Positions 1 to 64,000 of a stretch of DNA of 64,000 bases are shown here, piece after piece. The DNA lies in assembly GCA_017465575.1 (NCBI GenBank), contig JAFTVX010000033.1, positions 1-64,000 of the forward strand. The letters run 5' to 3'. Positions within the stretch are counted from its first letter, which is position 1. The number at the start of each line of letters is the position of its first letter. The notes under the pieces are model-generated. The model worked only from the letters and a program-made list of their open reading frames with translations, had not been told where the DNA came from and did not search any database. The position numbers and the translations under genes were made by a program. Source of the stretch: Alistipes sp. (GTDB taxonomy: Bacteria; Bacteroidota; Bacteroidia; Bacteroidales; Rikenellaceae).

Positions 1-25
1 AAATCCAAGTAAAACAAAGTTCTTT

Positions 26-114
<89 letters not shown>

Positions 115-136
<22 letters not shown>

Positions 137-386
137 TCAAGGAGCAAGCCAAAGATGGTTTGCTCCTTTTCTTTTTGCATATAGCACACCATCTATCGCA
201 CAAGAGTTACAATGACACCGAGGCTGTAGTCCGACTACTATCCTCGGTGTCATTGTTTCCCTATGCGCGATACCTGGAGCACTATATGCAAAAATTAAGA
301 GGAGCATGTTTTGATGGTGTGCTATATGCAAAGAGAGAAAGTTCCGTACTGTTTGTTTACCTTGAAGAGGCAGCTACCTACTCTTC
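115..386. repeat. Large nested inverted repeat with an inverted copy of the 5S 3' end
   Basis: Three collinear blocks are mirrored around about position 248. Outer arms: the 5S tail (117-143) and a reverse-complement copy at 360-386, about 25 of 27 bases matching. Middle arms: 171-193 and 313-335, 22 of 23 matching. Inner arms: AATGACACCGAGG at 211-223 and its exact complement at 242-254, around a loop that contains a further GTAGT/ACTAC palindrome. The left arm carries the 5S terminator and the right arm has unrelated sequence at that place. No ORF here has a coding signature. Confidence 0.85.
141..175 (+). terminator. Rho-independent terminator of the rRNA operon
   Basis: A 10-bp stem (GGAGCAAGCC at 141-150 with GGTTTGCTCC at 157-166, one G-U pair) is followed by a T-rich run TTTTCTTTTT. 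It starts a few bases after the 5S 3' end. Confidence 0.85.
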
Positions 387-890
387 TATTTATATGGTTG
401 TGCTATTTGTGTGAGAGAGCTTAACTGCTCTGTGTAACAGAGGAAAATCGTGCAAGTCGAGAGCAGAGTGGACTTGTTCACTATGCCGAGGCGTCGCCGA
501 TTTAAGCCGAGAAAAGATTGCTTTAGCATTCCTCCTTTGAGAAAGAGAGGGGCTTGTTGCAGGCGGAACGCCTGCTTTGGGTATTCTGCGAGGAGTGTTA
601 TTAAGACGATAAGACAAGTATGACCTTGAGACTATAAGATAAAAATCGGCTCTATTTTGCTCCTCTTAAAATTGTTCTATTTTTCCACTCGGTTGTACGA
701 TACGCAACTCAGTGTCTTCTCAGTTTCTATCGTAGTATTTCCTATTTATTGGTTGGTGCTTCGTTGATAAAGGCTTGAATATTACAATAATAACTTATAG
801 TTTTATTGTATTTATGAGCCAAATTCGCTATCTTCTTGATAAAAAATATTGTATTTGGTTCATTTTTCTATTTTTTATCACTTTGAACTT
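387..890. other. Gene-free stretch downstream of the rRNA operon
   Basis: No credible gene. It holds a 17-nt hairpin GCAGGCGGAACGCCTGC (559-575), exactly complementary to one at 32203-32219, and a TTAAGACGATAAGACAAGTA segment (about 600-620) that recurs near 55541. The right half becomes very AT-rich and leads into the araC promoter. The short ORFs here have no homology that I recognise and overlap the repeats. Confidence 0.6.
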
Positions 891-918
891 TTTGGGCGCA
901 ATATTATTTTTATATTTG
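891..918 (+). promoter_or_regulatory. Promoter of the AraC-family gene
   Basis: A TATATTTG box (911-918) matches the Bacteroidota -7 consensus TAnnTTTG and ends 23 bases before the chosen ATG. A TTTG lies at 891-894, but the 16-base spacer is shorter than the usual 19, so the -33 assignment is uncertain. Confidence 0.5.
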
Positions 919-941
919 TATTGCGGAAAAACGATATAACT

Positions 942-1661
942 ATGACAAATTCAACCTTTGTGCCATCTCCTATTTCAGAATCGAGGTGCGAATATATTTG
1001 TGATAATTGCGATTGTGAGAAGTCGTTTGTTTCAGAAGACTATACGATAGGCTATCAGCTATCGGGTAGTTGTCGTATATACTCCGAGGACGATGTGTGT
1101 ATAGATGTTCGTGAGCACACGCTCTTTCTTGTTGAGAAGGGGAGCTTCCGTCTCGTTGCGATGACAGGTAGCGCTGGGACTTTTGAGCAGATGCTATTTT
1201 CGTTAGACGCCAAGACTCTCTTTGGTGCATCGTCGCGCGATAACTCGCGTAGCGAGAAGTACTTTGAGCTTGCTGTACTCAAAGGAATAGTAACCAGCCT
1301 TACAATCGAGGATGTCGCGGAGTGTTGTTGCACCTCGCTTTCGACATTCAAGCGTCGTTTTAACGAGCGTTTTGCTCGCTCGCCACATCGTTGGTTTGTG
1401 AGTTGCAGGTTAGATATTGCCGAGCGTATTGTAGGTCACACGGGTGTTGCTGTTGCCGACCTTGCCGAGATGTGTGGTTTTAGCAACACTTCGCACTTTA
1501 TTAGTGCCTTTCGTCATCGCTTTGGTGCCACGCCCTCGCGCCATGCGCACCGTCGTTATAGCCAGAAGCGGTTGGCGTTACAGCATGATGTCGTCGTCGA
1601 CCATCTCTCTGTCGTCCCACTCGGTAACTTGAAAGCCCGAGTAGTCGAAGAGCGCCCATAG
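942..1661 (+). CDS. AraC-family transcriptional regulator
   Basis: DNA-binding regulator of 239 aa. The C-terminal half has the two helix-turn-helix units of the AraC/XylS family: one around TIEDVAECCCTSLSTFKRRF, the second around VADLAEMCGFSNTSHF with the following FGATPSRH signature. The N-terminal part looks like a short cupin-like sensor and resembles nothing I can name, so the ligand is unknown. I chose ATG 942 because a TAnnTTTG box ends just upstream; the upstream in-frame ATG at 849 would place that promoter inside the gene. The last 84 bases overlap the convergent gene at 1578 on the other strand, and the C-terminal tail after the second HTH is not typical of the family. Confidence 0.85.
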   Translation: MTNSTFVPSPISESRCEYICDNCDCEKSFVSEDYTIGYQLSGSCRIYSEDDVCIDVREHTLFLVEKGSFRLVAMTGSAGTFEQMLFSLDAKTLFGASSRDNSRSEKYFELAVLKGIVTSLTIEDVAECCCTSLSTFKRRFNERFARSPHRWFVSCRLDIAERIVGHTGVAVADLAEMCGFSNTSHFISAFRHRFGATPSRHAHRRYSQKRLALQHDVVVDHLSVVPLGNLKARVVEERP

Positions 1662-2507
1662 GTCGTTCTCTCTTACCCACGAGTTGCCATCTATGGCGTT
1701 ATACTCAACAATCTCATACTGGGCCTTTATCACCTCGCGACCCGAGGTATCGATAAGGCCCATTCTCTTATCCTTGGTCATCACCATGGCTCTGCCCTCA
1801 TCGAAATCCGAGGCCCACGCATAGCGTGGTGCAATCACCATATTGCCATCTTCGTCCATAAAGCCAACACCCTCGGCCGTGGTTGTTCGTCGTCGACCCT
1901 CAAGCAACGGAGTATACTCTGTGCGGTAGGCAGATAGTGGCTCATTTAGAGTGTTATCTTTCGGAGCATGCTGTTCGATATCTGAGCGCAATGCGAGCAG
2001 TTGTTCGTTGTCGTCGCCATATCCCAAGGTTGTATAGTAGAGCCTTATAGGGTGCCAGTGGCCGTGATTATCGACGATAATATTCTGCTTACGCAGATTA
2101 TTTAGGCTGATGTCGGCATGGCGTAGGCGCTTGGTGAACTCACTTAGGCCGCTAAGTAGCCTATCTTGCGACATTGTCAGCACTGCGTAATCGAGGGTTA
2201 TGCCATCGGGTAAATCCTCTATGATGATGCTTGTGCGCTGGTTAAGCTCGTTATGTAGAATTCGAAAGGTCCCTATGCGGTCGCCTCGCTCGCCACGCAA
2301 CAGGGCGTAGGCACGCTCGGCGAGTGCCATAGCCTCGGTAGTTATTGGGGCATGCAATAACACATCGTTGCAGTCAACGATAGCGCGACACTCGGCGAAG
2401 TGTGTAGTGCGACACACTGCCTCGATATATTGTGGTTGTAGCGTTGCAAAGAGGTGTGTGTTATGCAGTGCGTGGTGGAAGTCCTGAATTGAGCAGCAGT
2501 ACATCAT
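1578..2507 (-). CDS. Kinase-like (probably inactive) protein with C-terminal WG repeats
   Basis: 309 aa. The middle has a protein-kinase-like catalytic-loop pattern (HADISLNN followed by NIIVD, about residues 131-147), but I see no DFG motif and no clear glycine loop or catalytic lysine, so it may be a pseudokinase. The C-terminal third contains WG-type beta repeats (GFMDEDGNMVIAPRY, GLIDTSGREVIKAQY, then a weaker third). The start overlaps the stop of the upstream vWA gene as TAATG, so translation is probably coupled and the two proteins probably act together. This resembles vWA-plus-kinase pairs in tellurite-type and regulatory modules, though the usual phosphatase partner is absent. The function is inferred from family and context only. 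Confidence 0.6.
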   Translation of the reverse strand: MMYCCSIQDFHHALHNTHLFATLQPQYIEAVCRTTHFAECRAIVDCNDVLLHAPITTEAMALAERAYALLRGERGDRIGTFRILHNELNQRTSIIIEDLPDGITLDYAVLTMSQDRLLSGLSEFTKRLRHADISLNNLRKQNIIVDNHGHWHPIRLYYTTLGYGDDNEQLLALRSDIEQHAPKDNTLNEPLSAYRTEYTPLLEGRRRTTTAEGVGFMDEDGNMVIAPRYAWASDFDEGRAMVMTKDKRMGLIDTSGREVIKAQYEIVEYNAIDGNSWVRENDLWALFDYSGFQVTEWDDREMVDDDIML

Positions 2508-3352
2508 TAGTTGCGTTTTACACTTTCGGAGCCAATATTAAGTATAGACATAAGTTCGCCAAACGAGGCGTTGAAGGCAACACAGCGGTATGGGCCATGG
2601 TCGGCGCGTTGCTCTTCGAGTGCCGACTCTAAGCCCTCGGGAAGAAGGCTCGACATGCGGAACAGCATATTTTGATGCGGGCACTCGCTCGTATAGTTAT
2701 ACTCGCATGGGAATGTTACGGGGTGCTGTGCTGTGTTGTTGCCGAGATGTATGTTGAAAAGTAGCGTGTTACCATCTTTTGTGGCGGTGTGCTTGATGCG
2801 CTCGGCAATGCTTATTAGCTCATCTATTGTGCCGTCGGTAGGCTCGCCATCGGAGATATTAAAGACCATAGGCGGAAAACTTTGGCGGTTTGTAGGCTCA
2901 TTGCACCACTTTTCGACAAGGTCGGCAACCATCGCCAGCGCCTCGAACATAGGTGTCGAGCCTGTGGCCTTGGCATCTACCCATGGGCGAATAGCGTAGG
3001 TCGTGCTACAATCCTCGTCTACGACATCTTTGCAGATAAAGGTGAAGTCACGCTTCTCGGGCGCTATGGTGGCAAGGTGCGCTATGGAGTTGAAGCCGTC
3101 GGCGGGCAACAACGACTCGACGCCGTCGCCCGAGTAGCCGATGATGGCGATGTCGTAGTAGTCGCGTAGGCCATCATAGCGTGTGGCGAGCGCCATAAGT
3201 TCGTCGATAAGGTAGTTCGAGGCGAAGGCTATTGCCTCTGCCTTCGGCATAACAAGGTTGTTTATAGTGGTCATCTCCTGCATCGATGTCGAGCAGTCTA
3301 CGACCAAGACGATTGCTGTTCGATGGGCGCGGGTTATGCGTTGCTCGTACAT
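2507..3352 (-). CDS. von Willebrand factor A domain protein (TerY-like)
   Basis: 281 aa cytosolic vWA protein with a complete metal-ion-dependent adhesion site: DCSTS (D19, DxSxS), a later conserved Thr in TGSTP and an Asp in SDGEPTD. This arrangement is typical of TerY-like vWA proteins, which bind partners through the metal site. There is no signal peptide. The gene lies 2 bp downstream of the amidohydrolase stop and overlaps the next gene by one base, so it sits in the tail of a long operon. The partner is probably the kinase-like WG protein encoded next. The target is not visible. Confidence 0.75.
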   Translation of the reverse strand: MYEQRITRAHRTAIVLVVDCSTSMQEMTTINNLVMPKAEAIAFASNYLIDELMALATRYDGLRDYYDIAIIGYSGDGVESLLPADGFNSIAHLATIAPEKRDFTFICKDVVDEDCSTTYAIRPWVDAKATGSTPMFEALAMVADLVEKWCNEPTNRQSFPPMVFNISDGEPTDGTIDELISIAERIKHTATKDGNTLLFNIHLGNNTAQHPVTFPCEYNYTSECPHQNMLFRMSSLLPEGLESALEEQRADHGPYRCVAFNASFGELMSILNIGSESVKRN

Positions 3353-3354
3353 GG

Positions 3355-4482
3355 TTAGATTATTCTGCGTGAGCGTGTTTCGGGGGTTAAAAGCATATTA
3401 TGAAGGTCGGCATTCTCGATGAGCACGATGCCTGGGGCGGTGCCTACTCTAAGGTCGCCAAGCCTATCTTCCAGACCCAAAGCCTCGGCGCCGTTGCGTG
3501 TAGCCCAGAGGAGTAGCTCGTCGAGGGGTATGTCGCCAAGTAGTCGCATATTCTCAACCATCGATAGGTGGCGTGCCGAGGCTAAGGAGTCGGTGCCGAT
3601 GGCAATCTTTGCCCCCTCCTGACGGAGCATATCAGTGGGTGGCTCGGTGCGTGAGATAAAGCGGTTGGACTCGGGGCAGAGCACCCAGTATACGCCATTT
3701 GTAAAGTGTCTATTTATCGTAGCGACATCCTCTGTCGTAGTCTTTACATTGTGTATGAGTAGCATACGACGATTGGAGGGTATGCTTCTCACAACACGCT
3801 CTGCGGGTGTGCCATAGAGCAGAAAGTCGGTCGACCAACCTTGGCGCTCGTACCAGTCGTGTAGCGAGCCGTGGCCATTGTATAGCGCCTTCTCGTCGTC
3901 GGACTCCAAGAAGTGGAGCGAGAGGGGAGCTTCGCCCTCGCCACAAATTGTGCGGAAGGGCTTGTCTTGCACCGAGTAGATGGAGTGGGGTGTAAGCGAG
4001 CAGTTCTCGCTCGTAGCCATGGTGCGTGCTGCCTCAATATCGTGGTTGTTAAGGCCAAAGAACTCTATAAAGGTGTGATAATGAATTGCCGAGCGCTCCT
4101 TGATGGGCATTACAAGGCGGTCGTTTGCAATATCGGCAACGGCCTCGATGCCCTCCTCCCACATTCGGGCATCGGCTACCGAGGCAGCGTGTAGGCGCTC
4201 CTCTGTGGAGAAGTTGTTACGCACACGCCCTATGGCGCCAGCAAAGCCCGCAAAGCCACTACCTTCGGCGATTGCACCACGCAGGTACGCAAGTTCGAGG
4301 TGGCAGTGGGCGTTGACCATGCCCGCAGTGAGTATGCCGGGGTAGAACTCCACGCCGGCACGGTTGTCGATGTTTTCAGTCTGCTCTATTGCGGTGATTG
4401 TGCGGTCGTCAACCTCGATGATGATGTTGCGCTCGAGGCGACCGTTAATTAGTGCGTAGTGCGACGCTATCTTTCTTCTCAT
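3355..4482 (-). CDS. Amidohydrolase-superfamily deaminase-like enzyme
   Basis: 375 aa metal-dependent hydrolase of the cytosine-deaminase/SAH-deaminase branch. The metal site is intact: H59-C-H61 (NAHCHLE), His in LTPHSIYS, His in LSLHFLES with the following Glu, and Asp in IGTDS near residue 298. Substrate cannot be read from sequence; aminofutalosine deaminase, guanine-type deaminases and unassigned Bacteroidales paralogues all share this motif set. No futalosine-pathway gene is nearby. The start overlaps the upstream lipoprotein gene by 38 bp, supporting co-transcription. Confidence 0.75.
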   Translation of the reverse strand: MRRKIASHYALINGRLERNIIIEVDDRTITAIEQTENIDNRAGVEFYPGILTAGMVNAHCHLELAYLRGAIAEGSGFAGFAGAIGRVRNNFSTEERLHAASVADARMWEEGIEAVADIANDRLVMPIKERSAIHYHTFIEFFGLNNHDIEAARTMATSENCSLTPHSIYSVQDKPFRTICGEGEAPLSLHFLESDDEKALYNGHGSLHDWYERQGWSTDFLLYGTPAERVVRSIPSNRRMLLIHNVKTTTEDVATINRHFTNGVYWVLCPESNRFISRTEPPTDMLRQEGAKIAIGTDSLASARHLSMVENMRLLGDIPLDELLLWATRNGAEALGLEDRLGDLRVGTAPGIVLIENADLHNMLLTPETRSRRII

Positions 4483-5359
4483 GGCTTTCGATGGGTTGTG
4501 GCTCTTGGCTTGGGAGCGTATCGGCCGTAAAGCCCATCATCAGCGCATGGTTGAAGATGCGCAGGTTGAGCTGCATGCGGTAGAGGCTATCTACCGATGT
4601 CTCAACGGGGAGAACACGCTCCACCTCCAAGTTGCGGATTGTGATATCTGGGAGCTTAGACTCCTCGTTTTTGGGGTGGTAGTACATATCGAGGCATAGC
4701 ACCTTGTGGATGCTATCGAGCGATATCTTTCGTGTGTATTTGCTGTCGCGACGGCGTGAGAGCATCGTTGTCTGGCGGAGGCTCTCGGTAGAGTCGCTGA
4801 GTAGGGTGTGTATCTCGGCACGCGAGTTGCGATTCTCGTCGAGCGAGTCGATAAGATACTCAAAGCGTATGGTGTAGTCGCCCGGCACGATGTCGTCGAT
4901 GCGGATGCGCAGTTTCGAGGTGTCGCGCAGGGTGTTTACCCTAATTAGCGTGTCGCTATATACGATGCGTGTTAGAGTTCGTTGTGCCACGCGGTCGATG
5001 GTGTCGAGGATAACAACCTTATACTGCTCGGCGCGGTACTCCTCCTCCAGTAGCTCTGAGGCTGCCGTGACGAGGTCGCTGAGCATGGCACTCTTGCGCT
5101 GCGAGAAGGTCTTTACCGTATGGCGTATGTCGGCCGTGGTGTAGCCATAGCGCTCGAAGATAGGCTCGTAGATATTCAGCGAGTCGGCACCATCGCCCTC
5201 CTCGTTGTAGTAGGCGTTGGCGAGGAAGCAGTCGTGGAAAATCTTCACCAAATCCTCGTCGGGAATCTCCTTGGGGCCTTTACAGCCTACTGCCAAGATT
5301 GCCATTAGCGAAACGGCAATGGTACGAAAGGCATATCCGGTATCTTCAAAAAATCTCAT
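4445..5359 (-). CDS. DUF4296 lipoprotein
   Basis: 304 aa. A hydrophobic N-terminus ending in LAVGC gives a lipobox, so the protein should be anchored to a membrane. Residues of about 30-100 (IPDEDLVKIFHDCFLAN, later IFERYGYTTADIRHT) match the DUF4296 family seen across Bacteroidota. The remaining two thirds is a charged, partly coiled-coil region that I do not recognise and that is longer than in most relatives. It follows the FtsX-like permease gene after 4 bp. The role is unknown; position suggests envelope work. Confidence 0.75.
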   Translation of the reverse strand: MRFFEDTGYAFRTIAVSLMAILAVGCKGPKEIPDEDLVKIFHDCFLANAYYNEEGDGADSLNIYEPIFERYGYTTADIRHTVKTFSQRKSAMLSDLVTAASELLEEEYRAEQYKVVILDTIDRVAQRTLTRIVYSDTLIRVNTLRDTSKLRIRIDDIVPGDYTIRFEYLIDSLDENRNSRAEIHTLLSDSTESLRQTTMLSRRRDSKYTRKISLDSIHKVLCLDMYYHPKNEESKLPDITIRNLEVERVLPVETSVDSLYRMQLNLRIFNHALMMGFTADTLPSQEPQPIESHEKKDSVALRTN

Positions 5360-5363
5360 ATCG

Positions 5364-6566
5364 TTACAATCTTTTTTTGCGTAATGTGTGTGCCACGGTA
5401 AGGCGCGAAACTAAGATGCCTATTACAAGGAATATCGCTACCACAAGTGCAGTATCTCCTGCTCGCAACTCTACGGGGTAGCTCTCGATGATAGCGCCAC
5501 CCTCGGGCATGCCCACCCAGCCAAAGTGCTCTTGACCAAGGCTCAAGCCTATGCCCACCACAGCGCCAACGGCTGTGCCGAGCATCGTGAGTAGTATGCC
5601 CTCGCCAACGAAGATATTGCGTATTAGGCTACGGTCGGCACCCATCGAGCGAAGTGTCATAATGTCGCGCCCCTTGTCGGTAAGTAACATCACCACCGAG
5701 CCCACAATCGAGAGGGCTGCGACAATGGCGATAAGTGCGCCGATAAGTAGTACAGCAACCTTCTCCATGCGAAGTATCGCATTCATAGATGCGTTTTTCT
5801 CCTCGCGAGTGCGCACCTTGAAGTCCTCGCCGACACAACCTTTTAGCGCCCGGCATACCGCCTTTGTGTCGCTATCGTCGGCCACACTTACTACGATGCC
5901 CGATAGGTGGTCGGGGTAGTTGGCAAGGCGTTGTAGGCGGTCGATGCTCGTTAGCGCAAGCGTAGCATCAATGTCGGCATTGGAGTCGATGATGCCACCA
6001 AGTTGCGCCTTCGCGCGCGAGAGTCCCGACATCGGCAATAGTGTCGAGAGCTGCTTGCGGTTGAGTGCATAGAGCGAAATCTCGCTGCCGAGGTTGTAGG
6101 CGCCAATATCTGCTGCAAGGCCATAGCCGAGGACAATGTCGCCATCTAAGGTTGCAGCCTCGATGCTTCCACGCCCAACAAGTGATGCTATGGGCAGTGC
6201 ATCGGTATAGAGTGAGTCGATGCCGCGTAGCGTAACGGCAGCGTGGCGGTCACCCACCGAGAGCATCACACTCTGCTCGATATATGGCGCTACGGCCACG
6301 ATACCCTCAATATCGCGGAGTACATCAAGGTCGATGCTCTCCTCAGCAAATGTCTGACCTCGCTCGGCCAAAATCTCGATGTCGGCATCTACCGACGAGT
6401 ATAGCCGCTCGATAGTCGCGTTTAGTCCGTTGAACACCGCAAGTAGCACGACGAGGGCTGCCGTAGGCACTGCCACAGCCACCAAACTCACGGCCACGAT
6501 GATGTTTATCACCGAGTGTGACTTCGGCGAAAACATATATCGTCGGGCAAACTTCGACCAGAGCAT
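5364..6566 (-). CDS. FtsX-like ABC transporter permease (LolC/E type)
   Basis: 400 aa inner-membrane permease. It has one N-terminal membrane helix (about 20-42), a large periplasmic domain and three C-terminal helices (about 270-300, 320-345, 370-393). The SMGADRSLIRNIF segment is the cytoplasmic coupling region typical of MacB/LolC/E permeases. Such proteins work as dimers with an ATPase of the LolD type, often in lipoprotein release. No ATPase gene is adjacent, so it must be supplied from elsewhere. It is 14 bp from rbfA, as is common in Bacteroidales. Confidence 0.85.
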   Translation of the reverse strand: MLWSKFARRYMFSPKSHSVINIIVAVSLVAVAVPTAALVVLLAVFNGLNATIERLYSSVDADIEILAERGQTFAEESIDLDVLRDIEGIVAVAPYIEQSVMLSVGDRHAAVTLRGIDSLYTDALPIASLVGRGSIEAATLDGDIVLGYGLAADIGAYNLGSEISLYALNRKQLSTLLPMSGLSRAKAQLGGIIDSNADIDATLALTSIDRLQRLANYPDHLSGIVVSVADDSDTKAVCRALKGCVGEDFKVRTREEKNASMNAILRMEKVAVLLIGALIAIVAALSIVGSVVMLLTDKGRDIMTLRSMGADRSLIRNIFVGEGILLTMLGTAVGAVVGIGLSLGQEHFGWVGMPEGGAIIESYPVELRAGDTALVVAIFLVIGILVSRLTVAHTLRKKRL

Positions 6567-6580
6567 AGCCTAACGAATGG

Positions 6581-6919
6581 CTACTTCTTCAACAAGTTGT
6601 CGATATTCTCGACATACTCCAACGAGTCGTCGAGGAAGAACTCCAACTCTGGGACAATCTTGAGCTGGTTGCGGATGCGTGCGCCAAGTGTGCGACGAAC
6701 GAGCCAACCCTTCTCGCGAATAGCCTCGAGCGTAGCCTCGCTACGGTCGAAGGGGAAGATGCTAACATATACCTTGGCGTATGCCAAGTCGGGTGATATG
6801 CGCACGGTGGTAACCGTTACCAGCGAGCCACGAGTGTCGTCGGCTAAGTCACGCTGAATTATCTCTGCAAGGTCGCGCTGAAGCAAGCGCGCAATCTTCT
6901 GCTGTCTTGTACTATCCAT
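6581..6919 (-). CDS. rbfA: Ribosome-binding factor A
   Basis: 112 aa, full length. RbfA is a small KH-fold protein that binds the 30S subunit near helix 1 of 16S rRNA during late maturation. The N-terminal RQQKIARLLQRDLAEII pattern and the SPDLAYAKVYVSIF strand are diagnostic. It is placed between an outer-membrane-type gene and an FtsX-like permease on the minus strand, with short gaps, so it is probably part of the long operon. Confidence 0.93.
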   Translation of the reverse strand: MDSTRQQKIARLLQRDLAEIIQRDLADDTRGSLVTVTTVRISPDLAYAKVYVSIFPFDRSEATLEAIREKGWLVRRTLGARIRNQLKIVPELEFFLDDSLEYVENIDNLLKK

Positions 6920-6946
6920 AATATGGTGTGTTTATTGTTAATTATT

Positions 6947-7855
6947 CTATCTTCTGGGTGCTGTGGGTCGGCTACCACCACTGCTACCTCTACCGCCACT
7001 CGATGAGTTTGCAGCGCCACTCTGCTCGCTGAAATTGAAGTTTTTGAGGCGTGGCTCCTTCTTGCGACGAGGCACCCACCACTCCTCGAATCCCGCCTTG
7101 TTGAATCGCCAGCCGATAGTCAACGAGACATTGAGATTGTCCAAAGGAGAGCGCAGAGGCGTGTAGTAGAAGGGGTTCTCACGGCCGTCGGTAGAGTTTG
7201 AGTAGTATTTATTGCGGTTTTTGAGGATGTCGGAGTAGCCGAAGTTGTAGCGGGCACGCACACCTATCTCGACCTGCTTAAGTAGCACGGCAAAGCCCAA
7301 ACCACCTGCCAAGCCATAGCCAAAGCGGTTGTCGCGTGGCACCTTCCACTCATACTTACCTGCGGGGTAGCGGTCTTTCTCATACTCATAGTTCGACGAT
7401 AGGTTGTACGAGAGCACCAACGCTGCATCGACATATATGCGCAGACGATTCTTCGCCAAGTAGAAGTGGGGTTGCCATACGATGGGCAACATAATGGAGT
7501 TGACACGGCGTGAGTAGTACTGATAGTGGCGTATCTCCTTGCGGTTTTCGCCATCGTCAATCCACTCCGAGGTGTAGGCGTAGGCTACATGGAAGCCACG
7601 CTCCAAATACTCTAAGTCGAGACCAAAAGCGCCCACAAAGCGAGGCTTGGGGCTATAGTAGCGCCACGAAAGGCCGAAGTTCTCCGAGCCCCACATAATC
7701 TTCGTCACCTCCGAGGGGTAGAAGCGTGCCATCGAGACACCCGTGCCACCTGTCAGCGTTAGAGTGTGCTGTGCTTGTGCCTCGGTCGACGAGAGGGCTA
7801 CAAATGCCACAAAGAGTAGCGCTAAGCGCAGTATGTATCTACGGAAACCTATCAT
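6947..7855 (-). CDS. Outer-membrane beta-barrel protein (porin-like)
   Basis: 302 aa with a signal peptide ending near AQAQ. Alternating aromatic strands through the body (for example NFGLSWRYY, RGFHVAYAY, VGIGVRARYNFGYSD-like segments) fit an 8-12 stranded outer-membrane barrel of the PorT/OMP_b-brl type. The C-terminus is a low-complexity Ser/Gly/Arg-rich tail. The start overlaps the stop of the upstream Ig-like lipoprotein gene by 4 bp, so the two are likely co-translated. There are no other type IX secretion genes here, so I do not call it PorT. Confidence 0.7.
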   Translation of the reverse strand: MIGFRRYILRLALLFVAFVALSSTEAQAQHTLTLTGGTGVSMARFYPSEVTKIMWGSENFGLSWRYYSPKPRFVGAFGLDLEYLERGFHVAYAYTSEWIDDGENRKEIRHYQYYSRRVNSIMLPIVWQPHFYLAKNRLRIYVDAALVLSYNLSSNYEYEKDRYPAGKYEWKVPRDNRFGYGLAGGLGFAVLLKQVEIGVRARYNFGYSDILKNRNKYYSNSTDGRENPFYYTPLRSPLDNLNVSLTIGWRFNKAGFEEWWVPRRKKEPRLKNFNFSEQSGAANSSSGGRGSSGGSRPTAPRR

Positions 7856-9966
7856 CGCATATTTCCTCCCATAGTGTTAGTTCTCAATCCACCAGCGCCC
7901 GTAGAGCCTCCGAGACCTCCGCCCATACCGCCGAGTGCACCGCCTAAGCCACCACCCATGCCGCCGAGGCCCATCGACTGATTATTGTTGTTATTCTTCT
8001 TGTTAGCCTCCTCGGCGCGCTTCTTGGCCATATCCTCGGCAACCTTCTTGAGGCGCTCATCCTCCTTGTCGTCGAGCATCTTGTTGAGCGACTCCATCGT
8101 GATAGGCGCAAAGAGCACATCCATATCTATCGTGACATCGAACTCCCAGTTGGCCTTTGTCGAGATGAGCTGCTCGGCCTTCTCGTTCTTGTAAATCTCG
8201 GTGCGCTCGGGCTGTCGCATAAGCACCATATCGCCAGTGTCCCACTTGCCGTTACCGTTCATATCCTCCACCACGCGCACCATGATATCGCCAGGTGTGA
8301 CATACTCAAAAATGTAGTCGCCAGCCACAACATTGCGTATCTCCTTCTGAGTCTTGCCCTGAGCGTTGGTGAGCTGCAAGATATATTTTGCTTGGGCGTT
8401 GCTGCTTGCTACCTTGACCTTCAAGATAGTATACTTTGCAGGGTCGGAGCCTGTGTATTTGCAAGTTATCGTGTCGTTCTGCTCGCGTGCCGTATTCTCG
8501 AATACGCCCGAGGGTATCATAAGCTCATAGTTTGCCGTGGCCTCCCACTCGGCGTGTAGCTCATACTTGCGACGGTTGAGCGTATCCTGTATAAAGTGGT
8601 AGTCGACCTTCGTAGTGTCGCCATTTATCATCTTGCGCAACACGATATTTGCCGAGTCGAACTTCGTTAGCGGGTAGTCGAATGTGAACTTGATATGCTT
8701 ATCCTTGTTCAACTCACCCGATTGGTCCATCGTAACCTTGAAGGGGTTCTCGGGCTTAGGCTCCTCGTAGGGCATACCGGCCTTCTCGGCCTTCTCGCGC
8801 TCCTTCTCCTGCTTCTCGCGCTCCTCACGCTCAGCCTTTGACTCGGTATAAACCCACGCCAAGCGTAGCTTGTCCGAGGTCTCGACGAGGTTGTTGATGG
8901 AGTCGTGCTTGAAGTAGGTAATCGTACCCTTGATAGTATCGGGAAGCTCCTCGGCGGGCATATCAAACCATAGGGCTACCGTATCCTTAGCGATGTTCTG
9001 TGGGTCGTAGATAACGCGCTCCGAGGGAATTGAGTCGAACTCCAACTTTACGACCTCGGGGTTCTCGGCGCCGAAGTAGAGCATCGCCTTGTGGCGCATG
9101 GGGCGCTCCTGACCGCTCAATGTCTGGCGCATAAAGCGTCGGTCGGTAAACATGCGGAAGTAGGTCTGTGCCTCGGCCGAGGGGTAGTGGCGCAACGAAT
9201 CGAACCAGATAGTAAAGCCAGGCATACGGCTGGGGTTGCACATCGAGTCGAGGAAGCCAATCTGGTCCACCGAGGGCTCATACTCCATATTGCCGTTGGT
9301 ATCCTCGAAGGCGTAGACACGATAGTCGATAGGCTTGAGGTTTTGCGCAATGAAGATACCATTCTTCTCGGCACGGGCGATAACAGCAGGCTTATGCTTA
9401 AACATCGTAGAGTCCCACTCCTCGGTCATCTCGACAGAGTCGGCAGGGAAGAAGAAGATAAACGACTTACCGACCGAGTCGGCCTTGTAGGAATCGGCCG
9501 TATAGCCCGACATATACATCGAGTCAACCTCCTTGCCCGTAGAGAATACATAACGCATAGCGTGCAACGGGTTACCCTCGTTGTTATCGAGAATCGACGA
9601 GCCGAAGTTGATGGCGTAGGTGGTGTTGGGCTTCAAGGTATCCTTGATAGTTACGACAATGCCACGGCCACGCCTTATGACCGAGGGTTTCTTCTTCATC
9701 TGAGGCGATGTAAATAGCTCCTTCTGCTGGTCCTTAATCTGGACATACTCGTCGAACTCGATATAAATCTTCGGCGGGTGGAGCGTATCTATCTCGGTGG
9801 TGAAGTTGTTGGGATTCATAAGGACAATGACGGGAGGAATGGTATCTTTCGGGCCACCTGTGGGTGTCATCGTCGAGGCACACTTCGTGAATAGCGCCGC
9901 TGCAAAGAGCAGAACTATCACAGCCGAGAGTGCCGATGTTATCTTATGTGCAAAGTTTCGTTTCAT
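7852..9966 (-). CDS. Large lipoprotein with N-terminal SbsA-like Ig domain
   Basis: 704 aa. It has a lipobox (FTKCAS), then TPTGGPKDTIPP, the hallmark opening of a Bacteroidota family with an Ig-like (SbsA-type) domain at about 45-145. The middle is beta-rich, with an acidic/basic coiled stretch near 385-410. The C-terminus ends in about 40 residues of Gly/Met repeats (GLGGMGGGLGG type). It is probably exported and membrane-anchored; the function is unknown. TAATG and 4-bp overlaps on either side place it firmly in the operon. Confidence 0.75.
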   Translation of the reverse strand: MKRNFAHKITSALSAVIVLLFAAALFTKCASTMTPTGGPKDTIPPVIVLMNPNNFTTEIDTLHPPKIYIEFDEYVQIKDQQKELFTSPQMKKKPSVIRRGRGIVVTIKDTLKPNTTYAINFGSSILDNNEGNPLHAMRYVFSTGKEVDSMYMSGYTADSYKADSVGKSFIFFFPADSVEMTEEWDSTMFKHKPAVIARAEKNGIFIAQNLKPIDYRVYAFEDTNGNMEYEPSVDQIGFLDSMCNPSRMPGFTIWFDSLRHYPSAEAQTYFRMFTDRRFMRQTLSGQERPMRHKAMLYFGAENPEVVKLEFDSIPSERVIYDPQNIAKDTVALWFDMPAEELPDTIKGTITYFKHDSINNLVETSDKLRLAWVYTESKAEREEREKQEKEREKAEKAGMPYEEPKPENPFKVTMDQSGELNKDKHIKFTFDYPLTKFDSANIVLRKMINGDTTKVDYHFIQDTLNRRKYELHAEWEATANYELMIPSGVFENTAREQNDTITCKYTGSDPAKYTILKVKVASSNAQAKYILQLTNAQGKTQKEIRNVVAGDYIFEYVTPGDIMVRVVEDMNGNGKWDTGDMVLMRQPERTEIYKNEKAEQLISTKANWEFDVTIDMDVLFAPITMESLNKMLDDKEDERLKKVAEDMAKKRAEEANKKNNNNNQSMGLGGMGGGLGGALGGMGGGLGGSTGAGGLRTNTMGGNMR

Positions 9967-10517
9967 TACTCTACATTCTCATTTTCGGTCGTTGCACTGC
10001 TTGTCGCTGACTCGCTATCCTCGCCAAAGAAGGGATTAAATACATCCCAGCTATTTGCTGTGCCCGTCTTACGCCAAGCATACATGTGTAGCTGAATAGG
10101 CAATTCGGGGAGGTTCATGGGCGTATCGTACTGGCGAGTGGCATACATTCTGTTTGCCTTGTCGACAACCACGATAAAGGTGCTTTCGGCCCATAGCTCC
10201 AAGGTTACTTGATACTCAGCCTCGGGGTCGAAGTCGCCAACCTCGTCGGGCTCCGAGAGCTGCTCGGCAGGGCGCTCGGTGTTGGTGATACGCCTATCGA
10301 GGGCATCCTCCCACGAGCTAACCTTCCACTTCGAGCCCTTTTTAACCCAAAAGGCGTAGCTCTCAAGGTCGGTGGCGGGGACAATGTCGCTATCTTGTGT
10401 CTCTTGCGAGAATACTGCAATGCGCATCAGCGTGCCCTGCTTCTCATCTTTGAAGCAGGCGGTCGCTACGACGGCAATCAGCACAATGGCTATGTATTTA
10501 AACTTTCTCATAATCAC
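9966..10517 (-). CDS. Small lipoprotein of unknown function
   Basis: 183 aa. The N-terminus has a membrane segment ending in VVATACF, a lipobox. The body is beta-strand-rich and ends in an acidic Ser/Thr/Glu tail. I do not recognise the family. It overlaps folK by 4 bp upstream and the Ig-like lipoprotein by 1 bp downstream, which suggests that it acts with that lipoprotein and the barrel. Confidence 0.65.
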   Translation of the reverse strand: MIMRKFKYIAIVLIAVVATACFKDEKQGTLMRIAVFSQETQDSDIVPATDLESYAFWVKKGSKWKVSSWEDALDRRITNTERPAEQLSEPDEVGDFDPEAEYQVTLELWAESTFIVVVDKANRMYATRQYDTPMNLPELPIQLHMYAWRKTGTANSWDVFNPFFGEDSESATSSATTENENVE

Positions 10518-11005
10518 TTTTTTGTTGGCTCGTCGAGCATTTCGCGTGGCGTATGCTCCAAAGCGGGGTGTCGTCTATTGGGCAAAATCTCGGCTAAAGG
10601 TCGCAACGCATACTCCCTCTCGGCAAGGAAGTGGTAGGGTATCACAAGCCTCTCATCATCAAACGACTCATCGCCATAAAAAATTATATCGATGTCGATA
10701 GGGCGTGATGCATACCTCTCTCCCTTCTGCTGCTGCACCTCACGCTCCACGGCTCTATCTCGTCCCAACTCCGCCTCGATAAGGTTGATGCGGCGCAACA
10801 CCTCGTAGGCATCTGCCTCGGTCCGAAACTCCGCCACTCGGTTGACAAACTCGTTATCTGCCGTAAAGCCGTATGGCTCGCTCAGATACTCTGCCGAGAG
10901 CGCAACCATAGCCCCCAACTCCTCTTCGGAGCGCCTTATGGCACGCTCAACGAGTGCCGAAGCATTGTCGGCATTTGAGCCAAAGAGCAGAACGACACTC
11001 ACCAT
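10514..11005 (-). CDS. folK: 6-hydroxymethyl-7,8-dihydropterin pyrophosphokinase
   Basis: 163 aa HPPK, which transfers pyrophosphate from ATP to 6-hydroxymethyl-dihydropterin in folate synthesis. The N-terminal LLFGSN and the RPIDIDIIFYGDE segment carry the two conserved Asp residues that hold magnesium; IPYHFLAEREYALRPLAEI is the usual C-terminal signature. Start and stop overlap holB and the small lipoprotein gene. No other folate gene is nearby. Confidence 0.92.
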   Translation of the reverse strand: MVSVVLLFGSNADNASALVERAIRRSEEELGAMVALSAEYLSEPYGFTADNEFVNRVAEFRTEADAYEVLRRINLIEAELGRDRAVEREVQQQKGERYASRPIDIDIIFYGDESFDDERLVIPYHFLAEREYALRPLAEILPNRRHPALEHTPREMLDEPTKK

Positions 11006-12150
11006 TACTGCAAGCGGTTTATCATCTTCGACACGGCGAGCGCGAAGTGGGTAAATACTATACGGGGTGCGCCGTTCTGTGCTATCTGCAACATGGCGCG
11101 CTCAATCTCGGCGATTAGCGCCTCGATATTTTGGTTGCCGATGTAGGGTGCAAACTTCGAGCAGAACTGCGCCTCCTCGCCCCAGAGGTAGCTAATCTTG
11201 CCAAGACCTGCGTGGAGCATATAACTCTCGCGCAAGAGGCGTACGCTGTGCAGGAAGAACTGGCGCTGACCCTCGCGTGTGAGGGCGGTCATATCGTCTG
11301 CCCACTCGAAGAGCTCGAGGTGCTTGTCGTTGTACGAGAGGCGCATAAGGCGTGTGAAGAGCTCGAAGCACTGGTGGCGCATCTCGTCGCTCTCGCCACG
11401 CATCAACTCGCCAAGCTCCAACAGCGAGCCACCAGCCAAGCGTGCCATATTGAGTGCTTCTGCAGGGCTCTTACCCTCGGCTGTGGCAACCTCTTGGAGT
11501 GTCGCTACATCGATGCGCGGAACGCTCACCTCCTGAGTTCGCGATATGATGGTTGAGAGTAGCAACTCGGGGCGCTCCGAAACGAGGATAAAGAGGGTCT
11601 TCTCCCACGGCTCCTCCAAGATTTTGAGAATCTTGTTTGCCGCCTCCTGGTTCATAGCCTCGGGCAACCATATAATCATCGCCTTGTACTCCGATGAGTA
11701 GCTCTTGAACTGCAACTTGCGGATAATCTCCTCGGACTCCTTGGCAGTGATTAGTCCCTTCATCGTCTTGCCAAGGTCGAGCCTTTCGTACCACTCCTCG
11801 GCAGAGAATACACCACGCTTCTCGTGCCATATCTCGCGCCACTTCTCGATAAAGAGGTCGCTTACGACCACCTCGCCCGACTTCTTCTCGCGCTTGTTTA
11901 CGGGGAATACAAAGTGGAGGTCGGGGTGTGCCAACGCCTCAATCTGTCGGCACGATGGGCACTCGCCACACGAGTCGCCATCGTGGCGGTTGGGGCAGAA
12001 GAGATACTGCACATATGCCAACGCCAACGGCAGCGTGCCATAGCCCGCCAAGCCCGTGAAGAGCTGTGCGTGGCTAACGCGCCCTGCATCAATCTGTTGC
12101 CTAAGTCGGCGTTTTAGGTCGTCGTGTCCTATGATATCCGAAAACTTCAT
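11005..12150 (-). CDS. holB: DNA polymerase III delta' subunit
   Basis: 381 aa clamp-loader subunit. It starts FSDIIGHDDLKRRLR and has a Zn-binding cluster CPNRHDGDSCGECPSC. The P-loop is degenerate (GLAGYGTLPLAL, no GKT), as expected of delta', which does not hydrolyse ATP. The downstream DEAxxMNQEAANKxLKxLEEP-like helix (here EAMNQEAANKILKILEEP) and the LLSTIISR sensor-1 segment are present. It is placed between the flippase gene (4 bp overlap) and folK (1 bp overlap). Confidence 0.93.
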   Translation of the reverse strand: MKFSDIIGHDDLKRRLRQQIDAGRVSHAQLFTGLAGYGTLPLALAYVQYLFCPNRHDGDSCGECPSCRQIEALAHPDLHFVFPVNKREKKSGEVVVSDLFIEKWREIWHEKRGVFSAEEWYERLDLGKTMKGLITAKESEEIIRKLQFKSYSSEYKAMIIWLPEAMNQEAANKILKILEEPWEKTLFILVSERPELLLSTIISRTQEVSVPRIDVATLQEVATAEGKSPAEALNMARLAGGSLLELGELMRGESDEMRHQCFELFTRLMRLSYNDKHLELFEWADDMTALTREGQRQFFLHSVRLLRESYMLHAGLGKISYLWGEEAQFCSKFAPYIGNQNIEALIAEIERAMLQIAQNGAPRIVFTHFALAVSKMINRLQ

Positions 12151-13628
12151 CGTCTAAACTTTCCTAATGCAGCCCTCATAAGAGCCTTAACATCAATCTT
12201 TTCGCGCCAAACAGCAAAGCATAGCGCCAAACCAAATAGCACAACATTTATCGCCAACCACGCCGTATGCGGAACAAGGTCGAGCGCAAAATCAGAGGCG
12301 AAATATATCGCTATCGTAAGCACCACATACTCCGCCATACGCCTAAGGTCGTAGGGTATGGGGTAGTGCTTGCGACAGAGCAAGTAACTAACCACCACCA
12401 TCGATGCCTCCGCTACAAACCTTACCCACGCAGCACCACGGTAGCCGTACGACGGGATAAGGGCAAAACTGAGGGCTATCGTTACGCCAAGACCGAGGAA
12501 GGTGATGCGGGCGGCATATTTTGTCTTCTCCTCGCGCTTGTACCAGAACGAGAGGTTGAGCCATACGCCTGCCATAACATTCGATGCCAAGACTATGGGG
12601 AGGATGCCGATGCCCTCACGGAAGTCGCGACCCACGATAAGCACGAAGATATCGCGGAAGAGTACGATACAGAGGAAGATAAGCATCGATGCCATAATAA
12701 AGTACTTCATCGCCGCAGCGTTTGCCTCTTTGAACTCCTCCTTCTTAAATCCCGAGAGGAAGAATGGCTCGGCTGCCAAGCGGTACATCTGCGTAAAGAG
12801 GGTCATCACGACGGCAATCTTCACTATCGCACCATATACGCCCAACTCCGACATCGCCTCGATAGCATCGCCAGGGGTGAGGTACTTAATCATCTGGCGG
12901 TCGATAAACTCATTTGCTGTGCCTGCCAAACCGCTGATAAGCAGGGGTAGCGAGTAGACCAATATTCGGCGCATAAGCTTACCATCGATGCGTGGCACAA
13001 CACGCTCGGTTGAGGGGAGAATGGCAAGTAGCGTAACGATGCTTGCAATGAGGTTCGCCACCAATACCCAGCCTACGCCAAACTCGGTGCTGTATAGCCC
13101 CACGATGCCAAAGCCTATTGCAAGTGCGACATTGAGCAACATATTGAGTGCCTTGAGTACAACGAAGCGCAACGCCTTGCCCTGCTCACGCAAGCGCGAG
13201 AAGGGTATAATGGTCGCCACATCGAACATAATAATAGCGGCAACAATCACAACATATTCGGGGTGTGCCACATAGGCCTCGCCCATAGCCCTTGCGATGG
13301 GCATATTGAGCAGCCAGATGAGAGCGAAGAAGATTACGGCGTTAAGAATCGTAACGCCCCAGGTTGAGGCAAATACCTTGCGCTTGCCCTCCGTAACATC
13401 GCCACCCTCCTCCTCGGCGCGTGTCGAGAAGCGGAAGTAGCTCGACTCCATACCCATCGACAGAAGAACGAGGGCAAATGGGATAAGGGCGTAGATATCA
13501 GTTACGATGCCGTATGTCGCCTGGTCGAAGATACGGGTATAGTAGGGTGTCAGCAGATAGTTCAGGAAACGAACAACTATCGTGCTGATACCATATATCG
13601 CGGTCTGTTTGGCAAGCTTCTCTAACAT
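12147..13628 (-). CDS. Polysaccharide flippase (MOP/Wzx-like)
   Basis: 493 aa with about 12-14 membrane helices. The start LAKQTAIYGISTIVVRFLNYLLTPYYTRIF is the typical opening of oligosaccharide flippases of the polysaccharide-synthesis subfamily, and FIDRQMIKYL is a conserved cytoplasmic loop. It probably flips a lipid-linked sugar across the inner membrane; the substrate is unknown and no glycosyltransferase is adjacent. It is the first gene of the twelve-gene minus-strand run and has a strong promoter upstream. Confidence 0.85.
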   Translation of the reverse strand: MLEKLAKQTAIYGISTIVVRFLNYLLTPYYTRIFDQATYGIVTDIYALIPFALVLLSMGMESSYFRFSTRAEEEGGDVTEGKRKVFASTWGVTILNAVIFFALIWLLNMPIARAMGEAYVAHPEYVVIVAAIIMFDVATIIPFSRLREQGKALRFVVLKALNMLLNVALAIGFGIVGLYSTEFGVGWVLVANLIASIVTLLAILPSTERVVPRIDGKLMRRILVYSLPLLISGLAGTANEFIDRQMIKYLTPGDAIEAMSELGVYGAIVKIAVVMTLFTQMYRLAAEPFFLSGFKKEEFKEANAAAMKYFIMASMLIFLCIVLFRDIFVLIVGRDFREGIGILPIVLASNVMAGVWLNLSFWYKREEKTKYAARITFLGLGVTIALSFALIPSYGYRGAAWVRFVAEASMVVVSYLLCRKHYPIPYDLRRMAEYVVLTIAIYFASDFALDLVPHTAWLAINVVLFGLALCFAVWREKIDVKALMRAALGKFRR

Positions 13629-13648
13629 TCTCCTTTTTATTATCCCGA

Positions 13649-13679
13649 CAAAGTTAGTATAAAATACTAAAACAGCAAA
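13649..13679 (-). promoter_or_regulatory. Promoter of the flippase-to-pseudokinase operon
   Basis: On the minus strand, TTTG (complement at 13676-13679), 19 bases, then TAACTTTG (complement at 13649-13656): a near-ideal Bacteroidota promoter, ending about 20 bases before the flippase ATG. Its -33 box lies inside the preceding hairpin. Confidence 0.75.
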
Positions 13680-13715
13680 AAAATAGTGTTGAAACGCTAT
13701 TTTTTTGCTGTTTTT
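13669..13715 (-). terminator. Terminator after the aminotransferase gene
   Basis: A long near-perfect stem of AAAACAGCAAAAAAATAG and its complement with a 4-nt loop at about 13690-13693, followed on the minus strand by TTTTAGTATTTT. It lies between the aminotransferase and flippase genes and overlaps the flippase -33 box. Confidence 0.65.
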
Positions 13716-13722
13716 GGTGGTG

Positions 13723-13843
13723 CTAACAACTAATAACTAAAAACTAACAACTCTCTCGACTGTGAGTTACGATGAGTTAAAATGAGTTACAATGGGTTAA
13801 AATGTTTTTTCAGCGGAATATCTAACAACTAAAAACTCACAAC
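13723..13843. repeat. Dispersed AT-rich intergenic repeat, copy 1
   Basis: TAACAACTAATAACTAAAAACT-like runs flank a core of GAGTTAC/GATGAGTTAAAATG units and ATGTTTTTTCAGCGGAA. The same organisation recurs at 32244-32350 and 59421-59541. The right end touches the aminotransferase stop codon. Confidence 0.75.
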
Positions 13844-15030
13844 CTATCCAAGGCGCGCTCGATAATCTCGCAGCACTCCTCGATTTCCGACTCCGTGATG
13901 GTGAGGGGTGGTGAGATGCGGAAGGCGGTGTCGCAGTAGAGGAACCAGTCGCTCATAATGCCCTCCTCCTTGAAAATCTCCATCAGTTTATAGAGGTGCT
14001 CCGACTCGCCAAGTTCCAATGCCATTAAAAGTCCCGAGCGGCGAATCTCCAAGATGCGAGGATGCCTCTTTAAGCGCTCCTCAAACATTGCACCCTTATG
14101 CTCTACGCTCTCGACAATGTTATTGTCCACAAGGTGGTTAAGTGCAGCAAGTCCCGCAGCACAACATACGGGGTGGCCACCAAAGGTGGTGATATGACCA
14201 AGGCAGGGGTGGTGCGTAAAATCCTCCAATATTGTGCGTTTCGATGCTACGCCACCGAGGGGCATACCGCCACCAAAGGCCTTTGCCAAGCAGACAATAT
14301 CGGGCTCGATGCCGTACTTCGTGGAGGCGAACATTGCGCCCGTACGACCCATTCCCGTCTGTATCTCGTCGAAGATAAGCATCGCGCCAACCTCGGTGCA
14401 ACGGCTACGCAACGCCTTGAGCCACTCGGGGTTGGGGAGGCGTACTCCCGCCTCGCCCTGCACAACCTCGCAAAGTACGCCAGCGGTGCGCTCGGTGATA
14501 AGGCTTAGGTCGTCGAACGAGTTGAAATTGATGGACTTAACATCGGGGAGCAGGGGTCGAAACTCCGCCTTCCACTCCTCGCCCTCGGGTGTTCCCATCA
14601 TCGACATAGCGCCGTGTGTCGAGCCGTGGTAGGCACGGCGCATCGAGATGAGCTCGGTGCGACCAGTATGGCGTTTTGCAAGTTTGAGCGCCACCTCGAC
14701 AGCCTCGGCACCCGAGTTCACGAAGTATACGCAGTCGATGTCGCCGGGCAACAGCTCGGCGATGCGGTGGGCATACTCGACTTGTGGTCGCTCGACCATC
14801 TCGCCATAGACCATAATATGCATATAGTCGGCTACTTGCTCCTGTACTGCCTTGATAACCACTGGGTTGCTATGCCCGACATTGCTTACCGAGACACCCG
14901 CCACAAGGTCGAAATAGCGCTTGCCCTCGGGCGTATAGAAGAACGAGCCCTCGGCACGCGCCACCTCAATCAACATCGGCGATGGCGATGTCTGCCCAAC
15001 ATTTTCCAAAAATTGCTTGCGAAGTATCAT
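13837..15030 (-). CDS. Class III pyridoxal-phosphate aminotransferase
   Basis: 397 aa, full length for the acetylornithine/ornithine aminotransferase-like group. It has the PLP-binding NSGAEAVE loop, the IFDEIQTGMGRTG segment with the cofactor Asp, and the Schiff-base lysine in CLAKAFGGGMPLGG. The amine donor or acceptor cannot be fixed from sequence, and no arginine-synthesis gene is nearby. It starts only 9 bp after the stop of the DNA methylase gene, so the restriction locus seems to have been inserted directly upstream and may now drive its transcription. Confidence 0.85.
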   Translation of the reverse strand: MILRKQFLENVGQTSPSPMLIEVARAEGSFFYTPEGKRYFDLVAGVSVSNVGHSNPVVIKAVQEQVADYMHIMVYGEMVERPQVEYAHRIAELLPGDIDCVYFVNSGAEAVEVALKLAKRHTGRTELISMRRAYHGSTHGAMSMMGTPEGEEWKAEFRPLLPDVKSINFNSFDDLSLITERTAGVLCEVVQGEAGVRLPNPEWLKALRSRCTEVGAMLIFDEIQTGMGRTGAMFASTKYGIEPDIVCLAKAFGGGMPLGGVASKRTILEDFTHHPCLGHITTFGGHPVCCAAGLAALNHLVDNNIVESVEHKGAMFEERLKRHPRILEIRRSGLLMALELGESEHLYKLMEIFKEEGIMSDWFLYCDTAFRISPPLTITESEIEECCEIIERALDRL

Positions 15031-15039
15031 AGATTACTA

Positions 15040-15927
15040 TTAAAATGGAAGCTCACAACAATAATCTGACATTACATCTGCAACAATGTTAGTCTCGGAC
15101 TTTATGTCGCTATATATAGTTGACTGCTTCTGTAATTTGGAGATATATTCTGTTCGTTTTGCAGAATCTTCAATTTCTATTTTTCTTGCTTTGCTAATGT
15201 GTAGAAACTCAGATTCTTGGTCAATGCCAAGAAATCTGCGGTCAAGTAAATTTGCGGCAATTCCAGTTGTGCTACTACCTGTGAATGGGTCAAGAATCCA
15301 AGCTCCAGATTTTGTGGATGCAAGGATAATTCGAGACAAAACGCACAACGGCTTTTGTGTTGGGTGCTTACCGCAAGATTTCTCCCACTTTGCAATTGCC
15401 GGCAAATTCCAAACATCACGCATCTGTGTGCCACCATTTATCTCCTTCATTAGTTCATAGTTGTAGTAATGAGGAGTCTTTGCCTCTTTCCTCGCCCACA
15501 GAATGTATTCTGCTGAGTGCGTAAAATAACGACACGAAAGATTCGGCGGTGGGTTAGTTTTAACCCAAGTAATGCAGTTTAGAATCTTGAATCCTAGTTC
15601 AGTTAGACAGCGAGCAATAGAAAATATATTGTGATATGTTCCACTAACCCATATAGTGCCATCATCTTTGAGTTTATCCCTACAAGCAGAAAGCCACTTT
15701 TTATCAAAGGCGTAGTCTACATCTGCTCCTTGTGATTTGTCCCAATCTCCCTTATTAACACTGACCATCTTGCCGCTCTGTACGCTTATGCCTCCATTCG
15801 ATAAGTGATATGGAGGGTCAGCAAAGATCATATCGAACTTAAACTCAAACGAATTTAGTAGTTCGATACAATCCCCTTGCAAGAGCGTAAAATTACGGTC
15901 AGTGGATTTGTAAAATGGGATTATCAT
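15040..15927 (-). CDS. dpnA: DpnA-like adenine methyltransferase (GATC, single-strand type)
   Basis: 295 aa beta-class N6-adenine methyltransferase: the catalytic DPPY (residues 37-40) precedes the SAM-binding FTGSSTTGIAA near the C-terminus. SNGGISVQSGKMVSVNKGDWDKS, TWVKTNPPPNLSCRYFTHS and GKHPTQKP follow the pneumococcal DpnA sequence closely as I recall it. DpnA methylates GATC also on single strands and protects incoming transforming DNA. It is last in an AT-rich four-gene DpnII-type operon and overlaps the preceding small gene by 4 bp (ATGA). Confidence 0.88.
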   Translation of the reverse strand: MIIPFYKSTDRNFTLLQGDCIELLNSFEFKFDMIFADPPYHLSNGGISVQSGKMVSVNKGDWDKSQGADVDYAFDKKWLSACRDKLKDDGTIWVSGTYHNIFSIARCLTELGFKILNCITWVKTNPPPNLSCRYFTHSAEYILWARKEAKTPHYYNYELMKEINGGTQMRDVWNLPAIAKWEKSCGKHPTQKPLCVLSRIILASTKSGAWILDPFTGSSTTGIAANLLDRRFLGIDQESEFLHISKARKIEIEDSAKRTEYISKLQKQSTIYSDIKSETNIVADVMSDYCCELPF

Positions 15928-16448
15928 AATTTATCTCTCAACTCTTTTAAACTTTGCCAAGACATCTTTCTGCCTTCACCATTAGGGTAGTTAACATCTT
16001 CTTGCCCCCAAATCCACTTGTATACTTTTAGAAGCGTTTCGGGAAGCTCTCCTTGAGTAAATACAAGTGTATTGATTTCATCAATAAAATCGTCGGGATC
16101 TTCTCCGTTTTGTACTCTTTCAAGTAGAAAAAGAAGCTGTTTGGTTTGGACTGCATCCTCTTCAGCTTTATTCTTAATATCCTCAAAAATTTGCTTATGT
16201 GTTATTTGCCATAGCGTATTTTCCTGAGGATTGTGTATGTATACCAAGAAGTCTTCCTTTTTGGGTCTTCCATACACGCTTTTTCCGCCCGGCTTGGTAA
16301 TTACAATCGAGGTGCCATCGGCAATTTTTTCAACTTCATATCCTCTATAAGGAAGCTCCTTAAGGCTTTGAGCAAAAACCTCTCTTGGTGCATTTTTGAT
16401 AGTTCTCCTTTCAAGGTCTATTGAGTGTGTATATATGTTTTTAGCCAT
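15924..16448 (-). CDS. Unknown companion protein within the DpnII-type locus
   Basis: 174 aa, soluble, no signal peptide. The N-terminal half contains a small beta-rich segment (YEVEKIADGTSIVITKPGG, then KKEDFLVYIHNP); the C-terminal half is helical and acidic and ends in MSWQSLKELRDKL. I do not recognise the family. It lies between the restriction nuclease gene (4 bp gap) and dpnA (4 bp overlap) and shares their AT-rich composition, so it is an integral part of the locus. The classic DpnII locus has only three genes. It might be a specificity, control or DNA-delivery partner, but nothing in it resembles a helix-turn-helix control protein. Confidence 0.7.
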   Translation of the reverse strand: MAKNIYTHSIDLERRTIKNAPREVFAQSLKELPYRGYEVEKIADGTSIVITKPGGKSVYGRPKKEDFLVYIHNPQENTLWQITHKQIFEDIKNKAEEDAVQTKQLLFLLERVQNGEDPDDFIDEINTLVFTQGELPETLLKVYKWIWGQEDVNYPNGEGRKMSWQSLKELRDKL

Positions 16449-16452
16449 TTGT

Positions 16453-17310
16453 TTATAGTAATGCTGTATTGATTATGCCGTTCTCTAAGTCCTTGATATT
16501 GTAAATATTGTCAAGAACCTCAAAGGTCTCTCTAAGGTTGTTTTTTGCACTCTTCCAACCTGAGCCGTCAGTGAACCAAACAAACTTAAAGTAGCTAAGA
16601 CCTTGAGTCTCTAAAGCAATTGTTTTATAGCTTCGAGCCGTCTCATTTAATTTCGAACCACTGCTTGCGTAGAAGTTTGTCTCTATGCCGTAGATTGTGT
16701 TCGAGCGCTTTACTACAAAATCAAATCGTTTTTCAGCTTTGCCATTGTTTGAAATTGAGGATAGGTCGATACCCCATTTAGACTCGATTTCTGAGATATA
16801 CATCTCCTTGAAGTATGTTTCGCCTTTGACCAAGCCTGCTGAAATTAGGTAGCTCTCAACAAGGTTTTCCATTAGATGACCCCCTCGATTTTTACGACCA
16901 TTGGAGTCTAAACCAGCCTCGACGCCCAAAACATAATCAAAAAGGTTGCCGACTATGCGATTTTGTATTAGATCGAATAGTCCAGTCTTTCGCATAAAAA
17001 CCTTGTACTGATCGATGGAATAGTTCATTTCATTAAAATCATATACAAAGTCCCCTTCTGTATCGGTTGCAAATATTTCAGACTCTCTCTTTGCAAGTAA
17101 GATGGGAATGCACTTAAGAGTGTCGGGGTATTTTGCGATAATCTTTTCAAAATCGGACTCAATATCTTTAGACCCAATCAATGAATTTAGAATATTAAGT
17201 TCAACCTTTAAAGCATTCGCATTGTTATAGACTTTTTCGAAATCTATGTAATATTTATAATCTGCAATATTACTTCTAAAACCAGAAAGCCAAGCATCAA
17301 AATCTCTCAT
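16453..17310 (-). CDS. dpnB: DpnII/MboI-family restriction endonuclease (GATC)
   Basis: 285 aa type II nuclease expected to cut unmethylated GATC. From memory it aligns along its length with R.DpnII: RDFDAWLS at the N-terminus, LNILNSLIGSK, NGRKNRGGHLMENLV, then FDFVVK and IETNFYASSGSKLNETARSYK, and a final FEVLDNIYNIKDLENGI. The FDF...IETN region is the likely PD-(D/E)xK core. I chose the ATG at 17310 rather than 17331 because it matches the family N-terminus and avoids overlap with the methylase gene. It lies between a Dam-type methylase and the 174-aa unknown. Confidence 0.92.
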   Translation of the reverse strand: MRDFDAWLSGFRSNIADYKYYIDFEKVYNNANALKVELNILNSLIGSKDIESDFEKIIAKYPDTLKCIPILLAKRESEIFATDTEGDFVYDFNEMNYSIDQYKVFMRKTGLFDLIQNRIVGNLFDYVLGVEAGLDSNGRKNRGGHLMENLVESYLISAGLVKGETYFKEMYISEIESKWGIDLSSISNNGKAEKRFDFVVKRSNTIYGIETNFYASSGSKLNETARSYKTIALETQGLSYFKFVWFTDGSGWKSAKNNLRETFEVLDNIYNIKDLENGIINTALL

Positions 17311-17314
17311 AGCC

Positions 17315-18229
17315 TTAAATATTAGCAACATTCGAAATCATTATCTCGGATACAAAACCTCTGCTATTGGGGTTTGAGTTTATCATGCGGGTCGCATATA
17401 CTCGCTTTATCTTAAATTGATAATATAGTTGCTCAAAGAAAGATTCACCCGATGTCTCCTCAATAGGGTCTGAATTGCTTGCTACAAATCTTGCCTTCTT
17501 TTGAGATATGCGAGTGCAAAAGTCTCTTAGACGGATTTGCTCAGCATCGTTAAATCCCTCTTTTGAGTATGATGTGAACGACGATGTCTCCGATAGGGGC
17601 TTATATGGAGGGTCGAGATAGAAGAGTGAATTTGAGGTTGCATAATCTTCTGTCTTTGCAAAATCGCCACATAAAATCTCAACCTTTTGTAGAAGTTCAG
17701 ATACTGCTAAAAGATTCTCCTTATCACAGATTTTGGGGTTTGCATATTTGCCGTGTGGAACATTAAACTCGCCCTTTGAATTAACACGATACAATCCGTT
17801 AAAGCAAGTTCTATTTAGGAATATAAATAGGGCAGCATTCTCTAAATTAGAATATCCCTTTGCATTATACTCCTTTCGTTTCTGCAGAAAGTACTCTTTT
17901 CTTCCGTCAGAAGATAGCGAAATGTACTCGGTTTGTATAGTGTAAAGTCTATCAATAAGTCTCTGCACATCACACTTGATTACCTTGTATGTGCAGATTA
18001 AGTCGGGATTAATATCATTGATAACCGCGCGTTTAATATTAGGATATTTCTGCAATATCCAGAAAAGAACAGCTCCACCACCAACAAAGGGCTCTATATA
18101 TGTTAGCTCTTCATAGCAATGCAAATCTTTTGGAAGAGATTTTTCCACCTCATCCAATAGTTGGGTCTTACCACCAACCCATTTAACAAATGGCTTTGCG
18201 ATAGTTATTTGTATCATAGAGCTTTGCAT
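17315..18229 (-). CDS. dpnM: DpnM/Dam-like DNA adenine methyltransferase (GATC)
   Basis: 304 aa alpha-class N6-adenine methyltransferase of the Dam/D12 family. It has FVKWVGGKTQLL (motif X, near residue 15), IEPFVGGGAVLF (SAM site), INDINPDLI, FNGLYRVNSKGEFNVPHGKY (DNA-recognition part) and catalytic DPPY with PLSETSSFTSY. It protects double-stranded host GATC sites. It is the first gene of the restriction locus. A start at 18217 (MIQITIAKPF) is also possible. The whole block of four genes is clearly AT-richer than its neighbours, which suggests horizontal transfer. Confidence 0.93.
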   Translation of the reverse strand: MQSSMIQITIAKPFVKWVGGKTQLLDEVEKSLPKDLHCYEELTYIEPFVGGGAVLFWILQKYPNIKRAVINDINPDLICTYKVIKCDVQRLIDRLYTIQTEYISLSSDGRKEYFLQKRKEYNAKGYSNLENAALFIFLNRTCFNGLYRVNSKGEFNVPHGKYANPKICDKENLLAVSELLQKVEILCGDFAKTEDYATSNSLFYLDPPYKPLSETSSFTSYSKEGFNDAEQIRLRDFCTRISQKKARFVASNSDPIEETSGESFFEQLYYQFKIKRVYATRMINSNPNSRGFVSEIMISNVANI

Positions 18230-18273
18230 TGATAATATTCCTAAAATTTGTTTGTCTAACTTAAATGACGGTG

Positions 18274-18996
18274 TTATTCTGCCGCCGTTAGTTTCCCGCT
18301 CTGCTCGGCACGGCGGAGGATGCCCTCGAAGTCGCGTACCGAAGACATTGTCCAGCGGGTGAGGAGTTTTAGCTGCTCGGCATCGCTAAGTTGCCAGCCA
18401 TCAACCGTTTGGCGGATACGCTCCGAGAGCATATAGATAAGTATCGCTGCCGAAGCCGAGACATTGAGGCTCTCGACCATACCGCACATCGGAATCATCA
18501 AGAACTCATCTGCAGCCTCGATAACCTCGTCGGATATTCCTGCGTGCTCGGTGCCGAAGACAAGGGCAAACTTACCCTTTGTAACATCGAAGCTTTCGGG
18601 CGTTGAGCTACAACGGTGGGGCGTGGTGGCCACAATGCGGTAGCCCTCGCCTTTAAGTGCGGCGAGTGCCTCGGCTGTGGTTTCGTGGTGCTCGACATCT
18701 ACCCACTTCTGCGTGCCACGCACGATATTCACCGAGGGGTCGAACTTGCAGCGGTCCTCGACGGTGTGTATCTGCTGTATGCCGAATGCCTCGCAGTGGC
18801 GCATAATGGCGCTGGCATTCTGCGGGTGGAACATATTTTCGGTCATAATACGCATATAGTGGGTGCGCTGCTCGACGGTGCGTCGAAGCGTTATCTTGCG
18901 CTCCTCGGTGAGGAACTGGGTCATATAGTCGAGGCGTTCGCGTAGCCACTCCTCGCTATGCTCCTCGGTGCGCAGTCTACTTGCGATATTTGTCAT
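18274..18996 (-). CDS. trmH: tRNA (Gm18) 2'-O-methyltransferase
   Basis: 240 aa SPOUT-family RNA methyltransferase. The three knot motifs are present: NASAIMRHCEAFGI, FGTEHAGIS and IPMCGMVESLNVSASAAI. The closest well-studied relative in motif spacing is TrmH, which methylates G18 in the tRNA D-loop; an rRNA target cannot be excluded. It overlaps rsgA by 20 bp, forming a trmH-rsgA-cvpA unit interrupted downstream by the restriction locus. Confidence 0.88.
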   Translation of the reverse strand: MTNIASRLRTEEHSEEWLRERLDYMTQFLTEERKITLRRTVEQRTHYMRIMTENMFHPQNASAIMRHCEAFGIQQIHTVEDRCKFDPSVNIVRGTQKWVDVEHHETTAEALAALKGEGYRIVATTPHRCSSTPESFDVTKGKFALVFGTEHAGISDEVIEAADEFLMIPMCGMVESLNVSASAAILIYMLSERIRQTVDGWQLSDAEQLKLLTRWTMSSVRDFEGILRRAEQSGKLTAAE

Positions 18997-19897
18997 CTTC
19001 GTCTAATATTTTCAGGTAACTTTCGTATCTCGACCACGCCACACGACCCTCCTTGACAGCCTCTGTTACGGCGCATCCAGGCTCGTGGGTGTGGGTGCAG
19101 TTGTAGAAACGGCACTCTGGCGCAAGGCGCATCATCTCGGGGAAGTAGCGACATAGCTCCTTATCGTCGATATCGATAAGTCCGAAGCCCTTGATGCCTG
19201 GGGTGTCGATGATATATCCGCCCTCGAGGGGGTACATCGTCGAGAATGTCGTGGTGTGCTTGCCCTGCTGGTGGCTATCCGAGATTTCGCCTGTGCGGAT
19301 ATCCAAGGTGGGGTCTATCGAGCCAACAAGTGTCGATTTGCCAACGCCCGAGTTGCCCGCAACAAGTGTGGTGCGACCACGAAGCATAGCGCGGATATGC
19401 TCTACGCCCTCACCCGTGGTAGACGAAAGGCGCAACACCTCATATCCTGCATCCTCATATATGGCCGTAAACTCCTCCGCCTCTGCCTCCCACTCCTCAG
19501 TGAGGGTGTCTGCCTTGCCCAAGACGATGCTTACGGGGACTTTATACGCCTCGCAGGTGACCAAGAAGCGGTCGACAAACTCCTTGGGTGTGGTGGGCGA
19601 GTGGAGTGTTACGATAAGCAGGGCGTGGTCGATATTCGCAGCGATGATATGCGACTCCTTCGAGAGGTTCGAAGCTCGGCGAATAACATAGTTGCGACGG
19701 GGCACAATCTCGATAATAACGGAGCTGTCGCCATCGGGCTCGACCACGACACGGTCGCCCACGACAACGGGATTTGTCGAGCGCACACCTTTTAGGCGCA
19801 GACGCCCACGAATACGGCAGTTGAGCGTGCCCTCCTCGGTGGCAACCTCATACCAGCTGCCCGTAGCACTTGTTACGATACCTTCAACTCTCTCCAT
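18977..19897 (-). CDS. rsgA: Small ribosomal subunit biogenesis GTPase
   Basis: 306 aa circularly permuted GTPase that checks 30S maturation. The order is an N-terminal OB fold, then G4 (VLGKADT, a variant of NKxD), G1 (GNSGVGKSTL), G2/G3 (DTPGIKGFG) and a C-terminal Zn knuckle (PECRFYNCTHTHEPGCAV). The length is normal. The G4 motif lacks the usual Asn, which occurs in some relatives. It follows the cvpA gene by 4 bp. Confidence 0.94.
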   Translation of the reverse strand: MERVEGIVTSATGSWYEVATEEGTLNCRIRGRLRLKGVRSTNPVVVGDRVVVEPDGDSSVIIEIVPRRNYVIRRASNLSKESHIIAANIDHALLIVTLHSPTTPKEFVDRFLVTCEAYKVPVSIVLGKADTLTEEWEAEAEEFTAIYEDAGYEVLRLSSTTGEGVEHIRAMLRGRTTLVAGNSGVGKSTLVGSIDPTLDIRTGEISDSHQQGKHTTTFSTMYPLEGGYIIDTPGIKGFGLIDIDDKELCRYFPEMMRLAPECRFYNCTHTHEPGCAVTEAVKEGRVAWSRYESYLKILDEDDKYRK

Positions 19898-19901
19898 ACG
19901 C

Positions 19902-20564
19902 CTACTCTACCTCTTCGAAAAATATCTGTTCGCGAATTGCCTTGTCTGCCTCTTCGCGGATATAACCATCTATCTGCTTGATAGTTGGCGCAATCCGAAC
20001 ACCAAACTCCACAAGCGGGAAGTATGTCATCGAGCTCGCAAGGGTCTCGTAGCTAATATATTTGTGGTGGAAGAACTCGCGCATCTCGCCATCCACATCG
20101 CCCTCGTTGAGCTTGCGTAGCTTCTCGACAAGTTCGTTCTCTCTGCCCTCATACTCCACGAACATCTCGCCGAGCTTGTCGTTACGAATCTCGGTGCCGA
20201 GGTTGATGCGGTCGAATACCGAGAGGAGCGAGGCAACGACAACAACCAAGGTTGCGAGGCTCAGGATGCCACCAAGCAACGAGTCGAAGAAGCGGATAGG
20301 CTTCCAGACAACCAACATACGCACCAACGGCGCAATAATCCAGACGAGCAGCACGGCACATGCCACGATAACAAAGAATCCCGCAAGATATGCCTTGCCC
20401 GGGTCGTCCATGAAGAGAGAGCCTACCTGTGTGGCAAACTTGGGTGCAAGTAATACGGCAGCATAGATGCCTACCAAGTGGCAAAGTTCGACGATAAAGC
20501 CACGGCGTAGGCCGAGGATAAAGAGCCAAACGGCTAATATTGCTACAACAATATCTATAACCAT
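19902..20564 (-). CDS. CvpA-family membrane protein
   Basis: 220 aa from the ATG at 20564. It has four hydrophobic helices in the N-terminal 150 residues, the typical GLRRGF loop after the first helix and a C-terminal cytosolic tail. CvpA was first linked to colicin V production and is now seen as a general envelope-homeostasis protein. I prefer ATG 20564 (MVIDIVVAILAVWLFILG) to the more distal ATG at 20639, because the former begins the first helix directly, as in other family members. Confidence 0.8.
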   Translation of the reverse strand: MVIDIVVAILAVWLFILGLRRGFIVELCHLVGIYAAVLLAPKFATQVGSLFMDDPGKAYLAGFFVIVACAVLLVWIIAPLVRMLVVWKPIRFFDSLLGGILSLATLVVVVASLLSVFDRINLGTEIRNDKLGEMFVEYEGRENELVEKLRKLNEGDVDGEMREFFHHKYISYETLASSMTYFPLVEFGVRIAPTIKQIDGYIREEADKAIREQIFFEEVE

Positions 20565-20593
20565 AATGAATACCTTATAAATAAAATTCCGCA

Positions 20594-20630
20594 CGAAGTT
20601 AGTAATTTTTTTCGTTTCTTCGTATCTTTG
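20594..20630. promoter_or_regulatory. Divergent promoter region cvpA / GH2 gene
   Basis: Plus strand: TATCTTTG at 20623-20630, 19 bases before the GH2 ATG, a good -7 box. Minus strand: a weaker TAACTTCG (complement at 20594-20601) 30 bases before the chosen cvpA ATG. No convincing -33 boxes. Confidence 0.55.
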
Positions 20631-20649
20631 CCAAGACAAAATACCGAAT

Positions 20650-22635
20650 ATGAGATACTATCTTACCATTATAGCACTCCTTTTTGCTCTTGCTGTGCGT
20701 GGTGCAGAGCCTGTGCGCCAGAGTTTTAGTCTCGCATCCGACTGGCAACTATTCCCCGCCACGGCATTGGATAGCGACGATGCCGAGTATGTGTCGTTGC
20801 CCCATTCGTTCGACAGTTGTGCCGAGCCGATGACCTATATGCGTGAGTTTGTTGCACCGCGTGAGTGGAGCGACAAGCGTGTATTTTTGCGCTTTGGCGG
20901 TGTGGCAGGTAGCGCCGAGGTGGTGCTCAATGGCCGCTATGTGGGCGAGCACCGTGGCAACTTTACAGCCTTTACCTTCGAGATTAGCGACCGTCTGGTC
21001 TATGGCTCGAAGAACTATTTGATGGTCGGTGTGTCGGCAGCTTCGCGCAACGATATGCTCCCCACCTCGACCGATATAAAGTTATATAGCGGCATCTATC
21101 GTGATGTCGAAATCATTGTTGCCGAGCGAGATATGATTTCGCCTCTGCACTACTCGAGCGATGGCGTATTTGTTGAGCAGGGCACGATTACTGCCGACAA
21201 TGCCGAGGGCGTTGTGCGCCTCTACCTCTCGACCGCTGCGGAGCATCCTACGGTGGCGGTGCGCTTTATCGACCCCGCTGGTTATGTGGCGTTTGAGGCG
21301 GAGCAACGAGTGCAGAAGTACAACACGGCGCGCGGTGTTGAGGTGCCCTACAACTTCGCCTTCCCTGAGTTGTGGAGTCTCGAGAGACCCCAGATGTATA
21401 GCGTGGTGGCGGAGTTGTCGGTCGATGGCAAAATCTGCGATAGGGTAGAGGTTGAGACAGGCTTTCGTAAGATTGCGGTGGGCGATGATAACCGCCTAAA
21501 AATCAACGATAAGGTAGTTGCTGTTCGTGGCGTAAATATGGCACACGACCGCTTTGGTTGTGGGCTTGTGGCAAGCCATGCCGATATAGATTCCGACCTT
21601 GCCATTATCCGCGACCTCGGTGCCAATGCCATTCGCTCGATTGCAGGCCCTCACGATGGCTATCTCTATGAGCGTTGCGACAAGGAGGGTATGTTGGCGT
21701 GGATAGATTTCCCCTTTATGCGCTCGCCACTCTCGCTGACCGATATCTGCTACTATCCTACGCAGGCGTTCCGCAACAACGGCTTTGAGCAGTTGCGCGA
21801 GATTGTGGCGCAGAACTACAACCACCCCTCGGTGGTTATGTGGGGCATCTTCTCGCTTGTATGGCAGAGGGGCGACGACCCAGTGTCGTATGTTAGGGAA
21901 CTCAACGAGTTGGCGCATACGCTCGATGGCTCACGACCCACGGTGGCTGTTAGCAACAGCGATGGCGATGTCAACTTCGTAACCGACCTTATCGTATTGC
22001 GACAAGATGTCGGCCTGCGCCGTGGTAGCGCCGACGATGTTGCGGTGTGGTGTCATCAGCTTAAGGGCAATGCCAAGTTTGCATCGTTGCGCTATGGTGT
22101 ATGCTATGGCGAGGAGGGCTCGGTGGTACATCAGACTGACGATGTTAAGCGTCAGGTGCGTGGCGAGAAGGTTGTGCCCGAGCGCCGACAGACATCGCTC
22201 CACGAACGATATATCGCCAATATCTCGGAGGCGGATATCTTCTGGGGTGTGTGGCTCGACAATATCTTCGACTATGCCTCACCACGCCGTGCCTATGGCG
22301 TTAATCAGTCTGGTTTAGTGGACTTTAAGCGTGAAACGAAGAAGGATGCCTATTGGCTCTATCGCGCTCTCTGGAGTGCCGAGCCTACGCTACATATCGC
22401 CGAGAAGCGCTGGATACAACGCCGTGATACCCTGCAACATATCAAGGTATATAGCTCGGTGGGCGAGCCACTGCTTATGATGGGTGAGGATACGCTTCGT
22501 GTGCGTGAGGTTGCACCACGCCAATATGTTGCCGACTCGGTTGTTGTTCACGGCCGTGCGACAATCAGCGCCGAGGCGGGCGATTTAAGCGATAAGATAG
22601 AGTTTAGAGTTGGCACCTTTGGAGCACTCCAATAG
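20650..22635 (+). CDS. Glycoside hydrolase family 2-like protein, probably catalytically dead
   Basis: 661 aa with a signal peptide (ends near VRGA). The layout is that of GH2 beta-galactosidase-like enzymes: sugar-binding jelly roll (about 25-165), Ig-like sandwich (about 170-275), then a TIM barrel starting at VETGFRKI...VRGVNMAHD. The acid/base region reads NHPSVVMWGIFSLVW where active members have an NE after the MWG-x-x turn; here it is SL. The nucleophile region reads VCYGEEGS where active members have SEYGAGGS, so the Glu is replaced by Cys. The usual aromatic YYGWY stretch is also lost (LRQDVGLRRG). It may be a binding protein. The last 32 bases overlap the convergent wbqC-like gene. 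Confidence 0.75.
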   Translation: MRYYLTIIALLFALAVRGAEPVRQSFSLASDWQLFPATALDSDDAEYVSLPHSFDSCAEPMTYMREFVAPREWSDKRVFLRFGGVAGSAEVVLNGRYVGEHRGNFTAFTFEISDRLVYGSKNYLMVGVSAASRNDMLPTSTDIKLYSGIYRDVEIIVAERDMISPLHYSSDGVFVEQGTITADNAEGVVRLYLSTAAEHPTVAVRFIDPAGYVAFEAEQRVQKYNTARGVEVPYNFAFPELWSLERPQMYSVVAELSVDGKICDRVEVETGFRKIAVGDDNRLKINDKVVAVRGVNMAHDRFGCGLVASHADIDSDLAIIRDLGANAIRSIAGPHDGYLYERCDKEGMLAWIDFPFMRSPLSLTDICYYPTQAFRNNGFEQLREIVAQNYNHPSVVMWGIFSLVWQRGDDPVSYVRELNELAHTLDGSRPTVAVSNSDGDVNFVTDLIVLRQDVGLRRGSADDVAVWCHQLKGNAKFASLRYGVCYGEEGSVVHQTDDVKRQVRGEKVVPERRQTSLHERYIANISEADIFWGVWLDNIFDYASPRRAYGVNQSGLVDFKRETKKDAYWLYRALWSAEPTLHIAEKRWIQRRDTLQHIKVYSSVGEPLLMMGEDTLRVREVAPRQYVADSVVVHGRATISAEAGDLSDKIEFRVGTFGALQ

Positions 22636-23206
22636 CATCACGACCCTCGCACATCAAAAGATCGTAAATCGAGAGGTTTGGCTCGAAGGGAAGTCTATCA
22701 TCAAATACCTGAATATAGGGCTCGGCACGAAATGTCGAGCCTCTTCGTTTGTCGCGTAGGTCGATATCCTCCTCCGATGCCACGATATACTGCTCCGAGA
22801 TGCGTGGCTCGGCGATTTTCAGTACCGAGCATACACCCTCCAAGGTCGCCATATTGAGGTCGACAAGCCACTTCCACTCCTTCGTAAAGAGGGGTGTAAA
22901 CTTATCGGCAAAGTAGTCGTAGTAGGGCGAGTTGCGGTATGCCGACTCCATCGCCACAAGGTGCTGATGTTGCCAGCGCTTCGAGTAGTCGATGCGCATC
23001 GAGCGCATTGCCTGGCGTGGGCGGTTGGCGTGGGCAAGCTGTACGGATAGTTGCATCACACCTCCCGAGGTCATTATCTCGGTGCGGTTGCGCTCCGAGC
23101 GCTTTACATAGTTCTCGCCAAGGTCAATAACCACATCGTCGCCACCCTTGATGATGGCTGTCCAATACTCCGTAGAGCCGAAATATGCCGAAGGTAGAAT
23201 TATCAT
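22604..23206 (-). CDS. WbqC-like family protein
   Basis: 200 aa. The start MIILPSAYFGSTEYWTAII, the central TNR-type MRIDYSKRWQHQHLVAMESAYRNSPYY-like block and the C-terminal PYIQVFDDRLPFEPNLSIYDLLMCEG are typical of the WbqC family, which occurs in polysaccharide clusters and as a stand-alone gene in Bacteroidales. The biochemical role is not settled. It follows prmA by 8 bp, so it is probably co-transcribed with it. Confidence 0.8.
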   Translation of the reverse strand: MIILPSAYFGSTEYWTAIIKGGDDVVIDLGENYVKRSERNRTEIMTSGGVMQLSVQLAHANRPRQAMRSMRIDYSKRWQHQHLVAMESAYRNSPYYDYFADKFTPLFTKEWKWLVDLNMATLEGVCSVLKIAEPRISEQYIVASEEDIDLRDKRRGSTFRAEPYIQVFDDRLPFEPNLSIYDLLMCEGRDAIGVLQRCQL

Positions 23207-23214
23207 CGTTGCGC

Positions 23215-24054
23215 CTATTTTTCAAAAACCAAACATACCCAGCCCTCCTCATCGCTTTGGGCGATGGGGTGTAAGCCACGCTCTGTTACGGCGGTAGTAA
23301 TATCTGCGATATCCTCCGTAAGGAAGCCACTCAAAAGCAACTTGCCACCCTCGTTTAGTGCTGCGGTGTAGCGGTCGATATCGTTGAGGATTATGTTGCG
23401 GTTGATATTTGCCACGACCATATCGTAGGTGCGACCCTCCACGACCTCTACCGTGCCAAGCAAGACCTCCATTTTGTGTGCTATGCCGTTAAGCGAGGCT
23501 GCCTCCTCGGCACTCGCTGTCGACCACGGGTCGATATCCACGGCATCGGCACGCTCGGCGCCACACTTGATGGCGGCAATCGACAATACGCCTGTGCCAC
23601 AGCCTACATCAAGCACTCTGCCTGTGGGTTTTAGCGAGTGTATCGTGCGACACATCATTCGTGTTGTGTGGTGGTGTCCCGAGCCAAACGACATCGAGGG
23701 TTTTACGATGATGTCCACGATGCCTTCGTCGGGAGCGGGGTGGTGCGCTGCACGGATAACCATCAGATTATCAATCTCTACGGGGCTAAAACTCTCCTCC
23801 TCCCATCGCTCGTTCCAGTTCTCATCCTCTATCTCCGCTTCGCTTACGATAGTGCCATAGTCGGCAATTGCCATAAGTGTCTCATTGCGGCACTCCGCCC
23901 AACTCTCTTTAAGGATAAAGGCGTGGAGCTCGGCACCTTCTGCCGTAGGCGTGGTGTCGAAACTCTCAAAGGGGTAGTCTGCCAAAAAGGCGGTGGCAAT
24001 CTCTGCCATCTCCTCGTTGGCGCACGATATTTTTAGGTCGATATATTTTCGCAT
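23215..24054 (-). CDS. prmA: Ribosomal protein L11 methyltransferase
   Basis: 279 aa. PrmA trimethylates ribosomal protein L11 with SAM. It shows the N-terminal ferredoxin-like substrate domain, the NWNERWEE linker motif, KPSMSFGSGHHHTTRMM (family FGTGxHxTT), the SAM site DVGCGTGVLSIAA, and NINRNIIL in place of the catalytic-site NPPF-type loop. The length is normal. Its promoter faces that of xerD. Confidence 0.92.
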   Translation of the reverse strand: MRKYIDLKISCANEEMAEIATAFLADYPFESFDTTPTAEGAELHAFILKESWAECRNETLMAIADYGTIVSEAEIEDENWNERWEEESFSPVEIDNLMVIRAAHHPAPDEGIVDIIVKPSMSFGSGHHHTTRMMCRTIHSLKPTGRVLDVGCGTGVLSIAAIKCGAERADAVDIDPWSTASAEEAASLNGIAHKMEVLLGTVEVVEGRTYDMVVANINRNIILNDIDRYTAALNEGGKLLLSGFLTEDIADITTAVTERGLHPIAQSDEEGWVCLVFEK

Positions 24055-24092
24055 TTTTTGCGTGATATTATGTAAAATTTACAAAAAATTTG

Positions 24093-24111
24093 TATCTTTG
24101 AAACAAAGATA
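24093..24111. promoter_or_regulatory. Palindromic face-to-face promoters of xerD and prmA
   Basis: TATCTTTG (24093-24100, plus strand) and its exact mirror CAAAGATA (24104-24111) are separated by AAA. The plus box serves xerD (ATG at 24120) and the minus box prmA (ATG at 24054). The boxes point at each other, so the two transcripts would overlap at their 5' ends. The -33 boxes are weak. Confidence 0.6.
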
Positions 24112-24119
24112 GTAATAAT

Positions 24120-25025
24120 ATGGCAGAAAGTCATAAAAAGTGGGAAGTTTTTGCACGCGATTACCGTCGATATATTCGCCTTGAGAAGCATCTCTCGGAG
24201 AATACTGTCGATGCCTATATGCGTGATTTGGAGGAGTTTGCCCACTACATAATGCGTTGGTTTGATGTTCCGCCCGAGCGTGTGGAGCAACCTATGATTG
24301 AGCGCTATATGGCGTGGCTCTACGACGAGGGTCGCAGCCGTGCCTCGCAGGCGCGTAGGCTGAGTGGCATCAAGAGTTTCTACAACTTTCTGCTCCTTGG
24401 CGACCGCATCGAGCAACTGCCTACCGAATATATCGAAGCCCCGAAGTCGCGCCGTACATTGCCCGATATCCTTACCCTCGACGAGATAGATGCTCTTGTG
24501 CGCACCTTCGATATCACGACCGCCAAGGGTAGCCGCGATAGCGCCATTGTCGAGGTGTTGTATTCCTGCGGTCTGCGTGTCTCGGAGCTATGCTCTCTGC
24601 GCCTCGATAACCTCTTCTTTGGCGAGGGCTATATCCGTATTGTCGGCAAGGGCGACAAGCAACGCTTGGTGCCTGTAAGTTCGGCTGCCCGCGACAAGAT
24701 TCAGCTATATATGGAGCATCGCAAGCCTAAGCATCGCTCGGAGCCTACGCTTTTCTTAAACAACCGTGGCGAGCCTCTTACGCGCGTTATGGTCTTTAAT
24801 ATTATCAAGCAGGCGGCACTGTTGGCGGGTATCGATAAGCAGATTAGCCCCCACACCCTGCGCCACTCGTTTGCTACGCATCTATTGGAGGGTGGCGCAA
24901 ATATCCGACAAGTACAGGAGTTGTTGGGTCACGAGAGCATCGTTACGACCGAGATATATACCCACCTCGACCGTAAGCACCTTACGCAAGTTGTTGAGGA
25001 TTCGTTTGTTGATGTCGAAATTTAA
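24120..25025 (+). CDS. xerD: Site-specific tyrosine recombinase XerD-like
   Basis: 301 aa, full length for XerC/D. It has an N-terminal core-binding domain ([17 protein letters not shown]) and a C-terminal catalytic domain with Arg in [13 protein letters not shown], Lys in [22 protein letters not shown] (His and Arg), the [14 protein letters not shown] motif and the nucleophile Tyr in IYTH. With its partner it resolves chromosome dimers at dif. Being a lone gene beside housekeeping genes, it is the chromosomal Xer rather than an element integrase. Confidence 0.92.
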
Positions 25026-25036
25026 TCGTTTGGCGT

Positions 25037-25996
25037 ATGAGAAAGATTGTTGCAATACTCCTATTTTTGGCACTCTCGCCCCTCGCCTTTGCTCAGGAGC
25101 AAGAGGTGAAGATTGAGGCGGATTGGGGTACGCTCTACGGTACGCTTGCCGTGCCCGACGAGGGCGCATCTACCGCTGTTGTTATCGTTGCTGGCTCGGG
25201 ACCTACCGACCGCAATGGCAACTCGTCGTTACAACTTAACACCTATGCCTATAAGATGCTGTCGGATGCCTTGGTCGATGCGGGCTATGCCGTCTTGCGC
25301 TACGATAAGCGCGCTATCGGTATGAGCTATGCACCACGCGAGGTTGTGCTATCGGCGGTATTTTCCGATTTTGTCGATGATGCTGCGTTGTGCGTTGATT
25401 ATCTGCACGATGTGGGCTACGACAAGGTCGTTGTGGCGGGTCATAGCGAGGGTGGCGAGATTGCTCTCTGCCTCGCTCTGCGTGACGATGTGGCTATTGA
25501 TGGCATCGTTCTGCTCTCGGCTGCGGGATACTCGATGGAGACGATACTTATGCGCCAACTATCGGCACAGTTGATGCCCTCGTATATGGGTCTTATGATA
25601 TCGGCAACCGACATTATCCAGCGCTTAAAGCGTGGCGAGGATGTGGCAGAGGATAGAATTCCCAAGGAGCTTGTTTCGTTGTTCCATCCCTCGGTGCAGC
25701 CCTTCTTGCGTAGTAACCTTACGACCGACCCTGCCGAGCTTATCGCCAAGGTCGATGTGCCTACGCTTATTATCTCGGGCGGTCGCGATATTCAGGTCTC
25801 GGTCGATAATGCCGAGCGACTGTTGGCATCGTCAAATGGAGCAAAGCATATCTCGTTCGAGAATATGAGCCATGTGCTCAAAGATAGCACGACAGACGAT
25901 AGAGTAGAACAGATGCTGACGGTATATACCAATTCGCAACTACCTCTTACCGAGGGTCTTGCAGATGCGATAGTAGAATTTTTGAAAACAATATAA
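25037..25996 (+). CDS. Secreted alpha/beta hydrolase
   Basis: 319 aa with a signal peptide ending near LAFAQ. It has the alpha/beta-hydrolase core: oxyanion region VAGSGPTDRNGN, nucleophile elbow GHSEGG (Ser), acid Asp in ISGGRDIQV and His in MSHVLK, so the triad is complete. The SGPTDRNGNS signature is typical of periplasmic esterase/peptidase-like members annotated in Bacteroidota; substrate unknown. It starts 11 bp after the xerD stop and may be co-transcribed. Confidence 0.82.
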   Translation: MRKIVAILLFLALSPLAFAQEQEVKIEADWGTLYGTLAVPDEGASTAVVIVAGSGPTDRNGNSSLQLNTYAYKMLSDALVDAGYAVLRYDKRAIGMSYAPREVVLSAVFSDFVDDAALCVDYLHDVGYDKVVVAGHSEGGEIALCLALRDDVAIDGIVLLSAAGYSMETILMRQLSAQLMPSYMGLMISATDIIQRLKRGEDVAEDRIPKELVSLFHPSVQPFLRSNLTTDPAELIAKVDVPTLIISGGRDIQVSVDNAERLLASSNGAKHISFENMSHVLKDSTTDDRVEQMLTVYTNSQLPLTEGLADAIVEFLKTI

Positions 25997-26010
25997 ACCT
26001 TAACACCTTA

Positions 26011-26207
26011 AAAGTAGGTTCTATAAATTAGGTCGAGTTGATTTTGGAGATTATTTTGAGAATATTTCTTATTTCTTCTCGAAGGCGCAATGCGAGCATT
26101 GTAACTGAGGAAAAATAAGAAAGAGTCCAAAATAAGCCCAAAAGCGACCGAAATAGAATCTGCCGAAACAACGATTAACACCTTCACTAATTTATAGAAC
26201 ATACTTT
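26011..26207. repeat. 197-bp nested inverted repeat
   Basis: Outer arms AAAGTAGGTTCTATAAATTA (26011-26030) and its complement at 26188-26207 match 19 of 20. Inside are TTTCTTATTT...CTTCTC (26065-26080) against a complementary stretch at 26107-26122, and a central GCAATG/CATTGT hairpin. TTAACACCTT occurs as a direct repeat just outside the left arm and just inside the right one. No gene lies in the 217-bp gap. Confidence 0.8.
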
Positions 26208-26213
26208 AATACT

Positions 26214-26936
26214 ATGGGATTCTTTGCAAAACTTTTTGGTGGTTCAAAGCCCACCGCCGAATACCCTTCGGATATTGTAGAAATCAATGGCAAGGAGCTA
26301 AAACTGACCTTCTTTGCCCACGCCTCGATTGCTATCGAGTATGAGGGTCGCACAATCTATGTAGACCCCGTGGTGGGCAATGCTCGCTACGAGGAGTTGC
26401 CCAAGGCCGATATGATTTTGGTTACACACTCCCACTACGACCACTTCGATATGGCGGCTATCGAGGCTGTTCAGCGCCCCGATACCCATATCTTGCTCGA
26501 TAAGACCTCGGCGGAGGGCTTCCAGGGCGACTGCTATACGATGCTTCCCGGCTCTGTTGCAGAGCCTTATGCCGATATTCGTGTCGAGGCCGTTGCTGCC
26601 TACAACACCTCGGAGAGCCAGTTGCAGTTCCACCCCAAGGAGCGTGAGGATTGTGGCTATATCCTGACTTTGGGCGATGCTGTGCGCATCTATATCTCGG
26701 GCGATACCGAGCCTACCGACGAACAGCGTGCTATCCGCAATATCGACATTGCCTTTATCTGCGTAAATCAGCCCTACACGATGAAGCCCGAGCAGGCGGT
26801 TGAGGCTGTCAAGGCGCTTCAGCCTAAGATTTACTACCCCTACCACTATGGTCAGGTCGATGAGCCTACGGATGTCGAGGCCTTGAAGAAGATGCTTGAC
26901 TCGGTGTGTGATGTTCGTATCAGACCACTCGCATAA
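26214..26936 (+). CDS. Metallo-beta-lactamase-fold hydrolase (UPF0173-like)
   Basis: 240 aa soluble MBL-fold protein. The zinc ligands are visible: HASIAIEY at the first strand, THSHYDHFD (HxHxDH), ISGDTEP and a final YPYHYGQ. This is the YtkL/UPF0173 group, whose substrates are unknown. The N-terminus (MGFFAKLFGGSK) is hydrophobic but short and not a clear signal peptide. It overlaps the start of comEC by 41 bp, suggesting coupled translation. Confidence 0.8.
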   Translation: MGFFAKLFGGSKPTAEYPSDIVEINGKELKLTFFAHASIAIEYEGRTIYVDPVVGNARYEELPKADMILVTHSHYDHFDMAAIEAVQRPDTHILLDKTSAEGFQGDCYTMLPGSVAEPYADIRVEAVAAYNTSESQLQFHPKEREDCGYILTLGDAVRIYISGDTEPTDEQRAIRNIDIAFICVNQPYTMKPEQAVEAVKALQPKIYYPYHYGQVDEPTDVEALKKMLDSVCDVRIRPLA

Positions 26937-28410
26937 ACTGCTATCGCTTAACGCATTAGGGCATCGACTGCGGTCGGTGCCTATGCTTATTATATCCCTA
27001 AGTTTCGCCCTCGGCATCGTGGTTGCCGATGGCTATTCGGTGCCTCTGTGGGCAATCTTTAGCGGCGTTATCCTCTCGGGCGTTATGGCTTGGGTTGTGC
27101 GCTCGGCTTGGCGCTGGGTCTATTGCTTTTTGGCGATTGCTCTACTTGGCTATGCCGCCTCGGTAGTGCGTGCGCCACACGCCACGGTGCCCTACGATAG
27201 TGAGAGTCAAATGGTCGCTATTGTTCGTGGCATACCCTCTCCGCGTGATGGCTATCGTGTGGCAGAGGGCAAGCTCGAGGCCTATCGTGCCGACGACGGC
27301 TGGCATAGGGTTAACGATAGGGTGCAGTTATGGCTGCGTAGCGACTCTGTTGAGGTGGGCGATAGGCTCTTGGTCTACGGCAAACTTGTTAGGCGAATGT
27401 CGCGCTACGAGGGCTACGACGAGTTGCTCTGCCGTAGAGGCTATGTGGGTGGTGTGAGTGTTGCGGAGCACAACCTCCTTAGCCTTGATAAGCACCGAGT
27501 TACAACCCTTCAACAGCGTGCAGTGTCGAAACTTGGTCGCTACTGTGGCGACTCGCTCTCACACGCCACGGTTGAGGCTATGGTGACGGGGTCGCGAAGT
27601 GGCATTTCGGCCGAACTTCGTGAGGCATATTCGCGCACAGGCCTTTCGCATATCTTGGCTGTCTCGGGTCTGCACCTTGCCGTGGTTGCCATGGCGGTGG
27701 GGTGGCTGTTGATGCCTCTCGCGCTTTTGCACCGTGGCCATCGTCTGCGTAATCTGCTCGTTATCATCGCCTTGTGGCTCTTTGCCTTCACGAGTGGCGC
27801 TTCGCCCTCGGTGTTGCGTGCCGCCACGATGTTCACGGTTGTGCAACTCGCCTACTTTACCTCGGTACGCTACGCCTCGCTTAATGCGCTGATGGCCACT
27901 ATCTTTCTGATGCTTGTCTACCGCCCTGACTACCTCTACGATTTAAGCTTCCAGCTCTCGGTCGCTGCCGTTGTGGGCATCGTTGTTTGGGCTGTGCCCA
28001 TTGTTCGTGGCTTAAGGTGTAAAGGTTATTTTGTGCGTGTCGTTTCGACGAGCTTTGCTGTGGGCATTGCCGCTACGCTCTGGACTATGCCTATTATCTC
28101 GCACTACTTTGATAATATGCCACTTATCGGTGTTATTGTTACGCCACTATTATTGCCTTTGTCGTATATTATTATAGGTTTTGGCGTTGTAGCCTTGGCT
28201 CTGCCCTCGGTTCTATCTTCCCCCTTTATTGCTGTTGCGGAGTGGGCGGCGTGGACACAAAATTGGGTGGTCGAGCTTGCCTCAAAGCCGTGGTGGGCAG
28301 GCATCGAGTACCGCTTAGATGAGGGTGCTGTGGCCGTAATTTATGCCCTCTATGCGATAATTACTTTGGTAATGTGGAGCACGGAACGAAAAAAAGTGAT
28401 AACTTTGTAG
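26896..28410 (+). CDS. comEC: ComEC/Rec2-type DNA uptake channel
   Basis: 504 aa multi-span membrane protein. The order is N-terminal helices, an OB-like domain (QMVAIVRGIPS...GDRLLVYGKLV) and the competence domain opening with TGSRSGISAELREAYSRTGLSHILAVSGLHL, the family signature. It carries single-stranded DNA across the inner membrane during transformation. The C-terminal MBL nuclease domain of some members is absent, as in many Bacteroidota. The start is uncertain: 26914 or 26983 are alternatives that shorten the overlap with the upstream gene. Confidence 0.88.
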   Translation: MTRCVMFVSDHSHKLLSLNALGHRLRSVPMLIISLSFALGIVVADGYSVPLWAIFSGVILSGVMAWVVRSAWRWVYCFLAIALLGYAASVVRAPHATVPYDSESQMVAIVRGIPSPRDGYRVAEGKLEAYRADDGWHRVNDRVQLWLRSDSVEVGDRLLVYGKLVRRMSRYEGYDELLCRRGYVGGVSVAEHNLLSLDKHRVTTLQQRAVSKLGRYCGDSLSHATVEAMVTGSRSGISAELREAYSRTGLSHILAVSGLHLAVVAMAVGWLLMPLALLHRGHRLRNLLVIIALWLFAFTSGASPSVLRAATMFTVVQLAYFTSVRYASLNALMATIFLMLVYRPDYLYDLSFQLSVAAVVGIVVWAVPIVRGLRCKGYFVRVVSTSFAVGIAATLWTMPIISHYFDNMPLIGVIVTPLLLPLSYIIIGFGVVALALPSVLSSPFIAVAEWAAWTQNWVVELASKPWWAGIEYRLDEGAVAVIYALYAIITLVMWSTERKKVITL

Positions 28411-28413
28411 TCA

Positions 28414-29571
28414 ATGACAGATATCGATATCGAAATATTGCTCTCTTCGGAGGTGCGTGAGGCTATCGAAAGCAACATCGAGCGCGACCCTGCAAGGGTG
28501 GCTCTTGATAGAGGTGTGCCCCATGCTGCGGTTGTCGCTACGCAGGTTAAGTATCTGCAACGAGCACGGCGTAAACTACCCTCGCTGTACGAGAAGCGGT
28601 GCATTATTCCGCCCCGTGCCTTCGAGCAGTCATCGAGCGAGGAGAGTGCTGAGCGTAAGGCGCTTAGTGGCGATTCGGTGCTCGACCTCACTTGTGGTCT
28701 CGGTATAGATGCTATGGCTCTTGCACGCCGTTTTCGTCGTGTTGTAGCGTTGGAGCGTGATGCGGTGTTGGCCGATGTCGTAAGGGCAAATTTGCGCCTC
28801 TTGGGCATCGAGAATGTCGAGGTCGTTACCGTCTCAGCCGAGGAGTATGTGGCGACTGCGGAGGAGCACTTCGACTGGGTCTTTGCCGACCCCGACCGCC
28901 GAAGCGATACAGGGCGTAAGATGGTATGTATGGAGGATTGCTCGCCCAATATCATCGCCTTGATGCCCCGCCTTCGTGAGATTTCCGACCGACAAGCTAT
29001 CAAACTATCGCCGATGTTCGACTGCGAGGAGGCCTTTCGTCTATTGTCGCCTTCGGAGGTCGAGGTGGTATCTATCGCTGGCGAGTGCAAGGAGCTAAAT
29101 ATCTATACCCGAAGTGAGCGCGATATGTTGCGTATTGCCATTATCGGTCGTGGCGAGTGGTTGTTCGACCCCTCGGCGATGCACGCCGAGCCTACACCTA
29201 CGCCCTTCGACCCCTCGGCATATCGCTATATGATAATCCCCGATGTGGCGTTGCAGAAGTCGCGTGTTGCCATAGCCGCCTTTGCCCCGTCGGCATCGAT
29301 ATGGTCTAATAACGGCTACGCCTTTGCCACGGAGATGCCCTCGGAGCCTATCGCTGGGCGTGTTTATGCCATCGAGAGCATCGACCGCTATCGCCCCAAG
29401 GAGCTGAAACGCCAACTTAAAGGTATTGGTGTCGAGTTGCTCAAGCGCGATACCTTGCTCTCTATCGAGGCGGTACGCCGACAGCTCGCTCTGCGTGCAG
29501 GAAACGAACGAGTGTTGGCCCTTACGACCATTGAGGGTGAAAACTGGGTAATTGCGTTAAAACCAATATGA
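28414..29571 (+). CDS. SAM-dependent methyltransferase with THUMP-like C-terminal domain
   Basis: 385 aa. The Rossmann methyltransferase core has LDLTCGLGIDAMALARRF (motif I), VVALERDAVLADVVRANLR and FADPDRRSD (motif IV). The C-terminal about 80 residues match the THUMP-like domain found after such cores in Bacteroidota (RVYAIESIDRYRPKELKRQL, LLKRDTLLSIE). RNA is the likely substrate, but the target is unknown. It follows comEC by 3 bp. Confidence 0.8.
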   Translation: MTDIDIEILLSSEVREAIESNIERDPARVALDRGVPHAAVVATQVKYLQRARRKLPSLYEKRCIIPPRAFEQSSSEESAERKALSGDSVLDLTCGLGIDAMALARRFRRVVALERDAVLADVVRANLRLLGIENVEVVTVSAEEYVATAEEHFDWVFADPDRRSDTGRKMVCMEDCSPNIIALMPRLREISDRQAIKLSPMFDCEEAFRLLSPSEVEVVSIAGECKELNIYTRSERDMLRIAIIGRGEWLFDPSAMHAEPTPTPFDPSAYRYMIIPDVALQKSRVAIAAFAPSASIWSNNGYAFATEMPSEPIAGRVYAIESIDRYRPKELKRQLKGIGVELLKRDTLLSIEAVRRQLALRAGNERVLALTTIEGENWVIALKPI

Positions 29572-29572
29572 T

Positions 29573-31273
29573 ATGAAACTTTTTGAGCGCATTAACGACA
29601 TTATACACAACACCCTCTTGCGTGTTGATAACCTTAGTGGCTCGCGCCTATACCTTGCGCAGAGCTACCGTCTGCTCTACTATACGGTGCGTGGCGTAAA
29701 CCTACACCGCACCTTTGTCGAGAGCGCTGCGCTAACACTCTATACGATGTTTGCGTTGGTGCCTTTGTTGGCTCTCGTTCTGCTTATCCTTGGTCGCTTG
29801 GGGTCGTTACAGCCCGCTATCGACTCGCTATATGTAGCCTTTGCCGAGTGGTCGTCGCTGTTGGATAAGGTTTTAGATACTGCCCGTGCTGCTGCCAACA
29901 ACCTCCCCAACGGCATCTTTGCAATTATCGGTGTGGGCACCCTGCTTTGGGCTATCTTTGCCGTCTTTAAGTCTGTTGAGGAGTCGTTCAACCATATCTG
30001 GGGCATCCGCCGTACTCGCCGTTTTTGGAAGCGATACCTTGCCTACCTTATTATTGCTATCATCGTGCCGGCGTTGTGGGGCTTGTCGACATCGTTTACC
30101 CTCGACCTCTTTCGCTTTATCGGTCTTACGGGGAATATGAGTGTCGCTGTCGAGCGCCTTATCTCGGTGGCTATCACCTCGTTGGGCGCTACGCTGCTCT
30201 ATAAATATCTGCCCTATACCCCCGTTGCTTGGCGCAATGCTTGGCGTGCGGGCATCATAGCAGGCGTATTGCTGATGCTATGGCAGTGGGGCTATGTCTA
30301 TGTGCAGGGCTATATGACATCGTACAACACGATATATGGTAGTTTTGCCGCTATTCCGCTGTTTATCATCTGGTTGCAGTGGTCGTGGAATATCATCTTG
30401 TTTGGTTGCGAACTCTCGTTTGCGTGGCAGAACTCGTTGCGCTACGAGCTTATCGACCGTCGTCGCCTGCGCCCCACCTATCACGGTGGCGAGCGTGAGA
30501 GTGTCGTGGTCATCGGCTCGGGAAATGTTGCCGAGTGCTTCGCTATTGCCTTAGCCGAGAACGAGGCTATCGACCTACGACAGATATATGCCCGTAACCC
30601 CTTGCGTGGCAGGGCTGTGGCTACTGCTGCCGCAACATCGTGGACCGATAACCCCGAGGAGTTGGCCGATGCCGATATCTATATCATCGCCGTTAGCGAC
30701 AAGGCTGTCGAGAGTGTCGCTTCGTCGCTCAAATTCCCCGACGATGCCATCGTGGTACATACCGCAGGCAGTGTGCCTATGAGCGCTATCCGTGGCCGTG
30801 AGGGTCGCCGAGGCATCCTCTACGCCTTGCAGAGCTTTAGCGCGGGTAGACATATTTCGCTTAGCGATGTGCCTATCTTCGTCGAGGCGGATAACGACGA
30901 TGTGCGCGATATGCTCCTCTCGTTTGCTCGCAAACTATCCACCGAGGTCGACTATGCCGATTCGGAGCGTAGGCGCACCATACACCTTGCCGGTGTCTTT
31001 GTCAACAACTTCGCCAACCACCTCTTCGCCCTCGGTGCCGATATCGTCGAGGACGAGGGTATGCGCTACGATATCCTGAAACCTCTAATCCGCGAGACGG
31101 CCGACAAGGCAACCTCGGTCGATGAGCCTTCGAAGGTGCAGACAGGCCCTGCGGTGCGTGGCGATAAGGTGGTGACCGACAAGCATATAGCGATGCTCGC
31201 AAAGGAGCAGCGCCGACAGAATATTTATAAAGAAATCACTAATAGTATATGGGAAACTTCAAAGAAGATATAG
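29573..31273 (+). CDS. Fusion of YihY-family membrane protein and DUF2520 Rossmann dehydrogenase-like protein
   Basis: 566 aa. Residues 1 to about 300 are a YihY/BrkB-type (UPF0761) membrane protein with six helices and the SFNHIWGI and YGSFAAIPLFIIWLQWSW motifs. From about 305 on, with only a short linker, a cytosolic NAD(P)-binding fold starts (VVVIGSGNVAECFAIAL) and runs into the C-terminal DUF2520 helical domain (HLAGVFVNNFANHLFALG). The reading frame is continuous through 1.7 kb, so this is a true fusion. DUF2520 genes are commonly found next to KdsC-like phosphatase genes, as here, where the next gene overlaps by 25 bp. Confidence 0.82.
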   Translation: MKLFERINDIIHNTLLRVDNLSGSRLYLAQSYRLLYYTVRGVNLHRTFVESAALTLYTMFALVPLLALVLLILGRLGSLQPAIDSLYVAFAEWSSLLDKVLDTARAAANNLPNGIFAIIGVGTLLWAIFAVFKSVEESFNHIWGIRRTRRFWKRYLAYLIIAIIVPALWGLSTSFTLDLFRFIGLTGNMSVAVERLISVAITSLGATLLYKYLPYTPVAWRNAWRAGIIAGVLLMLWQWGYVYVQGYMTSYNTIYGSFAAIPLFIIWLQWSWNIILFGCELSFAWQNSLRYELIDRRRLRPTYHGGERESVVVIGSGNVAECFAIALAENEAIDLRQIYARNPLRGRAVATAAATSWTDNPEELADADIYIIAVSDKAVESVASSLKFPDDAIVVHTAGSVPMSAIRGREGRRGILYALQSFSAGRHISLSDVPIFVEADNDDVRDMLLSFARKLSTEVDYADSERRRTIHLAGVFVNNFANHLFALGADIVEDEGMRYDILKPLIRETADKATSVDEPSKVQTGPAVRGDKVVTDKHIAMLAKEQRRQNIYKEITNSIWETSKKI

Positions 31274-31800
31274 CGTTAGTCGAGGCCATTGTCCTCGATG
31301 TTGATGGCGTGATGACCGATGGTGGCATTATCCCCACCCCCGATGGCGACTTTATCCGTCGCTACGATGCCAAAGATGGCTATGCCATAGCCTCGGCACT
31401 CCGCGAGGGCCTCAAGGTATTCGTTATCTCGGGTGGCCGTGGTCGTATGTTGGAGAACCGCCTCACGATGCTCGGCGTAACACGCATGTATCTCAACTGC
31501 ATGGATAAGGTGGCGACAATCAACGAGATAATCGCCGAGTACGACCTGCGCCCCGAGCAACTTCTCTATATGGGTGATGATATCCCCGACCTTGAATGTA
31601 TGCGCATTGTGGGTGTCCCCGTATGCCCTGCCGATGCCGTGATGGAGGTTATCGAGGCCTCACGCTATGTATCCGAGTTTAATGGTGGCCATGGCGCAGT
31701 AAGAGATATCGTCGAGCAGGTGATGCGAGCCAAGGGTATATGGGCGAGAAATCTAAAAGGCGTCCTTGGCCTTTCTTGTGAAATTTCTTGTGATAAGTAG
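31249..31800 (+). CDS. kdsC: KdsC-like HAD phosphatase
   Basis: 183 aa. Catalytic DVDGVMTDGG, motif II VISGG and motif IV GDDIPDLECM mark the KDO-8-phosphate phosphatase group of HAD enzymes, which makes KDO for lipid A-core. No other KDO gene is adjacent, so a related sugar phosphate is possible. The start overlaps the fusion gene. The C-terminus runs into the outer arm of a palindromic element, so the last residues (SCDK) and the TAG stop are encoded by the element; the C-terminus is therefore likely altered relative to relatives. Confidence 0.82.
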   Translation: MGNFKEDIALVEAIVLDVDGVMTDGGIIPTPDGDFIRRYDAKDGYAIASALREGLKVFVISGGRGRMLENRLTMLGVTRMYLNCMDKVATINEIIAEYDLRPEQLLYMGDDIPDLECMRIVGVPVCPADAVMEVIEASRYVSEFNGGHGAVRDIVEQVMRAKGIWARNLKGVLGLSCEISCDK

Positions 31801-31910
31801 CATCCTTCGGCCCATCCCCAAAATGCCGTCAATGAGCAGTACGCCCAAGTACAGCCCATCGACGGCATTTTTGCGATAGACCAAATTATGCTACTTCTGA
31901 CAAGAAATTA
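31782..31910. repeat. Type I nested palindrome, copy at the kdsC stop
   Basis: 129 bp. Outer arms AATTTCTTGTGATAAG plus TAGCAT (31782-31803), paired with ATGCTA plus CTTCTGACAAGAAATT (31888-31909). Inner arms AAATGCCGTC (31821-31830) and GACGGCATTT (31861-31870), loop with GTACGCCCAAGTAC. Compare the copy at 51948-52074: frame and loop conserved, stem blocks different but still pairing. Confidence 0.85.
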
Positions 31911-31912
31911 GG

Positions 31913-32040
31913 CTCTTTGCCGTGAAAAGCCGCAATCTGCGGCACCAAACTTAACTCCCCGAATGGGAAATACGCCAAGTATGTCCCATCCGAGGAGTTT
32001 TCATTTGGCACCACATCTCACGACTTTTGACGACAAAGAG
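31913..32040. repeat. Type II nested palindrome, copy 1
   Basis: 128 bp. Outermost arms CTCTTTG (31913-31919) and CAAAGAG (32034-32040). Frame arms GTGAAAAGCCGCAATCTGCG... and ...CATCTCACGACTTTTGAC. Inner arms AACTCC (31953-31958) and GGAGTT (31994-31999) around AATGGGAAATACGCCAAG and TATGTCCCAT. It directly follows a type I copy. A second copy is at 55908-56034. Confidence 0.85.
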
Positions 32041-32243
32041 TGCTGGCTGGGAGGTGGTCGGTTGCGCTCCGTTGGAGCGCCTGCTAAAGCAGAGGGGTCT
32101 GAGTGGTCTAAGGGGTCTGAGTGGTTGCGCTTGTTTCAAGCGCTGGCTACGCCTCCCCCCTTGGAACCCTTTTACCCCTTTTGTCCCTTGGGGCTATTGC
32201 CCGCAGGCGTTCCGCCTGCAATCTCTTTGCTCTTTGCTCATTC

Positions 32244-32350
32244 TAATAACTAACAACTAATAACTAAAAACTCTCCTGACAATGGGTTACAATGTTTTTT
32301 CAGCGGAAGTGTCTAATAACTAACAACTAATAACTAAAAACTAACAACTC
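32244..32350. repeat. Dispersed AT-rich intergenic repeat, copy 2
   Basis: TAATAACTAACAACTAATAA-type runs on both sides of a core GGGTTACAATGTTTTTTCAGCGGAA, the same organisation as at 13723-13843 and 59421-59541. Confidence 0.75.
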
Positions 32351-32360
32351 TCAAAAACAC

Positions 32361-32393
32361 CAAGCACCCGACCCACTGGTCGAGTGCTTGTTT
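32361..32393 (+). terminator. Possible terminator of the comEC-kdsC operon
   Basis: Stem CAAGCAC-CGAC and GTCG-GTGCTTG (one mismatch) followed by only TTTG. The T run is weak and the distance from kdsC is about 560 bases, so this call is tentative. Confidence 0.4.
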
Positions 32394-32583
32394 GCTCCTA
32401 AGAGCCACCCAATAAAAACTAAAAAGATTGTACTATTAACATTTGGTCGTTCGCCGACCGATCTACAACGAGGCTCGATATGGCTTATTGTTCGCCTCGT
32501 TTGTTACTGTTTCCGAGTGCAAAGATGGGGGATTTTTCCTACGCCCACAATCGCTAAATATAGGTAAATCGACCTTTTCTCAC

Positions 32584-32599
32584 TCCCCGATATAGGGGA
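32584..32599. promoter_or_regulatory. Palindromic operator candidate upstream of the hemerythrin gene
   Basis: TCCCCGATATAGGGGA has perfect 5-bp arms and lies about 25 bases upstream of the TATCTTTG box, where an activator would bind. CACAATC at 32551 and GATTGTG at 32598 form a second, wider inverted pair around it. Confidence 0.5.
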
Positions 32600-32623
32600 T
32601 TGTGATTTTTCGAAAATTATTCT

Positions 32624-32631
32624 TATCTTTG
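32624..32631 (+). promoter_or_regulatory. Promoter of the hemerythrin-LuxR operon
   Basis: TATCTTTG matches the -7 consensus, 62 bases before the hemerythrin ATG. No clear TTTG at -33, which fits dependence on an activator. Confidence 0.6.
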
Positions 32632-32693
32632 TATTCATAAAGATACTCCAATAGCGTATCAAATGTTGTATTAAGCAAAACCGTTGATTATCA

Positions 32694-33401
32694 ATGAATA
32701 AGATATATGGCTTGCAGGGCGCACCCTTGCTCTCGCCCGAGATGAAGATTTTCGAACTTATCGAGACCGACCCGTCGCTTGTCTCGGTATTTCAGCGACT
32801 CAACATATCGCTACCGTTTGGCGATATGTCGATTGATGAGATGTGCAAGCGTGATGGCTACTCTTGCACGATGTTCCTTATGCTCTGCAATATGCACATA
32901 TCGCCCGCCTATAGGGTCGATTCAGGGCTTCTTACGCGCGATATGTTGCCCGAGTTGGTGGGCTATCTGCGTGCCTCGCACCGCTACTATATCGGCTATA
33001 TGTTGCCCCATGTGGCGAGCCACCTCGACGATATTCTCTCGCACTGCGACAACCTCTCGCGTAGCCTCTTTAGTCGCTTCTACAACGACTATATGGCATT
33101 CCTCGGCGACCACTTCCGCGAGGAGGAGAGCGAGATATTTGCCATAGTCGAGGGTGCGGAGAATAGCCTCGCAACAGATATTGGTCGCCTCGAAGCGCCT
33201 CACGGCGATATCGACGACCGCACCAACGACCTCGCCTCGTTAGTTATCAAGTCGTTGCCCGAGGCTGTGCCCACAACACTGCGCTGTGCGATGCTCAAAG
33301 ATATATACGCCTTGCGTGACGACCTTCGTGTGCATAGCCGTATCGAGATGCACCTCTTGCGACCCCTTGTCGAGAAGTTCCTTAAAACCGAAGAGCAATG
33401 A
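32694..33401 (+). CDS. Hemerythrin-domain protein (RIC/YtfE-like)
   Basis: 235 aa soluble protein. Residues of about 15-70 resemble the N-terminal domain of the RIC/ScdA di-iron repair proteins. From about 90 on it is a four-helix hemerythrin domain with iron ligands spaced over SHRYYIGYMLPHVASHLDDI, LGDHFREEESEIF and HSRIEMHLL. RIC proteins act in repair of iron-sulfur clusters after nitrosative or oxidative stress. It overlaps the LuxR-type regulator gene by 4 bp, so the two are co-expressed; a palindromic operator candidate precedes the promoter. Confidence 0.82.
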   Translation: MNKIYGLQGAPLLSPEMKIFELIETDPSLVSVFQRLNISLPFGDMSIDEMCKRDGYSCTMFLMLCNMHISPAYRVDSGLLTRDMLPELVGYLRASHRYYIGYMLPHVASHLDDILSHCDNLSRSLFSRFYNDYMAFLGDHFREEESEIFAIVEGAENSLATDIGRLEAPHGDIDDRTNDLASLVIKSLPEAVPTTLRCAMLKDIYALRDDLRVHSRIEMHLLRPLVEKFLKTEEQ

Positions 33402-33964
33402 GACGATACCGTGTAGCCATTGTCGAGCCTTCGGCAATCGTTGCTGAGGGTGTTGGGGTGCTGTTGCGTGCCTCGGGCGATATCGATGTTATCGCCGCCT
33501 ACGCTACGCCCTCGGAGTTGCAGCGCTTGCGCGCTCACGATGTCGATGTTGTGGTGGCATCGTTGGCGTTTGCGCGTGATATCGACCTACTGCGCTTGGG
33601 TGGCGAAACGCCTGTTGTGGGCATCCAAAGCTCGTTGGCAGATGTCGATACCTTGCGTCGTTTCTCGGCTGTCGTAAACCTTTATAGCACCGATTCGGAG
33701 CTTCAGCAGAGTGTGCGTGATGTTGTCGATGCCCCCGTTGCGGAGCATAGCCACACTGAGAGCCACGAACTCTCGGAGCGTGAGCGCGATGTTTTAGTCT
33801 TGGTGGCGCGTGGTCTAACGAACAAGGAGATTGCCTCGGAGCTCAATATCTCACCCCATACCGTGATGTCGCACCGCAAGAATATCGCCCATAAGACAGG
33901 TATCCGCTCTGTTGCGGGTCTTACGGTATATGCGGTACTTAATAAACTGATTGATAGCGAATAA
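33398..33964 (+). CDS. LuxR-type regulator with receiver-like domain lacking the phosphoacceptor Asp
   Basis: 188 aa. The C-terminus is a clear LuxR/GerE HTH (LSERERDVLVLVARGLTNKEIASELNISPHTV in pieces, about residues 125-180). The N-terminal about 110 residues are receiver-like in layout, but the acidic pair reads VEPS rather than VDD and the phosphorylation site reads VVASLAF, with Ala at residue 54 where Asp is expected. It is therefore unlikely to be phosphorylated and may respond by another route, perhaps through the hemerythrin partner encoded just upstream. Confidence 0.8.
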   Translation: MRRYRVAIVEPSAIVAEGVGVLLRASGDIDVIAAYATPSELQRLRAHDVDVVVASLAFARDIDLLRLGGETPVVGIQSSLADVDTLRRFSAVVNLYSTDSELQQSVRDVVDAPVAEHSHTESHELSERERDVLVLVARGLTNKEIASELNISPHTVMSHRKNIAHKTGIRSVAGLTVYAVLNKLIDSE

Positions 33965-33976
33965 AACTAAAAAGAT

Positions 33977-34711
33977 ATGAAGACAGAACTTTGTGCCTAT
34001 TCGGTTGATGCTTGCCGTACGGCTGCCCGCTTGGGTGTCGACCGTGTTGAATTGTGCGCCTCGCCCGCCGAGGGTGGCGTAACACCCTCTTTTGCCACTA
34101 TCGAGCGTGTGGCAGCTATCGAGGACTTAGATGTAAGCGTTATGATTCGTCCCCGTGGTGGCGACTTCCTCTACTCCGACGACGAGTTCGAGACTATGCT
34201 CCTCGACATCGCGCGTGCCCGCGAGGCAGGTGCTACGGGCGTTGTCTTTGGCGTATTGACCGCCGATGGCAAGGTCGACAAGGAGCGTACTCGTCGCCTT
34301 GTTGAGGCGGCGGAAGGTATGGAGACTACCTTCCACCGTGCGGTAGATATGACCGAGGACTACAAGCAGGCGGTTGAGGATATCATCGAGGCTGGTTGCG
34401 ACCGCATCCTCACCTCGGGTAGCTACGACAAGGCTATCGACGGCATTATGGAGATTGCTCAGGCTGTCGCTGTGGCGCGTGGTCGTATCGAGATTATGGC
34501 TGGTAGTGGCGTGTCGTCGGCAAATGCCGTGCAGCTCGCCTCGGCAGGTGTCGATGCTCTGCACTTCTCGGCAAAGACCACTATCGAGGGCAATATGAAG
34601 TACCGCAACCCCCGCATCTCGATGGGCGGTAGCGATGCTGTCGATGAGTTCGCTTTGCGCTCGGTAGACGAGGCTGAGGTGCTCAATATTTTGAAACTAA
34701 TTAAGAGATAG
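33977..34711 (+). CDS. cutC: CutC-family protein
   Basis: 244 aa TIM-barrel protein. The opening ELCAYSVDACRTAARLGVDRVELCA, the PRGGDFLYSDDEFETM segment and FHRAVD, GCDRILTSG and MAGSGV blocks are typical of CutC. It was named for copper homeostasis, though the biochemical activity is not established. It is full length and 12 bp downstream of the LuxR gene. Confidence 0.9.
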   Translation: MKTELCAYSVDACRTAARLGVDRVELCASPAEGGVTPSFATIERVAAIEDLDVSVMIRPRGGDFLYSDDEFETMLLDIARAREAGATGVVFGVLTADGKVDKERTRRLVEAAEGMETTFHRAVDMTEDYKQAVEDIIEAGCDRILTSGSYDKAIDGIMEIAQAVAVARGRIEIMAGSGVSSANAVQLASAGVDALHFSAKTTIEGNMKYRNPRISMGGSDAVDEFALRSVDEAEVLNILKLIKR

Positions 34712-34718
34712 ATAGGAT

Positions 34719-35936
34719 ATGAGAAAGCTGTTTTTTGCATTTGTTGCCCTCTTGGCGGTAGGTTGTACCGAGGCCTATCAGCAGGGCGTTCCCGCCGAGT
34801 GGCGTGAGAGTCTTGAGAATGCTATCGACTCTTCGGAGCGTGGCGAGGAGCTAAAGGCTGCGTTGGAGTCTGTGGAGAAGAGCCAGCGCAAGGATATGGC
34901 ATACCTTATTATTAATATGCCCGACTTCGACCGCAATGGCATCGACCTCGAGCTTCTCAAGGAGAATGTCGAGTATGCCAATATCGCCCGTGAGCAGTTT
35001 GCTTGGGCGCAGCAGTTGCCCGAGGAGGTATACCTCTGCGATGTGTTGCCCTATGCCGTTGTCGACGAGGTGCGTGATTCATGGCGTAAGGAACTCTACG
35101 CAATCTTCGCCCCCGAGGTTGAGGGTTGCGCTACGATGTACGATGCTGTGTGCGCCGTAAATGCCAATATCCCTCGCCTTACGGGTGTTGATTACAACAC
35201 CTTGCGTGAGAAGACCAACCAGAGCCCCTCAGAGTCTATGCGTCAGGGTATGGCATCGTGCACAGGTCTCTCGATTTTGCTTGTCGATGCCTACCGTGCA
35301 GTAGGTATCCCCGCCCGCTTTGTCGGTACTGCCTCTTGGCACGACAACCGTGGCAACCACAGCTGGACCGAGGTATGGCTCGATGGCGAGTGGCGCGTTA
35401 CGGAGTACTACTTCCCCTCACAGCTCGACCACCTATGGTTTATGCCCGATGCCTCGAAGGCTAAGGCTGACGACCGCACCTACGCCATCTACGCTACACG
35501 CTTTGCTGGTGGCGATGACTGGTTCCCTATGGTGTGGGCTAATGGCGAGGAGGGCGCATCTGTCGATGAGTTGCCCCAGTGGGTTGGTGCTGAGAATGTT
35601 ACCCAGCACTATATCGACCTTGCCTATGAGCAGTATACCCGCCACTTGGAGGCTGGCACACACACCTTCTTGCGTATCGCAGGCTACAAGGAGCAGGGCA
35701 AGACCGAGCAGTCGGGCGACCGCGTGGCTATGGGTGTCGATATCTTCCGTGGCACCGAGCAGATGGGTGGTGGCCTCACCGCTGGTGAGTTGCGCGATAT
35801 GAACGACTTCTTCTCGGTACTTCTGCCCAAGAATACCGAGTATGAGTTGCGCTACTACAATGCCGCCGGCGAACTTCAAACCCAGAAGGTTCAGCTTGGC
35901 GAGGAGCCTGTTAAAGTGGATATCTTCTTGAACTAA
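34719..35936 (+). CDS. Transglutaminase-like lipoprotein
   Basis: 405 aa. The N-terminus ends in LLAVGC, a lipobox. A transglutaminase-like core contains the catalytic Cys in GMASCTGLS (near residue 177), His in RGNHSWTEVWLDGEW and a following acidic residue. It could act as a protease-like or peptidoglycan/protein-modifying enzyme at the cell surface. The C-terminal 100 residues look like a beta-rich Ig-like appendage. It is 7 bp downstream of cutC. Confidence 0.8.
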   Translation: MRKLFFAFVALLAVGCTEAYQQGVPAEWRESLENAIDSSERGEELKAALESVEKSQRKDMAYLIINMPDFDRNGIDLELLKENVEYANIAREQFAWAQQLPEEVYLCDVLPYAVVDEVRDSWRKELYAIFAPEVEGCATMYDAVCAVNANIPRLTGVDYNTLREKTNQSPSESMRQGMASCTGLSILLVDAYRAVGIPARFVGTASWHDNRGNHSWTEVWLDGEWRVTEYYFPSQLDHLWFMPDASKAKADDRTYAIYATRFAGGDDWFPMVWANGEEGASVDELPQWVGAENVTQHYIDLAYEQYTRHLEAGTHTFLRIAGYKEQGKTEQSGDRVAMGVDIFRGTEQMGGGLTAGELRDMNDFFSVLLPKNTEYELRYYNAAGELQTQKVQLGEEPVKVDIFLN

Positions 35937-35955
35937 GAGTTATAAGTATTTTTCG

Positions 35956-35963
35956 TATATTTG
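35956..35963 (+). promoter_or_regulatory. Promoter of the EcoRV-like locus
   Basis: TATATTTG matches TAnnTTTG and ends 19 bases before the nuclease ATG. No TTTG at the -33 distance. Confidence 0.5.
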
Positions 35964-35982
35964 CATCAAATATATAGAGACT

Positions 35983-36759
35983 ATGACCAAAGAAAAATTC
36001 ATTGAACTATTGCGTAAGGCAGTATGCAATTTTGGGAAAGCAATAAGTACTGAAGATGGTAATTGGGTGGTAAAAGGTTTTGTAGATATTCACAAGAATA
36101 TCTATACTATCTCTGCTGATACTAAGGTTATCTCTAAAATTATTGAGCTTTATATTTTTCCAAAAATAATTGAATTTGCTGCTGCTAATAATATGACAAT
36201 CGAATTGACAAAAGAACAGAACTTTTACCCTGATATAACATTTAAAGATGATGAGGGGAATCTTTTTGCTGTCGATTTGAAAAGTAGTTATCGCAAGACA
36301 GCTACTCACATAAATGGTCTTACATTAGGAGCTTTTACGGGATATTTTCGTGAAAGAAATAGTTTGAAGAATGTTACATATCCATATAGCGCGTATAAGG
36401 CACATATTGTTTTGGGTGTAATTTATGATATGGTTTCGGACATTGATGAATGTAAAATATATACATTGGATCAGCTTAACGAGATTGTATCTGTAATTAA
36501 GAATTTCCAATTCTTTGTGCGTGAAAAATGGGAGATTGCTCTTGATAGACCAGGTAGTGGAAACACCAAGAATATTGGATCTGTACATAAGATTGAAGAC
36601 TTAATTAATGGAAAGGGTTCATTTTCAGAGCTTGGTGAAGATGTATTTAATGATTATTGGATGTATTATTTAACGGCAGATATGGCTCGGAAGGCGGAGT
36701 TGCCCAAACCTTACTACACGAATATATCAGAGTATAAAAAGTTTAAGCATATTGAGTAA
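35983..36759 (+). CDS. EcoRV-family restriction endonuclease (GATATC)
   Basis: 258 aa type II nuclease. It follows R.EcoRV closely as I recall it: SADTKVISKIIELYIFPKI, active site YPDITF (D84) and AVDLK (D98, K100), LGAFTGYFRER, YPYSAYKAHIVLG, the recognition-loop segment GSGNTKNIGS and the final DYW...NISEY. The catalytic Asp, Asp, Lys triad is intact and most of the base-reading loop is retained, so cleavage at GATATC is a reasonable inference. The gene is AT-rich compared with cutC and the transglutaminase gene. The stop overlaps the methylase ATG (TAATG). Confidence 0.92.
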   Translation: MTKEKFIELLRKAVCNFGKAISTEDGNWVVKGFVDIHKNIYTISADTKVISKIIELYIFPKIIEFAAANNMTIELTKEQNFYPDITFKDDEGNLFAVDLKSSYRKTATHINGLTLGAFTGYFRERNSLKNVTYPYSAYKAHIVLGVIYDMVSDIDECKIYTLDQLNEIVSVIKNFQFFVREKWEIALDRPGSGNTKNIGSVHKIEDLINGKGSFSELGEDVFNDYWMYYLTADMARKAELPKPYYTNISEYKKFKHIE

Positions 36760-37826
36760 TGTTGTCTCAGCTATCACTATTTTCAGAACAAATACCACAT
36801 CTTGCTAAATTTCCATCTACCCGTTATCAAGGGAGTAAACAGAAATTTGCAGACTGGATATGGGAATGTATTAAGCATATTCCCTTTCACTCTGCATTGG
36901 ATGCCTTTGGAGGAACTGGATGTATATCTTTCCGATTAAAAGAAGAGGGTAAAAGTGTGACATACAATGATATTCTTCCATTTAATTATATTATAGGGAA
37001 AGCTATAATTGAAAATACTAGTGTTATATTGGAAAATGAAGAGGTTAATAAACTTCTATATAAACAACAAGATGTAGTGTATCCCACTTTTATTGAGGAT
37101 ACATTTAGGGATATATATTTTACGAATGAAGAGAATCGATGGCTGGATGTTGTTTCTACAAACATTCGCAGAATTGACAATCCATACAAGCAGGCTATTG
37201 CCTATTTTGCATTATTCCAATCTTGCATAATTAAGCGACCTTATAATCTTTTTCATCGCAAAAATCTGTATGTTCGCTTGCAAGATGTCGAGCGAAGTTT
37301 TGGTAATAAGAAAACTTGGGATACTCCATTTGAAGAACATTTCAGAAAATTTGTAGAAGAGGCTAATGCTGCTGTTTTTAATAATGGAGAGAGTTGTTTA
37401 TCTATAAACAAAGATATATTTGATGTTAAAGAAAACTATGACTTTGTTTATATAGACACTCCATATCTAAATGATAGTGGAATGGGGGTTGATTATGCTG
37501 ATTTTTATCATTTTCTAAATGGACTTGTTGATTATGATAATTGGCGTAATATGATAGATTACAATAGCAAACATTTGAGATTGTATCGACAACCGAATGT
37601 TTGGAATAATGAAGTAACTATTAAAAAAGCATTTGAACAATTGCTTTCCAAATTCAAAGATGCAACTATGGCGATATCGTATCGATCAAATGGTATTCCT
37701 ACGATAGATGAAATTGTTGCAATATTGGAGGGTTTAGGTAAGAAAGTTACAGTTCATCAAAGTTGTGATATTAAATATGTGCTTAGTACTAGGCACAGCA
37801 AGGAGGTTTTAATAGTGGCGCAGTAG
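36759..37826 (+). CDS. DNA adenine methyltransferase partner of the EcoRV-like nuclease
   Basis: 355 aa N6-adenine methyltransferase of the D12 class. Motif X is STRYQGSKQKFADWI, the SAM site ALDAFGGTGCISF and the catalytic motif IV reads IDTPY, a variant of DPPY. The central part (RPYNLFHRKNLYVRL) is the probable recognition region. It should protect host GATATC. It does not look like the Dam-type M.EcoRV that I remember; the nuclease seems to be paired here with a methylase of another lineage. It is AT-rich like the nuclease gene and translationally coupled to it. Confidence 0.85.
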   Translation: MLSQLSLFSEQIPHLAKFPSTRYQGSKQKFADWIWECIKHIPFHSALDAFGGTGCISFRLKEEGKSVTYNDILPFNYIIGKAIIENTSVILENEEVNKLLYKQQDVVYPTFIEDTFRDIYFTNEENRWLDVVSTNIRRIDNPYKQAIAYFALFQSCIIKRPYNLFHRKNLYVRLQDVERSFGNKKTWDTPFEEHFRKFVEEANAAVFNNGESCLSINKDIFDVKENYDFVYIDTPYLNDSGMGVDYADFYHFLNGLVDYDNWRNMIDYNSKHLRLYRQPNVWNNEVTIKKAFEQLLSKFKDATMAISYRSNGIPTIDEIVAILEGLGKKVTVHQSCDIKYVLSTRHSKEVLIVAQ

Positions 37827-37829
37827 TTT

Positions 37830-38017
37830 AATAAGACTTTAAGAATAGTAGTGGCGTATGTAAGAAGCTTTGTAGTTCTCTCATATGCCACTTTGTCTAA
37901 TCAACATTAGACTTATTCCTTAGGATTTGCCAATTGTTTGTTATCTGTTAGTGATCATACTAAAAGCACTTTTACAAAAGCGAATAAATCTAATAAAAAC
38001 ACTTTTGCAAAAGCGAA
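37830..38017. repeat. Nested palindrome and two 23-bp direct repeats after the methylase gene
   Basis: Outer pair AATAAG (37830-37835) and CTTATT (end of 37907-37917). Inner pair AGTGGCGTATG (37850-37860) and CATATGCCACT (37882-37892). Farther right, AAAAGCACTTTTACAAAAGCGAA (37962-37984) is repeated with three differences at 37995-38017, 33 bases apart; the second contains the palindrome CTTTTGCAAAAG. No gene in the gap. Confidence 0.7.
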
Positions 38018-38040
38018 AATATATAAGAAAATTTAGTTTG

Positions 38041-38075
38041 TAGAGGCTAACTTTTTGGGTTAGCCTCTATTTTTA
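38041..38075 (+). terminator. Terminator of the EcoRV-like locus
   Basis: A perfect 11-bp stem TAGAGGCTAAC / GTTAGCCTCTA with a TTTTTGG loop, followed by TTTTTAT on the plus strand. It ends at the stop codon of the convergent 38073 gene. Confidence 0.8.
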
Positions 38076-38441
38076 TGGTGCATAGTCTATCTCGCTTTCG
38101 CGTTGGATAGCCTTTGCTACCATCTCGGCAGAGCGACGGACAAGGGCGGGGTGCATCACGCGCTGACCGCCTCGCTCATAGACCTTACCGCCCAATGCCA
38201 ACCACGCTGCGGTGTGGTAGGCATCCACGGCATCGTGCTCGCGGTAGCACTCCCAGAGGAAGTCGCCCTTGCGCTCCATCTTCACCGACTTAAGGTGGGC
38301 GCATAGGTCCTTGTCGCGTACCTCATCGCCGATATCCATAATATCCCAGTCGTACTCCCTGATTAGCGGGCCAAGATACTCCTTGCCGACAAATAGATGA
38401 TTGCCGTGCATCGATGCCACAAATTCATAGTTTGGTTTCAT
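38073..38441 (-). CDS. Small protein of unknown function
   Basis: 122 aa from the ATG at 38441 (131 aa if the in-frame ATG at 38468 is used). Soluble, acidic and basic patches, rich in Trp and Tyr; segments YDWDIMDIGDEVRDKDL and HTAAWLALGGKVYERGG look like a compact alpha/beta domain. I do not recognise it. Composition is like the core genome, so it is probably a real gene. The start codon ATG 38441 lies inside the outer arm of a 131-bp palindrome, so its translation could be structure-controlled. Confidence 0.55.
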   Translation of the reverse strand: MKPNYEFVASMHGNHLFVGKEYLGPLIREYDWDIMDIGDEVRDKDLCAHLKSVKMERKGDFLWECYREHDAVDAYHTAAWLALGGKVYERGGQRVMHPALVRRSAEMVAKAIQRESEIDYAP

Positions 38442-38570
38442 AACACACTTTTGTTTATGATTAGACATTATGCTCCATCGGCTGTCGATATGTCAAAGAG
38501 CGATGGGTGGTGTGTAGATACACGACACCCCATTAGGCGTTCGACAGCCCTCGATGGATAGGTGTGTTAT
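38440..38570 (-). repeat. 131-bp nested palindrome overlapping a start codon
   Basis: Outer arms ATAACACAC (38440-38448) and GTGTGTTAT (38562-38570). Middle arms CCATCGGCTGTCGA (from 38475) and TCGACAGCC...GATGG (to about 38556). Inner hairpin ATGGGTG...GTGTA/TACAC...CACCCAT (38503-38532), fully paired except for two 2-nt bulges and a GA loop. As RNA on the minus strand it would sequester the ATG of the downstream gene. Confidence 0.8.
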
Positions 38571-38726
38571 TTGCCCGAATGGGCTATGTTGTTAAATGAT
38601 TTTGGGGTAGAATTACACCACAAAGGTACGACTTTTTCGCCGTTCTGCAAATTCCCGAGCCACAAAAATAAAAGATGCCGCCACCACGACGATGTGTTAG
38701 CGGTATCTTCTTTCGTTTGTAACTTG

Positions 38727-39323
38727 CTATGCCTCAAACTTTTCGCCCATAAACCAGCGGGGGAGGTTGCAACCGATATAGTTGCCAACTATCGACCACC
38801 ACCAAGCACCGAGCATTGCCCATTCGAAGCGCTCCGTGATGATTGCCACGCCATAGTAGTAGGCATCGGCAACGCAGTGCGGAAGACCGCACATAATAAA
38901 TACAGGAACGCCGAATAGCAACGGCAGGTAGTGGCCACGGCGTGCGCCATATACGGCGAGCGACATAATCATACCTGTGCCCGAGGCCGTTACGATAAGT
39001 CCGTGCCACGAGGCTGCGGTGCGGGCAGCAAGAATGGTGTCGAGGTGACCGATAACGGCATCATTTGCCACATAGTGCGTGATGATAGCCGCCAAGAAGC
39101 AACCTACGGCATTACCCAAGAGCATAGGCACCAAACGCCACGACTCGCGGTAGGGGAGGTAGCCCGCCTTGCCAGTATATAGTTGTGCGCCACACATCAC
39201 CACCGACAGCAGACCGAAGGCGAAGAGTACAGCACCAGCCAAGCCACCAACTCTGAGATATACAAGGCCGGCGATGCCGATCATAAGACCGGCAAAGACC
39301 GACATTGATAGGAAGTGCCTCAT
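38727..39323 (-). CDS. Formate/nitrite-transporter-family membrane protein
   Basis: 198 aa with about six membrane helices. GLVYLRVGGLAGAVLFAFGL and AQLYTGKAGYL are FNT channel features, followed by LLGNAVGCFLAA and GVPVFIMCGLPHCVADAYYYG. It is shorter than FocA/NirC (about 280 aa) but of a size common in Bacteroidota. Its substrate is a small anion at best guess. It overlaps leuS by one base (TAATG), an odd pairing that is presumably transcriptional only. Confidence 0.75.
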   Translation of the reverse strand: MRHFLSMSVFAGLMIGIAGLVYLRVGGLAGAVLFAFGLLSVVMCGAQLYTGKAGYLPYRESWRLVPMLLGNAVGCFLAAIITHYVANDAVIGHLDTILAARTAASWHGLIVTASGTGMIMSLAVYGARRGHYLPLLFGVPVFIMCGLPHCVADAYYYGVAIITERFEWAMLGAWWWSIVGNYIGCNLPRWFMGEKFEA

Positions 39324-42082
39324 TACATTACGATGTTAATAATCTTGCCCTTAACGACGATAATCTTCTTGGGCTGCTTGCCCTCCAACCACTTCTGTGC
39401 GCCGTCCGTAGTTACGATATGCTTAACGATATCGTCCTGAGCCATATCGAGGGCGTACTCCTGCTTGAAGCGGAGCTTGCCGTTAATCATCACGGGGTAC
39501 TCAAACGAGTTCTCAACGAGGTACTCAGCCTTGAACTCGGGGTACTCGGCATCGCAAACGGTGGTGTCGTGACCCAAAGCCTCGCGCCACAACTCCTCTG
39601 CCATATGGGGTGCGAAGGGTGCGATAAGCGCTGTGAGGGGCTCCAAAATCTCGCGCTTCGAGCAGTCGCCCAACTCGTTGAGACATATCATAAAGGCGGC
39701 AACCGAGGTGTTGAACGAGAAGTTCTCGATATCCTCTCTTACCTTCTTGATGGTCTTGTGCAGGGTCTTAAGCTCGGCGGGGGTAGCCTTCTCATCGTTG
39801 ACGAGCTTTACGCCATCGCGTGAGTAGAACTTCGACCAGAGGCGGCGCAAGAACTTATGCACACCGTCTATACCGTTGGTATCCCAAGGCTTCGACTGCT
39901 CCAAAGGACCGAGGAACATCTCATACATACGCAAGGTGTCGGCACCATATGCCTCGACGATATAGTCGGGATTTACGACATTGAACATCGACTTCGACAT
40001 CTTCTCGATAGCCCAGCCGCAGATATACTTGCCATCCTCCAAGACAAACTCGGCATCGGCAAACTCGGGGCGCCACTTGCGGAAGGCGTCGAGGTCGAGA
40101 ACATCGTTCTTCACGATATTTACATCGACATGAATCTCCTGTGTATCATACTCCTTCTTCAAGCCGAGCGACACAAACTTATTGGTGCCTACGATGCGGT
40201 ATACGAAGTTCGAGCGACCCTGAATCATACCCTGGTTAACGAGCTTCTTGAAGGGCTCCTCTTCCGAGATGTAGCCCAAGTCGTAGAGGAACATATTCCA
40301 GAAGCGAGAGTACATCAAGTGACCCGTAGCGTGCTCGATACCACCGACATAGAGGTCGACATTGCGCCAATATTCGTTAGCCTCCTTGCTTACCAGACCC
40401 TTTGAGTTGTGGGGATCCATATAGCGGAGGAAGTATGCCGACGAGCCAGCGAAGCCGGGCATCGTAGAGAGCTCGTAGGGGTAGCCCTCCTCGGTATGCC
40501 AGCCCTCGACACGAGCCAACGGAGGCTCACCCTCGGCGGTAGGACCAAAGTCCTTGATAGGGGGCAGTGTAAGGGGCAGCTTGTCATCAGAGAGGCGGTA
40601 GGCTACATCATCCTTGTAGTAGATGGGGAAGGGCTCACCCCAGTAGCGCTGACGCGAGAAGATAGCATCACGCAAACGGTAGTTGATAAGCTTCTTACCC
40701 AAGCCACGGCGCTCCACCTCGTCGAACATAAAGTGGATGGCATCCTTGACATCCATACCGTTGATAAGCTCCGAGTTAATCACCTTGCCCTCCTTGGCAT
40801 CGTACGACTCAACCTCGAGGTTGCCACCCTCGACAACGGGGATGATGTCGAGACCAAAGTGGCGAGCAAAGGCGTAGTCACGCGAATCGTGTGCAGGAAC
40901 TGCCATAATAGCGCCCGTACCGTAGCCTGCCAATACATAGTCCGAGATGTAGATAGGAATCTGGCGACCAGTGAAGGGGTTGATAGCGTAAGAGCCAGTC
41001 TTAACGCCACTTACACGCTTGGTGTCGGCGATACGCTCACGCTCCGAACGGCGCTTTGTCTCGGCGATATATGCCTCGACAGCCTCCTTGTTCTCATCCG
41101 TGGTAAGCTCCGCAACCCACTCGTGCTCGGGGGCGATAACCATAAATGTAACGCCATAGATGGTGTCGGGGCGTGTGGTGAAAATCTCCAACTTACGCTC
41201 CGAATCGGCGATGTCGAAGAATACCTGAGCACCTACCGAGCGACCAATCCAGTTGCGCTGAATCTCCTTCAACGACTCGCTCCACTCCAACTTCTCTAAG
41301 CCGTCGAGCATACGCTGTGCATACGCCGTGACGCGCAACAGCCACTGCTTCATGCGCTTCTGCTCCACGGGGTGGCCACCACGCACCGACAAGCCCTCCT
41401 TAACCTCGTCGTTAGCCAACACAGTACCCAACGCAGGGCACCAGTTTACCATAGTGTCGGCACGGAATGCAAGGCGGTAGTTCTGCAAGGTCTGCTCCTT
41501 AGCCTTCTCATCCATCGCGCGCCACTCCTCGGCAGTGAAAGTAAGGTGTGCAGTCTCGGCAGCATCGATACCCTCCGAGCCATTAGCCTCGAAGTGTGCT
41601 ACAAGGGCGGTGATAGGCTCTGCCTTTTTCGTTAGGTTGTTGTACCAGTGGTCGAACATCTTGAGGAATGCCCACTGTGTCCAGTGGTAGTATTCGGGCT
41701 CAGAGGTGCGTACCTCGCGCGACCAGTCGAAAGAGAAGCCGATCTTGTCGAGCTGCGAACGGTAGCGAGCGATATTCTCGTCGGTAGTTACCGCAGGGTG
41801 CTGACCTGTCTGGATAGCATACTGCTCGGCAGGAAGACCGAAGGCATCGTAGCCCATAGGGTGCAAGACATTGAAGCCTCGCTGACGCTTATAGCGCGAG
41901 TAGATATCCGATGCGATATAACCGAGGGGGTGTCCTACATGCAAGCCCGCACCCGAGGGGTAGGGGAACATATCCAACACATAGAACTTGGGGCGTGAGG
42001 GGTCTACATCTACACGGTAGGTGCCCTCATCTTGCCACTTCTGCTGCCATTTTTGCTCAATGGCCTTAAAATTATACTCCAT
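39323..42082 (-). CDS. leuS: Leucyl-tRNA synthetase
   Basis: 919 aa class I synthetase. HIGH motif as [16 protein letters not shown]1 editing domain in the middle (region of [18 protein letters not shown] and [19 protein letters not shown]), KMSKS motif as [14 protein letters not shown] and C-terminal anticodon-binding and appended domains. All catalytic and editing landmarks are present. The length is typical for Bacteroidota. Confidence 0.97.
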
Positions 42083-42113
42083 AACTAACTATATTTGTTT
42101 GTATCTTATTTTT

Positions 42114-42542
42114 CTATTCGTCGTCGTCATCCTCATCGTCGTCGATAAAGGGTGCATCGCCATAGAAGAGGTTATCCATCAACGAGTCGATATCGCGCCT
42201 ATCCTTCTTCGTTGGGCGACCCATACCGCGCTCACGGAATACGAAGATTGTCTCGTGCGGAACATTCAGCTTGTCCAACTCCTCCTGCGGTGTGCAGTTG
42301 AGGCAGTAGTTCGGCACATTCTTCGCCGGCTGGCGGCTCGACACCAAGTCGAGGACCTTGTAGCTATATGTTACCCTCTCGCGCCTAACCGTTATGTGGT
42401 CGCCAACCTTGACCTCGCGCGAGGGCTTGGCATAGGCGTCGTTGACCAATACGCGGTTGTGGCGTATGGCATCGGCGGCATCGGAGCGCGTCTTGAAGAT
42501 GCGCACCGCCCAGAGGTACTTATCGAGTCTTATTTCGCTCAT
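42114..42542 (-). CDS. S4-domain RNA-binding protein (Hsp15-like)
   Basis: 142 aa. The N-terminal S4 fold (MSEIRLDKYLWAVRIFKTRSDA, RVLVNDAYAKPSREVKVGD) is like Hsp15, which binds 50S subunits carrying nascent chains. The C-terminus is very acidic (about ten Asp/Glu). It overlaps the upstream ftsW by 23 bp, so it is co-transcribed with the dcw genes. Confidence 0.85.
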   Translation of the reverse strand: MSEIRLDKYLWAVRIFKTRSDAADAIRHNRVLVNDAYAKPSREVKVGDHITVRRERVTYSYKVLDLVSSRQPAKNVPNYCLNCTPQEELDKLNVPHETIFVFRERGMGRPTKKDRRDIDSLMDNLFYGDAPFIDDDEDDDDE

Positions 42543-43791
42543 TCTCTTCTCTAAGTTGGTTTGTTCGGCTCACGCTGATAATCATACCGAAGGCGAGCGT
42601 GGTAAAGAGCAGCGAGGTGCCACCACGCGATATAAGCGGGAGTGTCTGACCCGTTTCGGGTATTATGTTCACCTGCACAAAGATGTGCAACAGCGCCTGA
42701 CAAGTGATTAACAAGCCAAGGCCCATGGTCATCAGCGCTGGGAATGCCGTCTTACACTTCTTGCATATCTCCATCGAACGGAAGAAGACCCACAGATAGA
42801 GCAACATGAGTATGAGGCCGATGATTAGGCCATACTCCGAGAGGAAGAAGGCGTAGGCATAGTCGCTCTCGGGGTGGATAACCACGGCACGCGAGGTGCT
42901 GTGTCCTGCGCCCTCGCCAAAGAGACCGCCATTGCGTATGGCAATCATCGCACGCTGAGTATCCGACAACTCGTAGCTTGCGTTCACCTTGTCGTCGCCA
43001 AGCCACTCGTTGGCCCATGTCGAGAGACGGCCACCTGCCGTATCGCCACGACCCATGCCCACCATCGACATAGCGCCCAAGCCAAGAACGCCCACAGTGC
43101 CGAGTATCACCGTAAACTTCACAAGCTCCTTAAGGCGTACACGGCCGATATAGAGCATCACGATAGATACAAGGAAGATAAGCACGGCTGTCGAGGTGTG
43201 TGCGGGCACGATAACCAAGCACGACAGGATGATAGGGCCAAGCAGAGGTATCGTATTCTCGCGGATTATGCGTTGCTGCTTAGGGTCGGACAATCGCCAC
43301 GATGTAGGCAGCAGGTTTATCTTGTTGATATTGCCCTGGCGCGACTCCATGCGGCGGGCAAGCATCAAGATAGTGAGGATTTTAAGACCCTCGGAGGGCT
43401 GAAACTGAATAGGGCCAATGGCAATCCATCGGGCTGCACCGTTGGTCGTAGTACCCACGAAGTAGGTGGCTACGGTAAGTGCGATAAATATGTAGTAGAA
43501 CAACGGCGTTAGGCGCATAAAGACTTTATAGTCAATCTTATGCACGATGAAGATGGTGGGAATGGCCAAGACCACAAACATAATCTGCTGACGCAGTGAG
43601 TCGGTCGTTGTCATTCGTGACGATATGTCGTAGGCCATCTTCGCTGTCGAGGAGTATACCACAAGCACCGACACGACGAGCAACACCGTGAAGATAATCC
43701 ACAGTGTGCGGTCGCCCTCGAAGATGCGGCGATTCTTCTCCAACAGCGTGCGTGCTGCCTCGGCGTTACTATTTTTGTTCTTCTCAGCCAT
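42520..43791 (-). CDS. ftsW: Cell-division lipid II polymerase FtsW
   Basis: 423 aa SEDS-family glycosyltransferase with ten helices. It has the GAARWIAIGPIQFQPSE signature, a central periplasmic loop with GEGAGHS and a C-terminal NIIPETGQTLPLISRGGTSLL, all diagnostic of SEDS proteins. Context (murD before, ftsI upstream) identifies FtsW rather than RodA. It polymerises septal peptidoglycan with FtsI. Confidence 0.93.
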   Translation of the reverse strand: MAEKNKNSNAEAARTLLEKNRRIFEGDRTLWIIFTVLLVVSVLVVYSSTAKMAYDISSRMTTTDSLRQQIMFVVLAIPTIFIVHKIDYKVFMRLTPLFYYIFIALTVATYFVGTTTNGAARWIAIGPIQFQPSEGLKILTILMLARRMESRQGNINKINLLPTSWRLSDPKQQRIIRENTIPLLGPIILSCLVIVPAHTSTAVLIFLVSIVMLYIGRVRLKELVKFTVILGTVGVLGLGAMSMVGMGRGDTAGGRLSTWANEWLGDDKVNASYELSDTQRAMIAIRNGGLFGEGAGHSTSRAVVIHPESDYAYAFFLSEYGLIIGLILMLLYLWVFFRSMEICKKCKTAFPALMTMGLGLLITCQALLHIFVQVNIIPETGQTLPLISRGGTSLLFTTLAFGMIISVSRTNQLREENERNKTR

Positions 43792-43794
43792 TGG

Positions 43795-45162
43795 TTACTT
43801 GTCCAAGATGTTCTCCTTTACCCACTCCTTAAACAATCGGCCACGCTCCTCGTAGTTGCGGAAGAGGTCGAAACTTGCACATGCAGGCGAGAGCAATACC
43901 GCATCACCCTCCGATGCGTGGCGCTCAGCAGCACGCATAGCCTCGTCCAACGACGAGCAATCCTCGATAACGGGGATTATGCCATCAAAATCGCGCTTAA
44001 GCTTCGCATTATCCAAGCCCATACAGATTAGCGCCTTGACCTTACGGCGAGCAAACTCCTTCAACGGTGTGTAGTCGTTACCCTTGTCCGTGCCACCTGC
44101 AATCCAAACGGTAGGCTGCTGCATGCTCTCCAAGGCGTACCACACCGAATCGACATTCGTAGCCTTCGAGTCGTTAATCCAGCGTATGCCGTTGCGCTCA
44201 CCAGCAGGCTCCAAGCGGTGCTCGACGGGCGAAAAGTCGTAAATCGAGCGCTTGATAACGCGAGGCTCAACACCCGCAGCGAGGGTTGCGAGGGCGGCAG
44301 CCATAGCGTTGTAGATGTTGTGCATGCCGTGAATCTGCATCTTGCGCGTATCTATCGTTACGCTCTGCTTGCCCACCGAGGCGGTGAAGGTGTAGCCCTC
44401 CAACACAGCATCGCCATCGCCACTTGCAATGGCGGTGTTGATGGCGAAGGGGAGCTGACGGGCACGCAACGACGAGTCCATCTTGTCGAGCATCTGGCGT
44501 GTCATATCGTCATCGGCAGAGTAGATGAAGGCATCGGCTGACGACTGATTCTGCGTGATGCGCATCTTTGATGCTGCATAGTTCTCAAATTTGTAGTCGT
44601 AGCGGTCGAGGTGGTCGGGGGTGATGTTCATCAATACGCCCACATCGGCACGGAACTTTGTCATACCATCGAGTTGGAACGAGCTAAGCTCCAAGACATA
44701 CCAGAAGTTCTTCTCGGTGGCAACAGAGTAGGCGAAGCTCTCGCCAATATTGCCACCGAGCGAGACCTTACGGCCAGCATCACGCATAATCTTGTAGATA
44801 AGCGATGTCGTCGTGGTCTTGCCATTCGAGCCTGTGATGCAGATGGTCTTTGCCACACCCTTGTAGCGACCTGCAAACTCAATCTCCGAGATTACGGGGA
44901 TGCCACGCTCTCTGATTTTCCTCACGATAGGCGCCGTGTCGGGAATACCTGGCGATTTAACCACCTCGTTGGCATCGAGGATGCGCTCCTCGGTGTGCTG
45001 ACCCTCTTCGTACTCCACTCGCCACTCGTCGAGTCGTTCGCGGAACTTGGGGGCTATCTTGCCCATATCCGTAAGGAATACATCGAAGCCCTTCTTCTTG
45101 GCGAGGATTGCCGAGCCATAGCCCGAGATACCACCACCTAATACAACTATCTTGCGTTTCAT
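43795..45162 (-). CDS. murD: UDP-N-acetylmuramoylalanine-D-glutamate ligase
   Basis: 455 aa Mur ligase adding D-Glu. N-terminal Rossmann GGGISGYGSAILAKKKG, ATP site CITGSNGKTTTTSLIYKI, NITPDHLDRY, and C-terminal domain with WINDSKATNVDS and AGGTDKGNDY. The stop-start gaps to neighbours are 2-3 bp. Confidence 0.96.
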   Translation of the reverse strand: MKRKIVVLGGGISGYGSAILAKKKGFDVFLTDMGKIAPKFRERLDEWRVEYEEGQHTEERILDANEVVKSPGIPDTAPIVRKIRERGIPVISEIEFAGRYKGVAKTICITGSNGKTTTTSLIYKIMRDAGRKVSLGGNIGESFAYSVATEKNFWYVLELSSFQLDGMTKFRADVGVLMNITPDHLDRYDYKFENYAASKMRITQNQSSADAFIYSADDDMTRQMLDKMDSSLRARQLPFAINTAIASGDGDAVLEGYTFTASVGKQSVTIDTRKMQIHGMHNIYNAMAAALATLAAGVEPRVIKRSIYDFSPVEHRLEPAGERNGIRWINDSKATNVDSVWYALESMQQPTVWIAGGTDKGNDYTPLKEFARRKVKALICMGLDNAKLKRDFDGIIPVIEDCSSLDEAMRAAERHASEGDAVLLSPACASFDLFRNYEERGRLFKEWVKENILDK

Positions 45163-45163
45163 T

Positions 45164-46411
45164 TTACTGGATTTTTAGCGTTACGAGTGTGAGCGCTGCA
45201 AGCATCAATGAGATGATAAAGAAGCGCATCATAATTTTGGTTTCAAACAGACCCTTCTTCTGGTAGTGGTGGTGTATGGGCGACATAAGGAGTATGCGTC
45301 GGCCCTCGCCATACTTTCGTTTGGTATATTTGAAGTACGACACCTGCACCATCACCGAGAGTGCCTCGACGAGGAATACGCCACACAATAGGGGCAAAAG
45401 TAGCTCCTTGCGGATACATAGCGCAAATACGGCGATGATACCACCAATCGTGAGCGAGCCGGTGTCGCCCATAAATATCTGCGCAGGGAATGAGTTGTAC
45501 CACAGAAAGCCGATAAGAGCACCCGCAAAGGCGGCAGCAAAGACAATAAGCTCACCGCTGTCGGGGATATACATGATGTTGAGGTAGTCCGAATAGATGA
45601 TATGTCCCGAGAGGTATGCCAAGATACCAAGCACGATGACTATCGGCACGGAGACGCCCGTAAGCAGGCCATCGATGCCGTCGGTGAGGTTTGCACCATT
45701 CGACACGGCGGTAATAACGAAGATTGCCACCACGATATAGAGCAACCAGGCGAGTGTCTCGTTGCCACCCGTGATAACCTTGTAGTCAAGCATCGTATCT
45801 TTGAGGAAGGGGATAGATGTCTTGAGGCTCTTTTCGGGTGTTGTGCTAATCACACGGCGGTCGGTGTAGGTGTCTACAACCTCGCCTGTGCGGTCGTCCG
45901 TGATGGTGTAGGTGTAGGTCTCGAAGCTCTTCTCGCGGATTACGATGTCGTCAGAGAGCCACATCGTTGTGCCCACGATGATGCCAAGACCCACCTGACC
46001 CACAATCTTGAACTTGCCCTTAAGACCCTCCTTATTGTGGCGGAACACCTTGATGTAGTCGTCGAGACCGCCCAAGAAGCCGAGCCAGAGGGTCGAGATT
46101 AGCATCAACTGCACATAGACATTGCCCAGGTTGCCAAAGAGCAACACGGGGATAACGAGCGAGAGGATGATGATGATACCGCCCATCGTCGGAGTGCCCT
46201 TCTTCTGGAGCTGACCTTCGAGGCCGAGGTCGCGGATATCCTCGCCAATCTGCTTACGGCGAAGCATGCGAATGATATGCTTACCTGCGAAGATGGCGAT
46301 AAGCAGTGAGAGTATGATTGCTGCTGCCGAACGGAACGAGATATACTCGCCCACACGCATGCCAGGCAAATCGGTGTTTTCGTTTAGGTAGCGGAATAAC
46401 CAGTAAAGCAT
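45164..46411 (-). CDS. mraY: Phospho-N-acetylmuramoyl-pentapeptide transferase
   Basis: 415 aa integral membrane enzyme forming lipid I. It shows [21 protein letters not shown] (Asp pair for Mg), [34 protein letters not shown] and [15 protein letters not shown] (HHH motif). The insertion around residues 165-215 ([14 protein letters not shown] and on) is common in Bacteroidota MraY. Confidence 0.96.
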
Positions 46412-46442
46412 ATTTCTGTTGGGTTAATCTTTTTTGGGGTTG

Positions 46443-47903
46443 TTACTTTCGGTGTGTTGTAGCAAATGCCTCGCGTATCTCGTCGCGGTCGTCGAAGTGG
46501 TGCTTCTCGGTGCCGATAATCTGATAATCCTCGTGGCCCTTGCCCGCGATAAGGATTATATCGCCCACCTTGGCCAACATCGCAGCGGTGCGGATAGCCT
46601 CTCGGCGGTTGGTTATGCGTAGGTAGTTGCGCTTCTCGCCCACGCCAGCGACCATATCGTCGAGTATCGCCTCGGCATCCTCGGTGCGGGGGTTGTCCGA
46701 GGTGAAGATTGCCGTTGTGGCATATCTCACGGCGATTGCTGCCATCTCGGGGCGCTTTGTTTTGTCACGGTCGCCACCACAGCCACATACGACGAATAGC
46801 TGCTGCTCGCCACGGCGCACCTCCTCGATAGTCTCCAAGACATTCTCCAAGGCATCGGGCGTGTGGGCATAGTCCACGATAGCCATAGTGCCATCATCGG
46901 CCGCCACACTCTCGAAGCGACCGCTCACAGGTCGTAGTGCCGAGAGTGTCGTTAGCACCTCCATCTTATCCCAGCCGAGGAGCGTTGCTGCGGCATATAC
47001 CGATGTTAGGTTGTAGGCGTTGAACCTACCCGTGAAGTGCACCCAAAGCTCGTTGCCCGCCAAGTTGAGCAACATGCCGTCGGGCAACATCTCGACAAGG
47101 CGTGTGTTGAAGTCGGCCATCGAGCGCAACGACATACGATAGACCTTCGCCTCGGTGTTCTGTACCATAACATCGCCATTGCGGTCGTCGATGTTCGTAA
47201 CGGCCCACGCATCCTTTCCGAGCTTGTCGAAGAAGAGCTTCTTGGCACGGATATACTCCTTGTAGGTGCCGTGGTAGTCGAGGTGGTCGTGCGTAAGGTT
47301 GGTAAACAGACCGCCCGTAAACTTCAAGCCGTCGATGCGGTGCTGCACGATAGAGTGCGACGACACCTCCATAAAGCAGTAGTCGCAACCCGAATCCACC
47401 ATACGGCGCATCATGGCGTTGAGGCGTATGGCATCGGGTGTTGTATGTGTCGATGCGATGCGCTCCTCGCCAATGCGGTAAACCACGGTCGAGATAAGTC
47501 CTGCACGGTAGCCCATCGCCATAGTCATATCGTAGAGCAGTGTGGCTGTCGTGGTCTTGCCGTTGGTGCCCGTGACACCCACCAAGCGCAACTCCTCGGA
47601 GGGGTGGTCGTAGTAGGCTGCCGCCATCATCGCCATCGCCTCGTTGGTGTCCTCCACAACGATATATGCCACATCGTCGCTCAGACTTTCGGGGAGGCGC
47701 TGGCAGACAATAGCCGTTGCGCCACGCTCCACAGCCATCGGAATATAGTTGTGACCATCGCTTGCTGTGCCAACAACGGCAAAGAAGCAGTTGCCCTTTT
47801 CGACCTTGCGTGAGTCGTATTCGAGTGCCGAAATCTCTCGCTCGACACCGCCTCGTATATCTAATGCTCGCACATCGGCGAGTAGTTCGTTAAGTTGTTT
47901 CAT
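46443..47903 (-). CDS. murE: UDP-MurNAc-tripeptide synthetase (meso-DAP type)
   Basis: 486 aa Mur ligase. ATP site GVTGTNGKTTTATLL, carbamylated-Lys region and the C-terminal DNPRTED, in which DNPR is the signature for meso-diaminopimelate addition. It follows ftsI by 6 bp. The peptidoglycan is therefore expected to be of the DAP type. Confidence 0.96.
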   Translation of the reverse strand: MKQLNELLADVRALDIRGGVEREISALEYDSRKVEKGNCFFAVVGTASDGHNYIPMAVERGATAIVCQRLPESLSDDVAYIVVEDTNEAMAMMAAAYYDHPSEELRLVGVTGTNGKTTTATLLYDMTMAMGYRAGLISTVVYRIGEERIASTHTTPDAIRLNAMMRRMVDSGCDYCFMEVSSHSIVQHRIDGLKFTGGLFTNLTHDHLDYHGTYKEYIRAKKLFFDKLGKDAWAVTNIDDRNGDVMVQNTEAKVYRMSLRSMADFNTRLVEMLPDGMLLNLAGNELWVHFTGRFNAYNLTSVYAAATLLGWDKMEVLTTLSALRPVSGRFESVAADDGTMAIVDYAHTPDALENVLETIEEVRRGEQQLFVVCGCGGDRDKTKRPEMAAIAVRYATTAIFTSDNPRTEDAEAILDDMVAGVGEKRNYLRITNRREAIRTAAMLAKVGDIILIAGKGHEDYQIIGTEKHHFDDRDEIREAFATTHRK

Positions 47904-47909
47904 TAGTCG

Positions 47910-50216
47910 CTATCTCTCTAAGTAGAGATGAATGTTTTTGATGTTTGCGTTAATTCGTGTTCCGTTTTTGATGCTCTGGCTCACCACACGACCTGCGCCC
48001 GTGTGTGTAACCTTCAACCCTGCGTGCTCCAAGAGGTAGAGGGCATCCGATAGTCCCATACCCACAACATTGGGCACTACGCCCTCCTCAATCTTGCGTG
48101 GCTCAACAACGGCACATCCCGCCTCGTTCACCGTGGCGATGCTCCACTCGCTGTCGTCGTTCTTAATCTCGCTGTCGTTGGCCAAGCGCTTCGAGATATG
48201 CTCCACAGCCTCCGACTTGCCAGACTTGATAGCCACAGAGCTGTAAGGTGTCTCGGCCTGCTCCAAGGTGGCGTGCAGGGTGGGGTCGTTGTCGTAGACA
48301 TACTCCATGATGTCGCGAACCACCGAGCCGGTAAGGCTGATACCAAAGTAGGTGGGGTGGGTCGGTGTCGACTGCTTAGCCACCGAGACCATAATGGTGT
48401 ACTTCGGGTTATCCTGAGGCATCATCGTGATGATAGAGCCGAGGTAGTAGCGGTCAATGGAGGGTGTCATACCGTCGAGCATCTGCTGATAGTCCTTCTT
48501 GGCTATGGTGTTGAAGTTACCCCATATCTGTGCCGTACCTGTCTTACAGCCGAAGCTGATAGGCAGGTCTTTCAAGCGCCATGCTGTGCGCTCAGGAACG
48601 GCCGCCGCTGCCAAGCACTCATAGAGGGCATCGAGGGTCTTATCCGAGCACATCTTATCTTTGAGCGTCAAGACAGGCATAGTCTTAACAACCTCGCCAT
48701 CGCGCTCGATGCGGTCGACAAGGCGGGGCGCAACCATACGGCCACCATTTGCCACGCCGTTGTAGAAGGTGAGGGTGTGCACCGTCGGAAGCTCAATAAC
48801 ATAGCCGAAGGCCAAGCGGGGGAGTGTCGTGGCGTTGTCGCCATGGCGTCGCCAATCCTCGGTGCCAGGGTGGGGCATTACAGAGCGTGCCTCCTTGAAC
48901 TCGCCAAGACCGACATAGTCATTGAAGAGCAAATCCTCCAAGAAGTCGGTATAGCGCTTGGGATTATCCTTGAAGCGCTCGTAGACAGCCTTGGCAAAGA
49001 AGATATTCGACGAGTGGGCAAAGCCATCACGCAGAGTGACGGAGTCGCTACCTACCTCGCGCGCCACATTGTGCGAGTCGACAACGCGGGTCTTGCCAAC
49101 GGTCTCCGCTGCACCCTTAATCTCGACTGTCGAGTTGATGTCCATGCCACCAATTTCGAGAAGTGCCATCGCCGAGGCGAGCTTCATCGTTGAGCCAGGG
49201 CAGAGGGCGGTACGCATAGCGTGGTTGTAGACACGCTCGGTGTAGTTGGTGCCTCGCTCCTCGCCCGACGAGAGGTTTACCATACAGAGAATATTGCCTG
49301 TGGCGGCCTCCATGACCATAGCCACACCAAACGATGCCTCCTCCGATGTGAGGGCATCGCGCAGACGCTCCGTTGCCATCTTCTGCAAGCCGGCATCAAT
49401 GGTTGTAACCACATTACAGCCATCCTCGGGCATGCGGTTGCGCTTGTCGTTGACCCTTGTCCAGAAACCGTGGGCGATGCGCTGCTCGACAGCCAAGCCA
49501 TCGTGGCCCGAGAGGTACTCGTCGTAGATAAGCTCCAAGCCCGAACCTCGGCTGGTGTCGCCCTTGATAACGAGCATGCCATCACGGCCGATAACCTGAC
49601 GAGCGAGGTCGTCAGAGGGGTAGATGCGCGCATCAACACGCTCACTGCCGTATACAACGCCCATATTCTGGTTGAGGATGGGGAACTGGCGCTTCATCAT
49701 ATTCCACTCGTCGGTGGTTACCGAGCGAGGGAAGATTTTGAGAGCACGCGGTGCACGCTTCTTATCCTTCTCGATGTTCGTGTAGAAGATGTTGCGGTAC
49801 TCCTGCTCCGAGATATAGTCGTAGCCCTCGCGCTCGGCATCTGCCTCCGAGAAGTGCAGAGCAAGCAGCTTGGCTAACGAGTCGACATTTGCCTTGAAAT
49901 CCTCGGGCTTGGCATCGCGGAAGCCCTCTGAGGCGAAGTCGAAGGTCGCCTCATAGCGCACACTCGACAAGGCAAGAGGCTCGCCCGTAGATGCGAGGAT
50001 AGCGCCACGATGTGCCGAGATGGTCTTGGTGCGGTATACGCCGTCGGACATAACCTCGGCGTTGTGCTTTACCGAGGGGCTTACGAACTGCACCCATATA
50101 AGGCGGGCGGTGATACCCAGCGCCGCAAGGATAAAGAGGGTGTAGAGCACACCCACACGGTGGAGGATGTCCTGCTTGGCATTGCCCTTCTTTTCGGTAT
50201 TTTTTGTTTGGCTCAT
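47910..50216 (-). CDS. ftsI: Penicillin-binding protein, septal transpeptidase, with PASTA domain
   Basis: 768 aa bitopic protein. One N-terminal helix, a pedestal domain, then the transpeptidase with GSTMK (SxxK), HSSNIFF (SxN) and CKTGTAQ (KTG). The last about 65 residues (VPNVVGMGLSDALYLLEHAGLKV) form one PASTA domain. Its place between ftsL and murE identifies it as FtsI/PBP3, partner of FtsW. Confidence 0.95.
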   Translation of the reverse strand: MSQTKNTEKKGNAKQDILHRVGVLYTLFILAALGITARLIWVQFVSPSVKHNAEVMSDGVYRTKTISAHRGAILASTGEPLALSSVRYEATFDFASEGFRDAKPEDFKANVDSLAKLLALHFSEADAEREGYDYISEQEYRNIFYTNIEKDKKRAPRALKIFPRSVTTDEWNMMKRQFPILNQNMGVVYGSERVDARIYPSDDLARQVIGRDGMLVIKGDTSRGSGLELIYDEYLSGHDGLAVEQRIAHGFWTRVNDKRNRMPEDGCNVVTTIDAGLQKMATERLRDALTSEEASFGVAMVMEAATGNILCMVNLSSGEERGTNYTERVYNHAMRTALCPGSTMKLASAMALLEIGGMDINSTVEIKGAAETVGKTRVVDSHNVAREVGSDSVTLRDGFAHSSNIFFAKAVYERFKDNPKRYTDFLEDLLFNDYVGLGEFKEARSVMPHPGTEDWRRHGDNATTLPRLAFGYVIELPTVHTLTFYNGVANGGRMVAPRLVDRIERDGEVVKTMPVLTLKDKMCSDKTLDALYECLAAAAVPERTAWRLKDLPISFGCKTGTAQIWGNFNTIAKKDYQQMLDGMTPSIDRYYLGSIITMMPQDNPKYTIMVSVAKQSTPTHPTYFGISLTGSVVRDIMEYVYDNDPTLHATLEQAETPYSSVAIKSGKSEAVEHISKRLANDSEIKNDDSEWSIATVNEAGCAVVEPRKIEEGVVPNVVGMGLSDALYLLEHAGLKVTHTGAGRVVSQSIKNGTRINANIKNIHLYLER

Positions 50217-50223
50217 AGGGTTA

Positions 50224-50775
50224 TCACTTTTTCTCTATCAGACGACTGTTGTTTCTTAGGTCGATAAGCTCGATGCCTCGCTCTTCGAGCATTCGCTTTA
50301 CCTCGTGCTTTGAGGATATGCCATAGCGCTCCTCCTCCATAAGCACCGAGCGCTCACGCAACACCGAGGCACGCTCCTCGAGGATGCGGCACTCACGGTC
50401 GGCATTGAGTGACATAAAGGTGAGGAAGATGCTGAAGAAGCACATCGCGGCGATGGCAATCAGGTAGGGGTAGTACTGCTGAGCACCCTCGCTCGTGAGG
50501 AAGTTACCCGTGGCGAGGTTCTTGACTATCGAGCGCTGGTTGCGCTTCTCCTTCTCCTCGGCCTCCTGCTTCTCGCGCTCCTCCTCGGCCATACGCTCAC
50601 GCTCTGCCTCTATCTCCTCGTCCCTCTCGCCTTGGTTTACGCGGATTATCTCGCGACGGATGCGGCGGCGCATACGCTCCTCCTCCTGGGCCTGTCGCTC
50701 ACGCTCCACAGCCTCGGGGTCGAATGCCACCTCGTCGTCGCTATATTCACGCTCTATATCGTCGTACTCTCTCAT
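50224..50775 (-). CDS. ftsL: FtsL-like division protein with long charged N-terminus
   Basis: 183 aa. A single membrane helix (about 105-125) is followed by a short periplasmic coiled coil with leucine-zipper character, as in FtsL. The N-terminal about 95 residues are almost all Glu, Arg, Lys and Gln (EREYSDDEVAFDPEAVERER type), forming a long cytosolic charged helix that FtsL of E. coli lacks. The call rests on the topology and the exact place between rsmH and ftsI; sequence identity of FtsL is always low. Confidence 0.8.
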   Translation of the reverse strand: MREYDDIEREYSDDEVAFDPEAVERERQAQEEERMRRRIRREIIRVNQGERDEEIEAERERMAEEEREKQEAEEKEKRNQRSIVKNLATGNFLTSEGAQQYYPYLIAIAAMCFFSIFLTFMSLNADRECRILEERASVLRERSVLMEEERYGISSKHEVKRMLEERGIELIDLRNNSRLIEKK

Positions 50776-50792
50776 TGGTTTAGGTCTATGGG

Positions 50793-51701
50793 TTAAATTT
50801 TCTCGGCTACACGCAACTTGGCACTACGCGAACGGGGATTGCGCTCTACCTCTTCGGTGGTGGGCACTATGGCCTTCTTCGAGATAACCTTCAAGGGTGT
50901 TGTTGCACGACCAAAAAAGTCTTTCTCAATGCGACCCTCGGTGTTGCCACTACGCATAAAGTTCTTGACGATGCGGTCCTCCAACGAGTGGTACGAGATA
51001 ACCACCAGACGACCACCCGGCTTAAGAAGCTTGATGCTCTGCTCGAGTGCCATCTTGAGTGCCTCCATCTCGCCATTCACCTCGATGCGCAACGCCTGAA
51101 AGAGCTTGGTGAGGAACTTAGCCTCGTCCTTGGGCGGTGTGCAGGGCTTTACTGCCTCGACAAGCTCGGCTGTGGTCTCGATGGGCTTTTGTGAGCGGGC
51201 ACGCTCGATGCAGTTTGCAATCTTCCAGGTGGTGTCCAACTCGCCATACTCCGCAAGTACCTTCGCCAACTGCTCCTTGTCGTAAGAGTTTACGATGTCG
51301 GCAGCGGTGCGCTTGGCGCGTGTGTTCATACGCATATCGAGGGGCGCCTCGCCACGGAACGAGAAGCCACGGTGCTTGGCATCGAAGTGGTGCGACGACA
51401 CGCCGAGGTCGGCGAGGATGCCATCTACCTCGTCAACGCCACGCAGGCGCATCGCGCCACGCACAAAGCGGAAATTCGATGCCACAAACTCGAAGTGCTC
51501 ATCTTGGGGTGCGTTGGCTGCCGCATCGGGGTCCTGGTCGAGGGAGTATAGCTTGCCACCCTCACCCAAGCGCGCAAGAATCTCACGGGTGTGGCCACCG
51601 CCACCCATCGTAAGGTCGATGTAGATGCCACTCTCCTTGATTGCGAGGTGCTCCAAACACTCCTCCAAAAGCACGGGAATATGGTATGTTTCGTTAGCCA
51701 T
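50793..51701 (-). CDS. rsmH: 16S rRNA m4C1402 methyltransferase
   Basis: 302 aa. SAM site DLTMGGGGHTREILARLGEGG, LADLGVSSHHFD, RGFSFRGEAPLDMRMN, and C-terminal LKPGGRLVVISYHSLEDRIVKNFM are all diagnostic of RsmH/MraW. It is the first gene of the dcw operon; mraZ, which often precedes it, is not in the gap upstream. Confidence 0.96.
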   Translation of the reverse strand: MANETYHIPVLLEECLEHLAIKESGIYIDLTMGGGGHTREILARLGEGGKLYSLDQDPDAAANAPQDEHFEFVASNFRFVRGAMRLRGVDEVDGILADLGVSSHHFDAKHRGFSFRGEAPLDMRMNTRAKRTAADIVNSYDKEQLAKVLAEYGELDTTWKIANCIERARSQKPIETTAELVEAVKPCTPPKDEAKFLTKLFQALRIEVNGEMEALKMALEQSIKLLKPGGRLVVISYHSLEDRIVKNFMRSGNTEGRIEKDFFGRATTPLKVISKKAIVPTTEEVERNPRSRSAKLRVAEKI

Positions 51702-51727
51702 TTTTACTATGTAAAAAAATAACGGCG

Positions 51728-51758
51728 TAAAGGTACGAAAAAAAGAGCAAAGTTCAAA
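51728..51758 (-). promoter_or_regulatory. Promoter of the dcw operon
   Basis: On the minus strand, TTTG (complement at 51755-51758), 19 bases, then TACCTTTA (complement at 51728-51735), one base off TAnnTTTG, ending 26 bases before the rsmH ATG. A second, better-spaced candidate is not seen. Confidence 0.65.
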
Positions 51759-51764
51759 GAGGAA

Positions 51765-51947
51765 AGAGAGAAGTTGTTAGTTGTTAGTTTTTAGTTGTTA
51801 GATGGGCGCAGTCGATAGAGAATTTAGGGAAATTAGGGAATTTAGAGAATTTAAGGAGAGCGCTACCGACATTTATCCCTAAGCTCCTTACACTCCTTAA
51901 GCTCACTAAACTCCCTAATAAACTTCCTTCCAGCCAGCACCCCTCCT
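51765..51947. repeat. Intergenic repeats between aspS and rsmH
   Basis: An inverted copy of the dispersed AT-rich repeat (GTTGTTAGTTTTTAGTTGTT, about 51775-51800) is followed by purine-rich 9-11 bp tandem units of the AATTTAGGGA type (about 51820-51860) and a partly complementary pyrimidine block CTCCTTACACTCCTTAAGCT (about 51880-51920). CCAGCCAGCAC follows. No gene. Confidence 0.65.
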
Positions 51948-52074
51948 AATTTCTTGTCAGAAGGGGTCTAATTTGGTCTCGACACGAAGAAGCCCGGATG
52001 GGACATACTAAGCGTATTTCCCATTCGGGCTTCTGACTGAGAGGCCGAAGTAGACCCCTTATCACAAGAAATTA
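51948..52074. repeat. Type I nested palindrome, copy at the aspS stop
   Basis: 127 bp. Outer arms AATTTCTTGTCAGAAG plus GGGTCTA (from 51948), paired with TAGACCC plus CTTATCACAAGAAATT (to 52073). Inner arms GAAGCCCGGATGGGA and TCCCATTCGGGCTTC around CATACTAAGCGTATT. The aspS stop codon (52072-52074) is the end of the outer arm. Same frame as 31782-31910 in reverse orientation, with other paired stem blocks. Confidence 0.85.
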
Positions 52075-53829
52075 CTCGGGCTTAACCAACGAGAGGTAAA
52101 GCTCATCAAGCTGTGCCTGTGCTACGGGCGAAGGACCATCGAGCATCACATCGCGACCCGCGTTGTTCTTGGGGAATGCGATGTAGTCGCGGATAGAGTC
52201 CGAGCCACCAAACAACGAGCAGAGACGGTCGAAGCCGAAGGCGAGACCACCGTGAGGAGGTGCGCCATACTTGAAGGCGTTCATCAAGAAGCCAAACTGC
52301 TCCTCTGCTGCCTCGGGTGTAAAGCCCAGAGCATTAAATACTTTTGCCTGAAGCTCGGCATCGTGAATACGGATTGAGCCACCGCCAATCTCGGTGCCGT
52401 TACATACGAAGTCGTAGGCGTTAGCACGCATCTTGCCAAGCTCGCCTGAGTCGAAGTACTTGGCATCCTCGGGCTTGGGTGAGGTGAAGGGGTGGTGCAT
52501 AGCGTAGAAGCGCTGTGTCTCCTCGTCCCACTCGAACATCGGGAAGTCGACAACCCAGAGGGGTGCGAACTTCTTGGGGTCACGAAGACCAAGGCGCTCG
52601 GCAACCTCCAAGCGGAGTGTGCAGAGCTGTGTGAGGGTCTTGAACTTTTCGCCACAGAGGATGAAAATCATATCGCCATTCTTGGCGCCTACACGCTCGG
52701 CAATAGCCTTCAAATCCTCTGCCGAGAAGAACTTGTCGATAGATGACTTGATGTTGCCCTCGGCATCCACACGGATCCAAACAAGACCCTTGGCACCCAC
52801 CTGAGGACGCTTTACGAACTCGGTGAGCTCGTCAATCTGCTTACGGGTGTACGAAGCGCAACCCTCGGCAGCGAAACCTACGATATAGTCTGCTGAGTCG
52901 AAGACCACAAAGTCGTGGCCGTGAGCAAGGTCGGTAATGTCGCTAAATGCCATACCGAAGCGCAAGTCGGGCTTATCCGAGCCATACTTCTCCATAGCCT
53001 CAATCCAAGGCATTCTGCGGAAAGGCTCCGAGTACTCGATGTCCATAACCTCCTTGAACATGTAGCGTGCCCAGCGCTCGAAGATTTCGAGTACATCCTC
53101 CTGCTCTACGAACGACATCTCGCAGTCAATCTGTGTGAACTCGGGCTGACGGTCGGCACGAAGGTCCTCATCGCGGAAGCAACGCACAATCTGGAAGTAG
53201 CGGTCGTAGCCCGCAACCATAAGGAGCTGCTTCAAAGTCTGGGGCGACTGGGGGAGTGCGTAGAACTGGTTGGGGTTCATTCGCGAGGGCACGATAAAGT
53301 CACGCGCACCCTCGGGTGTAGACTTGATGAGATAGGGTGTTTCAATCTCCAAGAAGCCCTCTTTATCAAGGAATTGGCGCACTGCCTGTGCCATACGATG
53401 GCGCAAAATCATAGCGCGCTGCAAGGGTGGACGACGAAGGTCCAAATAGCGATATTTCATACGCAAGTCGTCGCCACCATCCGACTCCTCCTCGATAGTG
53501 AAGGGAGGGGTTACGGCACGGTTCAAAATGCGAAGCTCGGTAGCCGAAATCTCGATGTCGCCAGTGGCGATTTTTGAGTTCTTCGACGAGCGCTCGATAA
53601 CCTTGCCCGTTACCTGAAGAACAAACTCGCGACCTACCTCTGCGGCAGCCGCCTTAACGGCCTCTGACGAGTGCTCCTCGACGGTAATCTGGGTGATGCC
53701 GTAGCGGTCACGAAGGTCGATAAATGCCATCGCACCGAGGTTACGCACCTTCTGTACCCAGCCTGCAAGAGTCACGGTCTGGCCTACATTCTCTATGCGG
53801 AGTTCACCGCAATTATGTGTTCTGTACAT
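52072..53829 (-). CDS. aspS: Aspartyl-tRNA synthetase
   Basis: 585 aa from the ATG at 53829 ([10 protein letters not shown]); the more distal in-frame ATG at 53886 would add 19 untypical residues and would overlap the promoter box. Class II synthetase: N-terminal OB anticodon domain ([26 protein letters not shown]), motif 2 with [18 protein letters not shown], the bacterial GAD insertion in the middle and motif 3 GLAFGFDRL. The terminal codons merge into a palindromic element. Confidence 0.96.
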
Positions 53830-53870
53830 AACTATGTTGTTGTTAAATTTCGTGTATTCAGCTTTTTTTG

Positions 53871-53893
53871 TATCTTTGTAACCCACAAAGGTA
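53871..53893. promoter_or_regulatory. Face-to-face promoters of tadA and aspS
   Basis: TATCTTTG on the plus strand (53871-53878) for tadA and TACCTTTG on the minus strand (complement at 53886-53893) for aspS, seven bases apart and pointing at each other, as between xerD and prmA. The 5' untranslated regions would be about 35-50 nt and would overlap. Confidence 0.6.
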
Positions 53894-53920
53894 ATAATTT
53901 TTCAACTAACTTAATTAGTT

Positions 53921-54382
53921 ATGAGCGAAAAAATTAAGCAAACCCGCGAGCAAGACGAAAAATTTATGCGTCAAGCACTAAACGAGGCGCTCCGTGCGTT
54001 AGATAAGCGAGAGGTGCCTATTGGCGCTGTGGTCGTTGCTGGCGACAGGGTTATTGGTCGAGGCCACAACCTCGTCGAGACTTTGATGGATGCCACGGCA
54101 CACGCCGAGATGCAGGCTATCACGGCGGCGATGTCGGCGCTTGGCGGTAAGTATCTGAACGACTGCACGATATATGTTACGGTTGAGCCTTGCGTGATGT
54201 GTGGTGGCGCGTTGGCATGGAGTCAGATTGGGCGTGTTGTCTATGGTGCAGCCGACCCAAAGCGAGGCTACTCGACCTACTCGGATAGGATTCTTCACCC
54301 CAAAACCGAGGTCGTTGCAGGGGTGTTAAAGGAGGAGTGTGAGGTGTTGATGAACGAATTTTTTCGTTCGTTGCGTAAATAA
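53921..54382 (+). CDS. tadA: tRNA adenosine(34) deaminase-like enzyme
   Basis: 153 aa zinc deaminase. Zn and catalytic motif TAHAEMQAI and the second motif EPCVMCGGALAWSQIGRVVYGA are those of TadA, which makes inosine at the wobble position of tRNA-Arg. The C-terminal helix ECEVLMNEFFRSLR also fits. Other nucleoside deaminases of the same fold are less likely. Confidence 0.88.
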   Translation: MSEKIKQTREQDEKFMRQALNEALRALDKREVPIGAVVVAGDRVIGRGHNLVETLMDATAHAEMQAITAAMSALGGKYLNDCTIYVTVEPCVMCGGALAWSQIGRVVYGAADPKRGYSTYSDRILHPKTEVVAGVLKEECEVLMNEFFRSLRK

Positions 54383-54397
54383 GTGAGCATAAAAGTG

Positions 54398-54427
54398 TTT
54401 GATATTCTAAAAATTGTAGTAAATTTG
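54398..54427 (+). promoter_or_regulatory. Promoter of the TPR exoprotein gene
   Basis: TTTG (54398-54401), 18 bases, then TAAATTTG (54420-54427), followed by a 5' untranslated region of about 70 nt. One of the best promoter matches in the window. Confidence 0.75.
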
Positions 54428-54503
54428 CGCTTGGCTTTATTTTAAATAGGTCATCAAGCTACGGACATAAATAATATAAAGTATAAAAACTAACTATCTA
54501 ATT

Positions 54504-55448
54504 ATGAAAAAACTCATTATGACCGTTGTTGCACTTATGGGTGCTACAACTCTCTTCGCCCAGACCGATGTTGTTGCAACTTTCCAGCAGGGTCTTGCAA
54601 ATGCTAAGGCTGCTAACTACACCGAGGCTATCGCACAGTTCCAGGAGGTTGTTGATGCAAGCTGGGATATCGAGGAGCCCGATGCTAACCAGCTCAAGGC
54701 TATCGCAGGCTCGAAGAAGTTTATCGTTACTTGCTACAACAAGCTTGGTGTTGCTGCTATCAACGCTAAGCAGTACGAGGATGCTGTTGCTGCCTTCACC
54801 GAGGCTGCTAACTGCGCTGAGCTTTATGAGGATATCTCTGCAATGAACAAGAACCGTACGCTTATCGGTCAGGTTTATGAGGTGCAGGGTGCTGATGCCT
54901 TCAACTCTGGCGACTATGCTACCGCTATCGAGGTATTCTCAAAGGGTTACGAGGCTGACCCCCGCAACACAGGTATGGCTTTGAACCTCGCTGAGAGCTA
55001 CTTCAAGAGCGATATGTACCAAAAGGGTATGACTATCTGTACTGCTATCTCGCAGCTCAACGCTGACAAGTTCGCTGAGGCTATCGCTGAGGCGCAGTCT
55101 AAGATGGCTATGTACACCAACAACGAGGTTGCTAAGTTGCAGATGGCTAACGACTACGACGGCATCATCGCTATGGCAGCCGAGCTTTCGGATGCTGCTT
55201 TGGCACAGAAGATTACCCTCCAGGCATACTACGCAAAGAAGGAGTTCCAGAAGATGGTTGAGCTTTCGGAGGCTGCTCTTGCAGCACAGACCACCGACGA
55301 GGGTCGTAGCGACATCTACTACCTCCTCGGCGTTGCTTACAACGAGATGGAGCAGTTCGACAAGGCTATCGCTGCTATGAAGAATGTAACTGCTGGTACT
55401 AATGTTGAGAATGCAAAGGCTGTTATCGCAGCGCTCACCGTTGAGTAA
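54504..55448 (+). CDS. Exported tetratricopeptide-repeat protein
   Basis: 314 aa with a signal peptide ending in LFAQ. The mature part has several TPR-like helix pairs (ANYTEAIAQFQEV, AKQYEDAVAAFTEA, SGDYATAIEVFSKGYEADP, later EMEQFDKAIAAMKNV). Codon use is strongly biased to GCT, GAG, AAG and AAC types compared with neighbours, and it has a strong promoter and terminator of its own, so it is probably highly expressed. The partner is unknown; TPR proteins usually build scaffolds. The protein is periplasmic or surface-exposed. Confidence 0.78.
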   Translation: MKKLIMTVVALMGATTLFAQTDVVATFQQGLANAKAANYTEAIAQFQEVVDASWDIEEPDANQLKAIAGSKKFIVTCYNKLGVAAINAKQYEDAVAAFTEAANCAELYEDISAMNKNRTLIGQVYEVQGADAFNSGDYATAIEVFSKGYEADPRNTGMALNLAESYFKSDMYQKGMTICTAISQLNADKFAEAIAEAQSKMAMYTNNEVAKLQMANDYDGIIAMAAELSDAALAQKITLQAYYAKKEFQKMVELSEAALAAQTTDEGRSDIYYLLGVAYNEMEQFDKAIAAMKNVTAGTNVENAKAVIAALTVE

Positions 55449-55468
55449 TCGGTTAGAATCAGATATGA

Positions 55469-55503
55469 ATTACCCCGAGGCGAAACCTCGGGGTAATTTT
55501 TTT
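55469..55503 (+). terminator. Terminator of the TPR gene
   Basis: Stem ATTACCCCGAGG (55469-55480) and CCTCGGGGTAAT (55486-55497) with a short CGAAA loop, then TTTTTTT. Confidence 0.9.
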
Positions 55504-55507
55504 GTAA

Positions 55508-55652
55508 AGTTTTTAGTTCTTAGTTTTTTAGTTGTTAGATTAAGACGATAGGACAAGTAAGACGATAGGATGATAAGAAAAATCCTAATGGTCTTATGGT
55601 CTTAATGGTCTTATCGTCTTATAATTCTTCTCCTTCCAGCCAGCACTCAGCC
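55508..55652. repeat. AT-rich repeat fragment and AAGACGATA repeat
   Basis: A short copy of the dispersed TTAGTTTTTTAGTTGTTAGA repeat is followed by TTAAGACGATAGGACAAGTA and AAGACGATAGGATGATAAG (55540-55580) and their approximate complement GGTCTTATGGTCTTAATGG... at 55589-55622, so the block can fold. A related TTAAGACGATAAGACAAGTA is at about 600-620. Confidence 0.6.
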
Positions 55653-55971
55653 AATTTCTTGATAGAAGGGGTCTAATTTGGTGCCGATAAAGAGAAAGAG
55701 CGGATGGGACATTCCGGGGTGTAATTTAATGTCAAAAGTCGTGAGATGTGGTGCCAAACGAAAGAGCCCCAGATGGGACATACTAATTAATGAGCAATGA
55801 GCAATTAGAAATTAGCAATGATTTGTTTCAGAGTTGTAATTTCTTGATAGAAGGGGTCTAATTTGGCGCCGATAAAGAAAAAGCCCGGATAGAACATTAC
55901 GGGGTGTAATTTAATGTCAAAAGTCGTGAGATGTGGTGCCAAACGAAAGAGCCCCAGATGGGACATACTAA
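55653..55971. repeat. Direct duplication of a type I/type II palindrome composite
   Basis: Two near-identical units of about 133 bp, 55653-55785 and 55838-55971, each hold the left half of a type I element (AATTTCTTGATAGAAGGGGT...) followed by the left half of a type II element (...GTCAAAAGTCGTGAGATGTG...). They are separated by a 52-bp stretch containing TTAATGAGCAATGAGCAATT-like sequence. The second unit runs on into the full type II copy. Confidence 0.8.
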
Positions 55972-56034
55972 GGCGTATTTCCCATTTGGGGCTCTAAGTT
56001 TGGTGCCACAGATTGCGGCTTTTCACATTAAATT
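55908..56034. repeat. Type II nested palindrome, copy at the nrdJ stop
   Basis: 127 bp. Outermost arms AATTTAATGT (55908-55917) and ACATTAAATT (56025-56034), which replace the CTCTTTG pair of the copy at 31913. Inner arms GAGCCCCAGATGGGA and TCCCATTTGGGGCTC around CATACTAAGGCGTATT. The outer arm overlaps the nrdJ stop codon (56033-56035). Confidence 0.85.
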
Positions 56035-58582
56035 AACCGCATTTTGAGTAGCCGCACGACATACAAGTCAAACAACCGTTCTGGTATGCCATCTGCTCCT
56101 GACCACACTGCGGACAGCGACCCTTGCCACGAGTACCATCCTTGATGTACTGCTTCAAGGCGCGCTCCACACCATTCTTCCAGGTGTTGATAGTCTCCGA
56201 GTCGAGGTGAAGACCATCTACAAGCTGCACTACCTTGTCGATAGGCATGCCGTAGCGCAATACACCCGAGATAAGCTTAGCGTAGTTCCAGAACTCCTCG
56301 TCGAAGAGTCGTGAGATACCGCCGATGGTGTTGATATAGCCGTAGCGGTCCTGATACTGGAAGTCGTAGCGCTTGGTGCCATCCTTCTCGCATACCTTGA
56401 GGATGTTACCGTGGGTGATGGTCTTGGGGATATACATAGCATCCTCCTCGATCTTACCGGTGAAGATCTCGTAGGGGCGGTCATCCTGCTTACCTACAAA
56501 GGCAATCCAATCCTCCTTGCCGTTCTTGAAGCGCACGATGTCGGCGGGGATAGACTCGGGACGACGGATTGTCTGGTTGTCCTCGCACTTCTTCTTGGCG
56601 TTGCCCTTCGACTTAACATCGAGCAATACGCCGTCGCGGCAGCCGTCACGATATACTGTGATACCCTTACAGCCCGACTCCCACGCTGTGCGGTATACAT
56701 CTGCTACAAGCTCCTCGCTCACCTCGTTGGGAAGGTTCACGGTAACCGAGATTGAGTGGTCTACCCACTTCTGGATAGCGCCCTGCATCTTGACCTTTGC
56801 CACCCAGTCGATGTCGTTGGCGGTAGCCTTGTGGTAGGGCGATGCCTTGAGCATCTCGTCGAGCTCCTGCTCCGAGATTGTCTGGAGGCGTGATGTGTCG
56901 TAGCCGTTGATCTCTGCCCACTTCACAAACTGGTGGTGGTATACATAGTACTCGATGAACTTCTCGCCTGTCTCGTCTACGAATGATGCCACCTGGTCCT
57001 TGTCCGAGGGGTTAATCTTACGACGACGCTTGTATACGGGGCGGAATACGGGCTCAATACCCGATGTTGTCTGCGACATTAGCGATGTTGTGCCTGTGGG
57101 GGCAATGGTGAGCATCGCGATGTTACGACGACCATACTGCTGCATAAGCTCGCGGAGCTCGGGTGCAGCCTCGAGGATACGACCAATCATGGGGTTGCCC
57201 TGCTCCTTCTCGAAGTTGAATACGCCGAAGGCGCCACGATCCTTTGCCATCATAACTGATGCACGATAAGCCTCTACTGCGAGGGTCTTGTGTACCTCTA
57301 CGGCAAAGTCGATAGCCTCCTCCGAGCCGTAGCGCATACCGAGTGCTGCGAGCATATCGCCCTCGGCGGTGATACCCAAGCCGGTACGACGACCCTTGAG
57401 TGCCATATCCTTAATCTTCTTCCAGAGTTCGAGCTCTACACGACGAACATCCTGGTCCTCGGGATCGCCCTCAATCTTCGAGATGATAAGGTCTACCTTC
57501 TCCAGCTCGAGGTCGATGATATCGTCCATAAGGTGCATAGCCTTTGCGATATGCTCCTTGAAGAGGCCGAAGTTGAACTTTGCCTCCTTGGTGAAGGGGT
57601 TCTCTACATAGCTCAAAAGGTTGAGCGCCAAGAGGCGGCAGCTGTCGTAGGGGCACAACGGAATCTCACCACAGGGGTTGGTAGATACGGTGCGGAAGCC
57701 CTCGTCGGCGTAGCAGTCGGGCACACTCTCACGAATGATTGTATCCCAGAACAATACGCCGGGCTCTGCCGACTTCCAAGCGTTGTGGATAATCTTGTCC
57801 CAAAGCTTCTTGGCATCGATATCCTGCTTTACGATGGGATCCTTCGAACCGATGGGGAACTCCTGACGGTAGGTGCGACCCTCAGCGGCAGCGCGCATAA
57901 ACTCGTCGTCAATCTTGATTGATACATTTGCGCCTGTTACCTTGCCGGTGTCTACCTTGGCGTCAATGAAGCGCTCGGCATCGGGGTGCTTGATAAGCAA
58001 CGAGAGCATCAAAGCGCCACGACGACCATCCTGTGCAACCTCGCGTGTAGAGTTAGAGTAGCGCTCCATAAAGGGCACGATACCCGTAGAGGTGAGTGCC
58101 GAGTTGAGTACGGGGCTACCTGTGGGGCGGATGTGCGAGAGGTCGTGACCTACACCACCACGGCGCTTCATAAGCTGCACCTGCTCCTCGTCCATACGGA
58201 AGATACCACCGTAAGAGTCTGCGGGGTTCTTGTGGCCGATAACGAAGCAGTTAGAGAGTGATGCCACCTGAAGGTTGTTGCCGATACCTGTCATAGGGCC
58301 ACCCTGGGGAATGACATAGCGGAAGTGGTCGAGAAGGTCGAAGATCTCCTCATAGCTCAGAGGGTTGGGGTAGTTGCGCTCGATGCGCTGCAACTCCGAT
58401 GCGATACGGTTGTGCATATCGTGGGGAGTGGTCTCGTAGATGTTGCCAAACGAGTCCTTGAGAGCATATTTGCTCACCCACACCTGTGCTGCAAGGTCAT
58501 CGTCCTTGAAGTACTCCTTCGAGGCTGCCACAGCATCGTCATACTTCACCGTCTGAAGCTGCTTTGATGTAGTCTCTTTCAT
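56033..58582 (-). CDS. nrdJ: Adenosylcobalamin-dependent ribonucleotide reductase (class II)
   Basis: 849 aa. Class II enzymes make deoxyribonucleotides by a B12 radical and need no oxygen. The barrel shows NNLQVASLSNCFV, MKRRGGVGHDLSHIRP, STNPCGEIPL (active-site Cys), APTGTTSLMSQTTSGIEPVF, and the C-terminus carries a Zn ribbon RCPQCGQEQMAYQNGCLTC. No NrdA/B or NrdD gene is nearby. The last codons and stop lie in a type II palindromic element. Confidence 0.93.
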   Translation of the reverse strand: MKETTSKQLQTVKYDDAVAASKEYFKDDDLAAQVWVSKYALKDSFGNIYETTPHDMHNRIASELQRIERNYPNPLSYEEIFDLLDHFRYVIPQGGPMTGIGNNLQVASLSNCFVIGHKNPADSYGGIFRMDEEQVQLMKRRGGVGHDLSHIRPTGSPVLNSALTSTGIVPFMERYSNSTREVAQDGRRGALMLSLLIKHPDAERFIDAKVDTGKVTGANVSIKIDDEFMRAAAEGRTYRQEFPIGSKDPIVKQDIDAKKLWDKIIHNAWKSAEPGVLFWDTIIRESVPDCYADEGFRTVSTNPCGEIPLCPYDSCRLLALNLLSYVENPFTKEAKFNFGLFKEHIAKAMHLMDDIIDLELEKVDLIISKIEGDPEDQDVRRVELELWKKIKDMALKGRRTGLGITAEGDMLAALGMRYGSEEAIDFAVEVHKTLAVEAYRASVMMAKDRGAFGVFNFEKEQGNPMIGRILEAAPELRELMQQYGRRNIAMLTIAPTGTTSLMSQTTSGIEPVFRPVYKRRRKINPSDKDQVASFVDETGEKFIEYYVYHHQFVKWAEINGYDTSRLQTISEQELDEMLKASPYHKATANDIDWVAKVKMQGAIQKWVDHSISVTVNLPNEVSEELVADVYRTAWESGCKGITVYRDGCRDGVLLDVKSKGNAKKKCEDNQTIRRPESIPADIVRFKNGKEDWIAFVGKQDDRPYEIFTGKIEEDAMYIPKTITHGNILKVCEKDGTKRYDFQYQDRYGYINTIGGISRLFDEEFWNYAKLISGVLRYGMPIDKVVQLVDGLHLDSETINTWKNGVERALKQYIKDGTRGKGRCPQCGQEQMAYQNGCLTCMSCGYSKCG

Positions 58583-58832
58583 ATATGTATATTTTTATTT
58601 ACTTATATTTCTTTAGTAGTTTTTTGGTTGTGCCCTCTGAGATTTTAGGCATAATATGAGGTTACAAAATTGAGAATTATTCCCCTTAAAAACAAATTTT
58701 GCGACCCCTTTTTTCGACAAATTTTCGACATTTTTTTTGCCCGAAAATTAAAAACGCGCCACAGCTATCTGTAGCGCATTTTTACCATAATTTTCGTTGT
58801 ATAGGAAAAAGTGATACAACCCCAATTTTATG
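58583..58832. other. nrdJ upstream region
   Basis: A possible nrdJ promoter on the minus strand is TCAATTTTG (complement at 58665-58673), one mismatch from TAnnTTTG, with a TTTG 19 bases upstream. ACAAATTTT and CGACAAATTTTCGACA (58690-58730) are short direct repeats. I found no cobalamin-riboswitch core, and no NrdR-box pair that I could defend. Confidence 0.45.
58756..58785 (-). terminator. Terminator after the PAP2 gene
   Basis: Stem GCGCCACAG (58756-58764) and CTGTAGCGC (58769-58777) with one mismatch and a CTAT loop; on the minus strand it is followed by TTTTTAATTTT, on the plus strand by ATTTTTA, so it may work both ways. Confidence 0.75.
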
Positions 58833-59417
58833 TTACCACCTCTTATCTTTGCCCGCAATGGCTCTAAAAACGAGGATGCCGAGTGTGGCGGTGATGATGC
58901 CAAGTGCTGCGCCCAAGAGGATATCTTGCGGAAAGTGGCAAGCAAGATATATGCGTGAGTAGCAGATAACGATGGCGACGACCGTAATCAGCCAACTAAA
59001 CCATCGGCGATGTATGGCGTATGCCGAAACTATTGATAGTGAGACTATTGTGGCGGCGTGTGCCGAGACTGTGCCATAGCGACCGTGGTTGGTCGAAGGT
59101 ATATTTACATCGCTCAAGCCCTCGCTAAACATTGGGCGTAGGCGAGCGGGGAAGTCGGGCAAAAGGTTTTTTAGCGGGCCAGAGTGCTTGAAGATGCCAG
59201 CCAAAAGGTCTGCCAAGCCGAGTGCCAAGCCAACAGCCACAAGTAGTGCCACAACACCACGCCACGACCAGCGGCGCCATACCATATATAGTATAAGTAG
59301 GTAGAGCGGAATCCACATAACGGTGCCCGATATCGCCGACATCAGCCAATCGAGCATTGCGCCACCCTCGAAGTTAAGCGCCTCAAATAGTGGATAGTCC
59401 CAAGTAGTGTGGTTCAT
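58833..59417 (-). CDS. PAP2-family membrane phosphatase
   Basis: 194 aa with five to six helices. Motifs: K...LKNLLPDFPARLRP (motif 1), TVSAHAAT (motif 2, usually SGH; here SAH) and SRIYLACHFPQDILLG (motif 3, His and Asp). It could dephosphorylate undecaprenyl pyrophosphate or another lipid phosphate. The downstream terminator and no overlap with neighbours suggest a single-gene unit. Confidence 0.82.
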   Translation of the reverse strand: MNHTTWDYPLFEALNFEGGAMLDWLMSAISGTVMWIPLYLLILYMVWRRWSWRGVVALLVAVGLALGLADLLAGIFKHSGPLKNLLPDFPARLRPMFSEGLSDVNIPSTNHGRYGTVSAHAATIVSLSIVSAYAIHRRWFSWLITVVAIVICYSRIYLACHFPQDILLGAALGIITATLGILVFRAIAGKDKRW

Positions 59418-59420
59418 ATA

Positions 59421-59541
59421 TTAGTTTTTAGTTATTAGTTGTTAGTTGTTAGAGTTTCTAACAACTTTTTGTTAGTGAGTTAAAATGAGTTACGATGTTT
59501 TTTTAGAGGTTTTTATTCTAATAACTAAAAACTAACAACTC
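59421..59541. repeat. Dispersed AT-rich intergenic repeat, copy 3
   Basis: TATTAGTTTTTAGTTATTAG-type runs, the core GAGTTAAAATGAGTTACGATG with TTTTTTTAGAGG, then TAATAACTAAAAACTAACAA. Same layout as at 13723 and 32244. Confidence 0.75.
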
Positions 59542-59545
59542 ATCT

Positions 59546-61123
59546 TTAGAACGCAGCGTACATCGGCAGTGCGCCACCGCCACCATTTGCCATAAGCAGC
59601 ATATCGCACTGCATAACCGCCCAGATGGCAACGACCATAACGAGCCACTGACCGATAAAGCCCGAGCGTGTGATGCCTCGCATCACAGCGTTATCCACTT
59701 TGCGGGGCAGAAGGTGCATCGCATAGCCCACCGCCATAATCGCAAATGCCACCGCCGAGCGCTCGACCATAGGCACAAACTCCGCAAACGAGAAGCGGTA
59801 GGCGATAGCCGTGAGCACGCCCTCGACCTCAGCCATATCCTTCGAGGTAAAGAGCAACCAGCCGAAGGCTACGATATGGAATGTGAACGCAACGGCAGGA
59901 ATACGCCACCACCACTTCATATCACGACCCACAGCCTTGGCGTTGGGGATAATCTTCAACCATAACTTATGCAGAGCAAGAGCTATGCCGTGGAGCAAGC
60001 CCCAAGCAATAAATGTGAGTCCCACGCCGTGCCAAAGGCCGCCGAGGAACATCGTCAGGATAAGGTTTAGGTAGGTGCGCACCGACCCACGGCGGTTGCC
60101 ACCTAACGAGATATAGAGGTAATCCTTAAGCCAAGTCGACAGCGAGATATGCCACCTGCGCCAGAACTCGGTGATTGTTGCCGAGTGGTAGGGGGCATCG
60201 AAGTTGTCGGGGAGGCGGAAGCCCATCAGGAGTGCCACGCCAACCGCCATATCGGAGTAGCCCGAGAAGTCGCAATATATCTGCAATGTAAAGCCGTAAA
60301 TCGCCATAAGCGCCACCATACCGCCATCGCCCAACTCGCCTGCAAAGGCGGGAGCAACGAAGAGTGTGCCGAGCGCCTTTGCCAAGATGCCATACTTTAT
60401 GAGTCCGCCCGCAATAAGTGTTACGGCACGACCGAGGTCATCACGCGAGATAGGCAAGCGAGGAGCCTCAATCTGCGGAATAAACTCCTTAGCCTTGACC
60501 AACGGACCAAGGAACATCTTCGGGAAGAACGACAACAAAAAGATATAGTCCGAGAGGCGCTTCAGAGGCTTAATCGTGCCTCGATAGATATCCACCACAT
60601 AAGCGATAGACTGGAATACGAAGAACGATACACCTGCCGGCACCACCACGCTTTCCCAGTCGAGAGTGCCGTTGCCGTAGAGGTTGTTGATGGTGTCGAC
60701 AAAGAAGTTGGTAGCCTTGAAGTAGGCGAGAATCGCCACATTTATCGTAACGCTGAGCGCCACCCAACCCTTGCCACCGCCATTCTCGCGACTATGTGCC
60801 ACACGGCGACCAATGAGAAAGTCGCTAATGGCAACAAAGAGCAACAACAGAAGGTAGATGCCCGAGAGCTTGTAGTAGAAGTAGAGCGAGAATAGCACAA
60901 CATAGAGTGTGCGTAGGCGTGCAACGGGCTTAACCACCATATAGCCGATGCCAAAGAGTAGGAAGGCAAAGAGGAAGAAACCACTATCGAGGGTCATAGG
61001 CGACGAGGGGTTGTAGGTCAATAGCCCCACAACACGCTCCCACCAACCATCTTCCAAGCCTATGAGGTTGAGCATCTTATCGGCTAACTCGCCGAAGTTT
61101 ATGTCACGAAGCTTACTCAACAT
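59546..61123 (-). CDS. MBOAT-family O-acyltransferase
   Basis: 525 aa multi-span membrane protein of the AlgI/DltB/PatA group. RRWHISLSTWLKDYLYISLGGNRRG and FLGGLWHGVGLTFIAWGLLHG, with the invariant His in the latter, define the family. It carries acyl groups (usually acetyl) across the membrane to a surface polymer. The gene overlaps the SGNH protein gene by 11 bp, and such pairs acylate polysaccharide or peptidoglycan together. The acceptor is unknown. Confidence 0.9.
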   Translation of the reverse strand: MLSKLRDINFGELADKMLNLIGLEDGWWERVVGLLTYNPSSPMTLDSGFFLFAFLLFGIGYMVVKPVARLRTLYVVLFSLYFYYKLSGIYLLLLLFVAISDFLIGRRVAHSRENGGGKGWVALSVTINVAILAYFKATNFFVDTINNLYGNGTLDWESVVVPAGVSFFVFQSIAYVVDIYRGTIKPLKRLSDYIFLLSFFPKMFLGPLVKAKEFIPQIEAPRLPISRDDLGRAVTLIAGGLIKYGILAKALGTLFVAPAFAGELGDGGMVALMAIYGFTLQIYCDFSGYSDMAVGVALLMGFRLPDNFDAPYHSATITEFWRRWHISLSTWLKDYLYISLGGNRRGSVRTYLNLILTMFLGGLWHGVGLTFIAWGLLHGIALALHKLWLKIIPNAKAVGRDMKWWWRIPAVAFTFHIVAFGWLLFTSKDMAEVEGVLTAIAYRFSFAEFVPMVERSAVAFAIMAVGYAMHLLPRKVDNAVMRGITRSGFIGQWLVMVVAIWAVMQCDMLLMANGGGGALPMYAAF

Positions 61124-62729
61124 CTGCGGGCAGAGAGTCTTTTATAGAGTTGATAATGGGTGTTACCGCCTCGCGCTGATTGGCGATATTGAGGTCGATG
61201 CGCATCTGGCGGATTAGCTCTTCCTCCATTCGTCGCTGCTCCTCGCGCTGGCGCTCCTCCTCACGCTCAACAAGGCAATCGTAGACCGATTTACGGATGG
61301 TGCGTGCCAAGGCCTCGGCGATACGACGGCCACCCGCATAGTTAAGGTGGGTGTAGTCGCCTGCAGCCCAGCCGTTGCGCACAAAGGCGGGCATACCGCC
61401 ATACTCTGCCATAGCCTCCGAGGTGTTCCAGAAGGCCACTCGACAGCTATCTGCTGCAGCACGCTGATGGCGTGTTAGGGCATCCACCGAGCCGATAGGC
61501 TTGAAACGCCCCGTCTCCTCGTCCTTAATCCAGCGGTCGCTAACGCCCAACACCAAGATCGCAGCATTGGGGAAGCATCGCTCGGTGTAGGCAATCATAT
61601 CACGGAGTTGGTCGCGGTACTTCGAGAAGTTGCGCTGTCCAGGCATCATAATGTTCAGACCATACTGCAACACCACAAGGTCGTACGAGAGCATATCGTG
61701 TGCCTGGCGGTTAATCTGTGCGCCTGTGCCGAAGATGGCGTGACCATTGTTGCTACGCACCGAGAAGTTATCGACCACTACGCCACCATCGCCCTCCAAC
61801 GATGCACCGTAGCAGACAACACTGCCCTCCGCAACACGCATCGAGAGCGACTTGTAGGGTGCCTCGATATAGATTTCACGAAGGCGCTCATCGCCCGCAA
61901 TCTCCACCTCGTGGCTTAGCGTATCATTCAGCGTAACGACCACACGGCTTGTATCACGGCTAACAAGCAGGATACGGGCACGCGAGCAAGAGTCGATAGT
62001 GGGGAAGATGTCAGTAGACTGCCATCTAACCTTTGCACCAGCCTTGCCCTCAGAGATATAGCCCGAGATAAAGAACAAATCGCGCAACGACTCGGGGGCA
62101 GACTTGGGCTTCATAACGCTATACGACGACCAACCGCTTGCCGAGCGCTTAACGCTACGACGAGCCGTGGCAAAGGGTATATCGCAAGGCACAAAGTCGA
62201 CACCACGACCACCGAACGACTGTTGTAGCTCGCTACGCAAATCCGAGGTGAGGATATCGCCCTCGACAAACGAGTCGCCCATAAAGGCGATACGCACATC
62301 GTCGCCCGAAGCGAGCTTCTCAATAAGGCGGTCGAAGCGTGTTGTAGCAAGCGTATCGAAGTCCTCGATGGCGATAACACGGTGTGTGGTATCGGGCTTA
62401 AGCTCGTCGATGGTGGGCACTCGGCGCTCATAGTTCGCACTCTCCTTTGCCAGCCACTCAAAGCGCACAGGGGGTAGCTCGGGGAGGGTGTCGATGGCGA
62501 TGCTATCGCCAACTTCCGAAAGCGCTGCAAGCTCCATCTCCAAGCGCTCGATATCTGCCTCAAACTCCACAGCACCCTCGCTCGGCTCCTTAATCTCGGA
62601 GAGGATGTCGACGGGCTGGAGCGTAATACCAAAAATCTCGGCGGCAGGGATAAAGCCTGCGCCGATGATGCCCATCGTGACAAATAGCGTGAGAAACCAC
62701 GCTCGGAGTGTGCTGTTTCGCTGTTTCAT
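61113..62729 (-). CDS. SGNH/GDSL-type hydrolase or acetyltransferase partner of the MBOAT protein
   Basis: 538 aa with an N-terminal membrane anchor. Block I is FMGDSFVEGD (catalytic Ser), a middle block around YGLNIMMPG, and block V DYTHLNYAGGRRIAEAL (Asp, His). The N-terminal 110 residues and the C-terminal coiled segment with QREEERQREEQRR-like charge runs are extras. It is probably the periplasmic enzyme that transfers the acyl group delivered by the MBOAT protein (PatB/AlgX-like role). Confidence 0.82.
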   Translation of the reverse strand: MKQRNSTLRAWFLTLFVTMGIIGAGFIPAAEIFGITLQPVDILSEIKEPSEGAVEFEADIERLEMELAALSEVGDSIAIDTLPELPPVRFEWLAKESANYERRVPTIDELKPDTTHRVIAIEDFDTLATTRFDRLIEKLASGDDVRIAFMGDSFVEGDILTSDLRSELQQSFGGRGVDFVPCDIPFATARRSVKRSASGWSSYSVMKPKSAPESLRDLFFISGYISEGKAGAKVRWQSTDIFPTIDSCSRARILLVSRDTSRVVVTLNDTLSHEVEIAGDERLREIYIEAPYKSLSMRVAEGSVVCYGASLEGDGGVVVDNFSVRSNNGHAIFGTGAQINRQAHDMLSYDLVVLQYGLNIMMPGQRNFSKYRDQLRDMIAYTERCFPNAAILVLGVSDRWIKDEETGRFKPIGSVDALTRHQRAAADSCRVAFWNTSEAMAEYGGMPAFVRNGWAAGDYTHLNYAGGRRIAEALARTIRKSVYDCLVEREEERQREEQRRMEEELIRQMRIDLNIANQREAVTPIINSIKDSLPADVE

Positions 62730-62730
62730 A

Positions 62731-63495
62731 TTATCGACGACGCGAGTTAATAAGTGCGATATAATAGATTAGTGTGGCTATGGCGCTCAACGCTGCCACA
62801 AGGTAGGTGCGGGCAGCCCAGCGCAACGATTGGCGAGCGCCATCGATGCTGTTGCCCTTCAAATATCCCGTCTTCTGCAACCACGCCAAGGCGCGCTCCG
62901 AGGCGTTATACTCCACGGGGAGCGTGACGATAGAGAAGAGTGCCGAGGTGGCAATCATAGCGATGCCTATCCAGCATACCGTGGCATTGTTTGTCGATGC
63001 CAAGATAGCGATGCCAGCCACGATAACCCAAGTGGCTGCCGTAGAGGCGAAGTTCACAATAGGAACCAACTGCGAGCGTAGGCGCAAGGGTGCATAGCCC
63101 TGGGCGTGCTGCACGGCGTGTCCACACTCGTGGCAAGCAACGGCAGCGGCGGCAATCGACGACGAGGAGTAGACGCTGTCGCTGAGGTTTACGGTCTTGG
63201 TTGCGGGGTTGAAGTGGTCGGTGAGGTGGCCACGGGTGTGCGTAACCTTCACATCCGTAATGCCGTGGTCGCGGAGCATCTTCTCTGCCAACTGGGCGCC
63301 TGTCAGCCCCTCGGGGAAGGCGACGGCCGAGTAGCGCTTAAAGACCGACTGCAAGCGTGCCTGAACAAAGTAGCCCACAACGCCGATAACGACCATAAGG
63401 AGCGTAGCGCCACCTGTCGTGATATCGCCAAGGAAGCCCGATTCTGCCGCAACGCCATCGGCATAGGTGTAGTATGATTGCAGGATATCTAACAT
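62731..63495 (-). CDS. Membrane zinc metallopeptidase (YugP-like)
   Basis: 254 aa. Helix at the N-terminus, then AEKMLRDHGITDVKV and the Zn site HECGHAVQHAQGYAPL (HExxH), and two or three helices at the C-terminus (neutral zinc metallopeptidase, YugP family). It follows the Ca/Na exchanger gene by 3 bp and precedes the SGNH gene by 1 bp on the minus strand. Substrate unknown. Confidence 0.88.
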   Translation of the reverse strand: MLDILQSYYTYADGVAAESGFLGDITTGGATLLMVVIGVVGYFVQARLQSVFKRYSAVAFPEGLTGAQLAEKMLRDHGITDVKVTHTRGHLTDHFNPATKTVNLSDSVYSSSSIAAAAVACHECGHAVQHAQGYAPLRLRSQLVPIVNFASTAATWVIVAGIAILASTNNATVCWIGIAMIATSALFSIVTLPVEYNASERALAWLQKTGYLKGNSIDGARQSLRWAARTYLVAALSAIATLIYYIALINSRRR

Positions 63496-63498
63496 CGC

Positions 63499-64000
63499 TT
63501 ACGAAATTAGCACATAGACATATGCAGCGTAGATTACGAGGAACATAACACCCTCGATGCGTGTAAGCTTATCTCGACCAATAACCAGTGCCGAGAGCAT
63601 CACAACAACGGTTGCTGCCAACGCCACATATACATCAAACATAGTGATGCCACCCATCGTGAGTGGAGTAACGGTCGAGCAGACACCGAGGATAAGCAGG
63701 ATGTTTGCGATATTCGAGCCGAGGACATTACCCAAAGCCAACGAGGGGCTACCACGCCAGATAGATACAAGGCTCGATGCAAGCTCCGGTAGCGATGTGC
63801 CACCAGCGATAAGCGTAATGGCGATAGTTGCCTCCGAAACACCAAGCGAGCGAGCAACCTCGACAGCGTTATCGACGCACATCTGACCACCGTAGATAAG
63901 ACCCAAAAGACCACCCACAATCCATACGAAGATGCGCCAGTAGGGCATCTTGGCACGCTTGTCGTTCTCCTCTGTGTTCTCCACAACGAAGTTCTTGCGG
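63499..64000 (-). CDS. Calcium/sodium exchanger (CaCA family), C-terminal part
   Basis: Partial gene; the 5' part lies beyond the right edge, and the frame stays open to base 64000. The visible about 167 residues are a second alpha repeat with TIAITLIAGGTSLPELASSLVSI and GNVLGSNIANILLILG, the signature of YrbG-type exchangers, with five helices. It is presumably the first gene of the minus-strand unit that includes the YugP-like, SGNH and MBOAT genes. Confidence 0.88.
   Translation of the reverse strand, partial: RKNFVVENTEENDKRAKMPYWRIFVWIVGGLLGLIYGGQMCVDNAVEVARSLGVSEATIAITLIAGGTSLPELASSLVSIWRGSPSLALGNVLGSNIANILLILGVCSTVTPLTMGGITMFDVYVALAATVVVMLSALVIGRDKLTRIEGVMFLVIYAAYVYVLIS

Follow-up and report, generated by a model that had tools for sequence, protein, structure and literature searches.

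The tandem palindromes at the end of a kdsC-like gene are members of a large family of palindromic elements that is real, shows strong covariation, holds a definite position, likely functions in termination and falls outside the families tested. It is probable, in our judgement, that the family consists of non-autonomous, dispersed palindromes that dock at stop codons and carry the transcription terminator of the gene whose end they occupy. We infer that the element terminates transcription, that it moves and that its outer arms serve this movement.

The window, that is, the whole 64,000-nt stretch of DNA that was analysed, is contained in a 1.95-Mb MAG of 47 contigs that is 94% complete (own genome, G000). 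Searches with a covariance model (CM R1) derived from 30 copies in that genome, Pfam matches and sequence reading gave the following features:

31780-31911, plus strand: element 1 (type I of the preliminary description), CM R1 128.3 bits, at the end of a kdsC-like HAD gene (HAD Pfam match)
31820-31872, plus strand: inner hairpin AAAATGCCGTC...GACGGCATTTTT plus T-tract, predicted intrinsic terminator inside element 1 (sequence reading; family-wide scan)
31912-32041, plus strand: element 2 (type II), head to tail with element 1, CM R1 110.2 bits
31953-32006, plus strand: inner hairpin AACTCC...GGAGTT plus TTTTCATTT tract, predicted terminator inside element 2 (sequence reading)
32040-32054, plus strand: right-flank piece GTGCTGGCTGGGAGG, variants of which come after many own-genome copies
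51946-52075, minus strand: element at the aspS stop codon, TAA 52074-52072 lying within the outer arm (CM R1; tRNA-synt_2 and GAD Pfam matches)
51984-52033, minus strand: inner hairpin plus TTCTTCGT tract (weak T-tract), predicted aspS terminator, dG -22.7 (L339)
55651-55897, minus strand: three right-half element fragments (55651-55725, 55722-55785 and 55837-55897), within a 185-bp direct repeat
55906-56036, minus strand: element at the stop codon (TAA 56035-56033) of a ribonucleotide reductase (RNR) gene (CM R1; Ribonuc_red_lgC Pfam match)
55943-55993 (ends approximate), minus strand: inner hairpin plus TCTTTCGT tract, predicted RNR terminator, dG -25.3 (L105)

Both elements of the tandem pair reported after kdsC were present as claimed, and the second copies reported at 51948 and 55908 proved to be full copies on the minus strand. 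The location at the gene end was also correct, except that the element begins at or overlaps the stop codon and is not merely downstream of it: the kdsC-like HAD ORF extends 18 nt into element 1 and stops at TAG 31798-31800. Each of the two elements forms a single long nested hairpin (RNA z-scores of -8.9 and -5.9; equalled by 0 of 200 shuffles). As to a coding role, type II was seen by eye to have a stop codon in the frame that continues past the host stop. Other repeats were also observed in the window. The two units of the 185-bp direct repeat (55653-55786 and 55838-55971) are 95% alike and include the right halves of elements. Degenerate repeats of 7-9 nt units (e.g. CTAACAACTAATAACTAAAAACT) lie at 32243-32352, 51772-51950 and 55508-55630, and some short-unit repeats are built as a G/A-rich arm, a short centre and a C/T-rich arm. 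Several module types of such repeats come after elements and differ among orthologs. A 5S rRNA gene occupies positions 25-137.

The element, which measures about 127-135 bp, was found with CM R1 at no fewer than 149 distinct places of the own genome (all 150 scored of 691 first-look candidates matched, one place on both strands), a copy number that may be an undercount, since contigs C12, C20 and C42 have type II copies at or close to their ends and the family may thus break assemblies. Of 200 genomes sampled within the taxonomic family, 72 gave matches, and these fall in 3 of 22 genera (17 candidates per genome scored, under stricter filters); among genomes with completeness of 90% or more and contamination of 5% or less, 38 of 109 matched. 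When the exact core pattern was scanned over assembled genome contigs, at least 106 stretches matched. Among the matches listed, the 80 named ones all come from MAGs of Alistipes sp., uncultured Alistipes or Rikenellaceae bacterium, and the sample names of these MAGs mostly indicate ruminant gut. The element is not universal in the taxonomic family: two genomes, G087 and G022, have no R1 matches and few anchored hairpins in the sampled stretches (7 of 86 gene ends against 1 in shuffles, and 7 of 55 against 4), and those printed look unrelated by eye. A further core type (TCATTTACGATT..AGTAAACTCCGC) was observed in similarly laid-out palindromes outside the scored copies, at L152:12960 and L147:11558 of the closest relative seen (G130). 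In addition, six loci (L272, L275, L276, L279, L280 and L294) hold diverged CM-matched hairpins of another layout, which are not at the ends of long ORFs and sit between GAGGAGCAAG-like or similar outer repeats.

The preliminary description does not mention the anchoring at stop codons, the predicted terminator inside the element or the turnover of types. It knew of no described family with these sequences, and this stands within the searches made. No Rfam family matched 31700-32120 at E<=1, and at the gathering cut-off the whole window yielded 5S rRNA only. One core pattern matched nothing in viral contigs and one copy matched no plasmid or phage, so that carriage by phage, plasmid or viral contig is unsupported by these searches. 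No paper on a matching element was found in the open-access journal literature searched, nor in the available parts of PMC12306157, PMC3116915 and PMC4596501.

To describe the position of the element, we used 272 distinct full copies, deduplicated from 1.39 Mb of loci, 222 of them first in their array and 50 tandem followers. Among the 210 first copies with sufficient upstream sequence, the left end adjoins the end of an ORF on the same strand with 100 codons or more (end within -15 to +22 nt) in 178, with TAA exactly at +1 in 115 of these; 32 have no ORF of this length at the left end. The mirrored control, an opposite-strand ORF ending at the right end, gave 3 of 204, and random positions gave 187 of 4440. 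The right arm carries a base that pairs with the third position of the stop codon (TAA-T in 110 of 122, TAG-C in 5 of 9 and TGA-T in 3 of 4). All 28 adjacent copy pairs of the own genome (gap of at most 40 nt) are on the same strand, mostly separated by a few bases. Among the 24 printed diverged relatives, which come from low-copy genomes of three genera, only 15 have an ORF of at least 100 codons whose end falls at -3 to +13 nt; the arms of these 15 are quite different in sequence, and several of the other 9 have another layout in common.

The stem blocks that had been described as differing on both arms do so: among the 52 pairs of 30 copies from the own genome, 36 show two-sided changes. 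The alignment of these 30 sequences has 86.2% paired cells. Both partners are changed in 269 cells, compared with 98 after shuffling and 26-58 with the partner column slid, the latter control favouring the true register because the pairs were derived from the same sequences. The division into two classes was not upheld, since types I and II are two of many mosaic types with many concentric layers. Two classes were perceived because the nested layers of outer arm, middle stem, inner stem and core are put together differently from copy to copy (92 full copies). Some copies are chimeras by eye, with mismatched arms (e.g. C45:6933, C27:206057 and C18:4016). The outermost 3-nt block was readable in 242 of the 272 copies, being exactly complementary in 180, in 15 versions, and not so in 62. 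Nor are core and loop conserved as had been claimed: the AATGGGAAATACGC/TATGTCCCAT core is missing from the copy at 31782, which has AATGAGCAGTACGC/GTACAGCCCAT instead, and the apical loop is hypervariable, with 0.489 differences per site (from loops of equal length) where the stem has 0.0106, as measured in 178 non-independent pairs whose stems differ at no more than 3 positions. Loops are unlike in 146 of these 178 near-identical pairs. The loop, of 4-6 nt (e.g. 31843-31848 in the window), varies between copies with identical stems.

The inner hairpin followed by a T-tract is likely, from its sequence, to be a sense-strand intrinsic terminator. A scan for a hairpin plus T-tract was positive on the sense strand in 202 of 272 copies, on the antisense strand in 87 and in dinucleotide-shuffled sequences in 22 (one shuffle each), leaving 70 copies negative on the sense strand. 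Among positives, the inner hairpin averaged -23 kcal/mol and the T-tract lay nearly always at positions 80-94. A strict scan that allowed no stem mismatch listed no sense terminator inside either element of 31780-32041. Native terminators are nearly excluded downstream of elements, where they rarely occur: in the own genome and G130, a strict-pattern terminator within 150 nt after the element was found at 0 of 81 occupied gene ends versus 42 of 251 unoccupied ends (Fisher 4e-6), and anywhere before the next gene at 8 of 81 versus 53 of 251. Orthologs were compared with an RNAfold-based scan, at 30 aspS loci of 61 query-matching genomes (some of them distant matches) and 30 RNR loci of 55. At aspS, 8 of 30 loci are occupied, one by a short palindrome; a terminator lies inside in 5 of the 8 and none lies inside in 3, one follows the element in 2 (in L341 another copy comes next), and 18 of 22 element-free loci have a terminator within 150 nt. 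At RNR, 10 of 30 loci are occupied, all 10 with a terminator inside and none with one after, and 13 of 20 element-free loci have one, some of them weak. Three terminators of G130 that stand alone and have the same inner stems as elements come after the stop codons of long ORFs, of 304, 440 and 294 codons (L153:8625, L141:16961 and L143:15491), and a fourth (L136:9788) has no long ORF before it.

Read in the direction of the gene, the element would thus consist of a stop codon (usually its own TAA, then TTT), the outer left arm, the inner hairpin, the T-tract and the outer right arm ending in AAATTRG, after which comes a short genome-specific flank. The RNA is predicted to end about 80-95 nt into the element, within the right arm. 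Because the remainder of that arm would be missing from the terminated mRNA, the outer arms most likely act as DNA, either by providing inverted ends for movement or by forming a palindrome whose match is maintained through inverted copying. Copies would spread inside the genome and replace one another at the same stop codons.

Comparison with G130 bears on this replacement. Of 19 upstream matches, 3 were uninformative, as the flank was itself an element or the match fell short of the gene end. At the 16 informative gene ends, both genomes are occupied at 13 (one copy truncated), a shared occupancy biased upward by the choice of G130 stretches around CM matches, which leaves the mismatch of types unaffected; the occupants are near-identical at just 3 ends, and G130 is empty at 3. 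Sites therefore persist between close species while the type of occupant changes. At the three empty sites, the printed sequence past the stop codon has no match visible by eye and offers no clean occupied/empty junction, so that replacement looks the same as insertion followed by loss. Nine copies (3 from G000, 5 from G130 and 1 from G106) have the same 117 stem nucleotides but five versions of the 4-nt loop. Right flanks resemble one another more closely inside a genome than across genomes (mean best score of 22.5 versus 18.4 for G000 and 27.5 versus 20.9 for G130).

A non-mobile origin is possible, if unlikely: ordinary terminators would have grown into long palindromes and been homogenised, either through ectopic gene conversion or when related DNA is taken up, as with the uptake-sequence terminators of Neisseria and Haemophilus, with new sites arising from recombination that copies gene ends. 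The exchange of types at fixed sites, the swapping of nested layers as blocks (by eye), the occurrence of inner modules as plain terminators and the lack of a transposase of the tested families all agree with such an origin. However, a left end placed precisely on the stop codon (+1 in 115 of 178) without a common coding flank is hard to obtain by homologous exchange, and identical stems in three genomes require recent copying. Unlikely, too, is a bolder form of the preferred reading, in which mobile DNA targets stop codons as such. The element would then be a terminator cassette that moves as a folded single-strand hairpin and displaces the native terminator, its right arm re-made by inverted copying to pair with TAA, TAG or TGA and its loop re-made in each round (loops diverging about 46 times as much as stems in near-identical copies), through an enzyme of a type new to such elements.

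Occupied genes carry a codon signature at their ends. In 145 such genes from G000, G130 and named MAGs, two-way C/T codons ended in C in 147 of 193 cases at codons -2 to -5 and in 40 of 146 at codons -9 to -12; the share was also low at codons -6 and -7 (24 of 81) and not at codon -8 (28 of 50). The signature is thus C-ending at -2 to -5 and T- or G-ending at -6 to -12 except -8 (e.g. window 52075-52110, minus strand); it is seen in all three genome sets, in small numbers, and fades past codon -13. A general cause acting at gene ends is ruled out by three unoccupied controls, namely same-direction genes with a gap below 40 (236 genes), convergent genes (200) and same-direction genes with a gap of at least 200 (102), in which the same codon ranges gave 0.45-0.51 and 0.52-0.54 (Fisher p 7e-12 to 3.5e-5). 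Codon bias is stronger overall in occupied genes, and unoccupied genes of high bias are without the signature. It may reflect a docking preference or later adaptation, the aspS and RNR ortholog sets being small and compared by eye. The signature and an excess of C in mismatches are unexplained by a terminator-cassette model.

The preliminary description had also proposed a selected RNA or DNA fold. The changes on both sides bear out the fold itself; a fold at the RNA level does not follow, as wobble pairs are enriched on neither strand. Among isolated mismatches of the 272 elements, AC/(CT+CC) was 2.23 and GT/(GA+GG) was 2.29 (p=1), inner and outer stems taken separately also gave p=1, and even the inner stem, which is taken to act in RNA, was without wobble enrichment, in few cases (11 G.T). 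Since wobble is not enriched, the palindrome pairing looks to be DNA-level, and Watson-Crick-only pairing is what upkeep at that level would be expected to leave, whether the hairpin is recognised as DNA or one arm is copied in inverted form from the other. At one aspS locus (L345 of G207, 2101-2147), a short perfect palindrome of outer arms only lies at the stop codon, its right arm the exact reverse complement of the left, and the outer arms of G106 at RNR are without the usual mismatches. Both hint at inverted copying; the widely retained mismatches G.G at position 13 and T.C at 15 count against pure copying. The suggestion that the element copies flanking sequence in inverted form accordingly keeps limited support, from the third-base pairing and the L345 palindrome, and by eye no complementarity reaches into the coding sequence. 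Unpaired sense-strand positions of the 272 elements were observed to favour C and avoid G.

These results also bear on a hairpin in the 3'UTR of the sense mRNA that would work at the level of translation, like E. coli REPs near stop codons, an explanation that we regard as improbable. REPs within 15 nt of a stop codon stall ribosomes in E. coli (available part of PMC12306157), and this precedent, the position of the element and the signature in the last ~12 codons would suit it. However, the predicted 3' end leaves out much of the right arm, the sense strand has no G.U enrichment, and in 263 of 272 copies the sense strand folds less stably than the antisense strand.

Still less probable is a REP/REPIN-like element or IS-derived MITE mobilised by a known transposase, despite similarity in size, copy number, palindromy and clustering (available parts of PMC3116915 and PMC4596501). 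The RAYT-type domain Y1_Tnp (PF01797) was found in 0 of 61 genomes of the genus, the own genome included, and in 5 of 14 of the control rings, the genus set consisting of MAGs and assemblies, many incomplete; an IS200/RAYT mobiliser was rejected on this ground. Direct repeats at element ends were no commoner than in shuffles, save single cases of 7 and 12 nt, so that a MITE making target-site duplications (TSDs) was likewise rejected. When full-length queries were compared with the own genome (MAG 94% complete), no long element with the same ends was seen; neither an autonomous copy nor a mobilising enzyme was found. Integron attC sites were set aside because no integron integrase exceeded the TIGR02249 cut-off in the 61 genus genomes; tyrosine recombinases matched this model below the cut-off in all 61 and in all 14 controls. 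Retrotransposition was rejected too, as RVT_1, which occurs in 20 of the 61, is missing from seven element-rich genomes (G000, G130, G150, G176, G177, G179 and G194; incomplete MAGs, each with at least 17 element matches).

It is hardly credible that the element represents an antisense RNA, or a structure of the bottom strand, that ends at the stop codon: the antisense fold is the stronger one in 263 of 272 copies and A.C exceeds G.T among sense mismatches (896 versus 68), but the G.U reading of this excess was dropped, since it concerns C in any mismatch (CT and CC too) in the same proportion as on the G side (2.23 versus 2.29), T-tracts favour the sense strand (202 versus 87), and 31700-32250 has no match to a sigma-70-type promoter, a consensus not specific to Bacteroidota.

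If the preferred reading of a palindrome family that docks at stop codons and carries terminators is true, bacterial transcription terminators could be exchangeable, mobile units that capture gene ends and are positioned at the stop codon to the nucleotide. It would join interspersed palindromes, terminator evolution and codon choice at gene ends, which are usually separate fields, and at least 149 places per genome together with frequent exchange between close species would provide a natural assay, in which strain-level sequencing could track insertion, exchange and palindrome upkeep. The wobble test that separates DNA-level from RNA-level upkeep of palindromes could be reused elsewhere.

Several known systems resemble the element in part. 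Integron attC sites are imperfect palindromes of similar size that lie downstream of ORFs, in the orientation of the ORF, and have variable stems. Unlike them, the Alistipes sites are dispersed, and R-box sequences were not seen by eye. The enterobacterial repeat RU-1, also known as ERIC, is palindromic. The Alistipes element is like ERIC/RU-1 in length (127 bp for RU-1; available part of PMC2759123) and was set apart from it by its anchoring at stop codons and by listed named matches that all come from Alistipes or Rikenellaceae. The BrickBuilt and MITE-like elements of P. gingivalis have TIRs common to resident IS elements (available part of PMC4596501). Like these Porphyromonas gingivalis MITEs, the Alistipes element is non-autonomous, intergenic, bounded by inverted repeats and found in Bacteroidales; unlike them, it has no TSD signal, and no parent IS was seen with full-length queries against the own genome. 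REPs and REPINs are short, multicopy, palindromic, extragenic and clustered, with predicted ssDNA or RNA hairpins (available part of PMC3116915). Like a REPIN, the Alistipes element is a high-copy (at least 149 places) extragenic palindrome predicted to fold, whereas a REPIN is two REPs around a spacer and the Alistipes element is a single 130-bp nested hairpin at stop codons with a predicted terminator. DUS and USS signals measure 10-12 bp, and to our knowledge no exact stop-codon boundary has been described for DUS/USS terminators. In Neisseria and Pasteurellaceae, these repeated sequences double as intrinsic terminators at gene ends (available parts of PMC1852404 and PMC2397512). Like these signals, the Alistipes element is a repeat at gene ends that is predicted to serve as an intrinsic terminator; unlike them, it measures 130 bp.
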